From: Gallionellaceae bacterium
GTDB taxonomy: Bacteria; Pseudomonadota; Gammaproteobacteria; Burkholderiales; Gallionellaceae
DNA length: 64,000 bases
Reading direction: 5' to 3'
NCBI GenBank assembly: GCA_006218055.1
Contig: VBWD01000002.1
Coordinates: forward strand, 62,001-126,000
The translations under genes and the position numbers were made by a program. Position 1 is the first letter of the stretch. Every line of letters starts with the position of its first letter. Shown here one piece after another: positions 1-64,000 of this stretch. Below the pieces are notes generated by a model that ran no database searches, had not been told where the DNA came from, and was given only the letters and a program-made list of their open reading frames with translations.

Positions 1-60
1 CAATGTCACCTTGCTGTCCTCGACTACAAGTATCTTGAGAGTTTGAGTGTTGTTTTTCAT
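1..60 (-). CDS. Response regulator receiver protein, N-terminal fragment (cut by window edge)
   Basis: Reverse complement from 60 reads MKNNTQTLKILVVEDSKVTL, a typical receiver-domain start (LVVEDS). Confidence 0.7.
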   Translation of the reverse strand, partial: MKNNTQTLKILVVEDSKVTL

Positions 61-109
61 ATCAAGTGGATTTCATTATCGTTCCGATTATAAGCTGAGC
101 TTGATTGAC

Positions 110-3100
110 TCAAGTGATCTTCCAATGCTTCACCAACACCTCAAAGTCATCTATCGGGATGGGCCTACTGAACAGATATCCTTGGAACATGTCGCACCCG
201 CGCTCGATCAATGACGGCAACTGGTCTTCTGTCTCCACGCCTTCCGCAATGACATCGAATCCGAAATTGCGTGCCAGGTCGGAGATTGTCTGCACCATCA
301 CCGCATCGCCCGGGTCGGTGAGAATATCGCGCACGAAGGATTGGTCTATCTTCAACTGATCGATAGGCAGGCGCTTGATATATTGCAATGATGAATAACC
401 CGTGCCGAAATCGTCCATCGAGAAGCGAACGCCTGATTGTTTCAGCACGTTCATCTTTTCAGTCGCCTCATCGATATCCTCGAGCACGAGGTTCTCGGTC
501 AACTCCAACTCCAACCTGCGGGGGTCAGCGCCCGTGCTTTGCAAGATAGCCTTGACCTGCTCGACGAAGAACTTCTGATGGAATTGCACCGGGCTGATGT
601 TCACCGCAAGATGCATCTTGCAAAGAACAGGGTCGTTCTCCCACAACTTGAGCTGTTTACATGCGCTCTCCAGCACCCAATGCCCGATCGGCAAGATCAA
701 CTTGGTCTGCTCGGCAATCGGGATGAATTGGGCTGGCGAGATTGAACCTAAAAGAGGACTGTTCCAACGCAACAAGACTTCTGCGCCGAGCAGGTCCATG
801 GCTTCGTTGGTCTGGAGTTGGAAGTTGAGTTTCAACTCACCCTTGTCCAAAGCCTCTCGCAATGCTCCCTCCATAAGGGTGCGTGACTCCAGCGCCGCCT
901 GCATCGCAGGCTCGAAAAATCTCACCATATTGCGCCCACCATCCTTGGCGCGATACATGGCCATATCCGCTTGTTTCAAGAGTTCTTCCGAATTGGTGTC
1001 GTCGCCCTTGAACAGGACCACACCGATACTAGGAGTACTGAGATGCACCGAGTGTTCTAGATGGTAAGGTTGCGAAAGGGAATCTCTGATCTTTTCTGCA
1101 ACATGGCCTGCTTGTAACGCTGCTTCTTCGCTTTGCTGACTCAACCCCTCCAGCAAGACCACGAACTCATCCCCGCCAAACCGAGCTACGCTGTCGGTCT
1201 CACGCACACACACGTTCATACGGTGCGCCACCTCTCGCAACATCATGTCTCCGTAATCATGACCGCGAGTGTCGTTCAATACCTTGAAGTGATCCAGATC
1301 TAGGAACATCAATGCACAGTAATGATCGCTGCGGCGACTCTGCCCAAGACTGAGTTGCAACCTATCCAGCAACAGGCGTCGATTGGGCAACTGGGTAAGT
1401 GTGTCGTAGAACGCCAGATTCCTGATCTCTTCTTCCGCGCGTTTACGCTCAGAAATGTCAACGAATACGGCAACGTAATGGGTCACCTCCCCCCTAAACT
1501 TGACTGCCGTGATGGTCAACCACTTGGGATAGACCGATCCGTCCTTGCGTTTGTCCAACACTTCGCCGGACCATCTTCCGTAGCCGATGATTTCAGCCCA
1601 CATCTTTCGATAGAACTCACTATCGTGCCTACCTGAACTGAGGATGCTAGGGTTCTTCCCGATGACATCTTTTTCCTGATAACCCGTGATCTGTGTGAAA
1701 GAAGTATTCACCTTGATGATGCGATTATTCCGATCAGTCACTAGCATGGCTTCTTGTGTTTCAAACGCCACTGCCGCGATTCGCGCTTGTTCCGCCAACT
1801 CCTCGCGCTCGGTCACGTCCTGCACGGTACCGATAGAACGCAAGGGCTTGCCAGACTCATCAAAACTCGAACTGCATCTTTCTTCCACCCACTTGATTCG
1901 GCCATCCTCCATCAATAAACGATGGGTGATCTGATACGACTTCTTATCCTCCAAAGAATTGCTATAGGCCGCATTCACCTTATCGCGATCGTCCGGATGG
2001 ATCACATTCAGGAATGCTTCATATGAAGCATCGAATTTTTTGGGATCGATCTCAAAAAGATGGAATATCTCATCAGACCAGACCAACTTTCCTGAAACCA
2101 GATTAAGGTCCCAACTACCAAAGTGCCCGATCTTCTGTGCTTCATTCAGCCGATCCTGTTCAAGCTGGAGTGCCAACTCGGCATGTTTGCGTTGCGTGAT
2201 GTCTCGTATGAACACATAGAACTCGTGTTTGTCCTTCCAATAGGTCGCGGAGACTTCCACGTCAAATATGCTTCCGTCCTTACGGCGATGCAAAGATTCG
2301 AACTTGTCCGTACCGTGAGCGCGCACATATTCCATGTGCGCTCTGACTTCAGAGATAGATTTTTCTTTCGCCTCCAACTGGGGAATGCGCATCTGCAACA
2401 GCTCTTCACGGCTATAGCCGGTCATCTTGCAGTAGGCGTCGTTGACTTCTTTCAAACAACCCTCGCCATTCACTTTCCAATAACCCTCCTGCGCTGTATA
2501 CAAGACTCGCTTCTGGTCAAGAATCGCCTGCTCGTTAAGTTCGATACTCTGCCCGATTTGTACAGCCATCTTGTCAAAACTCCGCCCCAGCTCGGCGAGT
2601 TCATCATTCCCTTCCATGTTCGTTTTCGCCGAATAGTCCCCGGCTGCGATGCTTCCCGCCACCGTAGAAAGAGCAGCAACACGCCTACTCACCAAACGAT
2701 GCAGGACATAGGCGATCAACAAAGCAGAGATGCTAGCGATCAAGGCAAAGATCAATGATTGGACCAACGACTTTCGACTCGCCTCCTTCAATTGCTGGCT
2801 GATGTCGACTTCGACGTACAACAGTCCCATTCTCTTTTCCAGACCACCTCGGGTGTATGACACGATCAAGGGGTAGTAACCCTGAAGTACGGAAGTCTGG
2901 TTCGCATTGAAAGCGAGTTTGCTCACCCCGTTTTGCAACACAAGGGAAGCATCGGCATCGGAGTAGCGAGAGTGTGCCGATGCAGCTCCTCCCTTCCAAG
3001 CGAATCGATTTGACAACATCACCTTGCCCTGCCCATCCACCAAGATCAAGGCTATAACATCAGGCCGCATGGCCGTAAGTGACAGACTCAACTGCGCCTC

Positions 3101-3301
3101 TTCTTCGTCGCCGGCGGTCAACCTGTTGTAAAGGATGTTCTGCAATTGAGATATGGCCAACCCAATCTCACGCAGCTCCAACTGTTCGATGTGGCTCTTG
3201 TTCTCACGCAACTCTTGCAGATAGATAAGTGTAGAGCTGATGGCTGTGAAGATCATCAGGATCAGCGGAATCAGGATCGAGAGTCTCTTGTTCATACCCA
3301 C
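110..3301 (-). CDS. Membrane sensor with HAMP, PAS repeats, GGDEF and EAL domains (c-di-GMP turnover)
   Basis: N-terminal TM segment; PAS motifs; ARFGGDEFVVLLEG with I-site RETD 5 residues upstream; MDDFGTGYSSLQYIKRLPIDQLKID of EAL domains. Confidence 0.95.
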   Translation of the reverse strand: MGMNKRLSILIPLILMIFTAISSTLIYLQELRENKSHIEQLELREIGLAISQLQNILYNRLTAGDEEEAQLSLSLTAMRPDVIALILVDGQGKVMLSNRFAWKGGAASAHSRYSDADASLVLQNGVSKLAFNANQTSVLQGYYPLIVSYTRGGLEKRMGLLYVEVDISQQLKEASRKSLVQSLIFALIASISALLIAYVLHRLVSRRVAALSTVAGSIAAGDYSAKTNMEGNDELAELGRSFDKMAVQIGQSIELNEQAILDQKRVLYTAQEGYWKVNGEGCLKEVNDAYCKMTGYSREELLQMRIPQLEAKEKSISEVRAHMEYVRAHGTDKFESLHRRKDGSIFDVEVSATYWKDKHEFYVFIRDITQRKHAELALQLEQDRLNEAQKIGHFGSWDLNLVSGKLVWSDEIFHLFEIDPKKFDASYEAFLNVIHPDDRDKVNAAYSNSLEDKKSYQITHRLLMEDGRIKWVEERCSSSFDESGKPLRSIGTVQDVTEREELAEQARIAAVAFETQEAMLVTDRNNRIIKVNTSFTQITGYQEKDVIGKNPSILSSGRHDSEFYRKMWAEIIGYGRWSGEVLDKRKDGSVYPKWLTITAVKFRGEVTHYVAVFVDISERKRAEEEIRNLAFYDTLTQLPNRRLLLDRLQLSLGQSRRSDHYCALMFLDLDHFKVLNDTRGHDYGDMMLREVAHRMNVCVRETDSVARFGGDEFVVLLEGLSQQSEEAALQAGHVAEKIRDSLSQPYHLEHSVHLSTPSIGVVLFKGDDTNSEELLKQADMAMYRAKDGGRNMVRFFEPAMQAALESRTLMEGALREALDKGELKLNFQLQTNEAMDLLGAEVLLRWNSPLLGSISPAQFIPIAEQTKLILPIGHWVLESACKQLKLWENDPVLCKMHLAVNISPVQFHQKFFVEQVKAILQSTGADPRRLELELTENLVLEDIDEATEKMNVLKQSGVRFSMDDFGTGYSSLQYIKRLPIDQLKIDQSFVRDILTDPGDAVMVQTISDLARNFGFDVIAEGVETEDQLPSLIERGCDMFQGYLFSRPIPIDDFEVLVKHWKIT

Positions 3302-3305
3302 GCTC

Positions 3306-4289
3306 TCAATCGCCGATGCACGATTTTAGATTTGGATCCAGGCCGAGATGAAGAGCGATTTGATGGGTGAGTTGCCCCTCCCTGATCATCACGTCATTCA
3401 GCAACTTCCCTGCCTTAAGGATCTCTGGTCGATTACCCGAGATCAACGTCAGGTTCTCCTGCAACTCCGGGGTCTTGATCCCCTTGAGCATCTCTTCATA
3501 CTCTTTCGGCGTTACATCAAGTCGTTTGCTGACGATGACCGCCGCTTCGGCCGGAGATTGCTTCATGTACGCCAAGGTGCGGAACCATTGCTTTGCGACG
3601 TCACAGACCTCTTTATGCCGGTTGAGGTAGATATCCTCGTGCACGACCATCAGGTCGAATATCTCGTTCGGGATATCGCTGCTATCGAAGATGGCGTGAG
3701 CCCCCAACTGCGTCAATTTGGTCTTCATCGGATCGAAAGTGATGAAAGCATCGGCCTTCCCTTGCCGATACATCTCCTCGTGCTTGTTTTCAGAAACAGG
3801 CAATATCTGCACGTCTTCTCGCTTCAGATTGGCAGCGGTGAGCAGACGGCTCAACATGTACACGCCCAGCGGGATGTTCTCTATCGCGATGCGCTTGCCT
3901 TTGAGGTCTGATAACTTTTTGATTTTGGGAGATGCCATCACCGCATCCGCACCGTTAGAACCATCCAACACCATCAGGACACGCAACTTGACTCCGCCAT
4001 GCATGAGTTCTAGCACCTCATCCAGCGTCAGGGTCGCCATATCGGCCGAGCCATTCCTGAATGACTCCAAGGTGATGTCAGAAGATGGCAATTCGTAGAT
4101 GGTGGCTTTAGATGGAGGGAGATAACCTATCTCTCGGGCAAGGTAGATGGGTTCATAACCCGGCCAAGGGCTACTTGCGATGCGCAGGGGCTCACTCGGT
4201 CTTTCGGAGCAAGAAGCCAACATCAATAGAGACACACACGCGAACACCACACGCCAACGTGGGTGACCCGTTCGGAAACTGCGCTTCAT
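3306..4289 (-). CDS. ABC-type substrate-binding lipoprotein (NMT1/SsuA-like)
   Basis: Lipobox LASC after hydrophobic leader; RIASSPWPGYEPIYLAREIGYL; adjacent to the GGDEF/EAL gene on the same strand. Confidence 0.85.
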   Translation of the reverse strand: MKRSFRTGHPRWRVVFACVSLLMLASCSERPSEPLRIASSPWPGYEPIYLAREIGYLPPSKATIYELPSSDITLESFRNGSADMATLTLDEVLELMHGGVKLRVLMVLDGSNGADAVMASPKIKKLSDLKGKRIAIENIPLGVYMLSRLLTAANLKREDVQILPVSENKHEEMYRQGKADAFITFDPMKTKLTQLGAHAIFDSSDIPNEIFDLMVVHEDIYLNRHKEVCDVAKQWFRTLAYMKQSPAEAAVIVSKRLDVTPKEYEEMLKGIKTPELQENLTLISGNRPEILKAGKLLNDVMIREGQLTHQIALHLGLDPNLKSCIGD

Positions 4290-4399
4290 ACTTCCTCCAA
4301 ATACCTACGTCTTTACTAATTTTTATAATTTTTACTTACACAGCCCGATACGGAACTATCGGCAAACTATCCCCTAAATTTAGGGGTATCTTGAAATTC

Positions 4400-5131
4400 T
4401 TATTGCACTTGCTTAACCGCCATACAAAGGTCTTGCCAAGCCTTAGCCTTCTCAGCGGGACTGCGCAACAGGTAAGCCGGATGATATGTAACAAGCAACG
4501 GCGTACCGTCGAAATCGTGCAGCGCGCCCCGCAGCGAACCCAATGTCGCATCTTTGCCCAGCAAGGATGTCGCTGCCGTCTTGCCTAATGCCACGATGAG
4601 CTTAGGCTTGATGAGTGCGATCTGTTGCTTCAGATACGGCAAGCAAGTAGCCACCTCTTCGGCATTGGGTGTGCGATTCTCAGGTGGACGACATTTGACG
4701 ATGTTGGCGATGTACACATTGTCGCCACGTTTTAGCTTGATGGATGCCAGCATGTTGTCCAGCAACTTGCCCGCCTGCCCCACGAAGGGCTCACCGCGCT
4801 CATCCTCGTCCGCGCCAGGGCCTTCACCCACGAACAACCAATCCGCATGCTCATCGCCCACGCCGAACACGGTCTGCGTACAGCCTGCGCGCAGTTTGCA
4901 GGCGGTGCAATCTTTGACTTGTGCTTTGAGCTCACTCCAACCCGCTGCGGGTTCGATGTTCGTTTCGACATTCCGCACAGCTTCGACCGGTGCGATATTG
5001 ACGACAGGCTGAGCCTCGATCACTTGAGGCACTTCGACGGAGGGTTGATCGATTTGCGCAGGCCCATTCTTCCGCACCCACAAAGGGTACAGATTCATCT
5101 CGCGCAACACGTTCTCGTCTCTCAGGTTCAC
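4400..5131 (-). CDS. Uracil-DNA glycosylase, family 4 type
   Basis: CKLRAGCTQTVFGVGDEHADWLFVGEGPGADEDERGEPFVGQAGKLLDNML and YHPAYLLR motifs. Confidence 0.93.
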   Translation of the reverse strand: MNLRDENVLREMNLYPLWVRKNGPAQIDQPSVEVPQVIEAQPVVNIAPVEAVRNVETNIEPAAGWSELKAQVKDCTACKLRAGCTQTVFGVGDEHADWLFVGEGPGADEDERGEPFVGQAGKLLDNMLASIKLKRGDNVYIANIVKCRPPENRTPNAEEVATCLPYLKQQIALIKPKLIVALGKTAATSLLGKDATLGSLRGALHDFDGTPLLVTYHPAYLLRSPAEKAKAWQDLCMAVKQVQ

Positions 5132-5565
5132 AGCCCTTTTCCCATCAATATCGCGTCTTCACGCCCGTTCGCTGCAGGATAGTAATCGCGGCGCAAGCCG
5201 ATCTGCTCGAACCCGCTCGCACGGTAAAGCGCGATGGCGGGCTGATTCGAAGCTCGCACCTCCAGCACCATGCGCCGCATGCTCTCATGCCGTGCCAAAG
5301 ACAGCATGGCTTCCAACAGCTTGCGGCCGATGCCCTTGCGCTGATGCGCCTTGTCGATGGCGATATCCAGCAACTCCGCCTCATCCACCGCCAGCAGCAT
5401 CACGGCATATCCCATCATCACGCCGGCAGATTCGAACACCTTACACTGATATCTGCTGCGCAGGGCATCGCTGAAATTCCCCAACGTCCACGGATGCCCA
5501 TGCACCTCGCGCTCGATGCGCAACACGGCATCCAGATCGGCTTCGATCATCTCGCGCAATATCAT
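5128..5565 (-). CDS. rimI: Ribosomal-protein-alanine N-acetyltransferase (GNAT)
   Basis: GNAT fold motif HQRKGIGRKLLEAML; LEVRASNQPAIALYRASGFEQIGLRRDYY; follows tsaB. Confidence 0.92.
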   Translation of the reverse strand: MILREMIEADLDAVLRIEREVHGHPWTLGNFSDALRSRYQCKVFESAGVMMGYAVMLLAVDEAELLDIAIDKAHQRKGIGRKLLEAMLSLARHESMRRMVLEVRASNQPAIALYRASGFEQIGLRRDYYPAANGREDAILMGKGL

Positions 5566-6269
5566 TTTGCAGGTCGCTCGCTGGTCTTCAACGCCACCTT
5601 GTCGCGCAGATAGAGCGGCAACGCCAACGCTGCATCCACCGCATTGCCCTTGACGAACTCACGCGCACCGATGCGCGCAACTGCCGAGGCTTGTGGCACC
5701 GCCTTCTCATCCACGCCATTTATCTGTGCACCATAGCGCGCCTTTAGCCCCTCTCCCGCCGGGAGAGGGGTTGGGGTGAGGGAACCCACTAAAAACCCAC
5801 TCCCAACCCCGAACCATCCCTCACCGCTCAACGCAGGTGCATCTTCCGCCTTGCACAAACACGGTTCAATGACCGCCAACCACTCGCCATCCCGTTTCTC
5901 ATACGCCGCCAGATACAGCTCGCTCATGCGTGCATCCAGCGCCGCGATGACTTTGTCTTTACCCGATGCCTCGGCCAACGCTTCCAAAGTGCATACGCCG
6001 ACCACCTCCACATCCGCCCCCAGCGCCAATCCTTGCGTCACACCACAGGCGATGCGCACACCGGTGAATGAACCAGGGCCTTTACCGAAGGCGATGCCAT
6101 CGACCTGTTTGACTTTGATGCCTGCTTCCTTGAGCAAAGTATCCAGCATCCCCATCAACACCTCGGAATGCTTCTGCCCCACCAATTCGCAACGCTCGCT
6201 CACGACTCCGTCTTGCCACAAGGCGACGGAGCAGTATTCGGTGGAGGTCTCTATAGCGAGGAGGCGCAT
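5562..6269 (-). CDS. tsaB: tRNA threonylcarbamoyladenosine biosynthesis protein TsaB (with in-frame repeat insertion)
   Basis: MRLLAIETSTEYCSVALW, GKGPGSFTGVRIACGVTQGLALG; internal LTPTPLPAGEG segment derives from a DNA repeat. Confidence 0.92.
   Translation of the reverse strand: MRLLAIETSTEYCSVALWQDGVVSERCELVGQKHSEVLMGMLDTLLKEAGIKVKQVDGIAFGKGPGSFTGVRIACGVTQGLALGADVEVVGVCTLEALAEASGKDKVIAALDARMSELYLAAYEKRDGEWLAVIEPCLCKAEDAPALSGEGWFGVGSGFLVGSLTPTPLPAGEGLKARYGAQINGVDEKAVPQASAVARIGAREFVKGNAVDAALALPLYLRDKVALKTSERPAK
5747..5790. repeat. CTCTCCC/GGGAGAG palindromic repeat inside tsaB
   Basis: agcccctctcccgccgggagaggggttggggtgaggg; same motif as in mfd. Confidence 0.82.
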
Positions 6270-6283
6270 CAGATGTTGTCGGC

Positions 6284-6772
6284 TCAGCCGACTGTTTCCA
6301 CATGCACCAACAACAACGCCACCGCCTGCGCCGCGATACCTTCGCCACGACCGGTGTAGCCCAGTTGTTCAGTGGTGGTAGCTTTCACGTTCACGCAGTT
6401 CTGCGCGATGCCGAGGTCGGCCGCTATGTTGGCGACCATGGAGGGGATGTGCGGCGCCATCTTGGGCGCTTGCGCGATGATGGTGGCATCCACGTTGCCG
6501 ACGCGATAGCCCACCGACTCGATCTTGCGCGCCACGTCACGCAGCAGGATGCGGCTGTCGATGTCTTTGAACTTGGCATCGGTATCGGCGAAATGTTTGC
6601 CGATATCGCCCAGTGCCGCCGCACCCAACAGTGCGTCGCAGATGGCATGCAGCAAAACATCCGCATCGGAATGTCCGAGCAGGCCCCTGCTATGCGGAAT
6701 ATCCACTCCGCCGATGATGAGCTTGCGCCCTTCCACCATTTGATGAACGTCGAAACCTTGTCCGATACGCAT
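6284..6772 (-). CDS. ispF: 2-C-methyl-D-erythritol 2,4-cyclodiphosphate synthase
   Basis: [40 protein letters not shown]; start placed at internal ATG 6772. Confidence 0.95.
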
Positions 6773-6800
6773 ATATCCTCTCAATCTAAAACCCAAACAA

Positions 6801-6869
6801 GCCACAGAGTACACAGAGACCACAGAGAAAACCGCCGACCTTCTCTGTGTGCTCTGTGATCTCTGTGGC
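6801..6869. repeat. Dispersed inverted repeat 'GCCACAGAGTACACAGAG...CTCTGTGATCTCTGTGGC', copy 1
   Basis: Inverted arms in the ispF-ispD gap; related copy at 50804..50878. Confidence 0.75.
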
Positions 6870-7552
6870 TAAATGTTTTTACCCTTCAACAACAACTCCG
6901 CCAACACGATGTCCTGCGGGTAAGTGACCTTGAAGTTGCTGCTATCACTCGCCACCAGTTTGGGCTGTAGCCCCAGCGCTTCGATGGCGGAGGCCTCGTC
7001 GGTGACCGTCTTACATTGCTGCAACGCCTGTGCCAACAATCCGGCATGGAACATCTGCGGCGTCTGCGCTTGCCACAGTCCTTCGCGCGGTTCGGTATGC
7101 GCGATGCGTTGTTTCGAATCGCCGCGTTTCAAAGTATCCGCCACCGGCACGGCCAAGATGCCGCCCACGGGATCGTCACGCAGCTCGGCGATCATACGTG
7201 ACAGCAAGTGTGCGCTCAGGCAGGGACGCGCCGCATCGTGTACCAACACCCAATCATCCGGCTCCAGTTCGGAGGCCAGTAGACCGTTCGCCACGCTCTC
7301 GGCACGCGTCGCACCGCCGCAGTAGAGTGGCTCCAACTTGCCCGCGCAATGCGACCAGTCATAGCGCGCGAAATATTCGTCATCGGGAGCCAGCACCACG
7401 AACACGGTCTTGATGTTGGGATTGGCGCACAGCGCGGAAAGCGCGTGCCAGATCATGGGGCGGCCGGCCAGATCGAGATATTGCTTGGGCAACTCGCTGC
7501 CCATGCGGGCGCCGAAACCGGCGGCGGGGACTAATGCGTGGAATTCAGACAT
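6869..7552 (-). CDS. ispD: 2-C-methyl-D-erythritol 4-phosphate cytidylyltransferase
   Basis: [37 protein letters not shown]; next to ispF. Confidence 0.95.
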
Positions 7553-7603
7553 GGTCGAATTGTAAAACAGGAGCGTAGCCCGCGTGGCTTATAATGCGCG
7601 CCT

Positions 7604-10600
7604 TTGTTTCAGGCCGTTCTCATGCTGTTCGCTTCCAAACATTCACGTCCGCGTTACACCCACTTGATCGGCTCCTCCGATGCCTTGGCACTGGCGCAAT
7701 ACGCCGCCGAACATTCGCCGCTGGTCGTCATCGCCGCCAACGCACTGGAAGCGCAACGCTTGCTGGAAGAGATCCCGTTCTTCGACCCCAAACTGCGCGT
7801 GCATCTGCTGCCGGACTGGGAGACATTGCCCTACGACCATTTCTCGCCGCACCAAGACCTCATCTCGGAACGACTGGCCACGCTGCACCACATCCGCAGC
7901 AACAACTTTGATGTCGTCATCGTACCCATCACGACTGCCTTGTACCCGTTGCCTCCCGTGGCCTATCTGGCGGCCTACACTTTTTTCCTGAAGAAGGGTG
8001 AGCGCCTCGACCTAGACGCTTTCCGCCAGCAGATGACGCTGGCCGGTTACAACCATGTGCAACAAGTGCTCACCCCTGGCGAATATTGCGTGCGCGGCGG
8101 CATCATCGACTTGTTCGCCATGGGCAGCGTGCTGCCGTACCGCCTCGACCTGTTCGACGACGAGATCGAGACCATCGCCACTTTCGATGTGGATACGCAA
8201 CGTACCTTGTATCCCGTGCCGGAGATACGCATGCTGCCCGCACGCGAGTTCCCCATGGATGAGAAGGGGCAGGCGACCTTCCGACAGAATTTCAGAGATA
8301 GATTCGAAGGCGACCCGTCCAAGTCGCGCATCTACAAGGATGTGAGCAAGGGCATCGCGCCGGCGGGCATCGAGTATTACCTGCCCTTGTTCTTCGACAA
8401 GACCGCGACGCTGTTCGACTACCTGCCGCAGAACGCCACGCTATGTTTGCATCACGATGTGGATGCGGCGACAAAACAGTTCGCCGTGGATACCGCCTCG
8501 CGCTACAACCTGTTGCGTGGCGACCCGCAACATCCGCTGTTGGAAACGAAAGAGTTGTTCTTGGATAGCGAACAGTTTTTTATTCGGGTGAAAGAATTTG
8601 AACGATTTGATGTTGTAGCAACGAGTGCTCCCTCACCCCACCCCTCTCCCGATGGGAGAGGGAGCCAGAGTTCCCCTCTCCCGCTGGGAGAGGGGCTAGG
8701 GGTGAGGGAACACTCCAAAAATCTCACCACTTGTCCTACGTCAACCATCCCTTCCATCGCCGTCGATCGCCGTGCCGATGTCCCCACGCAAAAGTTCGAG
8801 GACTTCCTGCGAAGTTACAAGGGACGCACGCTGCTACTCGCCGAGAGCTTGGGGCGCCGCGAGATCATGTCCGGCTATCTGAAGGAATACGACCTCACGC
8901 CCACCGTGTGCGAGGACTACGCATCCTTCCTCGCCAGCAAAGACAAGTTCATGCTCGGTGTCGGCCCCCTCCAGATCGGCTTCACGCTGCCGGACGACAA
9001 CATCGCCATCGTCACCGAGACCGAACTCTACGCGGCACAACCGCGCAGTCGCGCAGCCCGTGCCGCGAAGAAGAGCAACGTCGAAGGCATGTTGCGCGAC
9101 CTGTCCGAACTCAAACCGGGCGACCCGGTGGTACATGAACAGCACGGCATCGCGCGCTACCAAGGCTTGGTGAACCTCGACCTCGGCGAAGGCGAGAACG
9201 AATTTTTGTTGCTGGTGTACGCAGGTGACGACAAGCTGTACGTGCCCGTGTCGCAACTGCACGTCATCAGCCGTTACAGCGGCGGTGCGCCTGAAGCCGC
9301 TCCCTTGCACAAGCTCGGCAGCGGCACGTGGGACAAAGCCAAGCGCCGCGCCATGCAACAGGTGCGCGACACCGCCGCCGAGTTGCTCAACATCTACGCC
9401 CAACGCGCCACGCGCAAAGGTCATGCGTTCAAACTCACGTATCACGACTACGAAGCGTTCGCGGAAGGCTTCGGTTTTGAAGAGACACCTGACCAAGCTG
9501 CCGCCATCGAAGCGGTGTTGCTCGACCTGCAATCCGGCAAGCCGATGGATAGACTCATCTGCGGCGACGTGGGCTTCGGCAAGACCGAGGTCGCATTGCG
9601 CGCCGCCTTCGTCGCGGTGATGGATGGAAAACAAGTAGCGGTACTCGTCCCCACCACACTGCTGGCCGAGCAACACTTCCAGAACTTCTCCACCCGCTTC
9701 GCCGACTGGCCGATCAAGATCGCCGAGTTGTCGCGCTTCCGCTCCACCAAGGAAGTGACGCAATCGCTGAAGGACTTGGCCGAAGGCAAGTTGGACATCG
9801 TCATCGGCACCCACAAACTCATCCAGAAGGATGTGAAGTTCAACAACCTCGGCTTGGTCATCCTCGACGAGGAGCATCGTTTCGGTGTACAGCAGAAAGA
9901 ACGCCTCAAGGCATTGCGTGCCGAGGTAGATGTGCTGACGCTCACCGCCACGCCGATACCGCGCACGCTGGCGATGTCGCTGGAAGGTCTGCGCGATTTC
10001 TCCGTCATCGCTTAAGACCTTCGCCAGCAGCTTCAGCCAAGGCGTAATCCGCGAAGCCGTGTTGCGCGAGTTGAAGCGCGGCGGTCAGGTGTACTTCCTG
10101 CACAACGAAGTAGACACCATCAACAACATGCTGGAGAAGTTGGAGACACTGCTGCCGGAAGCGCGCATCCGCGTGGCCCACGGGCAGATGGGCGAGCGTG
10201 ATCTGGAAGCGGTGATGCGTGACTTCACCCACCAGCGCTTCAACGTGCTGCTGTGCACCACCATCATCGAGACAGGGATCGACGTTCCCACCGCCAACAC
10301 CATCATCATGAACCGCGCCGACCGCTTCGGTCTTGCGCAATTGCACCAGTTGCGCGGTCGTGTCGGACGTTCGCACCACCAGGCTTATGCCTACTTATTG
10401 GTGGACAGCATGGAAGGCCTCACCGCCCAGGCGAAGAAGCGCCTCGAAGCCATCCAAGCGATGGAACAGCTGGGCAGCGGATTCTTCCTCGCCATGCACG
10501 ACTTGGAGATTCGCGGTGCAGGTGAAGTGCTGGGCGAATCACAAAGTGGCGAAATGCAGGAGATTGGTTTTAGTTTGTACAACGACATGCTCGCCGCCGC

Positions 10601-11084
10601 CATCGCCTCGCTCAAGCAAGGCAAAGAGCCGGATATGACGCACCCGCTGGGCGTGACCACCGAGATCAATCTGCACACACCCGCGCTGTTACCGAACGAC
10701 TACTGCGGTGACATCCACCAACGTTTGGTCATCTACAAACGTTTGGCGAACTGCAACACGCAGGAAGATCTGGACGACATGCAGCAGGAACTCATCGACC
10801 GCTTCGGCCTGCTACCCGAGCCTGCGCAGACCCTGCTCGACAGCCACCGCCTGCGCATCATGGCCAAGCCACTCGGCATCAGCAAAGTGGATGCATCGAG
10901 CGAATCCATCGTCATCCAGTTCATCCCCGAACCGCCCATCGACCCGATGAAGATAATTACTCTTATTCAGAGCAAACGTCACATCAAGATGTCAGGGCAG
11001 GACAAACTGAAGATCGATTTGAAGTACGGCGACTTGCAGCAGCGTGTGTTGGCGATCAGGAATTTCTTTGGGGAGTTGAAGTAG
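7604..11084 (+). pseudogene. mfd: Transcription-repair coupling factor Mfd, frameshifted (ORFs 7604..10015 and 10059..11084)
   Basis: ORF1 ends GLRDFSVIA* and reading resumes as KTFASSFSQGVIREAVLRELKRGGQVYFLHNEVDTI in another frame; together they span Mfd. Confidence 0.88.
8626..8712. repeat. CTCTCCC/GGGAGAG palindromic repeat (two hairpins) inside mfd
   Basis: ccctcaccccacccctctcccgatgggagaggg...cccctctcccgctgggagaggggctaggggtgaggg. Confidence 0.85.
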
Positions 11085-11112
11085 GACATCCCGCAACTCT
11101 GGCGTCAATGCA

Positions 11113-11141
11113 TTGACATGATGTATCCCAAAGAATACACT
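11113..11141 (+). promoter_or_regulatory. Promoter and operator-like palindrome of the TA module
   Basis: TTGACA-17 bp-TACACT; TGTAT-N8-ATACA inverted repeat at 11122..11139 overlaps the -10. Confidence 0.6.
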
Positions 11142-11148
11142 GCTTCAT

Positions 11149-11439
11149 ATGAACACCATCCTCACCACAGAAGTCTTCGATGACTGGTTCGCCAATCTGA
11201 AAGACTTGCAAGCCGTACGACGAGTACAGGCCCGCATCGACCGCGCCGAGGATGGCAACTTAGGAGATTGCGAACCTGTTGGTGAAGGCGTCTCCGAAAT
11301 GCGTATCCATTACGGGCCAGGTTATCGCGTGTACTTCGTGAAGCGCGGCATGGAGATCGTGATCTTGCTTGCAGGCGGCAATAAATCCACTCAATCGAAA
11401 GATATAAAAACCGCGCTTGAAATCGCGCGACAACTTTAG
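11149..11439 (+). CDS. RelE/HigB-family toxin (type II TA)
   Basis: Compact 96 aa; FDDWFANLKDLQAVRRVQARIDRAEDGNLGDCEPVGEGVSEMRIHYGPGYRVYF is typical of this family. Confidence 0.88.
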   Translation: MNTILTTEVFDDWFANLKDLQAVRRVQARIDRAEDGNLGDCEPVGEGVSEMRIHYGPGYRVYFVKRGMEIVILLAGGNKSTQSKDIKTALEIARQL

Positions 11440-11448
11440 GAGGACATC

Positions 11449-11751
11449 ATGGCAAAAGTAAAACTAAGCAAATGGGACAGCGCCGAATATCTAAAGACCG
11501 ACGAAGACATGGCGCTCTATCTCGAAGCCTGCCTCGAAGAAGCAGGCGATGACGCAGCATTCATCGCCAAAGCCCTCGGTACTATCGCCCGAGCAAAAGG
11601 CATGACACAACTCGCCAAGGAAACAGGTCTTGGCCGCGAGAGCTTGTACAAAGCCTTATCCGGCGAAGGCAATCCAAGTTTTGCGACGATATTGAAAGTG
11701 ACCAACGCGTTGGGTATCAAGCTGCATGCGCAGAGCGCACGTCCAATTTAA
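11449..11751 (+). CDS. HigA-like antitoxin, putative addiction module antidote
   Basis: SAEYLKTDEDMALYLEACLEEAGDDAAFIAKALGTIARAKGMTQLAKETGLGRESLYKALSGEGNPSFATILKV; HTH; directly follows toxin. Confidence 0.9.
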   Translation: MAKVKLSKWDSAEYLKTDEDMALYLEACLEEAGDDAAFIAKALGTIARAKGMTQLAKETGLGRESLYKALSGEGNPSFATILKVTNALGIKLHAQSARPI

Positions 11752-11827
11752 TCGGAATTATTGTGATGCTGACCATATTAGCTACCACTTGCGATTCCCC
11801 CACATTAGTCTTCATCCTCTATAAACC

Positions 11828-12508
11828 ATGAGCGAATTTCGTGTACGCCTTCGGAAGAGAAACATTACTGAGGAAGAGTTACTTGCCGATTTGAAGAGGG
11901 TCGCGTCGGAGCTTTCCAAAGACACTCTGACCGTAGTCGAATACACGGAAAGAGGAAATTTTGGCGCTAATACTTTTTTGAGACGATTCAAACAGTGGAA
12001 CTTAGCACTTCAAATGGCAGGTTTGAATGCTCCAAACAGGCAACATGTTCCAGATGCAGAACTCTTTGAAAATATCGCGAATGTCTGGACTAGCGTTGGC
12101 CACCAACCTTTTGGCAGAGAACTAGACAAAGCTCATGGAGTGTCTGAATTCTCACTCGGCACCTATGAAAAAAGATTCGGCTCTTGGAATAAAGCATTAC
12201 TTGCCTTCGAATCATTCATACAAACAGGGAAGTTTTCCGAACCACGTCCCAAATTGGCTGGACCATCTCAGTCAAGTAAGCGAACTGATAGAAAGATAAA
12301 TTGGAGACTGCGTGCTCAGGTTTTGATCCGCGATAATTGTATCTGCCAGATGTGCGGAGCAAGTCCAGCTAAAGACCCGAGTGTGAACCTACATGCCGAC
12401 CATATTAAACCCTGGTCTAAAGGTGGAGAAACCGTGTTGGAAAATCTCAGGACGCTCTGCATAAAGTGCAACATAGGTAAGAGCGATTTGCATGACGAAA
12501 ATAATTAA
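11828..12508 (+). CDS. HNH endonuclease with N-terminal homing-endonuclease-associated repeats
   Basis: CQMCGASPAKDPSVNLHADHIKPWSKGGETVLENLRTLCIKCNIGK (HNH with two CxxC); repeated FGANTFLRRFKQWNLALQMAG / FSLGTYEKRFGSWNKALLAF units. Confidence 0.85.
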   Translation: MSEFRVRLRKRNITEEELLADLKRVASELSKDTLTVVEYTERGNFGANTFLRRFKQWNLALQMAGLNAPNRQHVPDAELFENIANVWTSVGHQPFGRELDKAHGVSEFSLGTYEKRFGSWNKALLAFESFIQTGKFSEPRPKLAGPSQSSKRTDRKINWRLRAQVLIRDNCICQMCGASPAKDPSVNLHADHIKPWSKGGETVLENLRTLCIKCNIGKSDLHDENN

Positions 12509-12557
12509 ACAAGCATGTCCAACAAGTACAACGCTTCAAAATCAACTTCGCCTTGAC

Positions 12558-13502
12558 TCACCGATTCCCCCACGCCCTTCTCTGCTCTTTATCCATGAAC
12601 GTCCAAGCCACGAAGCGGCTCTTCTTCTGACCTTGTGACATCTCGAAGGTGCGGTTGTCCACAGCGCCGATGTTCTTTATCAAACGATAGATGTGCGGCA
12701 GGCTGGATGATTTGGAGATGAGGGTGGTGAACCACAGGCAGTGGTCGCGGCCCGAGGCGCTCTCTTCGATCATGCGGGTGACGAACGCTTCTTCGCCGCC
12801 CTCGCAACACAATTCCAGACTCTGCCCGCCGAAGTTCAACACCGGCTTCTTGTGTTTGTTGCTCTCTTTGCCGAGGTTCTGCCATTTGCGTTGCGCACCC
12901 TGCCGCGCTTCCGCCAAGGAGGCATGGAACGGCGGGTTGCACATGGTGAGGTCGAAGTATTCATCGGCGTAGGTGACCCCTTCGAAGATGGACGTTGCCG
13001 ATTCTTGGAAACGCAATTCGATGGCATCGCCCAATTGGTTGGCATCCAAAAGATGGCGCACGTTCTTCAGCGCCGCCTCATCCACATCCGTTCCCACAAA
13101 ATGCCAGCCGTAGCTGCGATGCCCGATGATGGGGTAGATGCAGTTCGCCCCCACGCCGATGTCGAGCACGCGCACCTTGTCACCACGCGGGATGTTGCCG
13201 CCATAGTCTTCCGCCAGCAGGTCAGCTAAGAAATGGATGTAGTCGGCACGACCGGGAATGGGCGGACATAGATATTGCGCGGGGATGTCCCACTCTTTGA
13301 TGCCGTAATAGTGCTTCAACAACGCGCGATTGAGCGCCTTCACCGCAACGGGATCGACGAAATCGATGGATTCGTTGCCATACTGATTCAACGCAACGAA
13401 GTTCTTCAGCTCTGGGCTGCTGGCGATGAGTTGGGCGAAGTCGTAGCGGCCTCGGTGCAGATTGCGGGGATGTAGCGTGGGTTTCTCTGGGGCTTGTGTC
13501 AT
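12558..13502 (-). CDS. rlmF: 23S rRNA (adenine1618-N6)-methyltransferase
   Basis: [66 protein letters not shown]. Confidence 0.93.
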
Positions 13503-13737
13503 TGCGTGATGGCTATCGTCTGAATGGATGGATGATACCGCGCCAAAGGCAGCACGACGCTCTTACCTAGACTTCGTTTTTTCACTTGACTTTGATAGTC
13601 GCCCGTCATGGCGGCGGTCTCCCGTTTTTGGAAAAAAACAAGCCGTCCGAAGAAAATTTCGACGGCTTTTCGGCTGACTGCTTGCATTAAAATGGCTCGC
13701 CTGAATGACCCATCGAAACGCACTTTTGCTTAGCACT

Positions 13738-14574
13738 ATGAACCTCATCCTCCAAGCCACGCACGACATCCCTTCCGCGCAGGTAGAACACCTCGCCAAG
13801 CTTTCCAATACCACACGCACCGAGCAGATCACCGCACGCGTCTATCGTCTGCGCGAGGCGGAACAGCACGACAGCATCGCCGCCTATTGCTTCGAGCATC
13901 AGATCGACTACGGCTTCGTGCCAAAGGGCAAGACCTTGGCCGATTTCGGCTTGGTGGTGATGGACATGGATTCCACCCTCATCAACATCGAATGCATCGA
14001 TGAGATCGCCGACATGCAAGGCATCAAACCCCAAGTCGCGGAGATCACCGAAGCGGCGATGCGCGGCGAGATCGACTTTGCCGAGAGCCTGCGTCGCCGT
14101 GTGGCTTTGCTGAAAGGCTTGGATGAGAGCGCATTGCAGCGCGTGTATGACGAACGTTTGCAGCCCAATCCCGGTGCGGAGCTGATGCTGACAGAGTTGA
14201 AGATGAACGGCATCAAGACCTTGCTGGTCTCCGGCGGCTTTGTGTTCTTCACCAAACGTCTGAAAGAACGCCTCGGTCTCGACTTCGCCCACGCGAACGA
14301 GTTGGAGATCGTTGACGGCAAACTCACGGGCGAGGTGTCCGGCAAGATCGTGGACGCGCAAGGCAAGGCGGATTGGCTGAACCGCATCCGCGTGGAGTTG
14401 GAGTTGAAGCCCGAGCAAGTCATCGCGATGGGCGACGGTGCCAACGATCTGAAGATGATGGCGGAAGCGGGCAGTAGCATCGCCTATCACGCCAAGCCTG
14501 TTGTCCGCGCACAGGCCAGCTACGCATTGAATTTCGTCGGACTGGATGGATTGGTCAATCTGTTCAGCCACTAG
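13738..14574 (+). CDS. serB: Phosphoserine phosphatase
   Basis: [53 protein letters not shown]. Start at internal ATG 13738. Confidence 0.94.
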
Positions 14575-14629
14575 TCTCACAGCAACACCTTTCGCGCTTG
14601 CGAAAGAGAACATTCGTAGGAGCAACACC

Positions 14630-17455
14630 ATGACGCAAGAGATCAGCATCGAAGTCCTGTTGGAAAAATACGCGGAAGCAGACGAGAAGAGCGTACAAGA
14701 CGTACGTCGCCGTGTGGCGCGCGGTCTGGCACAAGCGGAAAAACCAGAGCAACGAGCGAAGTGGGAAGAGGCGTTCTTCCTCGCGCAGGAGAACGGCTTC
14801 GTGCCCGCTGGTCGCATCAACTCCGCTGCGGGTCTCAAGATACAAGCCACGCTCATCAACTGTTTCGTGCAACCCGTGGGCGATGCTATCTCCGGCACCG
14901 TCGATGGCAAGCCCGGCATATATGACGCACTGCAACAAGCCGCCGAGACCATGCGCCGTGGCGGCGGCGTGGGTTACGACTTCTCCAGCATCCGCCCCGA
15001 AGGTGCGCATGTGAAAGGCACCAACTCGCGTGCCAGCGGCCCCATCTCTTACATGCGCGTGTTCGACCGTTCTTGCGAGACAGTGGAATCCGCCGGGGCA
15101 CGTCGCGGTGCGCAGATGGGCGTGTTGCGTTGCGACCATCCCGACATCGAGAAATTCATCAGCGCCAAGGACAAAGGCGACCTGCGCAACTTCAACATCT
15201 CCGTCGGCGTCACCGATGCGCTGATGCAAGCGGTGGAAGCCGACAACGAATTCGAACTGGTGCACAGCGCCAAACCTTCCGATGCCATCTTGGCTGAAGG
15301 CGCGACACAACGCGCCGATGGCAAGTGGGTGTATCGCAAAGTACGCGCTACCGATCTGTGGAAACAGATCATCGAGAGCACCTACGACCACGCCGAACCG
15401 GGAGTGCTGTTCATCGATCTGATGAACCGCGACAACAACCTGTCGTATTGCGAAGTCATCGAGGCGACGAATCCATGTGCGGAACAGCCGTTGCCGCCTT
15501 ACGGCTGCTGCTGCTTGGGCTCCGTCGATCTGTCGCGCATGGTGAAGAACCCGTTCTCCAACCACGCGGGATTCGATTACGAACCGTTCAAGCAACTGGT
15601 GCGCGTCGCCATCCGCATGTTGGACAACGTGCTGGATGTGACCGCATGGCCGTTGCCCGAGCAACAACAAGAGGCGGCGAACAAACGCCGCGTCGGTCTG
15701 GGCTTCACCGGATTGGGTGATGCACTGGTGATGTTGGGCAAGCGTTACGACACGGACGAGGCTCGCGCCTTTGCCGCCGACATCACACGCATCATGCGTG
15801 ACGAGGCGTATCAAGCCTCGGTCGATCTCGCTATCGAGCGTGGCAAGTTCCCGCTGTTGGATGCAGACAAATATCTCGCCGCACCGCGCTTCGCCTCACG
15901 CCTGCCCGATGAACTGAAAGACAAGATCCGCAAGCACGGCATCCGCAACAGTCACCTGCTCTCTATCGCGCCCACTGGCACCATCTCGCTGGCCTTTGCG
16001 GACAACGCCTCCAATGGTATCGAGCCCGCCTTCTCGTGGTTCTACACACGCAAGAAACGCATGATGGACGGCACGACCAAGGACTACTCGGTGGAAGACC
16101 ACGCGTGGCGCGTATTCAAGAAGCAAGGCGGCGATGTGAACAAGCTTCCCCCCGAGTTCGTCACCGCATTGGAGATCTCCGCCATCGACCACATGAAGAT
16201 GGTGGCGGCGGTCGCGCCCTTCATCGACACTTCCATCAGCAAGACGGTGAACGTGCCTGCCGACTATCCTTTCGAAGAATTCAAAGACCTCTACACCGAG
16301 GCGTGGAAAGCTGGCTTGAAGGGCTTGGCGACCTATCGTCCCAACAGCGTGTTGGGCTCGGTGCTGTCTGTCACACCAGAACCGAAGAAGGAAGAACAAC
16401 CACAGGACTTCGTGTTCGACCAAGACCGCCGCATCGTGTTGGAGACCACCCCCAATCCTGCGCTCGCTTCTCTGCGTTGGCCCGGCCGTCCATCACTGCC
16501 CGCAGGCAGCGAAGGCTGGACCTCGCCCGTGGTGAAACATCCGCTCGGCAGTTTCGTGGCTTTCGTGTCGCACACCAAGAACGGCTGCAACCATCCGTTC
16601 GAAGTGTGGGTGAACGGTTCCGAGCAACCGCGTGGCTTGGGTGCCTTGGCGAAATCGTTGTCGATGGACATGCGCACACGCGACCCCGTGTGGATCCGTA
16701 TGAAGCTGGAGATGCTGATGAAATCGGCAGGCGATGACGCCTTCGAGATGCCGATGCCGCCCGATGGCGAAATAAAGCGCATGCCCAGCCTAGTCGCCGC
16801 CTTCGCGCATCTGCTGAAATATCGCATCGAAGAACTCGGCGCATTGGAAGTCAAAGATGGCGTGACCACGCCGATGATGGATGCACTCTTCGCGCGCAAA
16901 GAACCCAAGACCGGCACCGACGGCACCATGAGTTGGACGGTGGACATCTCCAACGCAGGCAGCGGTGACGACTTCGTATTGGGCTTGAAAGAACTGGTGC
17001 TGCCCGACGGACAACGCCGCCCCTACTCCATGTGGTTGTCCGGCGTGTATCCGCGCGCACTCGATGGGCTGTGCAAAGTGTTGAGTCTAGACATGCGCGT
17101 CATCGACCCTGCGTGGATCGGCATGAAACTGCGCAAGCTGCTCAACTTCGGCGAACCCTTGGGCGACTTCATGGCGCGCGTACCCGGCGATGCCAAGATG
17201 GAAAGTTATCCATCGACCGTTTCCTATGTCGCCAAACTCATCATCCACCGCTACGCCATGCTGGGCATCCTCGATGAGAGCGGCTATCCGGTGCAGCAGA
17301 TGGGCGTACTGGAAATCCCCGAAGGACAGATCAAACCCACCACCATCAAACCCATCGTCGGCAAGGTGTGCAAGGAGTGCGGCAACGCCACACTCATCAA
17401 GAAGGATGGGTGCGAGTTCTGCACGAGTTGCGGGGCGATCGGGGCGTGCGGCTAA
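14630..17455 (+). CDS. Adenosylcobalamin-dependent (class II) ribonucleoside-diphosphate reductase
   Basis: [51 protein letters not shown]; two TSCPD-like regions; C-terminal Cys-rich tail. Confidence 0.93.
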
Positions 17456-17459
17456 ATAG

Positions 17460-17954
17460 ATGCGCTTACGGCAACTCACACCGTCGCTGCTTCTGATGGG
17501 TTGCTGTGTCACTGCAGATGCCGAGGGCTTGCCGCCACTCACTTGGACCGAAGTGCAACCGCAAAACCAACTGTGGATGAATGCAGGGTTCTACTCTTTC
17601 CACTTCGATGCGAACAAAGGGCTGAACAATGCCAACTATGGATTGGGCGTGGAGTATCGCTACTCCAGCACCAGTTCACTGACAGTCGGCCAGTTCTACA
17701 ACAGCGACCGCGAGACGTCTCACTACGCGGGGATGTATTGGGAGCCTGTCTCTTGGGGCAAGGTGAAGTTGGGCGCGGTGATCGGCGGGTTCGATGGTTA
17801 TCCGAGGATGATCAACGGCGGCTGGTTCCCCACCATCATCCCCATCGCCAGCGTCGAGTATGAACGCGTGGGGGCGAACGTCGCTTTCGTGCCTTCGATT
17901 CAAAATCGCCTGTATGGCGCAATCTCGGTGCAACTGAAGGTCAAGCTGTACTAG
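17460..17954 (+). CDS. Small predicted outer-membrane beta-barrel protein, PagP-like, uncharacterised
   Basis: Signal-like N-terminus; alternating aromatic beta-strand pattern; GAVIGGFDGYPRMINGGWFPTIIPIASVEY. Confidence 0.5.
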   Translation: MRLRQLTPSLLLMGCCVTADAEGLPPLTWTEVQPQNQLWMNAGFYSFHFDANKGLNNANYGLGVEYRYSSTSSLTVGQFYNSDRETSHYAGMYWEPVSWGKVKLGAVIGGFDGYPRMINGGWFPTIIPIASVEYERVGANVAFVPSIQNRLYGAISVQLKVKLY

Positions 17955-17964
17955 GGAAGGTTTT

Positions 17965-18060
17965 GTCATTCCCGCCCCCGATTAAAACATTCAAGGGCAG
18001 GCTGCGGCGGGAACCTGGTTTATTTAACCAACTGGATCCCCGCCTTCGCGGGGATGACGA
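17965..18060. repeat. REP-like 'GTCATTCCCGC...GCGGGGATGACGA' repeat
   Basis: Inverted ends gtcattcccgc / cgcggggatgac; related partial copy 50371..50400. Confidence 0.65.
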
Positions 18061-18075
18061 ATCAAAAAAAGATTT

Positions 18076-18465
18076 CTAACTTATCTCTCCATCCACATAG
18101 AACCAGCGCCCCTCTTCGCGCACGAAGCGGCTCACCTCATGTAGGCGATGCGCGCGTCCATTCACTTTGTAGCGTGCGACAAATTCAACGATGGCGTGGT
18201 CGGCATCTTGTTGTTCATGGCGCTTCACTTCCAGGCCTATCCACTTCGTCGCCACGTCAGCCGCCAGACCCAATGAGACTGGTCGTGTGGAGGTGTGCCA
18301 TGTGGGCAGCAGGTAGTCTTCTCGCAGCAGGGTGTAAGCGGTGTAGCGCGAACGCATGAGGGCTTCTGCGGTGGGTGCGGGTGCGTTGCCCTCGACGTAA
18401 GGAGCGCAGCAAGCAGTGTAGGGTTTGGTGCTACCGCAGTAACAGAGATTGGAATTTAGTTTCAT
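18076..18465 (-). CDS. YchJ family protein (SEC-C motif)
   Basis: CYCGSTKPYTACCAPYVEG; RSRYTAYTLLREDYLLPTWHTSTRP. Confidence 0.9.
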   Translation of the reverse strand: MKLNSNLCYCGSTKPYTACCAPYVEGNAPAPTAEALMRSRYTAYTLLREDYLLPTWHTSTRPVSLGLAADVATKWIGLEVKRHEQQDADHAIVEFVARYKVNGRAHRLHEVSRFVREEGRWFYVDGEIS

Positions 18466-18481
18466 AGCTCTTCAACGAGGG

Positions 18482-18561
18482 TCCCCTCATCCCCTGCCCT
18501 TCCCCCAGAGGGGGAAGGGAGTTCGTTCCCTCGCCCTTTGGGAGAGGGTTAGGGTGAGGGT
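18482..18561. repeat. CTCTCCC/GGGAGAG-family repeat, intergenic (ychJ-like / DUF1415-kinase)
   Basis: tcccctcatcccctgcccttcccccagagggggaaggg...ccctcgccctttgggagagggttagggtgaggg. Confidence 0.8.
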
Positions 18562-18569
18562 GCTTTTAG

Positions 18570-20087
18570 TTACTGCTGCCACAACGGTGGCTCCTCCATC
18601 AGTGCGATCTGCTCTCGCAATTCCAGGATGCGGTTCTGCCAATATATCTGTGTGTTGAACCACGGGAAGGCTTGCTTGAAGGCGATGTCGTCCCAGCGTC
18701 GTGCGAGCCAGGCGGAGTAGTGGATGAGGCGCAAGGTGCGTAGCGCTTCGATGAGATGCAGTTCGCGCGCATCGAACTCGCAGAAGTCTTCGTAACCTGC
18801 CAGCACATCGCCCATCTGCCGCACGCGATCTTCACGTTCACCGGAGAGCAACATCCACAAGTCTTGCACCGCAGGTCCCATGCGGCTGTCGTCGAAGTCC
18901 ACGAAGTGTGGGCCTTCATCTGTCCACAACACGTTGCCCGCGTGGCAATCGCCATGCAGACGCAGTTGCTTCACGTCACCCGCTCTATCGAAGCAATGGC
19001 GCACGCCATCCAATGCTTGTTGCACAACGCTGCGATAGGCTGCGTCGATGTCAGCTGGAATGAAATTGTTCGCCAGCAAGAAATCACGCGGCTCGATACC
19101 GAAGGTGTCGATGTTCAAAGTGGGGCGATGCTGAAAATCCTTGGTCGCACCGACAGCGTGGATGCGCCCGAGGAAACGGCCTAGCCATTCCAGCGTGTCG
19201 CGGTTTTCCAACTCAGGCGCGCGTCCACCATATTTGGCGAACACAGAGAAACGAAATCCATCGAAGTGGTGCAGTGTCGTTCCAGCTATCGTCGAAGCTG
19301 GAACGACGGGAATCTCACGCTCGACCAACTCCTTCACGAAAGCATGTTCTTCGAGGATGGCCGCATCGCTCCAACGTGCAGGGCGATAGAACTTGGCGAC
19401 CAACGGCTTATCGTCTTCGACACCTACCTGATACACGCGATTCTCGTAACTGTTGAGGGCAAGCAGACGTCCATCGCAGCGCAAGCCGATGCTCTCCAGC
19501 GCGTTGAGCACGCAGTCGGGGGTGAGGTCGGCGTAGTTTTCTGCGAGACCGAGAGCATCCCACCCGTCATATCCCAACTTACGCATCGTCTCGATGTTCT
19601 TTTCGAATATCTGCTCTGCTTCTGGAAAGACAGCAACTGCTTCGTCGATACTTTCTTCACGCAAGATATGCAAAGTCGGATACGGCGAACGGTTGGTGAA
19701 GTTGGTGATGTCGTCCAATTCGGTCTCGGCGAATTGATATTGCGGATGCATGCTGGCAACTTGTAACTCACCTGCGAGATCGACTTCTTCCAATGCCTCA
19801 TCAACGACTTCGAGGAAGTCGTTGTAGTCGAGGAAATCAGTCAGCACCTGCGGATGGATGAGCAGGATGGTGTCGATCTTGTCGCGGCTTGCCTCGGCCA
19901 ACACTTCGAACTCCTTCATCACATAGATCAAGAGTTCTTCAGGTGTTTGTGCGGCGCTCACCACGTAACGGATCTGCCCTTTGACGTGCACGCCCTTGGC
20001 GAAAGGACACAGGTTAAGACCGATGACCGCTTTCTCCAGCCACAGCTTAGTGGCTGAGATGGCTTCTTCGTTAGTGACAGTAGCCAT
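18570..20087 (-). CDS. DUF1415 domain fused to SrkA/YihE-type stress-response kinase
   Basis: Residues ~1-178 DUF1415-like (GLNLCPFAKGVHVKGQIRYVVS); then YADLTPDCVLNALESIGLRCDGRLLALNSYENRVYQVGVED...LHGDCHAGNVLW...VDFDDSRMGP kinase. Confidence 0.88.
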   Translation of the reverse strand: MATVTNEEAISATKLWLEKAVIGLNLCPFAKGVHVKGQIRYVVSAAQTPEELLIYVMKEFEVLAEASRDKIDTILLIHPQVLTDFLDYNDFLEVVDEALEEVDLAGELQVASMHPQYQFAETELDDITNFTNRSPYPTLHILREESIDEAVAVFPEAEQIFEKNIETMRKLGYDGWDALGLAENYADLTPDCVLNALESIGLRCDGRLLALNSYENRVYQVGVEDDKPLVAKFYRPARWSDAAILEEHAFVKELVEREIPVVPASTIAGTTLHHFDGFRFSVFAKYGGRAPELENRDTLEWLGRFLGRIHAVGATKDFQHRPTLNIDTFGIEPRDFLLANNFIPADIDAAYRSVVQQALDGVRHCFDRAGDVKQLRLHGDCHAGNVLWTDEGPHFVDFDDSRMGPAVQDLWMLLSGEREDRVRQMGDVLAGYEDFCEFDARELHLIEALRTLRLIHYSAWLARRWDDIAFKQAFPWFNTQIYWQNRILELREQIALMEEPPLWQQ

Positions 20088-21406
20088 TAACGACCACGCC
20101 CACCGGAACGATGCTGCGCACCGGATGGCACTGGGCCACGACCTGCACCTGCTGGCTTAGGCGCACCTGCTGGTTTGCCGCCACCTGTGCGTGGCGCACC
20201 GCCAGTACGACCTGCACCACCGGCACGCGGAGCGGATTGACTACGGCCTTGGCCCTGTCCACGTCCGCCGCCACCTTGACCACGATTAGAACCATTCAAG
20301 ATCGGCTCGGCTTTGATGCGTGGATCAACATCGAACCCGGGCACGTTCACCACGGGGATGTCGCGCTTGATCAAACGCTCAATGTCGTTCAACAGTTTCT
20401 TTTCGTCGACACACACGAGAGAGCTGGCTTCGCCGGAGCTACCTGCGCGTCCAGTACGACCGATGCGGTGCACATAATCTTCCGCCACGTTGGGCAGCTC
20501 GTAGTTCACCACGTGCGGCAATTCGCTGATGTCGATTCCGCGCGCGGCGATGTCGGTCGCCACCAACACTTGCAACTTGGCGGTCTTAAATTCGGCCAGC
20601 GCACGGGTACGCGCCGCTTGGCTTTTGTTGCCGTGGATCGCCATCGCTGGGATGCGAGTGAACACCAGCACTTGGAACCAGTTGTTTTCAGTGATGAGGT
20701 GAGTCAGCAAGTCACGCTTACGCTCACGATCGACTGGATACACGCGCTGCTCGATGAGCTCCGCTGTCTGGTTGCGACGTGCCACTTCGATAAGTGCCGG
20801 ATTCGTCAACAGACCATCCGCCAGCAACTTGATCTCGTCCGAGAAGGTTGCCGAGAACAGCAGGTTCTGACGCTTCTTGGGCAACACCGCGATGACACGC
20901 TTGATGTCACGGATGAAGCCCATGTCCAGCATACGATCAGCTTCGTCCAACACGAGGATCTCAACGTGAGACAGATCGACCGTCTTCTGTTGCAGGTGAT
21001 CGAGCAAACGACCCGGTGTCGCCACTAGGATGTCCACGCGGCCATGCAGTTGTTTGATCTGCGGATTGATGTTCACGCCGCCGAACATCATCATGGACTT
21101 GAGCGGCAGATGTTTGCCGTACATGCGTACGCTCTCTTCGACTTGAGCAGCGAGTTCACGTGTGGGTGTCAACACCAATGCGCGGATGTGGCCTTTACCG
21201 ATGATTTGCTTATCGGCGAGGCGTTGCAACAAAGGCAGTGTGAAGCCAGCGGTCTTACCCGTGCCAGTCTGCGCGCCGCCCATAAGGTCGCCGCCTTTCA
21301 GAATGACGGGAATAGCCTGTGCTTGGATAGGTGTGGGTTCGGTGTAACCGCGCTCGGTAACGGCGCGAACGATTTCTGCGGACAAGCCGAGAGATGCAAA
21401 TGACAT
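20087..21406 (-). CDS. DEAD-box RNA helicase, RhlE-like
   Basis: [40 protein letters not shown]; Gly/Arg-rich C-terminal tail. Confidence 0.95.
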
Positions 21407-21572
21407 ATATAAAACTTTCTTGAAATACAAACGGCCTGTCGCTTCGTTGAAGCGCCAGTCTGAGGCTGAATGAGGTGGGAACTACGTACCGGAAACGGCG
21501 GCAATCACTAGACTGAAACGAGATTGCGGCGCGCATCTTAACAGAACGCGCCGCAACGACCTTATTTAATCG

Positions 21573-22664
21573 TTACACATTGAAAAGGAAGTTCATCACG
21601 TCGCCATCCTGCACGATGTATTCCTTACCCTCGACGCGCATCTTGCCTGCCTCTTTCGCACCATGTTCACCCTTGAATGCGATGAAGTCAGCGTAGGAAA
21701 TGGTCTGAGCACGGATGAAGCCTTTTTCGAAGTCGGTGTGGATCACACCTGCCGCTTGCGGTGCGGTGTCGCCTTTATGGATGGTCCATGCGCGCACTTC
21801 TTTGACGCCTGCAGTGAAATAAGTTTGCAGGCCGAGCAGGTCATAACCCACGCGAATGAGTTTATTCAAGCCGGGTTCATCAAGGCCGAGGTCGGCGAGG
21901 AATTCAAGCTTGTCGGCATCCTCAAGATCAGCCAACTCTGCTTCGATCTTGGCGCACAGCGCTACGACGGGCGCGCCTTCTTTCGCAGCGTGTTCACGCA
22001 GACGATCCAAGTGCGGATTGTTCTCGAAGCCATCTTCCAACACGTTGCCAACATACATCGCGGGCTTAATGGTGAGCAGGCACAGAGGTTTGATAATTTC
22101 CTTGTCGTCGTCGCTCAAGTTGAAGGTGCGTGCCGGCTTGCCTTCGTTCAAGTGCGGCAATAGTTTTTCCAAAATCGAAACTAATTTGATTGCGTCTTTA
22201 TCGCCCGATTTGGCTTTCTTGCCATCACGATGAATGGTGCGCTCCACCACAGCCATGTCGGCCAGTGCCAACTCGGTGAGGATGACTTCGATGTCGGACA
22301 GTGGATCGACTTTGCCTGCGACGTGCACGACGTTCTCGTCGTCAAAACAGCGCACGACGTTGACGATGGCATCCGTCTCGCGGATGTTGGCGAGGAACTG
22401 GTTGCCCAGACCTTCACCTTTGGATGCACCCGCAACCAGACCAGCGATGTCGACGAACTCGACGATGGCGGGTTGCATGCGTTGCGGATTGACGATCTTC
22501 GCCAACTCAGCCATGCGCGGATCAGGCACTTCGACGATGCCGACGTTCGGCTCGATGGTGCAGAAAGGATAGTTCTCCGCCGCGATGCCCGCTTTGGTGA
22601 GCGCATTGAACATGGTGGATTTACCCACGTTGGGAAGGCCGACGATACCGCACTTGAGACTCAT
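21573..22664 (-). CDS. ychF: Redox-regulated ATPase YchF
   Basis: [49 protein letters not shown]-terminal TGS domain. Confidence 0.97.
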
Positions 22665-22714
22665 AATTTATTCCTTAAATTCAAAATTCATAACGAAAAC
22701 ATGAAGGACGTATT

Positions 22715-22795
22715 ATGAAAAATAATCAACTGATGACTCTTATCAAAATATTTACTCTTCTGGCTTTCCTCTGCATCTCTTTGCCAGTGTGTTGA
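22715..22795 (+). CDS. Putative 26-aa hydrophobic small protein (tentative)
   Basis: ATG preceded by aaggacg; reads MKNNQLMTLIKIFTLLAFLCISLPVC*; sits in the pth-ychF gap. Confidence 0.25.
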   Translation: MKNNQLMTLIKIFTLLAFLCISLPVC

Positions 22796-22800
22796 AAGAT

Positions 22801-23382
22801 TCAGATTACGCTGTGCAGCTTCAACATCGCTGCTTCCAGCTTGCCTTCGATGATGAGCGGTGCGACGTCTTGTGCGCGTTGCAACGCTTCATCGATCAAC
22901 ACTTGCTCTTCTTTACGTGGCGCATTGAGTACGAAGTTCACGACTTCTGCCCTATCGCCCGGATGGCCGACACCGATGCGAAGTCGCCAAAACTCTTTAG
23001 TGCCAAGATGCGCGATGATGTCTTTCAAACCATTGTGCCCACCATGACCGCCGCCTTGCTTCAGCTTGGCACTGCCCGGAGGCAAGTCGAGTTCGTCATG
23101 CACCACGAGGATCTGTTCCGGCAATATCTTGTAGAACTGTGCCACTGCACCGACCGCGCGACCGCTCACGTTCATGAAGGTCTGCGGCTTGAGCAGATGC
23201 ACTTCGTGTCCATGCAGATTCGTCTTGGCGATCAGGCCATGGAACTTGCTATCCGCTTTGTAGTTGGCGTTATTGCTGCGCGCCAACTCGTCCACCCACC
23301 AGAACCCTGCGTTGTGGCGTGTGGCATCGTATTCTTTGCCGGGGTTGCCTAGTCCGACGATGAGTTTGATCGGTTCGCTCAA
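22801..23382 (-). CDS. pth: Peptidyl-tRNA hydrolase
   Basis: [47 protein letters not shown]. Confidence 0.96.
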
Positions 23383-23400
23383 TGGGTACCTCTACAAATG

Positions 23401-23441
23401 AAAAACCCGCCATGCATCATCCGATGTCATGGCGGGTCGTT
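23401..23441 (-). terminator. Rho-independent terminator downstream of rplY
   Basis: On minus strand: ACCCGCCATG...CATGGCGGGTTTTT. Confidence 0.75.
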
Positions 23442-23452
23442 TCTGATGCAGA

Positions 23453-24109
23453 TTACTTCTTAGCAGGTGCGGCTGGTGCAGCAGCAACAGCGGAAGCAGC
23501 AGAAGCATCCGCAGCGGCGGCAGCTTCAGCAGCGGCTTCAACGTGACCGCGCGGCACTTGAACAGTCGCCACAGCATCCGCAGCGTGGTGATGTGTTGCC
23601 ACTTCAACGCCCTTAGGCAACTTGATGTCAGACACGTGGACGGAGTGAGCGATATCCAGAGTAGCCAAGTCGACTTCGATCGCTGCTGGCAGATCCGCTG
23701 CCAAGCAGACGATCTCCAGTTCGTTCAACACGTGAGTCACGATACCACCGCTGGTCTTCACACCTGGACATACATCTGCGTTCAGGAAGTGCAATGGCAC
23801 CTTCATGTGGATCTTCTTCTTCGCGTCGACGCGTTGGAAGTCGATGTGTTGAACTTGCTGACGGAACGGGTGCATCTGGAAGTCACGCAACAGAACGGAT
23901 TCCTTCTTGCCATCCAAATCCAAAGACAGGACGGAAGCGTGGAACGCTTCTTTCTTTAGTGCGAAATAAAGTGTGTTGTGATCGAGTTCGATCATGGTTG
24001 CGTCGCCTGTACCGTAAACGATACCTGGGACCATGTCCGCCTTACGCAGACGGCGGCTCGCACCCGTTCCTTGCGCCTTGCGTGTTTTTGCGCTGATTTC
24101 AATTGCCAT
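23453..24109 (-). CDS. rplY: 50S ribosomal protein L25/general stress protein Ctc
   Basis: [20 protein letters not shown]5/CTC C-terminal domain; Ala-rich tail; between pth and prs. Confidence 0.93.
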
Positions 24110-24191
24110 TTTTACTTCTCCACTTCTAATGAAGCACTCCGCGACCAGAGGCTTCGGGTTGTGCAGTGACCAACATGGTCACTGCAAAAAC

Positions 24192-25139
24192 TTAATCGAC
24201 GAACAGAGAGCTGACCGACTCTTCTGCGTTGATACGGCGCAATGTCTCAGCCATCAACTCAGCGATACTCAATTGGCGAATGCGTTTGCAATTACGCGCC
24301 GCTTCGCTCAACGGGATGGTGTCGGTGACGACCAGCTCGTCGATCGCCGATTTCTCAAGACGCTCGATGGCTGGGCCGGACAATACGCCGTGGGTACAGT
24401 AAGCAACGACGCGCTCTGCGCCTTTTTCTTTCAATGCGTTCGCCGCCTCGCACAGCGTGTTGGCGGTATCCACCATGTCGTCCATGATCAAGCAGGTACG
24501 GCCAGCGACATCACCGATGATGTTCATCACCTTGGCGACGTTAGGCTTGGGACGACGCTTGTCGATGATGGCCAAATCGGCATCCAGTTGTTTTGCCAAA
24601 GCACGCGCACGCACCACACCGCCCACGTCAGGCGATACGACGATGAGGTTGGGGTAATTGTGACGCCACACATCCGACAACAGGATGGGGCTGGCATACA
24701 CGTTATCCACTGGGATATCGAAGAAACCTTGAATCTGGTCGGAGTGCAAGTCCATGGTCAGCACGCGATCGACGCCGACGCCGGTCAACATGTTGGCAAC
24801 GACCTTTGCAGTGATGGCCACGCGAGCGGAACGTGGACGACGGTCTTGACGGGCATAACCGAAATAAGGGATGGCGGCAGTGATGCGGGCAGCCGAGGCG
24901 CGGCGCAGTGCATCGACCATGACCATGATCTCCATCAGATGATCATTGGTCGGCGCGCAGGTTGATTGCAGGATGAACACGTCTTTGCCGCGCACGTGCT
25001 CCATGATCTCGACCATCACTTCGCCGTCGGAGAAGCGACTTACGGTGGCACGACCGAGGTGGATGCCGAGGTGACGAGCAACGCTTTCCGCTAGTTTGGG
25101 ATTGGCATTACCGGTGAAGACCATCATGTCGCCGGACAT
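24192..25139 (-). CDS. prs: Ribose-phosphate pyrophosphokinase
   Basis: [60 protein letters not shown]. Confidence 0.97.
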
Positions 25140-25199
25140 CGAACACCTCGCAAAATAAAATGGGCGCGAACGCCCATCACACACCGATTGAGAAACTGG

Positions 25200-25301
25200 C
25201 TGGGGAGGTAGGGATCGAACCTACGAATGTCGGAATCAAAATCCGATGCCTTACGAATGTCGGAATCAAAATCCGATGCCTTACCACTTGGCGACTCCCC
25301 A
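25200..25301 (-). tRNA. tRNA-Gln(TTG) with exact 30-nt internal tandem duplication (102 nt instead of 72); encoded CCA at 25197..25199
   Basis: Minus strand: TGGGGAG...GCCAAGTGGTAAGGC-A-TCGGA-TTTTGAT-TCCGA-CATTC-GTAAGGC-A-TCGGA-TTTTGAT-TCCGA-CATTC-GTAGG-TTCGATC-CCTAC-CTCCCCA-G-CCA. Removing one copy gives a canonical cloverleaf. Confidence 0.9.
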
Positions 25302-25457
25302 ATAAAACTCTTGAAACTGTTTATAGCTACTGCGCTTGCCAGCTCGGACTTGCGCGGTGCTCGAAATCCTCATGTGCGAAAAGCACACTCCGGTTTCTGC
25401 GCTCCGAGCGCATCCGATCTGGCTGCGCTCGTTACGCTCTAAACAATTTCAACAAAC

Positions 25458-26342
25458 TTATGCAGCAAAACTTCTCAGCGGATGTTGTTGCAGACCCTTC
25501 GCGATGAAACCGCGCATATCGTCCGGCAACTGCTGCAATACCGCTTGTGCTTCTGCTTCCGTAGCGAACTCTGCGAACACACATGCACCGGAGCCGGTCA
25601 TGAGTGCGGGAGCGAACTGAGCTAGCCACTCCAGATGTTCCTTGACTGCGGGGTAAAGACCACACGCTACTGCCTGCAGATCGTTCCCTAGCCTCAAACC
25701 ACCCTCGTTACGCCCTACTCGAAAAGTTTGCCCTTTCGGAAGGGCGCGCATTGTCATCGAAATCGTATTTCGTGTCAATTCTGGGTGAGTGAATATTTGA
25801 GCCGTAGGCACATGCACGGGGGGGCAAAGCACCACGTACCACGCATCGGGCAATAGATAGGCCTGTAACTGCTCTCCCACCCCTTCGGCAAAGGCGTTCT
25901 CGCCAAAAACGAACACCGGCACATCCGCCCCCAGACTCAAGCCCAGTTGCATCAAGCGTTCGCGGGATAAATCCAGCACCCACAGGCGATTCAGCGCCAA
26001 CAAGGTGGTCGCCGCATCCGAACTCCCCCCGCCCAAGCCGCCCCCCATCGGGATACGCTTCTCCAACTCGATATCCACGCCTTGTTTACAGCCAGTCTCC
26101 TGCTGCAACAGGCGCGCTGCCCTCACACAAAGGTCTTGCTCTGGGGGCACGCCTTCCAGCGCGTTCACACGGCGCACTTCACCATCCTCACGCACCGTGA
26201 AATGAAGGGTGTCGTTCAGGTCGATGAAGCGGAACAGAGTCTGCAACAGATGATAGCCATCGGCACGGCGTCCGGTGACATGCAGAAAGAGGTTTAGCTT
26301 AGCGGGTGCGGGACAACTCAGAGACTTCACTGCGCTTCCCAT
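25458..26342 (-). CDS. ispE: 4-diphosphocytidyl-2-C-methyl-D-erythritol kinase
   Basis: [49 protein letters not shown]. Confidence 0.96.
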
Positions 26343-26878
26343 TTATCGACCTTGACGACCACATCTATCCCACTTCTGATCATATTAATCTCTAGCGGTA
26401 GTGCATCGACCTTGGTAGTCGTGTAGCGCATGTAGCGTATCTCCCAGCCCTGCTGGATCAAAGTCTCCAACTGACCGTACTTATTGCGCTCCGCCTTGGA
26501 ATCACTCTCGGGCGAGGGATTAGCGACGATCCAGTGACGCAGATCGCTCAGTGGCACCGACCATCCCAATGTCTTTTCCATCAACGATTCTGCATCGGGC
26601 GCGGCGTAGTGTTTGCCATAGGCATCGTCCAGCGTCGCACCGTTGGCATCACGATAGATGCGCGCGGCGGTATAACCCAACGGCCCGAGCAAGGTGATGT
26701 CGTCGTAGCCGCGATGCTGCCAATGGATGTCTGTCGCATCGTGGTGCATGCCGTATTTGACTGAAATACGGCCATTGAAAGAGAACGGAGCATCCACGAA
26801 AGGCGCACGTTGAACCGCGACGGGTGCAGTGGTACAGCCAGTCATCAACAACATCAAAGCGAGTAAGACAATACGCAT
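26327..26878 (-). CDS. lolB: Outer-membrane lipoprotein LolB
   Basis: Lipobox [42 protein letters not shown]; upstream of ispE. Confidence 0.88.
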
Positions 26879-26887
26879 AGATTGGCC

Positions 26888-28657
26888 TTATGGGATAAAT
26901 CGTTTGATGACCGCTTGCAAGGTCTCGTTCTGCGGATTGGCTTTTGCGTTCTCATTCCACACTTGTTGCGCGCCCTCCTTATCGCCACTCACCCATAAGG
27001 CTTCGCCCAGATGCGCGGCGATCTCGGGATCAGGATTGGCCTTGTAGGCACGACGCAGGAACTCAATGCTCTTGTCGTATTGGCCCAAACGGAAGTAACC
27101 CCAGCCCATGCTGTCAACGATGGCGATGTCGTCCGGTGCCAGCTTGTAGGCCTTCTCTACCAGCTCCATCGCTTCGAGGACGCGCACGTTGCGCTCCAAC
27201 CAACTGTAGCCCAGCGCGTTGTAAGGATGCGCGTTGTCCGGATCGACCTTGATGAGCTTGCGCAACAACTGCTCGAACGCATCCGGCTTGTTCAACTTGT
27301 CGGCGATGAGCGCACTCTGATAGAGCAACTCAGGTTCGTCGGGGAATTTCTCCAAGCCCTGAGCCAACACCTTAAAGCTCTCGTCGTATTTTTTCGCTTC
27401 GCGCAAGAACTGCGATTCGATCATCAATAATTGGATGCGCTGCGCATCATCCTTGGGCTTGGTTGATTTGAGTGCTTTGCGCGCATCCTCCAATTTGCCT
27501 GTCTTATTGAGCAAATAAGCGACGCGCAGGCGCGATGCATACAGATGTTCGCCGCCCTTGATCTGGCGATAGTGCTGTAGCGCCATCGCCTCGTCCTTCT
27601 TCGCCTCGCCCAACTGACCCAGGTAGTAGTTCAAGGTGTCGTCGTCTTTTTCCTTGCCTTTGCTCGCCAATGCCTGACGCAACTCTTGCTCTGCCCGGTC
27701 GAGTTCGCCCAACTGCAAAGAGATCATGGCGATGGCGAACGCCAACTCAGGAGAGCCAGGGCGTTGCTGCAACAAGCGACCGAACTCCTCACGTGCAGGC
27801 ACGTATTTCTTCTGCTCCAACAACATACGCGCGTAGAACAGACGTACATCCTTCTTGTCGTCATGCGTCTCCAAAAATCTCTTCAGCAATGCAGCGCTGG
27901 CTTCTGGGTCTTTACGTTGCAACAGTTGCGCTTCCAACACTACCGCGATATCCCACTCGGGACGTAGTTCCACCGCTTCGTGCGCTTCGTGCAGGGCCAG
28001 CTCGTGCTTGTTCGCGACCGAGGCTGACTGCGCCAACGCCCAATGTGCTTCCGGCACATTGGGATAGGGATGCGCCACCTCGATCAGCCAATCCAGCGCC
28101 GCCGCCTTGTCCGGCACACGCGCCAACAGCCCGTAGAGGTTCATGAAAGAGCGTCCGATATTCTGTGGATCAGAAGCCAGCAACTCGGTCACATGAGGCT
28201 GCGCTTCTTTTAACTTGCCCCCGCTCAACAACAACGACACCAACATCTGCTTCGCCAAGGGCGAGGTCGGCTCCAGTTGTTGCCACAATTTGAAGGCCTC
28301 TACCGATTGGTCATATTGATGCGCTTCGAAAGTGAGTTGCGCGGCACGACGCGCCACGCGCGGATCGCGTGTGGTCTTGGCGAGGTCGAGGTAAGCCTGT
28401 GCCGCCAACTCGGGGCGCCCACGTTGGGCGGCAATGTCGCCCAACAAGAACTCGTACAACAACCTATCCGTCAGCGCGACATTGGGCAGGTCTAGCTTGG
28501 GCGGCTCCACGATCTGTTCGAGGTGTGATCTATCCGTATTCGCATCGACACTGGCGACTTGGACAGGGGCGGGAGCAGATGCCTTTTGGGGCGCCTGTGC
28601 GCACGCAGTGAAGACCGGCAGTAGTAGGAGCAGCAGATGCTGTTTTGTGAGGGTCAT
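26888..28657 (-). CDS. Tetratricopeptide repeat lipoprotein
   Basis: Multiple TPR units (e.g. PDDIAIVDSMGWGYFRLGQYDKSIEFLRRAYKANPDPEIAAHLGEALW); lipobox FTAC. Confidence 0.9.
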   Translation of the reverse strand: MTLTKQHLLLLLLPVFTACAQAPQKASAPAPVQVASVDANTDRSHLEQIVEPPKLDLPNVALTDRLLYEFLLGDIAAQRGRPELAAQAYLDLAKTTRDPRVARRAAQLTFEAHQYDQSVEAFKLWQQLEPTSPLAKQMLVSLLLSGGKLKEAQPHVTELLASDPQNIGRSFMNLYGLLARVPDKAAALDWLIEVAHPYPNVPEAHWALAQSASVANKHELALHEAHEAVELRPEWDIAVVLEAQLLQRKDPEASAALLKRFLETHDDKKDVRLFYARMLLEQKKYVPAREEFGRLLQQRPGSPELAFAIAMISLQLGELDRAEQELRQALASKGKEKDDDTLNYYLGQLGEAKKDEAMALQHYRQIKGGEHLYASRLRVAYLLNKTGKLEDARKALKSTKPKDDAQRIQLLMIESQFLREAKKYDESFKVLAQGLEKFPDEPELLYQSALIADKLNKPDAFEQLLRKLIKVDPDNAHPYNALGYSWLERNVRVLEAMELVEKAYKLAPDDIAIVDSMGWGYFRLGQYDKSIEFLRRAYKANPDPEIAAHLGEALWVSGDKEGAQQVWNENAKANPQNETLQAVIKRFIP

Positions 28658-28736
28658 TTTGTAAGTGCGGCTTTGGTGCGAGGCGCTATATTAGGTTATA
28701 TTCATCGCAACTCAAAACCCCAGACACAACCCCACG

Positions 28737-29477
28737 ATGGCATCCCCGATCACCCTCTCTGCACACAACCTGACGCGCTTCCACGGCGGCCGCAGCGTGG
28801 TGACGGATGTATCTCTAGAACTCCATCGCGGCGAGGTGTTGGGCCTGCTAGGACACAACGGGGCGGGCAAGAGCACGACGCTGCAGATGTTGGCGGGTGC
28901 ATTGACACCGAACAGCGGGCACGTCGAGGTGTGTGATTTCAACCTCTCCAAACAACCCGCCTTGGGCAAGGCCTGTCTTGGCTTTTTGCCGGAACATCCC
29001 CCACTCTACAAAGACATGCGCGTGGATGACTATCTGACATTCGCCGCAAAGCTGCATCGCGTCTTGCCCGCACAGCTCACCGAATATCTGAATCTAGCCA
29101 AGCAACGTTGCGGGCTCAGCGACTGCGGAAAAAAACTTATTGGCACCCTCTCCAAAGGCTATCAACAGCGCGTCGGTATCGCGCAGGCGATCATCCACCA
29201 ACCTGCGGTGGTCATCCTTGATGAGCCGACCGTCGGACTCGACCCTACGCAGATACGCGACATCCGCGAACTCATTCGTGAGCTAGGCAACAGCAGCAGC
29301 GTGATCCTCTCCACCCATCTATTGCACGAGGTGGAGAACATCTGCGACCGCGCGCTGATACTGCAACAGGGCAAAGTCATCTTCAACGACACGACCGACG
29401 AGTTACGCCGCCACAGCGACATCGAATCGAGCTTCATCCGACTCACCGCTGTCCCAACAGAAGGGGCGACGACATGA
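28737..29477 (+). CDS. ABC transporter ATP-binding protein (GldA/CcmA-like)
   Basis: GLLGHNGAGKSTTLQML Walker A; LSKGYQQRVGIAQAIIHQPAVVILDEPTVGLDP. Confidence 0.93.
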   Translation: MASPITLSAHNLTRFHGGRSVVTDVSLELHRGEVLGLLGHNGAGKSTTLQMLAGALTPNSGHVEVCDFNLSKQPALGKACLGFLPEHPPLYKDMRVDDYLTFAAKLHRVLPAQLTEYLNLAKQRCGLSDCGKKLIGTLSKGYQQRVGIAQAIIHQPAVVILDEPTVGLDPTQIRDIRELIRELGNSSSVILSTHLLHEVENICDRALILQQGKVIFNDTTDELRRHSDIESSFIRLTAVPTEGATT

Positions 29478-30205
29478 TCCGCACACTCGCCAAGAAAGAG
29501 TTGCACACCCTGTTCGTCGCACCATCGACCTGGTGGATGCTCGCCCTGCTGCAATTCATCTTCGCGTGGTTCTATCTGGCGCGCATGGACGACTACCTGC
29601 AAGTGCAGGCACAACTGGCACAGATGGACAGTGCACCCGGCGCCACCATCTCCATCGCCGCTCCCCTCGCCAGCGTGCTTGCCATTGTGCTGATGATGTT
29701 GATACCGCTGTTCACCATGCGCCTCATCGCCGAAGAGCGCCGCAACCAGACTTGGATATTGCTGACCACCGCCCCCATCTCAGCCACAGACATTGTATTG
29801 GGTAAGTTCTTCGGCCTGCTAGCCATGCTCTCCATCATCATCGCGGCCTGCGCCGTGATGGTGTGCTCTTTGGCACTGGGCACTCACGCCGACTTCGGTT
29901 TGATCGCGGGCAACATCCTAGGCGTGTGGTTGCTTGCCGCCAGCTATGCCGCACTCGGCCTCTTCTTCTCGTCGCTCACACGCCAACCTGTCGTCGCCGC
30001 ATTCGGCGCACTGGCTGTGTCTTTCGGATTGTGGATGTTGGAGATGAGTAGCGGCGCAGTGCGTGTGCTCTCGCCCAACGTGCATTTCCAGAACTTGAAC
30101 GTCGGTCTCATCAGCAGCGCCGACCTCATCTATTTCGTACTATTTATCGTTGGCTTCTTGTTGCTCACCATCGAACACATCCGACGCGAACGGGGAGGTG
30201 TGTGA
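29474..30205 (+). CDS. ABC transporter permease (GldF-like ABC-2 type)
   Basis: Six hydrophobic segments; PLFTMRLIAEERRNQTWILLTTAPISATDIVLGKFF; overlaps the ATPase stop. Confidence 0.85.
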   Translation: MIRTLAKKELHTLFVAPSTWWMLALLQFIFAWFYLARMDDYLQVQAQLAQMDSAPGATISIAAPLASVLAIVLMMLIPLFTMRLIAEERRNQTWILLTTAPISATDIVLGKFFGLLAMLSIIIAACAVMVCSLALGTHADFGLIAGNILGVWLLAASYAALGLFFSSLTRQPVVAAFGALAVSFGLWMLEMSSGAVRVLSPNVHFQNLNVGLISSADLIYFVLFIVGFLLLTIEHIRRERGGV

Positions 30206-31521
30206 TGACCAAATCCAATATGCGCCACCTGCTTTTCTTCGTACTGCTCTGCGCCAGCATCGTTGGTATCTATCAGCTTGCCGCACGTTTCCCTGCACAG
30301 TGGGATGCCACACAGAACGCGCTGAACAGTTTGGAGCCGGGCAGTGCCGATGTGCTGAAGCAACTGGAGGGCCCGCTCAACATCACCGTGTATGTCACTG
30401 AACAAGATGCCAAGCAAGGCGACGTACGCAAACTGGTGCGCGAATTCATCGCGCTCTACCAACGCTACAAATCGGATATCAATCTCACCTTCGTCGACCC
30501 AGTGAAAGAACCGGAAGCCACTCGCAAGTCCGGCATCCAAGGCAACGGCGAGATGGTGGTGGAATTCGCAGGACGCAAAGAACACATCACCACGCTCAAC
30601 GAACAGACGCTGACCAGCGCCCTGCTACGTTTGGCGCATGGCAAAGAGCAGATGTTGATGTACGTAAGCGGCCACGGCGAACGCAAGCTAGATGGCACTG
30701 CCAACCATGACCTCGGCGAGTTCGGTCGTCGTTTGGAGCAGAACGGCTACCGTATCGCATCGCTCAACCTCACCATCGCACAAGACGTACCAGACAACGT
30801 CGGCGTGCTAGTCATCACCCAACCGCAGACGAAGCTGTTCCCCGGTGAGACTACCAAGTTGCTGCGTCATATCGAACGCGGCGGCAATGTGTTGTGGTTG
30901 CTGGATGCCGAGCCTTTACGCGGGCTTGAGCCTATCGCAGAAAAGATGGACATCGTGCTCACACCCGGTGTCGTGCTCGACCCAGCCGCCCAACAGATGA
31001 ACGCGCCAGCCGATTGGACTTTGGGAACGGGCTACGCACCGCACGCCATCACGCAGAACTTCGATCTCATCACCGTGTTCCCTTACGCACGCGCACTGGG
31101 TACGGAAGATGAATCGACATGGGAACGCCACATCTTGGTCGAGGGGGCGATGAACGGCTGGGTGAGCACGACCGGTGCGGCCCGCTTCGATAAGAAACGC
31201 GACATCCCCGGGCCAGTGAGCCTCGCCCTTGCATTGCAGCGCAACGTGGGGGAACGCGAGCAACGTATCGTCGTTGTGGGCAGTGGCAGCTTCCTCTCCA
31301 ATGCCTACTCGGGCAACGGCGGCAATCTCGATCTCGGCATGAACATGATGAACTGGCTAGCAGGTGAAGAACGACTCATCACCCTCGCCCCGCACACCGC
31401 AAAAGATGGCGCACTCACTTTAAGCAAGCGTGAACTCACCGTATTGAGTAGCACTCTGCTGATCGTGATCCCACTACTTCTCATCGCCATGGGTGGCTGG
31501 CTGTGGTGGCGCAGAAGATAA
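30202..31521 (+). CDS. GldG-like ABC-type auxiliary transport protein
   Basis: N- and C-terminal TM; LLMYVSGHGERKLDGTANHDLGEFGRRLEQNGYRIASLNL; operon context. Confidence 0.8.
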   Translation: MMTKSNMRHLLFFVLLCASIVGIYQLAARFPAQWDATQNALNSLEPGSADVLKQLEGPLNITVYVTEQDAKQGDVRKLVREFIALYQRYKSDINLTFVDPVKEPEATRKSGIQGNGEMVVEFAGRKEHITTLNEQTLTSALLRLAHGKEQMLMYVSGHGERKLDGTANHDLGEFGRRLEQNGYRIASLNLTIAQDVPDNVGVLVITQPQTKLFPGETTKLLRHIERGGNVLWLLDAEPLRGLEPIAEKMDIVLTPGVVLDPAAQQMNAPADWTLGTGYAPHAITQNFDLITVFPYARALGTEDESTWERHILVEGAMNGWVSTTGAARFDKKRDIPGPVSLALALQRNVGEREQRIVVVGSGSFLSNAYSGNGGNLDLGMNMMNWLAGEERLITLAPHTAKDGALTLSKRELTVLSSTLLIVIPLLLIAMGGWLWWRRR

Positions 31522-32397
31522 ATGCCTGAACTCCCCGAAGTAGAGACCACGCTGCGCGGCATCGCGCCGCATCTGCAAGGCGAAGTCGTCAGCGACATCA
31601 TCATCCGCAACGCCAGCCTGCGTTGGCCTATCCCCAAAGACTTGTCCAAGCTGTTACGTGGACACACCGTGCGCAGCTTGCATCGCCGTGCCAAATACAT
31701 CCTCGTCGCCTTCGATCACGGCACGCTCATCCTGCACCTCGGCATGAGCGGCAGCCTGCGTATCCTGCCGCACGGCACACCGCCCGAGAAACACGACCAC
31801 TTCGATCTAGTCTTAGGCAATAGCGAGTTGATGCGCCTGCGTGATCCGCGTCGTTTCGGTGCTGTGTTGTGGCATGAGGGAGATGTTGCGGAACATGCCC
31901 TGCTATCTCACCTCGGCCCAGAACCACTCACGCCAGACTTACTCCTTCCCCCTCGCAGGGGGAAGGTTGGGATGGGGGTAGAGTCGAGGAATACCAACGT
32001 TTCTACCCCCTCCCTAGCCCTCCCCCTGCATGGGGGAGTGGATGTGGTGTTCGACACAAACTATCTCTACCAAGCCCTGCGCAAACGTAGCGCCCCGATC
32101 AAGCTCGCCATCATGGATAGTCAGTTGGTGGTCGGTGTAGGCAACATCTACGCCAACGAGGCACTGTTCCGCGCAGGGATCAAACCGCAACTCGCCGCGA
32201 ACAAAGTGAGCCGAGCACGTTGCGAACGTCTGGTTCAAACCATCAAGGAAGTATTACGCGAGGCGATCGAACAAGGCGGCAGTAGCTTGCGTGACTTCAT
32301 CCACAGCGATGGGTCGAGCGGCTATTTCCAACAACACTATTTTGTCTACGGCAGAAAAGACGAAGCGTGCAAACACTGCCCGCAGTGCCAGAAATAA
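31522..32397 (+). CDS. mutM: Formamidopyrimidine-DNA glycosylase (with in-frame repeat insertion)
   Basis: MPELPEVETTLRGIAPHL; MDSQLVVGVGNIYANEALF; C-terminal zinc finger CKHCPQCQK. Confidence 0.95.
   Translation: MPELPEVETTLRGIAPHLQGEVVSDIIIRNASLRWPIPKDLSKLLRGHTVRSLHRRAKYILVAFDHGTLILHLGMSGSLRILPHGTPPEKHDHFDLVLGNSELMRLRDPRRFGAVLWHEGDVAEHALLSHLGPEPLTPDLLLPPRRGKVGMGVESRNTNVSTPSLALPLHGGVDVVFDTNYLYQALRKRSAPIKLAIMDSQLVVGVGNIYANEALFRAGIKPQLAANKVSRARCERLVQTIKEVLREAIEQGGSSLRDFIHSDGSSGYFQQHYFVYGRKDEACKHCPQCQK
31943..32040. repeat. CCTTCCCCCTCGCAGGGGGAAGG-type repeat inside mutM
   Basis: ccttccccctcgcagggggaaggttgggatgggggta...taccccctccctagccctccccctgcatgggggag. Confidence 0.8.
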
Positions 32398-32400
32398 AGG

Positions 32401-33000
32401 TCACTTGTACTTGCGCACCAAGCCCACCAGTATCCCGAATATCTCCAACGTACCTTGCGGATGGATCACGGGGTAATCTGGATTCTCAGGACGCAAGACG
32501 AACTTGCCACCTTCCTTGCCCAAGGTCTTCAGGGTGAAATCGCCATCCACGATAGCGACCACGATGTCGCCCACGTTGGCTAGGTTGCGCTTCTCCACCA
32601 CCGCCAGATCTCCGTCATGGATGCCCGCACCGATCATCGAATCCCCCTTCACCGGGATCAAGGTGGTCTTGGAAGGCGTATCGATGAGCATGTCATCGAT
32701 GACGTGATAGTCACCATGTGACGAACCCACCATGACTGGCATACCCGCTGGCACCGAGGCATCCGCCACGTGCCGCGCGAAGAAGTTGCTGGTCGGTATC
32801 CACATACCATCCGGCGTACGCTCGACGAATCCTGCTTTTTCCAGACGATCGAGAATCGCCTTCACCCATGACTTGGATGCGATGCCGAACACATCACACA
32901 ACGAAGCATAGGAAGGGATGCTCTTCCAGTCGGCGTAATAGTCTTGCAGCTTGGAGAGATACTCGGCATCTCGCGTATTGGATGGATTGGAATCGGTCAT
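32401..33000 (-). CDS. LexA-like S24-family repressor
   Basis: Winged-HTH N-terminus; cleavage-like PAG-MP; catalytic GDSMIGAGIHDGD and Lys in DGDFTLKTLG. Confidence 0.88.
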   Translation of the reverse strand: MTDSNPSNTRDAEYLSKLQDYYADWKSIPSYASLCDVFGIASKSWVKAILDRLEKAGFVERTPDGMWIPTSNFFARHVADASVPAGMPVMVGSSHGDYHVIDDMLIDTPSKTTLIPVKGDSMIGAGIHDGDLAVVEKRNLANVGDIVVAIVDGDFTLKTLGKEGGKFVLRPENPDYPVIHPQGTLEIFGILVGLVRKYK

Positions 33001-33015
33001 GGCGACACCTTTAAC

Positions 33016-33054
33016 AGAACGAACGTGCTGAGCATCGTAAAGAACGGACGTTCT
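33016..33054 (-). promoter_or_regulatory. Two LexA-box-like palindromes upstream of the LexA-like gene
   Basis: AGAACGAACGTGCT (33016..33029) and perfect AGAACGGACGTTCT (33041..33054). Confidence 0.65.
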
Positions 33055-33065
33055 GATGTCAAATA

Positions 33066-33344
33066 CTATGTGACGCTTAACTTGCCTTGCGACAGTCTTC
33101 TCTTTTCCTGAGGCAGTAGGTCAGCAACTAGATCTCCCATGCTGACACCTAACGCGAAAGCAATACTCTCAATATTGCAAATTGAAATATTTCGCTCACC
33201 ACGTTCAACCGAACTAATGTAATTCGGATGAAGCCCAGCGGCCTCCGCAACCTTCTCTTGGGTAAGTTTTCTTTCAAGTCGAATGCGGCGCATATTCGCC
33301 GCAAACAACTGCTGCGCTCTATGCTTTTGAGTTGGGTTCTGCAT
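33066..33344 (-). CDS. XRE-family transcriptional regulator
   Basis: MRRIRLERKLTQEKVAEAAGLHPNYISSVERGERNISICNIESIAFALGVSMGDL; start placed at MQNPTQ. Confidence 0.88.
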   Translation of the reverse strand: MQNPTQKHRAQQLFAANMRRIRLERKLTQEKVAEAAGLHPNYISSVERGERNISICNIESIAFALGVSMGDLVADLLPQEKRRLSQGKLSVT

Positions 33345-33380
33345 GTCGGGAGTTTTTCCGATTGCACAATCCAAAACAAC

Positions 33381-33438
33381 ACACTTTGAGTTTGGTTTGC
33401 TATCCAGTAAACTCGCGCCCCAACCAAACTCAAAGTGT
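33381..33438. promoter_or_regulatory. 17-bp perfect inverted repeat in the XRE/methyltransferase divergent region
   Basis: ACACTTTGAGTTTGGTT (33381..33397) and AACCAAACTCAAAGTGT (33422..33438), 24-nt spacer. Confidence 0.7.
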
Positions 33439-33450
33439 TAAATATAAATT

Positions 33451-34191
33451 ATGGGACTCAGCACATCATCCATTCACGACGCAGCAGTCCGTATGGTTTC
33501 CAAGCTACATTCAGAGTTTCCTTGTGAACATTTGGATATTGGCGCCGGGCACGGCGAGTTGATTGAGTTAATGCGGACTAAATTTGAACTTCAATCATCA
33601 GCATGCGACTACACGGATAGCCTGATGAAGCTATCCAATGTCAGCGTAAAAATCGCAGACCTGAGCAATGAAAGATTACCCTTCCCAGATGAATCATTTG
33701 ACCTAGTGACCTGCACTGAGGTCATCGAACACCTTGAGCATTACCGTAGCACGTTGAGAGACATACACCGCGTACTAAAGCCGAATGGAACATTGGTTTT
33801 AACTACCCCCAACATTTTGAATCTTAAATCGCGAATTCGCTTTTTGATTTTTGGCTTCTACAACTTATTTGGCCCACTGCATGTAAGCGAAAGCGAACTA
33901 CATACAACTGGCGGCCACATCAATCCAGTTTCGTATTTCTTTCTGTCCCATTCGTTACTTGATGCTGGATTTAAAAACATTGAGGTATCTATAGATAAGA
34001 AGCAGGGCTCATCGTTGGTGTGGCTGCTGCCGCTTTGGATTCCCATTCAATTATTTTCCAAACTCACTTTGCGCAAAGAGAAGCGTAAGTACAAGACAGT
34101 TGATGAACACAATGAGGGATTTGTTCTGCAAATGAACAGTCTCGATATTTTGCTCGGAAGAACAATCGTAGTGGGATGCAAGCGCGCATAG
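33451..34191 (+). CDS. Class I SAM-dependent methyltransferase
   Basis: LDIGAGHGELIELM; FPDESFDLVTCTEVIEHLEHYRSTLRDIHRVLKPNGTLVLTTPN. Confidence 0.88.
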   Translation: MGLSTSSIHDAAVRMVSKLHSEFPCEHLDIGAGHGELIELMRTKFELQSSACDYTDSLMKLSNVSVKIADLSNERLPFPDESFDLVTCTEVIEHLEHYRSTLRDIHRVLKPNGTLVLTTPNILNLKSRIRFLIFGFYNLFGPLHVSESELHTTGGHINPVSYFFLSHSLLDAGFKNIEVSIDKKQGSSLVWLLPLWIPIQLFSKLTLRKEKRKYKTVDEHNEGFVLQMNSLDILLGRTIVVGCKRA

Positions 34192-34241
34192 GAACAATAG
34201 GAGACGCTTCTTAGAGGACATAGGAAGTCGTCCTATGCAAC

Positions 34242-34272
34242 AAAAAGCCCGCCAAACTCTGGCGGGCTTTTT
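34242..34272. terminator. Bidirectional rho-independent terminator
   Basis: AAAAAGCCCGCCaaactctGGCGGGCTTTTT between convergent genes. Confidence 0.9.
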
Positions 34273-34289
34273 GTTGAGTGGCGTTTAGC

Positions 34290-35563
<1,274 letters not shown>

Positions 35564-35571
<8 letters not shown>

Positions 35572-36880
35572 TTTTCTTCTCCGACTCAGGCGCTCCAACG
35601 ATGATGGTTGCCATCGCATTAGGATCGATACGTCGCTTGAAGGCGTCGTGTATCTGTTTGGTGGTGACGGCATCGACTTGCTGGGTGAAGTCATCCAGAT
35701 AGGTCAGCGGCATGTGGTAGAAACCGATGACACTGAGGTAGTCCAATATCTTTCTGTTGCTATCGATGCGTAGCGGGAAGCCACCGATGATATTGTCCTT
35801 GGCCGCTTGCAACTCTTTCTCGGTCACGCCCTTCGCCACGAAAGTATCCAAGGTCTGGCGCACCACCTTCAACGCTTCATCTGCTTGTTCTTTCTTGGTC
35901 TGCAAACCGATCTGGAACGCGCCCGGCTGCTGCATCGGCATGAAGTAGCTATAGACGCTGTAAGCCATACCACGCTTCTCGCGCACCTCGTTCATCAAGC
36001 GCGACACAAATCCACCGCCCCCCAAGATGTAGTTACCGACGTACAGTGGAAAGTAGTCCGCATCGTTGCGTGCGATACCCGGGGTGCCGATGAGGATGTG
36101 GCTCTGGCTGGCAGGATGGGCGATGCGTTGTTCACTCGCCGCGATCTTGGCGGCGACCGCTGGCAAGGTGGTGGACGAACCGCCTTGCGGCAGATTGGCG
36201 GTAAGTTGCTGTGCGATGGCTTCCGCTTGCTTCCGAGTCACGTCGCCCATCAAGGCGACGACCGCGTTCTTGGCGTTGTAATGCGCACGGTAGAAAGCTT
36301 CCAGATCGGCACGATTTATCTTTTCGACATCCGCCACTTCAGTCTGCCAACCGTAAGGATGGTTGCCGAACACGGCTTTGCCGAACGCTTTTTCGGACAG
36401 ATGCTCGGGCTTGGTCTCCGCTTCTTTCAAACCCGCGATAAGGCTGGCCTTGTTGCGCACCAGCACGGCTTCAGGGAAAACGGGTTGCTGCAACACGCGC
36501 GCGACGATGTCGAGCGCAGCATCACGTTCTGCCGCACTGCTTAAAGTACGCAAGGAGATAGATGCTCTATCCGCATCGAAACTGCCACCCAACTGCGCGC
36601 CGATGTCCGCCATCTTGCGTGAGATGTCGTCTTCACTCAGCCCTTGAGCACCCGCATCGAGCAGGCCATGCGTCATACCTGCCACACCGATTTTGTCGAC
36701 TGCGTCGTAGGCATCGCCAGCGGCAAAATTCACTGCCACATCAAGCATCGGCAAGTCGTGATCTTCCACAAAATAGACTTGTGCGCCGCTGGGAGCTTGC
36801 CAGTGCTGGATCTTGGGCGTGGCGTAGGCGCTGCTCGCCACGCAGCATAGCGCGAGGACTGCGATCAACTTAGTGCGCAT
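35564..36880 (-). CDS. M16 family peptidase-like protein
   Basis: M16 fold (VEDHDLPMLDVAVNFAAGDAYD; GGGGFVSRLMNEVREKRGMAYSVYSYF); lacks the HxxEH of its neighbour. Confidence 0.92.
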
Positions 36881-38222
36881 GTGTGCCTCCCTTTGCCTGC
36901 TTGTTCTTTTCGGTTAGCGGTTGCGGGTCGAGCACCGCCACGGTCAGATGGTCATCCACCAACATCTCACGCGCCACGTCTTGTACTTGTTGCGTCGTAA
37001 CCGCTTGCAATTTCTTCAACATGACGGGGATCGCTTGATGACCAAGGCCGATGCTTTCCATCTGGCCGATCTGCATCGCCTGGTAGAACACCGAATCCAA
37101 TTTATAGACTTCGGATGCGGTGACTTGAGCGCGCACGCGCTTCAACTCTTCCTCACTCACCCCGTCACGCACCACGGCTTGCAACTGCTCGCGGATAGCC
37201 GTTTCCAATTCCGCAATGGTCTTGCCGGAAGCAGGCGTACCTTCGATGGTGAACTGCGAAGGACCGCGCGAGGTGCTGTCGTAACCCGCACCGACGCTGA
37301 TTGCCACCTGTTGGTCGCGCACCAATGCTTTGTTCAAGCGTGCGGATTCGCTTCCATCCAACACGCCTGCCAATACTGACAAGGCGTAAGGTTTCCAATC
37401 CTTCTCCACATCGTGCATGGTTGGCGCGTGATATGCCATGATGAAGTAAGGCAGCTCTGCTGGTGCTTTGACGACGATACGCTTTATACCCAGCTGTGGC
37501 TGCTCACCCATCTCTTTACGTTTCGGCAACTTCGCTTTGGGTATCTTGCCGTAATGCTTTTGCGCTAGTGCGAACACCTCGGATGCCTTCACATCCCCTG
37601 CGATGACCAACGTGGCATTGTTGGGCGCGTACCAAGTCTTGTACCAATCCTGCGCATCGAGGTAGCTCATGTTCTCCAGATCGTTCATCCAACCGATGAT
37701 GGGGTTGTGATACGGATGCTCTTGATACGCCGTCGCCATCAGACGTTCGCCCACGAGTGAGTGCGCATCGTCATCAGTGCGCCAACGACGCTCTTCCATC
37801 ACCACCTTGATCTCTTTGCTGAATTCTTTCTCACTCAGCACGAGGTTGTGCATGCGGTCAGCTTCCAACTGCATCGCCAGCGGCAGTTTGGATTTATGCA
37901 GTTGTTGGAAATAAGCGGTGTAGTCGTAGCTGGTGAAGGCGTTCTCGCGTCCGCCCGCAGCAGCGATGCGACGGGAAAAGTCTCCTACCGGAACGGACTT
38001 GGTGCCCTTGAACATCATGTGTTCCAGCACGTGTGCGACACCTGTCGTGCCGGTCTTCTCGTCCATGCTGCCCGCGCGATACCAGATCTGCTGCACGACG
38101 GTCGGCGCGCGATGGTCTTCTTTCACGATGACCTTCAAGCCGTTGGAGAGTGTCTTCTCGAACACTTCTGCCTGCGCCAGTCCCGCCCACAAGACACAGC
38201 CTAAAATCCAATAAAATCTCAT
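36870..38222 (-). CDS. M16 family zinc protease
   Basis: GVAHVLEHMMFKGT (HxxEH); signal peptide; overlaps the downstream M16 gene. Confidence 0.94.
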   Translation of the reverse strand: MRFYWILGCVLWAGLAQAEVFEKTLSNGLKVIVKEDHRAPTVVQQIWYRAGSMDEKTGTTGVAHVLEHMMFKGTKSVPVGDFSRRIAAAGGRENAFTSYDYTAYFQQLHKSKLPLAMQLEADRMHNLVLSEKEFSKEIKVVMEERRWRTDDDAHSLVGERLMATAYQEHPYHNPIIGWMNDLENMSYLDAQDWYKTWYAPNNATLVIAGDVKASEVFALAQKHYGKIPKAKLPKRKEMGEQPQLGIKRIVVKAPAELPYFIMAYHAPTMHDVEKDWKPYALSVLAGVLDGSESARLNKALVRDQQVAISVGAGYDSTSRGPSQFTIEGTPASGKTIAELETAIREQLQAVVRDGVSEEELKRVRAQVTASEVYKLDSVFYQAMQIGQMESIGLGHQAIPVMLKKLQAVTTQQVQDVAREMLVDDHLTVAVLDPQPLTEKNKQAKGGTHAH

Positions 38223-38279
38223 TCGATTCGTCCCTCGACGGGCATGACAAGGTCACCCCGATTGTTAATTTTCGGCCCG

Positions 38280-38323
38280 TCCCCTCACCTCAATCCTCTC
38301 CCGCAAGCGGGCGAGGAGGCGAA
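38280..38323. repeat. CTCTCCC-family repeat, intergenic (M16 peptidase / ftsY)
   Basis: tcccctcacctcaatcctctcccgcaagcgggcgaggagg. Confidence 0.6.
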
Positions 38324-38403
38324 CGAATCGCTGCGCGATTATTCTGTTTAACCGTTAAAATGCGCGCGCATTATCTGATAACTATTAAACATTGCCTAAC
38401 CCC

Positions 38404-39357
38404 ATGTTCAGCTTCCTGAAAAAGAATACGACAGCAACCGATGCCACTAGAACCAGCTGGGTCTCTCGACTGACCGCAGGACTGGCGCGTACGGGTGGAC
38501 AGTTGGCGAGCTTGTTCGTTGCGGGTGGCAAGATCGACGATGAACTCTACGAAGAGTTGGAGACTATCCTCATCACCGCCGATGTGGGTATGGATGCGAC
38601 ACGCACGCTGCTGGCGGATGTACGCCGCCAAGTAAAGGAACAACACCTGACCGAGGCCAGCCAACTGAAAGAGGCGCTGGCACATGCATTGCTAAAACTA
38701 TTGCAGCCGCTGGCGAAACCATTGGACGTCACACCACATAAACCTTTTGTCATCATGATGTGCGGGGTGAACGGTGCTGGCAAGACGACCTCTATCGGCA
38801 AGTTAGCCAAGCATTTCCAGAACCAAGGTAAATCCGTGTTGCTCGCAGCAGGCGACACCTTCCGTGCGGCCGCGCGTGAACAATTGATGGAATGGGGCAA
38901 GCGCAACGATGTGACTGTCATCGCGCAACAGAGTGGCGATGCCGCCGCCGTCATCTACGACGCCGTGCAAGCTGCCCAAGCGCGCGGCATCGATGTGGTG
39001 CTGGCTGACACAGCTGGTCGCCTCACCACTCAAGCGCATCTGATGGAAGAGATCAAGAAGGTGAAACGCGTCATCGCCAAGGTGATGCCTGAGGCACCAC
39101 ATGAAGTGCTGCTGGTGCTAGATGCCAACACGGGCCAGAACGCGCTGTCGCAAGTCAAAGCTTTTGATGAATCGCTAGGTGTGACGGGGCTGGTGCTGAC
39201 CAAGTTAGACGGCACCGCCAAAGGTGGCGTCATCGCCGCCATCGCCAAGGCTCATCCCATCCCCGTGCGCTTCATCGGCGTGGGTGAAGGACTGGATGAT
39301 CTGCGTCCCTTCGTAGCAGAAGACTTCATCTCTGCACTGCTTGGAATCAACGAATGA
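38404..39357 (+). CDS. ftsY: Signal recognition particle receptor FtsY
   Basis: MMCGVNGAGKTTSIGKLAKHFQ; VVLADTAGRLTTQAHLMEEIKKV; LTKLDGTAKGGV. Confidence 0.97.
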   Translation: MFSFLKKNTTATDATRTSWVSRLTAGLARTGGQLASLFVAGGKIDDELYEELETILITADVGMDATRTLLADVRRQVKEQHLTEASQLKEALAHALLKLLQPLAKPLDVTPHKPFVIMMCGVNGAGKTTSIGKLAKHFQNQGKSVLLAAGDTFRAAAREQLMEWGKRNDVTVIAQQSGDAAAVIYDAVQAAQARGIDVVLADTAGRLTTQAHLMEEIKKVKRVIAKVMPEAPHEVLLVLDANTGQNALSQVKAFDESLGVTGLVLTKLDGTAKGGVIAAIAKAHPIPVRFIGVGEGLDDLRPFVAEDFISALLGINE

Positions 39358-40004
39358 TCCAGTTCAACCAAGTCTATAAGCGCTATCCCGGCGGGCATGA
39401 AGCACTGAAAGATTTGAGCTTCGAGATCACTGAAGGCGAGATGGTTTATCTCACGGGCCACTCCGGTGCAGGCAAAAGCACCTTGCTCAAACTCATCGCC
39501 GCCATCGAGCGTCCTACCAGCGGTAGTGTGTTGGTGAAGGGGCAGAACATCCGCTCCATCAAGCGTGAAGCCATCCCCGCACTACGCCGCAACATCGGCC
39601 TCATCTTCCAAGACCACAAACTCCTGTTCGATCGTAGTGCATTTGATAACGTGATGCTGCCATTACAGATCGGCGGCTTCGATCACCGTGAATCGGCCAA
39701 GCGTGCACGTGCCGCACTGGACAAGGTCGGGCTGCTGGCGCGTGAAAAAGCCAATCCCATCTCGCTCTCAGGCGGTGAACAGCAACGCCTTTGCATCGCA
39801 CGTGCCATCGTGAATCGCCCCGCCATCCTGTTGGCCGACGAACCGACAGGCAATCTGGATAGCGACTACGCCAACGAGATCATGCACATCTTCAAATCGT
39901 TCCATCAGGTGGGTGTGACGCTGGTGATCGCTACCCATGCCGAGAACGTACTGACACAATTCCCAGCACGCGAGTTGCATCTGAAACAGGGAGCGTTGCT
40001 GTGA
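39354..40004 (+). CDS. ftsE: Cell division ATP-binding protein FtsE
   Basis: [57 protein letters not shown]. Confidence 0.97.
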
Positions 40005-40906
40005 GTTCACTCATCGAACATCTGCGCGTGTTGCGTACCACCTTGTTGCGACTGTTGCTGACACCCAATGCGACGCTGTTGAACGTGCTCATCATCGGCA
40101 TCGCCTTGAGCCTGCCTGTGGGTGGTTACGTGATTCTGAAAAGTGTGCAGAGCCTGACCGGACAGCTCACCAGCACACCGCAGATCAGCGTGTTCATCAA
40201 AGTCGGGACGGGTACTGGCGAAGTCACTCGCATCGGCGATAAGCTGAAGCAGAACGCCAATATCGAACGTGTCGATTTCGTTCCTCGCGATGTCGCTTTC
40301 AAGAAGCTACAGCAAAGCACCGAACTCGCCGAAGTGATGGGTGACTTGTCGCAGAATCCCTTGCCCGATGCCTACATCGTCTATCCCAAAGCCACCGATG
40401 CAACGGCGATGGAATCCTTACGCGATGAGTTGAAGTCTTGGTCTCAATTCGACCATGTGCAGCTCGATTCTGCTTGGGTGCATCGGCTAGAAGCAGTTTT
40501 GGGATTCGGCAGATTAGCTGTCGCCATCTTGGCCGGATTGTTGAGCTTCGCCCTCATCGCCATCACCTTCAACACCATCCGCTTGCAGATACTGACGCGA
40601 CGCGACGAGATCGAGGTCGCCAAGCTGATCGGGGCAACCGATTCCTTCATCCGCCGCCCCTTCCTCTACTTCGGCCTTACCCAAGGACTACTTGGTGGCA
40701 TCGCCGCTTGGCTCATCGTATCTGGCAGCGTATTACTGCTAAACCATTACTTTGGTGACCTCACCTCGGTCTACGCCAGCGAATTCAGCCTACTCCCCCT
40801 ATCCCTCGCTGACAGCGTCACCCTGCTCGGTTTCTCCGCCTATCTGGGCTGGCTGGGCGCATGGTTCTCGGTGTCGCAACATCTGTGGCAGATCGAGCCA
40901 CGCTGA
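40001..40906 (+). CDS. ftsX: Cell division protein FtsX
   Basis: Permease with FtsX pattern; AITFNTIRLQILTRRDEIEVAKLIGATDSFIRRPFLYFG; follows ftsE. Confidence 0.95.
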   Translation: MSSLIEHLRVLRTTLLRLLLTPNATLLNVLIIGIALSLPVGGYVILKSVQSLTGQLTSTPQISVFIKVGTGTGEVTRIGDKLKQNANIERVDFVPRDVAFKKLQQSTELAEVMGDLSQNPLPDAYIVYPKATDATAMESLRDELKSWSQFDHVQLDSAWVHRLEAVLGFGRLAVAILAGLLSFALIAITFNTIRLQILTRRDEIEVAKLIGATDSFIRRPFLYFGLTQGLLGGIAAWLIVSGSVLLLNHYFGDLTSVYASEFSLLPLSLADSVTLLGFSAYLGWLGAWFSVSQHLWQIEPR

Positions 40907-40919
40907 ACTTTCCAGACTC

Positions 40920-40946
40920 TTGGCACTCTCAGTCGCCGAGTGCTAA
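40920..40946 (+). promoter_or_regulatory. CIRCE (HrcA operator)-like element overlapping the rpoH promoter
   Basis: TTGGCACTC-N9-GAGTGCTAA, one mismatch to TTAGCACTC-N9-GAGTGCTAA; overlaps TTGGCA-18-TAATAT; 26 bp before the rpoH ATG. Confidence 0.82.
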
Positions 40947-40972
40947 TATGAAGGCATGAGGAGGGAAAACCC

Positions 40973-41836
40973 ATGAATGCAAGTATGAATCTACCGATAC
41001 CGTCTGCCGTTGGCAGCTTGGAATCGTACGTTCAATCGGTCAATCGTTTCCCTGTGTTGTCGCAAGAGGAAGAAGTTGCTTTGGCGACACGCTTCAGAAA
41101 CGAGAATGACCTTGATGCCGCGCGCCAGTTGGTGCTATCTCACTTGCGCGTGGTAGTCAGCGTTGCGCGCGGTTACAACGGCTACGGCCTGCCCCAAGCG
41201 GACCTGATCCAAGAGGGCAACATCGGACTGATGAAGGCAGTGAAACGCTACGACCCTGAGCGTGGCGTGCGCTTGGTGTCTTTCGCTTTGCACTGGATCC
41301 GTGCCGAGATACACGAATACGTGGTGCGCAATTGGCGCATGGTGAAAATCGCCACTACCAAGGCTCAACGCAAGTTGTTCTTTAATCTGCGCAGCATGAA
41401 ACAAGGCTTGGAGTCACTTAAACCTCAACAGGTAAAAGAGATCGCCCAGCAGCTCAATGTGAGCGAGCAGGACGTGGTAGAGATGGAAGCACGCTTTGCC
41501 GGACACGAGATGGCGCTCGACCCTCTTGCGGCCGAAGACGACGAAAGCTATGCCCCCATCCAATATTTAGCTGACAGTGAAGAGCATGAGCCTTCGACGA
41601 TTTTGGAGACCTCTGAGCGTGAGCGCCTGCAAACGGCGGGGCTTGCCAAGGCACTAGGCAGCCTAGATGAACGCAGCCGCCGCATCGTGGAAGCACGTTG
41701 GCTACGTGAAGATGACTCTGCGACATTGCATGAGTTGGCCGCCGAGTTCAAGGTATCCGCCGAGCGCATCCGTCAGATCGAGCAAAAGGCCATGAGCAAG
41801 ATGCAAGGGTTGTTGGCGTTACCTGCATCACGCTAA
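40973..41836 (+). CDS. rpoH: RNA polymerase sigma-32 factor
   Basis: QADLIQEGNIGLMKAVKRYDPERGVRLVSFALHWIRAEIHEYVVRNWRMVKIATTKAQRKLFFNLR (RpoH box). Confidence 0.97.
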   Translation: MNASMNLPIPSAVGSLESYVQSVNRFPVLSQEEEVALATRFRNENDLDAARQLVLSHLRVVVSVARGYNGYGLPQADLIQEGNIGLMKAVKRYDPERGVRLVSFALHWIRAEIHEYVVRNWRMVKIATTKAQRKLFFNLRSMKQGLESLKPQQVKEIAQQLNVSEQDVVEMEARFAGHEMALDPLAAEDDESYAPIQYLADSEEHEPSTILETSERERLQTAGLAKALGSLDERSRRIVEARWLREDDSATLHELAAEFKVSAERIRQIEQKAMSKMQGLLALPASR

Positions 41837-41848
41837 TTCATTAAGCAC

Positions 41849-41891
41849 AAACCAAAGAAGCCGCAGATCACTCTGCGGCTTCTTTGGTTTT
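41849..41891. terminator. Bidirectional terminator between rpoH and sspB
   Basis: AAACCAAAGAAGCCGCAGAtcacTCTGCGGCTTCTTTGGTTTT. Confidence 0.93.
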
Positions 41892-41899
41892 GCAGCTCG

Positions 41900-42304
41900 T
41901 TATTTCACAACGGTGAGTTTTGGCTTGCTCGGTGTTGGCGGAGTCTCATCCGGCTCGCTATCTTGTATCGCAGCGACGGGGGATGACTCTTGCCCTTGGA
42001 ACACCAAGCCCTGCCCCGTTTCCTTGGCAAAGATACCGATTACCGATGAAACAGGGACGATGATCTGGTGAGCCACACCACCGAAACGCCCCCCACAAGT
42101 GATGTCTTCATTGCCTAGGTGCAGATTCTTCACCGCATCCACACCGATGTTGAGGACGATTTTGCCATCCTTCACATAAGCCAGCGGCACTTGCGTGTAG
42201 TCATCCACCTGCACCGCCAGATAAGGCGTGTAGCCAGCATCACCGCACCACTCGTGGATAGCACGGATCAGGTACGGCTTGGTGGAGGGTTCGCTCTTCG
42301 CCAT
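41900..42304 (-). CDS. sspB: ClpXP protease specificity-enhancing factor SspB
   Basis: KPYLIRAIHEWCGDAGYTPYLAVQVDD; GRFGGVAHQIIVPVSSVIGIFAKETGQG. Confidence 0.95.
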   Translation of the reverse strand: MAKSEPSTKPYLIRAIHEWCGDAGYTPYLAVQVDDYTQVPLAYVKDGKIVLNIGVDAVKNLHLGNEDITCGGRFGGVAHQIIVPVSSVIGIFAKETGQGLVFQGQESSPVAAIQDSEPDETPPTPSKPKLTVVK

Positions 42305-42307
42305 GAA

Positions 42308-42907
42308 TTACTTACGCATGGCCTTTTCGGCTGGCGTCATCGCCTCGATGAAGCCAGGACGAGAAAAAATACGTTCCGCATATTTCATCAGAGGGGTCGC
42401 ATCTTTATCCAAGTGGATACCGTAGTGATCCAGGCGCCACAGCAACGGTGCGATCGCCACGTCAAGCATGGAGAACTCGTCACCCAGCATAAACTTCTGT
42501 TTGGCGAACACAGGTGCTATCTGAGTCAAGTTTGCCTGCACAGCTGCCCTAGCTTTCTCTGCGATCTTGGCGTTATTGCTCTCAAGTCCTGAGATGTGGC
42601 AAAACAACTCTTGTTCGAAACGATGTAGGAACAAGCGCGCGCGCGCGCGCATGACAGGGTCAGGCGGCATCAATTGAGGATGAGGGAAACGCTCATCGAT
42701 GTATTCGTTGATGATGTTGGCTTCGTACAGGATGAGGTCGCGCTCAACGAGCACGGGAACCTTGTTATACGGATTCATCACGGCCAAGTCTTCCGGCATG
42801 TTGAGCACATCAACGTCGATGACTTGGAAGTCCATGCCCTTTTCGAACAGCACGAAACGACAACGATGGCTGTAGGGATCTGTCGTCCCAGAATAGAGTG
42901 TCATCAT
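42308..42907 (-). CDS. sspA: Stringent starvation protein A (GST-like)
   Basis: MMTLYSGTTDPYSHRCRFVLFEKGMDFQVIDVD; upstream of sspB. Confidence 0.94.
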   Translation of the reverse strand: MMTLYSGTTDPYSHRCRFVLFEKGMDFQVIDVDVLNMPEDLAVMNPYNKVPVLVERDLILYEANIINEYIDERFPHPQLMPPDPVMRARARLFLHRFEQELFCHISGLESNNAKIAEKARAAVQANLTQIAPVFAKQKFMLGDEFSMLDVAIAPLLWRLDHYGIHLDKDATPLMKYAERIFSRPGFIEAMTPAEKAMRK

Positions 42908-42949
42908 AATAAAAAGCACCTAAAATCAAATTACTGGGATAAAAAACCA

Positions 42950-42981
42950 AAAAGGCGGAGCAATCTGCTCCGCCATTTAGG
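42950..42981 (-). terminator. Terminator of the petABC operon
   Basis: Minus strand GGCGGAGCAgatTGCTCCGCCTTTTT. Confidence 0.82.
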
Positions 42982-43036
42982 AACTTATTGAAACGGTGCG
43001 GAAATTACCACAAACCCGCCACCAATTTCAATCCGC

Positions 43037-43768
43037 TTAGTGGATATCTTTCCAGATTTCCTTCTTCAGCGCATAAACCAGCACTAACAGTACCGATAGG
43101 AAGGCTAAAACGATCCAACCAATCTGTTGGCGCACCAGCTTGGATGGCTCACTCATAAATACCAGATAGTTGGTCAGATCACCGACTGCGGCATCGTATT
43201 CAGCGGGTTGCATCGAGCCAGGCGTCTTCAAAATCAGCTTCTTGACGTCGTGACCTTCATGCTGCTCCACCTCTATCGCTTGCTCACCTTGCAAGTCAGC
43301 CAATACGAACGGCATGCCAACGCTTGGGAACGCTGTGTTGTTCCAACCGCTGGTACGTGTGGTATCCACATAGAAACTACGCATGTAGGTGTACAGCCAG
43401 TCCGGACTACGTGAACGTGCGATGACGCTCAAGTCAGGTGGTGCCACGCCATAGGCCAGCTTTGCAGAGTTGGAGTCCATCGCCGCTTGCATGGTGGAAC
43501 CGATCTTGACGTCTTCCGGCAGCTCCAGTTCCTTTTTGATCTGCTCTTCCGACATCCCGATATCAGTTAAACGGTTGTAACGCATGTAACTTGCTGCGTG
43601 ACAAGCCAAGCAGCGAGAAGTAAACAACTTCGCACCCCGTTGCAGTGAAGCCTGATCTTTCAGATTGACCGGCGCTGTATCCAAATGAACGCCAGCACCG
43701 CTGGCGATGGCCATTGCCGGTACTGCGCACAGCAGTACCAACATCCCTATTTTTTTGATTGCATTCAT
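43037..43768 (-). CDS. petC: Cytochrome c1 of the bc1 complex
   Basis: CLACHAASYMRYNRLTDIGMS; PPDLSVIARSRSPDWLYTYMRSFY; C-terminal TM. Confidence 0.95.
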   Translation of the reverse strand: MNAIKKIGMLVLLCAVPAMAIASGAGVHLDTAPVNLKDQASLQRGAKLFTSRCLACHAASYMRYNRLTDIGMSEEQIKKELELPEDVKIGSTMQAAMDSNSAKLAYGVAPPDLSVIARSRSPDWLYTYMRSFYVDTTRTSGWNNTAFPSVGMPFVLADLQGEQAIEVEQHEGHDVKKLILKTPGSMQPAEYDAAVGDLTNYLVFMSEPSKLVRQQIGWIVLAFLSVLLVLVYALKKEIWKDIH

Positions 43769-43787
43769 GTCAACGAACCTCTCTCAA

Positions 43788-45026
43788 TTATTTGGACGTC
43801 ACACGATCAGGCTCTGGCTTGCACTTATCGATCTTGGTATACCAAGGCATCAAGAAGAAGAAGGCAAAATAGACGACCGCCAACACACGCGAGATCCATG
43901 TGTACAACTCAGTAGCAGGCATCAAACCCAGATAACCCAAACCAACGAAGCTCACCACGAAGGCAGCCAAGAAAGCTTTGTAAATCGGACCACGATAACG
44001 GATCGACTTCACTTGCCCGCGATCAAGCCAAGGCAATGCAAAGAAGATCACAGTCGCCACGCCCATCGCCACAACGCCAGGGAACTGTGAGCCAAACAGC
44101 GGAGGCACAGCACGCAAGATCGCGTAATACGGTGTGAAGTACCACACTGGAGCGATGTGCTCAGGTGTCTTCATCGGGTTAGCAGGGACGAAGTTGTTGT
44201 ACTCCAAGAAGTAGCCACCCATGTCCGGCGCGAAAAAGATGATCGCTACGAACACGATCAAGAACGCAACCGCTGCCACCGCATCTTTAACCACCATGTA
44301 GGGGAAGAATGGGATGCCATCCACCGGATGACCGTCCGGACCTTTGTGCTTTTTGATCTCGACACCGTCTGGGTTGTTGGAACCCACTTCATGCAAAGCA
44401 ACCAAGTGAGCCACGATGATCAACACCAAGATCAGCGGGATGGCAACCACGTGCAATGCGAAGAAACGGTTCAAGGTGATGTCGGACACCACGAAGTCAC
44501 CACGGATCAGGATTGCCAAGTCTGGGCCAACGAAGGGCACGGACGAGAACAGATTCACGATCACTTGAGCCCCCCAGAACGACATCTGCCCCCATGGCAA
44601 CAAATAGCCCATGAAAGCTTCGCCCATCAGTGCGAGGTAAATGATCATGCCGATGATCCACAACAATTCACGTGGTTTGCGGTACGAGCCGTACATCAAG
44701 CCACGGAACATATGCAGATAGATCACGATGAAGAACATCGATGCGCCCGTCGAGTGGATATTGCGAAGAATCCAACCCAACTGGACGTCGCGCATGATGT
44801 ATTCGACAGAGGCAAAAGCGAATAGCGCATCCGGCTTGTAGTTCATCGTCAGGAAGATACCGCTGACGATCTGGATGACCAACACCAGTAGTGCTAGACC
44901 ACCGAAGAAATACCAGAAGTTGAAGTTCTTCGGTGCGTAGTATTCGGAAGCGTGTGCCTTCCAAGTGGACGTTAGCGGGAAACGTTCATCGACCCAAGCA
45001 AGTAGATTTTTAAGTAAATTCATCAT
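43788..45026 (-). CDS. petB: Cytochrome b of the bc1 complex
   Basis: GGLALLVLVIQIVSGIFLTMNYKPD; RNIHSTGASMFFIVIYLHMFRGL; PEHIAPVWYFTPYYAILRAVP. Confidence 0.97.
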   Translation of the reverse strand: MMNLLKNLLAWVDERFPLTSTWKAHASEYYAPKNFNFWYFFGGLALLVLVIQIVSGIFLTMNYKPDALFAFASVEYIMRDVQLGWILRNIHSTGASMFFIVIYLHMFRGLMYGSYRKPRELLWIIGMIIYLALMGEAFMGYLLPWGQMSFWGAQVIVNLFSSVPFVGPDLAILIRGDFVVSDITLNRFFALHVVAIPLILVLIIVAHLVALHEVGSNNPDGVEIKKHKGPDGHPVDGIPFFPYMVVKDAVAAVAFLIVFVAIIFFAPDMGGYFLEYNNFVPANPMKTPEHIAPVWYFTPYYAILRAVPPLFGSQFPGVVAMGVATVIFFALPWLDRGQVKSIRYRGPIYKAFLAAFVVSFVGLGYLGLMPATELYTWISRVLAVVYFAFFFLMPWYTKIDKCKPEPDRVTSK

Positions 45027-45661
45027 GCTGTTGCCCCCTTATCAGCCGGCTGACCACCCTTGAGCTTACTTTTGTCATCATCCCCAATCAATAAGCGTGT
45101 CTCACTCAAATACTGGTGGGGCGGGATAATCAGATTAGTAGGTGCTGGAACGCCCTTGAATACACGAGCGGCCAAGTCGAAGCGGGAACCATGGCAAGGA
45201 CAGAACCAACCGCCTGCCCAGTTTGCTCCCAAATCGGCCGGGGAAACTTCAGGACGGAAAGTCGGCGAACAACCCAAATGCGTACAAACCCCAAGAACCA
45301 CCAACACCTCAGGCTTGATAGAACGAGTTGCGTTGTTACAGTATTCTGGCTGTTGCGGTATTGACGAAGTTGGGTCGGCCAAATCACCGTCATGCTTGGC
45401 TAACAGCTCCAGCATCTCCGGAGTACGGCGCACGATCCAGACCGGCTTACCTTGCCACTCGATGCTGATCATCGTGCCCGGTTCGATCGCACCAATGTCT
45501 ACTTCGACTGGTGCACCTGCTGCCTTTGCGCGTTCGCTTGGCATCAAGCTCATTACGAACGGCGCTCCCGCTCCCGCTGCCGCCACACCACCCGCCGCTG
45601 CTGTTGCGACAAATAGCATTCGTCGCTTACTTTGATCTACATTCTCGGTCATATCCCTCAT
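45023..45661 (-). CDS. petA: Ubiquinol-cytochrome c reductase Rieske iron-sulfur subunit
   Basis: CTHLGCSPTF and CPCHGSRFDLAARVFKGVPAPTNL. Confidence 0.96.
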   Translation of the reverse strand: MRDMTENVDQSKRRMLFVATAAAGGVAAAGAGAPFVMSLMPSERAKAAGAPVEVDIGAIEPGTMISIEWQGKPVWIVRRTPEMLELLAKHDGDLADPTSSIPQQPEYCNNATRSIKPEVLVVLGVCTHLGCSPTFRPEVSPADLGANWAGGWFCPCHGSRFDLAARVFKGVPAPTNLIIPPHQYLSETRLLIGDDDKSKLKGGQPADKGATA

Positions 45662-45831
45662 CCCTTCTGAAATACGTCACACAAAAAAACGACCTGCACT
45701 AGAGCTGCTATGCACAGAGATATCGTTTGGTAATAGAGGATGGCACTGCTTGTCTTACGAATAGTAATTTGACAAACTGAAGTCCGACTCCCCAATCAGA
45801 ACTTCATGCCGACAACGGCACTACAAGAAAA

Positions 45832-46257
45832 TCAATTGTTCTTCGCGCCCTGCTTGACCCACTTGCGAATGGCCAAGATGTATTGACGATCCAAAGTACC
45901 TGCGGCGTTCAAGCCCATGGGCATCTTCAAACCTTTGTTGGTGCCGGTCAGTAACTTGGAAAGGGTGCTTGCTTCGCTATTTCCTGGGATGACCACTTTG
46001 CCAAATTTAGTGCCCTTCATCAGGTTCTCGTATGAAGTCAAATCAAGGCCGCTCTTGGCAAAGCCCTTGCCGCCAGGCTTGTGACAACTGACACAATAAT
46101 CATCCATAATCGGCTGAATGTCTTTTTTGTAGCTCACATCCGCCGAACGCAGGACATTCATCGCATCATGTGCAGGATCATCCGCTCTGTATTCCGCCAT
46201 CGCATTAAACGAGAGCGCGCTCAAAATGATACCGCCCACTAACATCATTTTATTCAT
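45832..46257 (-). CDS. Small monoheme c-type cytochrome
   Basis: Signal peptide; CVSCH heme motif; SGLDLTSYENLMKGTKFGKVVIPGNSEASTLSKLL. Confidence 0.88.
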   Translation of the reverse strand: MNKMMLVGGIILSALSFNAMAEYRADDPAHDAMNVLRSADVSYKKDIQPIMDDYCVSCHKPGGKGFAKSGLDLTSYENLMKGTKFGKVVIPGNSEASTLSKLLTGTNKGLKMPMGLNAAGTLDRQYILAIRKWVKQGAKNN

Positions 46258-46461
46258 AACAACCTCCCCAAGGTGACTTCTGTGCGGAAATCCAGTCCGT
46301 CTTAAAGTCACAACCCTCACAGCTGAATGGCGCTGCCCCACCACAATCAAGACTCAATCCAAGCTGTTTGACTAACCCGAACGGGTTATATCAAAAACAG
46401 GCCCGAATACTACGCAACGTGCTTCCAGAATGCAACGCGCGGCAATCACAAATGCCACAGA

Positions 46462-47217
46462 TTAAATCGGATTAAATTGATCAAAAAATCGGTGCTCCAA
46501 ACCAAATCTGGCAACAAGGCGCTCCCCAAGCATATGAATTCCATAGCGTTCTGTCGCATGATGACCTGCCGCAATGAAGGCCACCCCCGTTTCTTGGGCT
46601 AGATGAAAACATTGCTCAGAAGCCTCACCTGTCAAAAAAACTTCGACTCCTAGGGCGATGGCTTGCTCAAAATAGCTCTGCCCTCCACCACTGCACCAGG
46701 CCACTCGAGTGATATTCATCCCTAGGTCTCCGATGACTTGCGGTTCTCGCTGCAAGCTTTCTGCGATACTCCGCTTCAAATCATCCAGCGACTTAGGGGC
46801 AAGCAATCTTCCACGGCAAGCGATTTCTTGTTCTCCAAATCTCCCCTCTTCGACAAAACCCAAACGTATACCCAATTGCGCGTTGTTGCCCAATTCTGAG
46901 TGCGCGTCAAGAGGCAAGTGATAGGCCAACAGGCTGACATCGTGCTGCAATAGGTGGGCGATGCGACGTTTTTTGATACCCGTGATACTGGCATCTTCGC
47001 TGCGCCAAAAATAACCATGGTGGACGAGGATGGCATCAGCCCCCCACGCTGTAGCGGCTTCCAAGACCGCTTGCGATGCGGTCACCGCAGTAGCGATACG
47101 TCGCACCTCTGGCCTACCCTCGACTTGCACCCCGTTCGGGCAATAGTCATGAAATCGACTGACCGCCAGCTCGCTTCCGATATAATCCCGCAACTCGATT
47201 AACTGCATCACAATCAC
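46462..47217 (-). CDS. Nif3-like dinuclear metal center protein
   Basis: YCPNGVQVEGRPEVRRIATAVTASQAVLEAA; ILVHHGYFWRSED; GHHATERYG. Confidence 0.94.
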   Translation of the reverse strand: MIVMQLIELRDYIGSELAVSRFHDYCPNGVQVEGRPEVRRIATAVTASQAVLEAATAWGADAILVHHGYFWRSEDASITGIKKRRIAHLLQHDVSLLAYHLPLDAHSELGNNAQLGIRLGFVEEGRFGEQEIACRGRLLAPKSLDDLKRSIAESLQREPQVIGDLGMNITRVAWCSGGGQSYFEQAIALGVEVFLTGEASEQCFHLAQETGVAFIAAGHHATERYGIHMLGERLVARFGLEHRFFDQFNPI

Positions 47218-47246
47218 CCTTCTTCATTGGTTGTTCGGATCATAAC

Positions 47247-48407
47247 ATGCGTAAATTCTGGCTTTTGTTCGCCCAAGCCACCACCATCGGACTGGCGGTG
47301 CTCTTTGTCATCAACACACTAAAACCCACGCTACTCCCCACTGCAGCTCGCGGCGGTATCGTCACACTTTATGAGGATGAAAAAGTAGAGACCGTAAGCG
47401 ACCTCCCCAACGTAGGCTTCAGCCGCGCTGCAAAAAAAGTGATGCCTGCCGTGGTGAATATCTTCACTACAAGCGAGGTGAAACAACAGGCCCATCCCTT
47501 CATGGATGATCCGCGCTTCCGCTTCTTTTTTGGCGATGAGTTCAATGACAACGCAGCGCAACAGAATTCCAGCCTAGGATCCGGTGTTCTCGTCAGCCAT
47601 GACGGCTACATCCTCACCAATCATCACGTGGTGGAATCCGCCGACCAAATCGAGGTCGCGTTTGCCGATGGACGCAAGGCCAAGGGACATATTGTTGGCA
47701 CCGATCCAGACACAGACCTCGCCGTCATCAAAGTGGATATCGGCAACGATCTTCCAGCCGTCACCTTTGCCGGTCCCGAGGCGGCACATGTAGGCGATAT
47801 CGTGCTAGCTGTGGGCAATCCATTCGGCGTGGGGCAGACCGTCACCATGGGTATCGTCAGCGCACTCAAGCGCAATCACCTTGGCCTGAACACGTTTGAG
47901 AACTTCATCCAGACCGATGCTGCGATCAACCCCGGCAACTCAGGTGGTGCACTGGCCGATGTGGAAGGAAACTTGCTGGGCATCAACAGCGCTATCTATT
48001 CACCTAACGGCGGTTCGCTGGGTATTGGCTTCGCAATACCAGTGAGCACCGCGAAGAAGATCATGGAGCAAATCATTCAGAACGGCTCAGTGACTCGAGG
48101 CTGGATCGGAGTAGCCGTTCAAGACATGACGCCAGAATTGGCCGAATCTTTTAAATTGAAAGACACTCAAGGCGTACTCATTTCAGAAGTGGTACGCGGT
48201 AGCCCAGCGGACAAAGCAGGCATCAAACCGGGAGATATCTTGGTGAGCATCGCTGACAGTGCATTGTCAGATTCCACTGTCATGCTAGAGACCATCTCAG
48301 CGCTCGTACCCGGCAACACTGTGTCACTCAAGCTACTGCGGAATCAAACCGATGTCGTCGTACAGGTCAAGGTCGGCAAACGCCCGAAACCAAAAGTGGC
48401 TGAGTAG
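47247..48407 (+). CDS. HtrA/Deg-type serine protease with one PDZ domain
   Basis: LTNHHVVESADQIEVAFADG; TDPDTDLAVIKVD; NPGNSGGALADVEGNLLGINSAIYS; PDZ. Confidence 0.95.
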   Translation: MRKFWLLFAQATTIGLAVLFVINTLKPTLLPTAARGGIVTLYEDEKVETVSDLPNVGFSRAAKKVMPAVVNIFTTSEVKQQAHPFMDDPRFRFFFGDEFNDNAAQQNSSLGSGVLVSHDGYILTNHHVVESADQIEVAFADGRKAKGHIVGTDPDTDLAVIKVDIGNDLPAVTFAGPEAAHVGDIVLAVGNPFGVGQTVTMGIVSALKRNHLGLNTFENFIQTDAAINPGNSGGALADVEGNLLGINSAIYSPNGGSLGIGFAIPVSTAKKIMEQIIQNGSVTRGWIGVAVQDMTPELAESFKLKDTQGVLISEVVRGSPADKAGIKPGDILVSIADSALSDSTVMLETISALVPGNTVSLKLLRNQTDVVVQVKVGKRPKPKVAE

Positions 48408-48409
48408 TA

Positions 48410-49138
48410 TCAGGAGGGCTTGCTTGGTGCACCCGTCCAAGCAGCCACCACGATGCCTGCCTCGTAAAGTAGCCACAACGGTATCGCCAACATGAATTGC
48501 GACACGATATCGGGCGGGGTGAAGATGGCACCGATGACGAACGCCGCGACAATCACATAAGAACGTATCTCGCGCAGCTTCTGCACTGTCACAAATCCTA
48601 TGCGTACCAGCAACACGACCGCCACCGGCACTTGAAATGCGATGCCAAAGGCCATGAACATGCCGATTACAAAACTCAGATACTTGTCGATGTCCGTCAT
48701 CACCGCCACCCCTTGTGGCGCAGATGCAGTGATGAATCCGAACACCACTGGGAACACTGCGAAATAGGCAAAAGCCATACCGCTATAGAACAGCAAGGTA
48801 CTGGCGACCACCAACGGTAACACCATGCGTTTTTCCTGCGTATACAACCCGGGCGCGACGAAGCGCCATATCTGGTAAAGCATGTAAGGTAACGCGATGA
48901 GGAAGGCTGCCATCATCGCCACTTTGAGCGGGACGAAAAACGGCGTGGTGACATCGGTGGCAATCATCTGCCCACCTTGTGGCAACTTAGCCAACATGGG
49001 TTGTGCTAATAATGAATACAGATCAGCTGCCCAAGGAAAGAGACAGAGGAAGATCAACAACAGTGCGAGCGCGGAATTCAACAAGCGCGAACGTAGCTCG
49101 ATAAGATGCCCAACTAAGGTTTCACTGATACCGATCAC
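48410..49138 (-). CDS. tatC: Sec-independent protein translocase TatC
   Basis: VGHLIELRSRLLNSALALLLIF; six TMs; order tatA-tatB-tatC. Confidence 0.96.
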   Translation of the reverse strand: MIGISETLVGHLIELRSRLLNSALALLLIFLCLFPWAADLYSLLAQPMLAKLPQGGQMIATDVTTPFFVPLKVAMMAAFLIALPYMLYQIWRFVAPGLYTQEKRMVLPLVVASTLLFYSGMAFAYFAVFPVVFGFITASAPQGVAVMTDIDKYLSFVIGMFMAFGIAFQVPVAVVLLVRIGFVTVQKLREIRSYVIVAAFVIGAIFTPPDIVSQFMLAIPLWLLYEAGIVVAAWTGAPSKPS

Positions 49139-49482
49139 TGTGGATTATTTTTGACGTCGTTATGGGGTGAGACCTCGATCGGGTCTATTGGGGGAGATTG
49201 GCTATATTGTGCTTGGAGTATCTGCTGTTCCAGCGTAAGTTGCGCAGCCTTAACTTCTTGCTCCACTTCACCAACTTGCTGCACGAAGTCCCGCTTCATC
49301 TTACTCGCCGCTTCAAGATCCATCTCGTTAGAGATGTCGTTCTTGACCGTACTCACATAGCGTTGTAAGCGCCCCCACATATGCCCGGCTGTGCGAGCCA
49401 CTTGCGGCAATCTCTCCGGACCTACAACGATGAGCGCCACCAAGGCGACCACCACCAGCTCGGAAAAAGCCACGTCGAACAT
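49135..49482 (-). CDS. tatB: Sec-independent protein translocase TatB
   Basis: MFDVAFSELVVVALVALIVVGPERLPQVARTAG. Confidence 0.95.
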   Translation of the reverse strand: MFDVAFSELVVVALVALIVVGPERLPQVARTAGHMWGRLQRYVSTVKNDISNEMDLEAASKMKRDFVQQVGEVEQEVKAAQLTLEQQILQAQYSQSPPIDPIEVSPHNDVKNNPQ

Positions 49483-49485
49483 GGT

Positions 49486-49683
49486 CTACTTCTCCTTCAC
49501 TTCGCCTTCGATGGTCTTGCTGTCGGTCTTTTTGACGGACTCGTCTTCGCCCTTCATGCCGTCTTTGAATCCCTTCACCGCACCCCCCAGGTCACTACCG
49601 ACGTTACGCAATTTCTTGGTGCCGAAAACAAGAACAACGACCAATAATACGATCAACCAATGCCAGATGCTGAATGAACCCAT
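49486..49683 (-). CDS. tatA: Sec-independent protein translocase TatA
   Basis: [44 protein letters not shown]. Confidence 0.96.
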
Positions 49684-49700
49684 GATGTCTCCTTGATGAA

Positions 49701-50051
49701 TTAGCTACGCTTTACCATCGGCGGGATATTGCCTCCGCCGATGATGTGGATATGCAGGTGAAACACTTCTTGTCCGCCACCTTTGCCAGAATTGATGACG
49801 GTACGGAATCCATTTTCCAAACCCTGCTCGCGCGCCAATTTCGGTGCGAGCGTAAGCATCTTACCCAACAATTCCGCATGACTGTCATCGGTCTCCATCA
49901 AGGAGGCTAGGTGACGCTTGGGGATGATCATGAGATGCACGGGCGCAACGGGATTGATATCGTGGAAAGCAAACACTTCATCATCCTCATACACCTTGCG
50001 GCTCGGTATCTCGCCGTGCGCGATCTTGCAGAAGAGGCAGTTGTCGCTCAT
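49701..50051 (-). CDS. HIT family protein (HinT-like)
   Basis: [53 protein letters not shown]. Confidence 0.95.
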
Positions 50052-50365
50052 TTTCGGCTTGCTTTCTCGGCGATACCGGAGACACCTTCACGCCGCGCCA
50101 ACTCTTTCAGCACATCGTCCGCACTCAATCCTTTTTGCGCAAGCAACACCATGGTGTGAAACCACAGATCAGCGACTTCATAAGTCAGATGTTGCTTATC
50201 GCCATCCTTGGCCGCCAACAAGACCTCGCCCGCCTCTTCGATCACCTTCTTCAAAATAGCATCGTCGCCCTTGCTGAACAGCTTGGCGACGTAAGAAGAC
50301 TCAGGCGCTGCTTGTTTGCGCGCCGCTATGGTCTCTGTCAGTTTTTGTAAGATGTCGTTGCTCAT
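50048..50365 (-). CDS. hisE: Phosphoribosyl-ATP pyrophosphatase
   Basis: [52 protein letters not shown]. Confidence 0.95.
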
Positions 50366-50370
50366 TCGTT

Positions 50371-50400
50371 TGTCATTCCCGCGCCGGCGGGAATCCAGTT
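50371..50400. repeat. REP-like fragment between hisE and hisI
   Basis: tgtcattcccgcgccggcgggaatccagtt; related to 17965..18060. Confidence 0.55.
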
Positions 50401-50788
50401 ATTTTTTATAAATCTCGTCGGGTGATTTCAGTACCGCATCAATCTCGACCCATTCGCCCTTTTCCAGTTTGCTGAAAAAGCAGCTCTGGCGTCCTGTGTG
50501 GCATGCAATGCCGCCCTGTTGTTCTACTTGTAGCAGCACCACATCACCATCGCAGTCTAGCCGAATCTCTTTCACCTTCTGGATATGTCCAGACTCCTCA
50601 CCCTTATGCCACAATTTCTTACGCGAACGCGACCAGTATATCGCCTCACTCTTTTGCCAAGTCAGCAACAAAGCCTCGCGATTCATCCACGCTACCATCA
50701 GCACGCGCCCAGTGTCTGCGTCTTGCGCGATGGCGGGAACCAAGCCGTCAGCCGACCAGTTGATCTTATTCAACCAAACTTCGCTCAT
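50399..50788 (-). CDS. hisI: Phosphoribosyl-AMP cyclohydrolase
   Basis: [54 protein letters not shown]. Confidence 0.96.
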
Positions 50789-50803
50789 TTAATCCCCAAA
50801 TCA

Positions 50804-50878
50804 GCCATAGAGTACACAGAGAATTTCAGGCACTCGAAGCCCAACTGGTTTCCCTGTGAGCTCCGTGTTCTCTGTGGC
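50804..50878. repeat. CACAGAG inverted repeat, copy 2 (hisI-hisF gap)
   Basis: gccatagagtacacagagaa...ccctgtgagctccgtgttctctgtggc. Confidence 0.7.
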
Positions 50879-50895
50879 AAATTGTTGTTAAGAAT

Positions 50896-51654
50896 TTAAA
50901 GTCTTACTTCTATACCTTGCGCCGCCATGTGCAGCTTGGCCTGTTGCACGGTGTATTCGCCAAAGTGGAAGATGCTGGCTGCCAACACCGCATCGGCACC
51001 ACCCAGCTTCACCCCGTCGGCAAGATGTTGCAAATTACCCACGCCGCCACTGGCGATGACAGGAATCTCCAAGGCATCCGTCACTGCACGCGTCAGTGCC
51101 AAGTCGAAGCCGCGCTTCTGACCATCCTGATCCATGCTGGTCAGCAGAATCTCGCCCGCGCCCAATTTCTGCATCTTCTTTGCCCATTGGATGACATCAA
51201 AGCCGGTGGCCTTGCGACCACCGTGGGTGAACACTTCCCATTTGTTGGGTGCAGTCTGTTTTGCGTCGATCGCCACAACGATGCATTGCGAACCGTAACG
51301 CGATGCGGCATCTGCCACCAGTTGAGGATTCACCACTGCAGAGGTGTTGATGCTGACTTTGTCGGCACCTGCGTTGAGCAGATTGCGCACGTCTTGCACT
51401 TCGCGCACGCCACCACCAACCGTCAATGGAATGAACACCTGCTCAGCCACTTGCTCGATGATGCGGAAGATGATGCCGCGATCATCAGAGCTGGCTGTGA
51501 TGTCTAGGAATGTGAGTTCGTCTGCACCTTGATCGTCATAGCGTTTGGCGATCTCGACTGGATCTCCCGCATCACGCAACTCAACGAAACTGACACCTTT
51601 GACCACGCGACCGGCGGTCACATCCAAACAGGGAATGATTCGTTTTGCCAGCAT
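50896..51654 (-). CDS. hisF: Imidazole glycerol phosphate synthase subunit HisF
   Basis: [55 protein letters not shown]. Confidence 0.97.
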
Positions 51655-52412
51655 CAGAGTTGGGGTGATAGTTCGTCCGCCAATGCTTGCGCAGCGCGGA
51701 AATCCAGTGTGCCTTCGTAAATGGCACGGCCTGTGATCGCGCCCGTGATACCTTCGGAACGCACAGCACACAGTTTGCGGACATCATCCAGATTGGTGAT
51801 GCCACCGCTGGCGATGACCGGCACATGCAAGGGACGCGCCAATTCAACTGTCGCTTCGATGTTAACCCCACTCATCATGCCGTCGCGGCCGATATCGGTG
51901 TAGATGATGGCTTCCACGCCATAGTCTTCAAAGCGCTTTGCCAAATCGGCGACATCATGGCCTGTGAGCTTGGACCAACCATCCACCGCCACTTTGCCCC
52001 CTTTGGCATCAAGGCCCACCATCACATGTCCGGGGAAAGCATCACACGCCTCATGCAGGAAACCCGGTACTTTGACCGCAGCCGTACCAATGATGACGTA
52101 AGTGACACCCAGATCGAGATAACGCTCGATGGTCTCCAGATCGCGAATGCCGCCACCCAGTTGCACCGGCACGTCAGTTCCAACCGCTTCGATGATGCTG
52201 CGTACCGCCGCTTCGTTCTTGGGTTTGCCGGCGAAGGCACCGTTCAGGTCGACCAGATGCAGGCGGCGCGCACCTTGCGCCAGCCAGTGTTTCGCCATCG
52301 CGGCGGGATCGTCAGAGAACACGGTCGCGCCCTCCATCTCACCTTGACGCAGACGTACACACTGGCCGTCTTTCAAATCGATTGCAGGGATGATCAGTGT
52401 TTTAGTATCCAT
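51654..52412 (-). CDS. hisA: Phosphoribosylformimino-5-aminoimidazole carboxamide ribotide isomerase
   Basis: [57 protein letters not shown]. Confidence 0.97.
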
Positions 52413-52422
52413 GATTTAACAG

Positions 52423-53058
52423 TCAGGCAGGATTCCAGTTAATAAAATTTTGTAGCAACTTCAATCCGGCGGCAGCGCTCTTCTCTGGGTGAAATTGCAC
52501 TGCGAACAAATTATCTTTCGCCACCGCACACACAAAAGGAGTCGGATAATCACTCGTAGCTTGCGCCAAAGCAGCATCGCTTGGCTGCACATGATAACTA
52601 TGCACGAAATAAAAACGAGCGTCTTGCTCGATGCCATTCCAAAGCGCGTGATCCGCATGGTGTACGCGGTTCCAGCCCATGTGCGGTACTTTGAGTTTCC
52701 CGCCCTGCTCATCCGTCAGTCCAGAGGCAAAGCGAACCACCTCACCCGGCAACACCCCCAATCCTGGCACATCGCCTTCCGAGCTATGTTCGAACAGCAT
52801 TTGCAAGCCGATGCAGATACCCAAGAAAGGCTTGGTGCGTGCCGCATCGAGAACTGTTTGACGCAGACCGCGCGCCTCTAGCTCGCGCATGCAGTCACGC
52901 ATCGCTCCCTGCCCGGGAAACACCACACGTTTGGCGGCGGCAATGATCTTGGCATCATCGGTCACGCACACAGAAGCATCCGGTGCCACCTTGTGCACGG
53001 CCTGATGCACCGAGCGCAAGTTACCCATGCCGTAGTCAACGATCGCTACATCAACCAT
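52423..53058 (-). CDS. hisH: Imidazole glycerol phosphate synthase subunit HisH
   Basis: VAIVDYGMGNLRSVHQAV; FLGICIGLQMLFEHSSEG; FHPEKS. Confidence 0.97.
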   Translation of the reverse strand: MVDVAIVDYGMGNLRSVHQAVHKVAPDASVCVTDDAKIIAAAKRVVFPGQGAMRDCMRELEARGLRQTVLDAARTKPFLGICIGLQMLFEHSSEGDVPGLGVLPGEVVRFASGLTDEQGGKLKVPHMGWNRVHHADHALWNGIEQDARFYFVHSYHVQPSDAALAQATSDYPTPFVCAVAKDNLFAVQFHPEKSAAAGLKLLQNFINWNPA

Positions 53059-53064
53059 GTTTAT

Positions 53065-53652
53065 TTAAAGCGTGCCCTTGGTGGATGGCATCACGCCAGA
53101 CATGCGTGGGTCTTGCTCCAACGCGACACGTAGGGCGCGACCGAAGGCCTTGAAGATGGTCTCAGCCTGATGGTGGGCATTATCGCCCGCCAAGTTATCG
53201 ATATGTAGAGTCACCAAAGCGTGATTGACGAAGCCCTGGAAGAACTCGCGAATAAGGTCCACATCGAATTCGCCAATGTTGGAACGGGTGAATTCGCAGT
53301 TGAAAACCAAGCCGGGGCGGCCGGAGATGTCGAGCACCACACGCGACAATGCCTCATCCAGAGGCACATAGGCGTGACCGTAACGGCGCAGACCTTTTTT
53401 GTCACCGACGGCCTGATTGAAAGCTTGACCCAGCGTGATGCCGATGTCTTCCACCGTGTGGTGGGCATCGATATGCAGATCACCCTTTGCCAATATTTCC
53501 AGATCGACTAAGCCATGCCGAGCTACCTGATCCAACATGTGCTCAAGGAAGTGCAAACCGGTGTCCAGCCTGACCTTGCCCGTACCATCGAGATTCAACT
53601 CGACGGCGATTTTGGTTTCCAGGGTGTTGCGTGTGACTTTTGCGCTGCGCAT
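53065..53652 (-). CDS. hisB: Imidazoleglycerol-phosphate dehydratase
   Basis: [56 protein letters not shown]. Confidence 0.97.
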
Positions 53653-53660
53653 CTTTTTTC

Positions 53661-54755
53661 CTATGCGAGTTGGTTGATCGAGTTTTGCAATGCTGCAAGG
53701 AACTTAGCATCTTCCTCCGGCGAGCCCACCGTGACGCGCAGACAATCTGCCAAAGCTGGATGCCCCCCGTTTAGGTTCTTTATCAATACGCCCCGTTGTT
53801 TCAAGCCTTCGAATATCTGAGTGGCTTTTGCCACACGGAACAGGATGAAGTTAGCTTCGCTTGGAAAAGCCTTCACACCACGGATTGTACTCAAGACAGA
53901 CATCAGCCTTGTCCGTTCTTGCTTGATACTTTCCGCCTGCGCCAACAACACATCATGGTGTTGCAGTAATTTTGAAGCGACCAATTGCGGCAGGACGCCG
54001 ACATTATACGGTAAGCGCAGCTTTTCCAACTGCTCAAGCCAAGCCTTGGAGCCCGCCAGAAAACCCAAACGCAAGCCTGCCATCCCCAGCTTAGAAAAAG
54101 TGCGCATCACTAATAGATTGTCGTAGCGCGCCAAATGCGGGATGAAGCTGTCACTGGCGAAGGCATAATACGCCTCATCCACCACAACCAATCCGGGGGT
54201 TGCTTCGATGATCCGCCTGACGGCCTCCGCATCAAACAAGTTGCCCGTGGGATTGTTAGGGTAAGCAAGGAACACCAGTGCTGGCTGCTCACGCTTGATA
54301 GCGTCCAACGTCGCTTGCAGATCCAGCGAAAAATCCTGAGTCAGCGGCACGCCGACATATCTCATGCCCGTGAAGGCGGCGATCATCTTATACATCACGA
54401 AGGAAGGCTCGACGCTCAGCAACACCGCCCCAGGTTTCGCCAATGCCAACGCCAACACTTGGATGATCTCATCCGACCCATTGCCTAACAGCAAATCCAT
54501 GCCAGACGGCAGATTAGTGACCGAGCGAATGTGCAATTTCAAATCATATGCCCCAGCGTCCGGATAACGATTGATGGCTGCGTCCGCCGTCAGTTGCGCG
54601 AGCTCCTGCCGCAAACTCTGCGGCAAAAAGTAGGGGTTCTCCATCGCATCTAACTTGACGAAACCAACACTCGGCGGCACGTGATAAGCATGGAGCGCCT
54701 GTATCTCAGGACGAATCAGACTCTGCGGGGTGACAATAGTTGGAACGGAAGACAT
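53661..54755 (-). CDS. hisC: Histidinol-phosphate aminotransferase
   Basis: [52 protein letters not shown]; start at MSSVPT. Confidence 0.95.
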
Positions 54756-54853
54756 GGCTAGGGGGTGTTTCAATGATGTCGGGCATTCTACCGTAATCTG
54801 GCGAATAAGCAGAAACGCCGCTTATAATCCCCGCATCGTAAAAAGGCCTAGCC

Positions 54854-56374
54854 ATGACTGCCAAGAGACTCCGCGTACTACTGGTCGAGACTTCCGACAC
54901 GGACGCACAAGAAACGTTAGCCAAACTAAGTTCTTCCGGATACACCCTTGATCATCATCGGGTGGCGAGCGCGAGCGCCATGCAGTCTGCTCTTTCCGAT
55001 GCCACCTTCGATGTCGTCCTATGTAGTGACGACCCAGACGGATTCGGCGGATTGGAAGCGTTTAGACTCCTGCAACAACTCGAGCTAGACATCCCGTTCC
55101 TGCTTCTGGCACGCGACCTGAGGGAAGAGACCATCATCCGCACCATGCAGGATGGGGCTGACGACTACATCCTCAAAGGCAGTTTGAATCGCCTCATTCC
55201 TTCAATCGAACACAATCTGCGCGAAGCGCGTATCCGTGCCGAGCATCGCGTCGCCCAACTGGAATTGATCGAGAACCAGACGCGGATGCATGCCTTCATC
55301 GCCGACTTACCCGGCATGGCTTACCAGATCCTGTTACACAAAGATGGGCGAGTGAGCTTCCCCTACGTGAGCGAAGGTTGCCAAGCTTTGCTAGGACTGG
55401 AGCCACAGGAACTCATCGCCGACACACAACTGTTCGAGGCCATGCTGCATCCAGATGATCGCGCCGGCCATCAGCAGAGTATGCACACCTCGGCACAAAA
55501 TCTGACCTTCTGGAATTGGGAAGGTCGCATACTCACCATGCCGAATAATGAGATCAAATGGGTCAATCTGCGCTGCAGCCCACGCCAGACCTTCGAAGGG
55601 GTCCAGTGGGAAGGCATCATGCTCAATATCACCCAGAGCAAGACGGCAGAAGCGGAACTGAACCGTTCACAAGAACAGCTGCGTGAACTCTCATCCCACA
55701 TCCAGGATGTGCGCGAACAAGAACGCATCGCCATCGCGCGTGAGGTGCATGACGACCTAGGTAGCCTACTTACCGCCACCAAGCTCGATATCGCTTGGCT
55801 CATCGGACGACTGAAAGAGCAGCCCGAACTGGCAGCAAAAGCAAAAATGATCGAGGAGTTGGTGGATAAATGCGTGCGTTCCGCCAGCACCATCTCACGC
55901 AATCTGCGTCCTAGCGCCCTAGACACCTTCGGCCTTGTCGCCGCCATTGAGAACGAAGCATACGAATTCGCACAACGTACTGGCGTCACCTGCACCTTTG
56001 ACAATATGGATGAAGGCATCACTGTCTCGCCCCACATCGCCATCACCCTCTTCCGCATTTTCCAAGAGGCGCTGGCCAATATCACCAAACATGCTGCTGC
56101 CAGCAAAGTCTCCATCTCGGTCATCAATAAGGCCGAATGTGTGGATCTAGTGGTACATGACAATGGGCGTGGAATACGCGATGCAGATCGCGCCAAACCT
56201 CGCTCTTTCGGTTTGCGTGGCATCTTCGAGCGAGTCGCCCATTTTGGCGGAGACGTCAAACTGGAAAGTGCGCCCGGTAAGGGTACAACCCTTTCGGTAT
56301 GCATCCCGCATCAATCAACCAGCAATACTGCGCCATCTTTATCACCCGAATCGCAGCAAGCCCTTTTCGAATGA
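54854..56374 (+). CDS. Receiver-PAS-HisKA_3 sensor histidine kinase
   Basis: N-terminal REC; PAS; ERIAIAREVHDDLGSLLTATKLDIAWL (NarX/DesK-type H box); HATPase_c. Confidence 0.93.
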   Translation: MTAKRLRVLLVETSDTDAQETLAKLSSSGYTLDHHRVASASAMQSALSDATFDVVLCSDDPDGFGGLEAFRLLQQLELDIPFLLLARDLREETIIRTMQDGADDYILKGSLNRLIPSIEHNLREARIRAEHRVAQLELIENQTRMHAFIADLPGMAYQILLHKDGRVSFPYVSEGCQALLGLEPQELIADTQLFEAMLHPDDRAGHQQSMHTSAQNLTFWNWEGRILTMPNNEIKWVNLRCSPRQTFEGVQWEGIMLNITQSKTAEAELNRSQEQLRELSSHIQDVREQERIAIAREVHDDLGSLLTATKLDIAWLIGRLKEQPELAAKAKMIEELVDKCVRSASTISRNLRPSALDTFGLVAAIENEAYEFAQRTGVTCTFDNMDEGITVSPHIAITLFRIFQEALANITKHAAASKVSISVINKAECVDLVVHDNGRGIRDADRAKPRSFGLRGIFERVAHFGGDVKLESAPGKGTTLSVCIPHQSTSNTAPSLSPESQQALFE

Positions 56375-56393
56375 ATCCAACTAGGGATACCGA

Positions 56394-57026
56394 ATGATCA
56401 AAGTACTCATCGCTGACGACCACGCTTTGATCCGCAAGGGATTGAAACAACTGCTAGATGACACCGAAGAGTTGCGCGTAACAGGTGAGGCGGAAAGCGG
56501 GAACGAAGCCATTAAGATGGTGCAAACAGGGGCATTCGATGTGGTCCTGTTGGATATCAGCATGCCCGATAAACATGGGATTGATGTGCTCAAGCAGATC
56601 AAAGATTGCCAACCGCAGCTGCCTGTATTGATGCTGAGCATGCACCCCGAAGAACAATATGCACTGCGCTCCATGAAAGCAGGAGCGGCTGGATATCTCA
56701 ACAAACAAAGTGCACCAGCACAATTGGTGACGGCGATACGTCAAGTCGCCAAAGGCAAGAAATACATCAGCAGCGAACTGGCCGAACAATTGGCCGAAGG
56801 ATTGTCACGGGGTTACCAGGAGCTACTTCACCAGACACTCTCCAACCGTGAATATCAGACCTTGTGCTTGATGGCTCAGGGGAAAAAATTGAGTGACATG
56901 GCCGAAATCATGTCACTCAGCCCCAAGACCATCAGCGTTTACCGCTCCCGCTTGCTTGAGAAGATGAAACTCAAGACCAACGCCGAAGCTATCCACTACG
57001 CGATCAACAACCACCTGATTGAATAG
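56394..57026 (+). CDS. LuxR/NarL-family response regulator
   Basis: VLIADDHALIRKGLKQLLD; NREYQTLCLMAQGKKLSDMAEIMSLSPKTISVYRSRLLEKM. Confidence 0.96.
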   Translation: MIKVLIADDHALIRKGLKQLLDDTEELRVTGEAESGNEAIKMVQTGAFDVVLLDISMPDKHGIDVLKQIKDCQPQLPVLMLSMHPEEQYALRSMKAGAAGYLNKQSAPAQLVTAIRQVAKGKKYISSELAEQLAEGLSRGYQELLHQTLSNREYQTLCLMAQGKKLSDMAEIMSLSPKTISVYRSRLLEKMKLKTNAEAIHYAINNHLIE

Positions 57027-57272
57027 CGCCCCTAAAGGTCGCTTCTAACAATTCAAAGTTCTCAGCAAGACAAAGCGTGAACGGAAAATCGCGACGCGGT
57101 ATCTGTTTGATATGTAAGGAGTGATTTTTTGTGAGCAACTCCGTATTGCGACGAAATTTGGATTATTAGAGGTGCCCTTAAAGTAGCGGCGATTTCTGCC
57201 GCTATTCAAGGCTTAAGGGTTGCAACTGAAACACATAATGCGTGACATGCCCATTGCCCCAAGAGCCTACCC

Positions 57273-58892
57273 ATGAGCCATCAACATACGTCGTCGGATA
57301 CTGCACGCGAGACACTAAAGCTACTTGCCTCCCGCAAATTAGCGCCTACACCGGACAACTATGCGCAGGTCTATCGCGAATTGAGCGGCGAGACCTCTCC
57401 CCCTACAGGTTCGAATGACACCCAATTGATGCTCAATTGGTCTGATTTGATCCGCGACCTATTGAAACAACTGGAGACACCCCATAAGGGCATCACCATC
57501 AGCCGCAAGAAAGAAGGGGTGGATACAGTTTTAAGCCGCTTCGGGGCAAAGCCAGACGCGTTATTCGAAAAGATGCAGAGTTTGGTGCGTTCATGGGGAA
57601 GCGCCACATCCGCAGTCAGCGAATTCGCACCCGCTGCAATGCCAGACATTACCACTGCACAAACGAACATCACCCCACCTTCCGCATCCACTGGTGGCAA
57701 TGAACTGCTCAACCAACTGCGCGAATTATTGGCGCAATCTTTGGAAAACACCCAACCGTCCCATCCAGAGCTAGGCGACGAGATCAAAAGACTGGTCGCC
57801 GTCGTACGCGCCACCAACGACCCCAGCCGCATCAGCGAGCTTGCCAAGCAGTTGCGCCAATTCTGGCTAAAGCTCGAATTGCGCGGCGGTGACAAAGTCA
57901 AGATACAAGAAGGGCTATTGCGCTTGCTACGCTTGCTGGTGGAGAACGTTAGCGAACTGGTCGCTGACGATGAATGGATACATGGCCAGATCACAGTCTT
58001 GCAAGAGATCATCGCGCAGCCGATGGATAAGCATGCCATCGCCGATGCCGAGCGCAATCTGCGTGATGCCATCATCAAACAAAGCTCCCTCAAGCAAAGC
58101 CTCACCGATGCCAAGACTACATTGAAGAGTCTGATGACCAATTTTATCGACCGTCTGGGCAACCTCACCGAAAGCACTGGCGAATATCACCAGAAGATCG
58201 AGGGATATAGCCAAAAGATCAGCAAAACCAACAATCTGACCGATCTTAGCCATCTGCTGGACGACATCATGCAAGATACCCGCGTCATCCAAGCCAGTGC
58301 ATTGCGTTCACATGAAGAGCTGTTGATCACCAAGAAGCAGGCAGATGAAGCGGAAAACCGTATCAAAGAGTTGGAACACGAACTCATGCAGGTCAGCGAA
58401 CTGGTGCGCGAAGACCAACTCACCGGCGCTCTGAACCGACGCGGACTCGATGAAGCGGTGGATGTCGAACTCAAACGCGCAGAACGCAACAAGAGCGCTT
58501 TCAGTGTAGCCCTCATTGACATCGACAACTTCAAGAAACTGAACGACACCCTCGGTCATCAAGCAGGGGACCGCGCACTCACTCATCTGACCCAAGTCAT
58601 CAAAGAGACCTTACGTCCCACCGATGCAGTCGGACGTTACGGCGGCGAAGAATTCCTCATCCTGCTCCCAGGCACCAACTTGGAGGCCGCAGTAGAGACC
58701 ATCCAACGCCTGCAACGCGACCTGACCAAGAAATTCTTCCTGCACAACAACGACAAGATACTGGTGACATTCAGCGCGGGTGTCGCCCTACGAGCAGAGG
58801 GTGAGGACCAAGAAGACCTGATCGGACGTGCCGACAAAGCCATGTATCACGCCAAACAGACCGGCAAGAACCGTGTCGTTGCGGCTAACTGA
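57273..58892 (+). CDS. Diguanylate cyclase
   Basis: GRYGGEEFLILLPGTNLE with I-site RPTD 5 residues upstream; alpha-helical N-terminal region. Confidence 0.93.
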   Translation: MSHQHTSSDTARETLKLLASRKLAPTPDNYAQVYRELSGETSPPTGSNDTQLMLNWSDLIRDLLKQLETPHKGITISRKKEGVDTVLSRFGAKPDALFEKMQSLVRSWGSATSAVSEFAPAAMPDITTAQTNITPPSASTGGNELLNQLRELLAQSLENTQPSHPELGDEIKRLVAVVRATNDPSRISELAKQLRQFWLKLELRGGDKVKIQEGLLRLLRLLVENVSELVADDEWIHGQITVLQEIIAQPMDKHAIADAERNLRDAIIKQSSLKQSLTDAKTTLKSLMTNFIDRLGNLTESTGEYHQKIEGYSQKISKTNNLTDLSHLLDDIMQDTRVIQASALRSHEELLITKKQADEAENRIKELEHELMQVSELVREDQLTGALNRRGLDEAVDVELKRAERNKSAFSVALIDIDNFKKLNDTLGHQAGDRALTHLTQVIKETLRPTDAVGRYGGEEFLILLPGTNLEAAVETIQRLQRDLTKKFFLHNNDKILVTFSAGVALRAEGEDQEDLIGRADKAMYHAKQTGKNRVVAAN

Positions 58893-58914
58893 TGGAATCC
58901 ATGAAAATTTACCC

Positions 58915-58941
58915 TAAAGTTTTGCCCAGACACTCCGATAA
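58915..58941 (+). promoter_or_regulatory. Sigma-28 (FliA) promoter of the flagellin gene
   Basis: TAAAGTTT-N11-TCCGATAA, close to TAAAGTTT-N11-GCCGATAA. Confidence 0.85.
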
Positions 58942-59035
58942 CAGGTTCAACGGCGGTTGCTAAGCATCACAAAACAGCAAACCAAAGTGAGCGACCAAAA
59001 GGTCGTAGCGGTGAACCAAGTTAAGGAGAATTAAA

Positions 59036-59698
59036 ATGGCACAAGTCATCAACACAAACGTAGCAGCCCTCTTCGCTGGTGCAGCATTGAACAAATCAGC
59101 GATTGCTCTGCAAACAGCCCAACAACGTCTATCTTCTGGCCTGCGTATCAACAGCGCCAAAGACGACATCACAGGCTTGGGCATCGCAACGGGTTATGAC
59201 ACTCAGATCCGCGCCGCTAATGTAAACATCCGCATCCAAAACGATGCGATCTCCACAGCGCAGACCAAAGATGGCTACATGGGCATCATCACTGAGAACT
59301 TGCAACGTATGTCTGAGATTTACGTTCAGGTTTCTGGTGGCAACGCCGAAACAACTGCGCTAGTAGCTGAAAATACTCGTTTGGCAGGTGCCACATTCGC
59401 CAACATCACCCTATCCGCCACAGGCAGCGGAACGGCAGCAGCAGCAACTGCTGACCTTGCTACTGTTGCAACAGCACGTGCAACACAGGGTGCTGCAATG
59501 GCGACCGCAGCCTCTCAAGTGGCTTCCCTGCAGATCGGTTCCGTTAACCTGTCCGCTGCTTATAGCCGCATCATGGATACAGACTATGCATCGGAGACCA
59601 CTGCGATGACCCGCAACAACATCTTGCAACAAGCGGGTACGGCGGTGTTGGCTCAAGCGAACCAAACACCAAATACGGTTCTGACTCTGTTGCGTTAA
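59036..59698 (+). CDS. fliC: Flagellin, short (220 aa)
   Basis: MAQVINTNVAALFAGAALNKS...QQRLSSGLRINSAKDDITGLGIA...NILQQAGTAVLAQANQTPNTVLTLLR. Confidence 0.93.
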   Translation: MAQVINTNVAALFAGAALNKSAIALQTAQQRLSSGLRINSAKDDITGLGIATGYDTQIRAANVNIRIQNDAISTAQTKDGYMGIITENLQRMSEIYVQVSGGNAETTALVAENTRLAGATFANITLSATGSGTAAAATADLATVATARATQGAAMATAASQVASLQIGSVNLSAAYSRIMDTDYASETTAMTRNNILQQAGTAVLAQANQTPNTVLTLLR

Positions 59699-59763
59699 GT
59701 GATATGGATTGACTAGGCCCCAACTGGGAAACCAGTTGGGCACTTAGATAAAGGAGAAGCAAA

Positions 59764-60132
59764 ATGCTCATCCAAAATGTAAATAGTGCGCTGCCTACTC
59801 CGCAGCCTGTAAGGCTCCCTAGCGATGGGGCGCCGAAAGTCGTTGAGGCTGTTGAGGCTGTTGAGGCTACCGTTCAAGCGCTCCCTCAACAACCATCTGC
59901 TCAACAGCTCAAAAATGCTGTAAGTCACATCAATCAAGCGTTGCAAAAGGCAAATATGAGCATGGAGTTGAGTGTGGATTCAAGCACTAAGAAGCCAGTT
60001 GTGAAGATGATGGATGCTGAAACGGGAGAGTTGATTCGGCAATTTCCCTCAGAAGAAGTATTGGCGATCGCAAGTTCGATAGACCAATTTCTAGAATTTC
60101 AGCAAGGGATGTTGTTGAAGACGAAAGCCTAG
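59764..60132 (+). CDS. flaG: FlaG family protein
   Basis: LELSVDSSTKKPVVKMMDAETGELIRQFPSEEVLAIA-type motif; between flagellin and fliD. Confidence 0.92.
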   Translation: MLIQNVNSALPTPQPVRLPSDGAPKVVEAVEAVEATVQALPQQPSAQQLKNAVSHINQALQKANMSMELSVDSSTKKPVVKMMDAETGELIRQFPSEEVLAIASSIDQFLEFQQGMLLKTKA

Positions 60133-60147
60133 ATCAGGAGGCGGACC

Positions 60148-61539
60148 ATGGCAGCCACATCATCAGTAGCATCTTCGAGCGCGGGCACACTGGATGTAGC
60201 CTCGCTCGTCTCTCAATTGATGACCGTTGAGCGTCAACCCATCGACAAACTCAACACCAAGATCGAGAGCTACCAGACCAAGATATCTTCGTTCGGGACG
60301 ATCAAGGGCTTAGTATCGGGTTTTCAAACCGCACTGCAAAGTTTGAGCACTAGCTTGCAGGCCTACAGTGCGACGCCTACAGATACCAGCATCCTTTCTG
60401 CCTCCGCCACCAGCACGGCAGCAGCAGGCACCTATTCACTGAGCGTCACCACCTTAGCTCAAGCACACAAGTTAGCGGCTGCGGGACAAGTAAGTGATAC
60501 CAGCGCAATCGCAACAGGTGCTTCGACCGCCACTTTCACAGTAGGCACCACCAGCACCGACATCACGATCGCGGCAGGTGCTACGTTGCAAGATATTCGC
60601 GCAGCGATCAACGCAGCCAACATCGGCGTGACTGCGACCATCGTCAACGACGGCAGTGGATCACCCTATCGGCTTGCTCTCTCTTCCGACAACTCTGGAA
60701 CGAGCAATGCCATCAGCAGTATCACCGTCCAAGCGGGCGGAGATGCAGCGGTTAATAATCTGCTGGCCTACAATCCGACCACGAACGCACCCGCACCAGC
60801 TCCGCTCGTGCCCATGGTGCAAACGGTTGCCGCACAAAATGCCGACTTCACGGTGAACGGAATTCAAGTCATCAAATCTTCAAATACAGTGACTGACGCC
60901 ATTCAAGGCGTGACGCTGAATTTGAGCAAGAGTGGCGTTACAAACTTGAAGGTGGCGCGCGATACGGGCGCGATAAGCACCGCAGCAGCCAGCATCGTGG
61001 ATACCTACAACGCCATGGCCAATCAACTCAAGAGCCGCTCGGCCTATGGTAGCGCTACCAAAGCGACACCCGAACTGGCTGGCGATGGAACGGTGCGCAT
61101 GATGTTGGATCAATTGCGCGGCATCTTGGGGACGCCAGCCACACCCGCAAGCGGTGGCTCATTGACCTCGCTATCGCAAGTCGGCATCAACATCCAGTCA
61201 AACGGTTCTCTAAAGCTGGATAGCAGCAAACTGAACAGCGCGATGGCGACCAACTTCAGTGATGTGACCAATCTGTTTTCTTCCGCGACAGGCTTCGTCA
61301 CACGCCTAAGCACTTGGACTGATTCTGTCGTGCAAACGGGCGGCTTGATTGATGTTCGCACGCAAAACATCAGCAACTCCATCAAGGGCTACAACGAACA
61401 AGTTATTCAACTGGAAAGCAAGATGACGGTGATCCAAAAACGCTACACCACTCAGTACAGCAACCTTAATCTGATGCTCAATAAGATGAACAGTACCAGC
61501 GCTTATCTGACACAACAATTCAACAAGACTGGAGCGTGA
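60148..61539 (+). CDS. fliD: Flagellar filament capping protein FliD
   Basis: LDVASLVSQLMTVERQPIDKLNTKIESYQTKISSFGTIKG; C-terminal ESKMTVIQKRYTTQYSNLNLMLNKMNSTSAYLTQQF. Confidence 0.95.
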   Translation: MAATSSVASSSAGTLDVASLVSQLMTVERQPIDKLNTKIESYQTKISSFGTIKGLVSGFQTALQSLSTSLQAYSATPTDTSILSASATSTAAAGTYSLSVTTLAQAHKLAAAGQVSDTSAIATGASTATFTVGTTSTDITIAAGATLQDIRAAINAANIGVTATIVNDGSGSPYRLALSSDNSGTSNAISSITVQAGGDAAVNNLLAYNPTTNAPAPAPLVPMVQTVAAQNADFTVNGIQVIKSSNTVTDAIQGVTLNLSKSGVTNLKVARDTGAISTAAASIVDTYNAMANQLKSRSAYGSATKATPELAGDGTVRMMLDQLRGILGTPATPASGGSLTSLSQVGINIQSNGSLKLDSSKLNSAMATNFSDVTNLFSSATGFVTRLSTWTDSVVQTGGLIDVRTQNISNSIKGYNEQVIQLESKMTVIQKRYTTQYSNLNLMLNKMNSTSAYLTQQFNKTGA

Positions 61540-62006
61540 TCATGAATGCACATACTGCAACGAATGCCTATACCAAGATCGGCGTTGAATCAGGAGTGAT
61601 CGGCGCCGACCCGCACAAGCTCATCGCCATGTTGTTTCAGGGGGCGTTGTTAGCAATTGCGAATGCGAAGAACGCGATGTTGCGCAAAGACATCCCCACC
61701 AAAGGAGCCGCCATTTCAAAAGCCATGCTCATCATCGACGAGGGCTTAAAGGCAAGCTTGGACAAGAAAGTGGGCGGAGAACTTGCGCATAGCCTAGATC
61801 AGTTGTACGACTACATGTTGTCGAAACTATTGACTGCTAATCTGAACAACGATGCTGAGATTCTCGATGAAGTCTCGCGTTTACTCGGCGAATTGAAAGG
61901 GGCTTGGGACGCTATTCGTCAAACTGCTTTGACCAATGCGCCTGTACAGTCTCAACAGATCGCAAGTCCAAATAAACAGCCAGCTTTGGTTTACGGAAGG
62001 ATGTAA
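61536..62006 (+). CDS. fliS: Flagellar export chaperone FliS
   Basis: AYTKIGVESGVIGADPHKLIAMLFQGALLAIANAKNAM. Confidence 0.95.
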   Translation: MIMNAHTATNAYTKIGVESGVIGADPHKLIAMLFQGALLAIANAKNAMLRKDIPTKGAAISKAMLIIDEGLKASLDKKVGGELAHSLDQLYDYMLSKLLTANLNNDAEILDEVSRLLGELKGAWDAIRQTALTNAPVQSQQIASPNKQPALVYGRM

Positions 62007-62330
62007 GTGATGAACATGATCATTGAGGACTATCAACGTCTATCCAAAATCACAGAGCAGATGCGCAACGCCGCTGCCACGGGAGAATGGGATAACTTGA
62101 TCGAGCTAGAGAAACGTTGCTCGCTTGAAGTCGAAGCCATCAAACCACACGATGGCGTGCCGACCGAAGAATCCGAACGCAAGCAGAAAGCCGCTCTCAT
62201 CCTCAAGATGTTGGCCGATGACAAGGCGATACGTTCTTACACCGAACCTTGGATGCGCCAACTGGAACGCATCATGCAAAGTGCGCGTAGTGAACAACGC
62301 GTGCAACAAGCCTATCTCGCTCAGGGATGA
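62007..62330 (+). CDS. fliT: Flagellar protein FliT
   Basis: Small helical protein immediately after fliS; EDYQRLSKITEQMRNAAATGEWDNLIELEKRC. Confidence 0.82.
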   Translation: MMNMIIEDYQRLSKITEQMRNAAATGEWDNLIELEKRCSLEVEAIKPHDGVPTEESERKQKAALILKMLADDKAIRSYTEPWMRQLERIMQSARSEQRVQQAYLAQG

Positions 62331-62350
62331 GCGTTGCGAAGCGATGAGCC

Positions 62351-63361
62351 ATGCCTGTCAATCCGCTCGCCGCTGCACTCACTAAACTCGCCCTGAACGA
62401 CAAGCCGCTGATCGCAGCGGCTACCGACAAACCCAATCCCAAGCCGGGGCTAAAACTCGAGATCGGCCAACAGGTTCAAGGAACGGTGCAGGCGCAGACT
62501 GCTCCGGGTCAATTCCAAGTCCGCATCGCAGACCATGTCGTACAGTTACAATTGCCTGCCTTCGTGCGCAGTGGTGATCTCATCTCACTGCAAGTCACCT
62601 CCTTGCAACCGCGTCTGGCATTCTCGCTCTCCTCGGCCACCAATCCTGTTTCCACGTCGGAACAACTCAGTTCTGCCTCACGCATGCTGTCTTCCATGAC
62701 GCAACAACCGCTGGAACAGCCTTACGTGAAATCCCTACAGCGCGCACCGCTATGGATCGCCAGCCAAGCCTCCGCGCCCGACACCACCGTACTGGCGGAC
62801 AAACTGCATAACGCATTGAGCCACAGCGGACTGTTCTACGAATCACATCAAGCGCAGTGGATCGCAGGGATGCGTAGCACACCACAACTGATGCAAGAAC
62901 CGCAGAACCAACTACCTCAACAAACCACCGCGACGCCGAGTGACACCGTAGTAAAGCCGAGTGTGAGCACTTCACTCAACACCATTCCCGAGCATCTGCA
63001 AAATCTGGTGCAACAGCAACTACACACGCTAGAGACTCGACAAGTGTTGTGGCAAGGCGTGGCATGGCAAGGTCAAGAGATGCGCTGGGAAGTGCGTGAA
63101 GAATCTCCACGGCGTGGTGCCACAGGCGAACAGGATGGCCAATGGGTCACCGAGATACATCTCGACCTGCCGCATCTGGGTAGCTTGACGGCGCGATTGA
63201 GCCTCAACGGTGGTGCAGTCAACCTGACCCTCAATGCACGCGAGGAAAAGACACGCGAGCTATTGGGTAGCGCAAGCTCCCAACTCGTCTCCGCACTGAA
63301 CGAACGCGACATCCCAGTATTGCAGACTCGCATTAAACAGATGGAGGCTGCGCCGCTATGA
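62351..63361 (+). CDS. Flagellar hook-length control-like protein (FliK C-terminal domain)
   Basis: C-terminal VTEIHLDLPHLGSLTARLSLNGGAVNLTLNAREEKTRELLGSASSQLVSALNERDIPV. Confidence 0.82.
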   Translation: MPVNPLAAALTKLALNDKPLIAAATDKPNPKPGLKLEIGQQVQGTVQAQTAPGQFQVRIADHVVQLQLPAFVRSGDLISLQVTSLQPRLAFSLSSATNPVSTSEQLSSASRMLSSMTQQPLEQPYVKSLQRAPLWIASQASAPDTTVLADKLHNALSHSGLFYESHQAQWIAGMRSTPQLMQEPQNQLPQQTTATPSDTVVKPSVSTSLNTIPEHLQNLVQQQLHTLETRQVLWQGVAWQGQEMRWEVREESPRRGATGEQDGQWVTEIHLDLPHLGSLTARLSLNGGAVNLTLNAREEKTRELLGSASSQLVSALNERDIPVLQTRIKQMEAAPL

Positions 63362-63675
63362 ACGCCTCCAACAAACGCCAAATGGCGGTCGCCCTCGCCT
63401 ACCAAAGTGGTGACGCCGCACCCAAAGTCGTGGCCAGTGGTCGCGGCCTCATCGCTCAAGCCATCATTGAGCGCGCCAAGGAGCACGGCGTGTATGTGCA
63501 TGAGTCTGAGGAATTGGTCGGCATGCTGATGCAAGTGGAGTTGGACCAGCACATCCCGCCGCAACTCTACCTGGCTGTCGCCGAGCTATTGGCATGGTTA
63601 TATCGTTTGGAGCGAGGGGAAATCCCCGCTATTCCACGTACGAAGCCCTCCCTTACCCCTTTAGAATCAAAATAA
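63358..63675 (+). CDS. FlhB cytoplasmic-domain homologue (EscU/YscU/HrcU superfamily)
   Basis: AVALAYQSGDAAPKVVASGRGLIAQAIIERAKEHGVYVHESEELVGMLMQVELDQHIPPQLYLAVAELLAWLYRLE; no NPTH and no TM region. Confidence 0.88.
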   Translation: MNASNKRQMAVALAYQSGDAAPKVVASGRGLIAQAIIERAKEHGVYVHESEELVGMLMQVELDQHIPPQLYLAVAELLAWLYRLERGEIPAIPRTKPSLTPLESK

Positions 63676-63700
63676 GACAAATCCCAATATAGGCGGCATC

Positions 63701-64000
63701 ATGCGTAGCAAAGAAGTTCCGCTCAAGATCGAAGTGTTCGCCAACGATGAAGAGAACGACTTCATCATCCACGACCCCAGAGAGATCGCCTCCGTCCTGC
63801 GCGATATCGCCACCCATCGCAGCCGTGTCGCCCTCTATTTCAACGACGCCAACAGCATGGTACTCACCCTACTACTGGCGGTGGACGAGACCGGTGTGTG
63901 GGTGGATGCGGCCGCCAATCCGCTGGACAACCGCCATATCGAACGCAGCAGCCGCATCGTATTCGTCAGCACGCACAATCAAGCTAAAGTGCAATGGGTC
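63701..64000 (+). CDS. YcgR-type flagellar brake protein, N-terminal part (cut by window edge)
   Basis: ATG at 63701: MRSKEVPLKIEVFANDEENDFIIHDPREIASVLRDIATHRSRVALYFNDANSMVLTLLLAVDE. Confidence 0.72.
   Translation, partial: MRSKEVPLKIEVFANDEENDFIIHDPREIASVLRDIATHRSRVALYFNDANSMVLTLLLAVDETGVWVDAAANPLDNRHIERSSRIVFVSTHNQAKVQWV

Follow-up and report, generated by a model that had tools for sequence, protein, structure and literature searches.

A tandemly doubled anticodon arm in a tRNA-Gln gene of a Gallionellaceae draft genome, very probably an assembly artefact

The tRNA-Gln gene in the window

The analysed stretch of 64,000 nt (hereafter the window) lies on contig C29 of the draft genome G000 and carries a single tRNA gene, tRNA-Gln(UUG), on the minus strand between prs and ispE (Table 1). 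The body of the gene runs from 25301 to 25200, and the encoded CCA extends on to 25197. The prs/ispE neighbourhood had been proposed in the initial annotation of this DNA, and the ORF translations together with the conserved flanks bear it out, the two names being read from the ORF sequences with no family search behind them.

The gene contains a 30-nt unit, CGAATGTCGGAATCAAAATCCGATGCCTTA, in two adjoining copies that exact pattern matching located nowhere else in the window (chance expectation 0). Tandem Repeats Finder likewise reported a repeat at 25222-25284, with a period of 30 and a 100% match. The unit doubles the anticodon arm, is bounded by 3-nt TAC direct repeats and gives an identity stretch of 33 nt. 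The initial annotation had described exactly such tandem units with a period match reaching 33 nt, which both searches reproduced, and its assignment of the 3' side of the D stem, the anticodon arm and the variable loop to the unit also holds. In addition, the cloverleaf elements are in place, with a seven-nt UUG anticodon loop and intact acceptor, D and T arms and CCA. The Rfam tRNA model recognized the gene by handling the extra unit as a 30-nt insert before the T arm, and ARAGORN called no tRNA in the window, the gene as assembled not being accepted.

With runs of at least 16 nt and periods of 10-399, the tRNA-Gln unit was the sole exact tandem repeat in the window, and a further ~80 kb of the contig (L150, L151, L152 and L154) gave none under the same settings. 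The repeat is thus the single one of its kind on ~144 kb of contig C29, and generally unstable sequence was rejected as the cause, since no second exact tandem repeat was present there.

Two other features of the window were recorded. The ORF at 23453-24109, which resembles ribosomal protein L25/Ctc, has an alanine-rich C-terminal tail that contains an imperfect GCA-type triplet repeat (23478-23533). Furthermore, the DEAD-box helicase ORF at 20087-21430 (minus strand) lacks 48 nt (16 codons, in frame) at ~20653-20657, in the conserved core after VLVFTR; these 48 nt are present in the relatives G025 and G027 and, judging by match lengths, also in G029. Their absence may be another false join, besides the one listed in Table 1, or a real deletion.

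Table 1. Features at the tRNA-Gln locus (window coordinates)
Feature	Position	Strand	Evidence
tRNA-Gln(UUG) as assembled, 105 nt with encoded CCA (normal 75)	25197..25301	minus	Rfam tRNA model, 55.4 bits; 75-nt orthologs at 19 same-genus loci
30-nt unit, 3' copy in RNA sense (3' side of D arm, anticodon arm, variable loop)	25224..25253	minus	Exact pattern match; Tandem Repeats Finder period 30
30-nt unit, 5' copy in RNA sense	25254..25283	minus	Exact pattern match; normal gene represented by both its 5' 50 nt and its 3' 58 nt
Presumed false join, boundary between unit copies	25253/25254, ambiguous by 3 nt	minus	50-nt and 58-nt pieces
prs (ribose-phosphate pyrophosphokinase) ORF, normal 3' neighbour of tRNA-Gln	24192..25184	minus	ORF translation, name from sequence; flank conserved in relatives
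ispE ORF, normal 5' neighbour of tRNA-Gln	25458..26342	minus	ORF translation, name from sequence; flank conserved in relatives

The locus in related genomes

We then compared the same locus in close relatives, as the initial annotation had advised. All 19 same-genus loci (L002-L020) carry a tRNA-Gln(UUG) between prs and ispE, sharing these neighbours with the window gene, but they measure 75 nt with CCA and have one anticodon arm, whereas the window gene has 105 nt and two. When one unit is removed, the window gene is exactly this 75-nt (72 + CCA) tRNA-Gln(UUG), as foreseen in the initial annotation, which had derived a canonical 72-nt tRNA in this way; the shortened sequence is identical in 18 of the loci, and the remaining one (L012) departs in the anticodon stem.

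The initial annotation had also stated that Betaproteobacteria often have one tRNA-Gln(UUG) gene near prs/ispE. Indeed, a DNA search of 61 genomes returned one locus in G000 and one in each matching same-genus genome, two listed pieces in a same-genus genome that adjoin or overlap being counted as one locus, and a pattern search of three single-contig relatives found no tRNA-Gln(CUG) isoacceptor. CUG-pattern matches in the drafts G025 and G027 were rejected as tRNA-Tyr variable arms, and one in G029 is an isolated sequence that we judged by eye to be a chance match. The intact second tRNA-Gln that the initial annotation had asked for was not found in this assembly by the DNA search. A real duplication could have left a pseudogene here while an intact tRNA-Gln lay in the missing part of the genome, about 29% by the completeness estimate, and the loss of ARAGORN recognition would fit such a fate. 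However, the single tRNA-Gln locus of the same-genus relatives sits at this very place, and the general breakage of tRNA genes described below accounts for the case without a second copy, so that we give a pseudogene next to no chance.

A search for enlarged tRNA-Gln genes showed G000 as the sole case among 34 genomes of the genus, the other 33 having none, and again among 400 genomes of the order, G000 included; the conservation to be expected of a functional five-armed tRNA is accordingly absent from both the genus and the sampled order. A pattern scan of genome contigs gave no doubled tRNA-Gln anticodon arm among the matches listed, which were checked by eye, and viral contigs contained neither a doubled Gln anticodon arm by pattern scan nor the exact junction sequence. 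Two plasmid records covering most of the query were set aside, as they do so within 76 and 74 nt and are single-unit tRNAs. Beyond the genus and the sampled order, absence of a doubled tRNA-Gln is not proven. Literature searches of the collection covered returned nothing relevant on doubled anticodon arms and nothing specific on tRNA misassembly in metagenomes.

Recent slippage between the TAC repeats might have created a working five-armed tRNA, in which one anticodon arm would decode and the other would behave like a long variable arm. Such a molecule would agree with the exactness of the duplication and the 3-nt direct repeats at its flanks, with acceptor, D and T arms and a CCA that are all undamaged, and with the lack of a second tRNA-Gln in the assembly; the two-arm structure folds at -32.9 kcal/mol, near the minimum of -34.0 kcal/mol, a folding result that is silent on function. 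However, in the minimum-energy fold itself the two arms are base-paired to one another, which would leave both anticodons buried, no relative in the genus or the sampled order has the duplication, and fifteen other tRNA loci are damaged or cut in the same assembly. We regard this outcome of slippage as highly improbable. It is just as hard to credit that the duplication is real and that the cell's sole tRNA-Gln gene would make a tRNA of 105 nt which, despite its two identical anticodon arms, can still be charged and take part in decoding.

tRNA genes across the assembly

G000 is a draft of 1.66 Mb in 100 contigs and is 71% complete, and from its size, contig count and completeness it is presumably metagenome-derived. 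A lenient tRNA-family search gave 21 matches in it, many of them weak or partial, in comparison with 41 in the complete same-genus genome G029, every one of them above the family cut-off, and few weak ones in the drafts G025 and G027. Among 22 tRNA loci inspected in G000, ten have abnormal internal joins (tRNA-Gln among them), two sit on either side of an 85-N gap and four are truncated where a contig ends, leaving only six intact (Gly-GCC, Cys, Val-CAC, Pro-GGG, Ser-UGA and Leu-GAG). In total, 16 of the 22 are broken, gapped or at contig ends, whereas those of the relatives are nearly all intact; at the orthologous loci in G025 or G027, the tRNAs are whole and the flanks correspond to those of G000.

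The 3' parts are gone after the T-loop motif in Arg-CCU, Met, Leu-UAA and Thr-CGU, and the 5' parts are gone in Gly-CCC, Val-GAC, Trp, Leu-CAA and Asp, the Asp break being read from its own sequence with no ortholog compared. The 85-N run lies between Ala-GGC and Glu (L175), and contig ends cut Lys-UUU, His, Lys-CUU and Arg-ACG. ARAGORN also named Met and Arg-CCU, yet their 3' ends differ from those of the orthologs. Contig C29 yielded two tRNA genes, Arg-CCU and Gln, and neither is whole.

In tRNA-Met(CAU) (G000:C90:24740; L161:541-), the T-loop motif gives way to ~80 nt of sequence that is unrelated, and the 3' end is altered; the G027 gene is intact. A tuf (EF-Tu)-like gene, named from its sequence, is missing its end and passes directly into the middle of tRNA-Trp (G000:C13:1126, L174).

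The surviving part of the broken tRNAs measures 54-64 nt in most cases, with a median of 59. When breakpoints were placed at random, at least 7 of 14 fell inside one 4-nt window in 31 of 200,000 draws and at least 8 in 2; both thresholds are given because the observed number is 8 with Thr and 7 without it, the Thr length of 61 nt having been read by eye from the alignment where a strict script gave 49 (there are substitutions in and after the anticodon stem). The near-constant depth is as expected from a de Bruijn graph in which a contig ends within a shared stretch; it also falls roughly at the conserved D- and T-loop motifs, and the two causes are inseparable here. In tRNA-Gln, the 5' 50 nt of the normal gene are followed by its 3' 58 nt, the junction being ambiguous by 3 nt, and the sum exceeds 75 nt by the duplicated segment; the 3' piece has the typical depth, and the 5' piece falls a little below it.

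The tRNA genes of this organism might truly be decaying or serving as insertion targets, with tRNA-Gln as one instance, in keeping with the broken look of many G000 tRNA genes and the foreign sequence after the T-loop motif of tRNA-Met. However, the cell would then be deprived of essential tRNAs, Met and Trp among them, some of the breaks are N gaps or contig ends and represent assembly states rather than biology, the Trp join also deletes the end of tuf, and the surviving lengths are nearly constant. Genuine decay therefore seems to us scarcely believable.

Origin of the duplication and its meaning

The duplication is very probably an assembly artefact, in which two contig ends overlapping in the gene were joined unmerged, and a real duplication of any kind is most unlikely. 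As ~144 kb of the contig contain no second exact tandem repeat and both tRNA genes found on it are damaged, an assembly cause specific to tRNA genes is much likelier than coincidence. Of the four options raised in the initial annotation, an assembly artefact is thus favoured, tRNA-Gln being one of 16 damaged or cut tRNA loci, while a five-armed tRNA, processing of one unit and a second intact copy found no support.

The breakage of tRNA genes throughout the genome and the fit of tRNA-Gln to it are shown by the comparisons above, and for the assembler we infer the following behaviour. Since tRNA genes are nearly identical among related species, a short-read metagenome assembler would stall in them, and contigs would end part-way inside. 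The contig from the ispE side would reach ~50 nt into tRNA-Gln and that from the prs side ~58 nt from the opposite end, so that the segment lying between D loop and T arm would be common to both. Scaffolding or gap-filling may then have set the contigs end to end with the overlap unmerged, writing the segment twice, and the true gene would be a normal 75-nt tRNA-Gln(UUG).

Some observations count against the artefact. A clean duplication is seen in tRNA-Gln alone, the remaining broken tRNAs having lost sequence, acquired foreign sequence (Met) or been interrupted by a gap; 3-nt TAC repeats bound the unit, as real slippage can show; the surviving 5' piece of 50 nt is below the typical length; and conservation is not evidently lower among the intact tRNAs than among those that are broken, the intact Pro-GGG and Leu-GAG being identical to those of G027.

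In short-read assemblies, including those of metagenomes, overlapping contig ends at repeats get misjoined or left unmerged. G000 resembles such cases in its breaks, gaps and false joins within short sequences common to co-occurring genomes and in the doubled overlap, whereas the precise joining step is here one that we infer. Prokaryotic tRNA gene fragments derived from mobile-element integration or CRISPR spacers have also been mis-scored as genes (PMC9897764). Like the present tRNA-Gln, these are non-canonical tRNA-like sequences that on inspection are no extra working genes, but they stem from mobile elements or CRISPR spacers, whereas the tRNA-Gln case most likely stems from assembly.

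As biology, the doubled tRNA-Gln arm probably has no significance. It is a caution that draft metagenome-derived genomes can have tRNA genes broken or duplicated as a class, and joins such as tRNA-Met with foreign sequence or tuf fused into tRNA-Trp would mimic introns, insertions and gene fusions. An odd tRNA gene in such a draft therefore needs to be checked against the other tRNAs of the same assembly before a mechanism is proposed.
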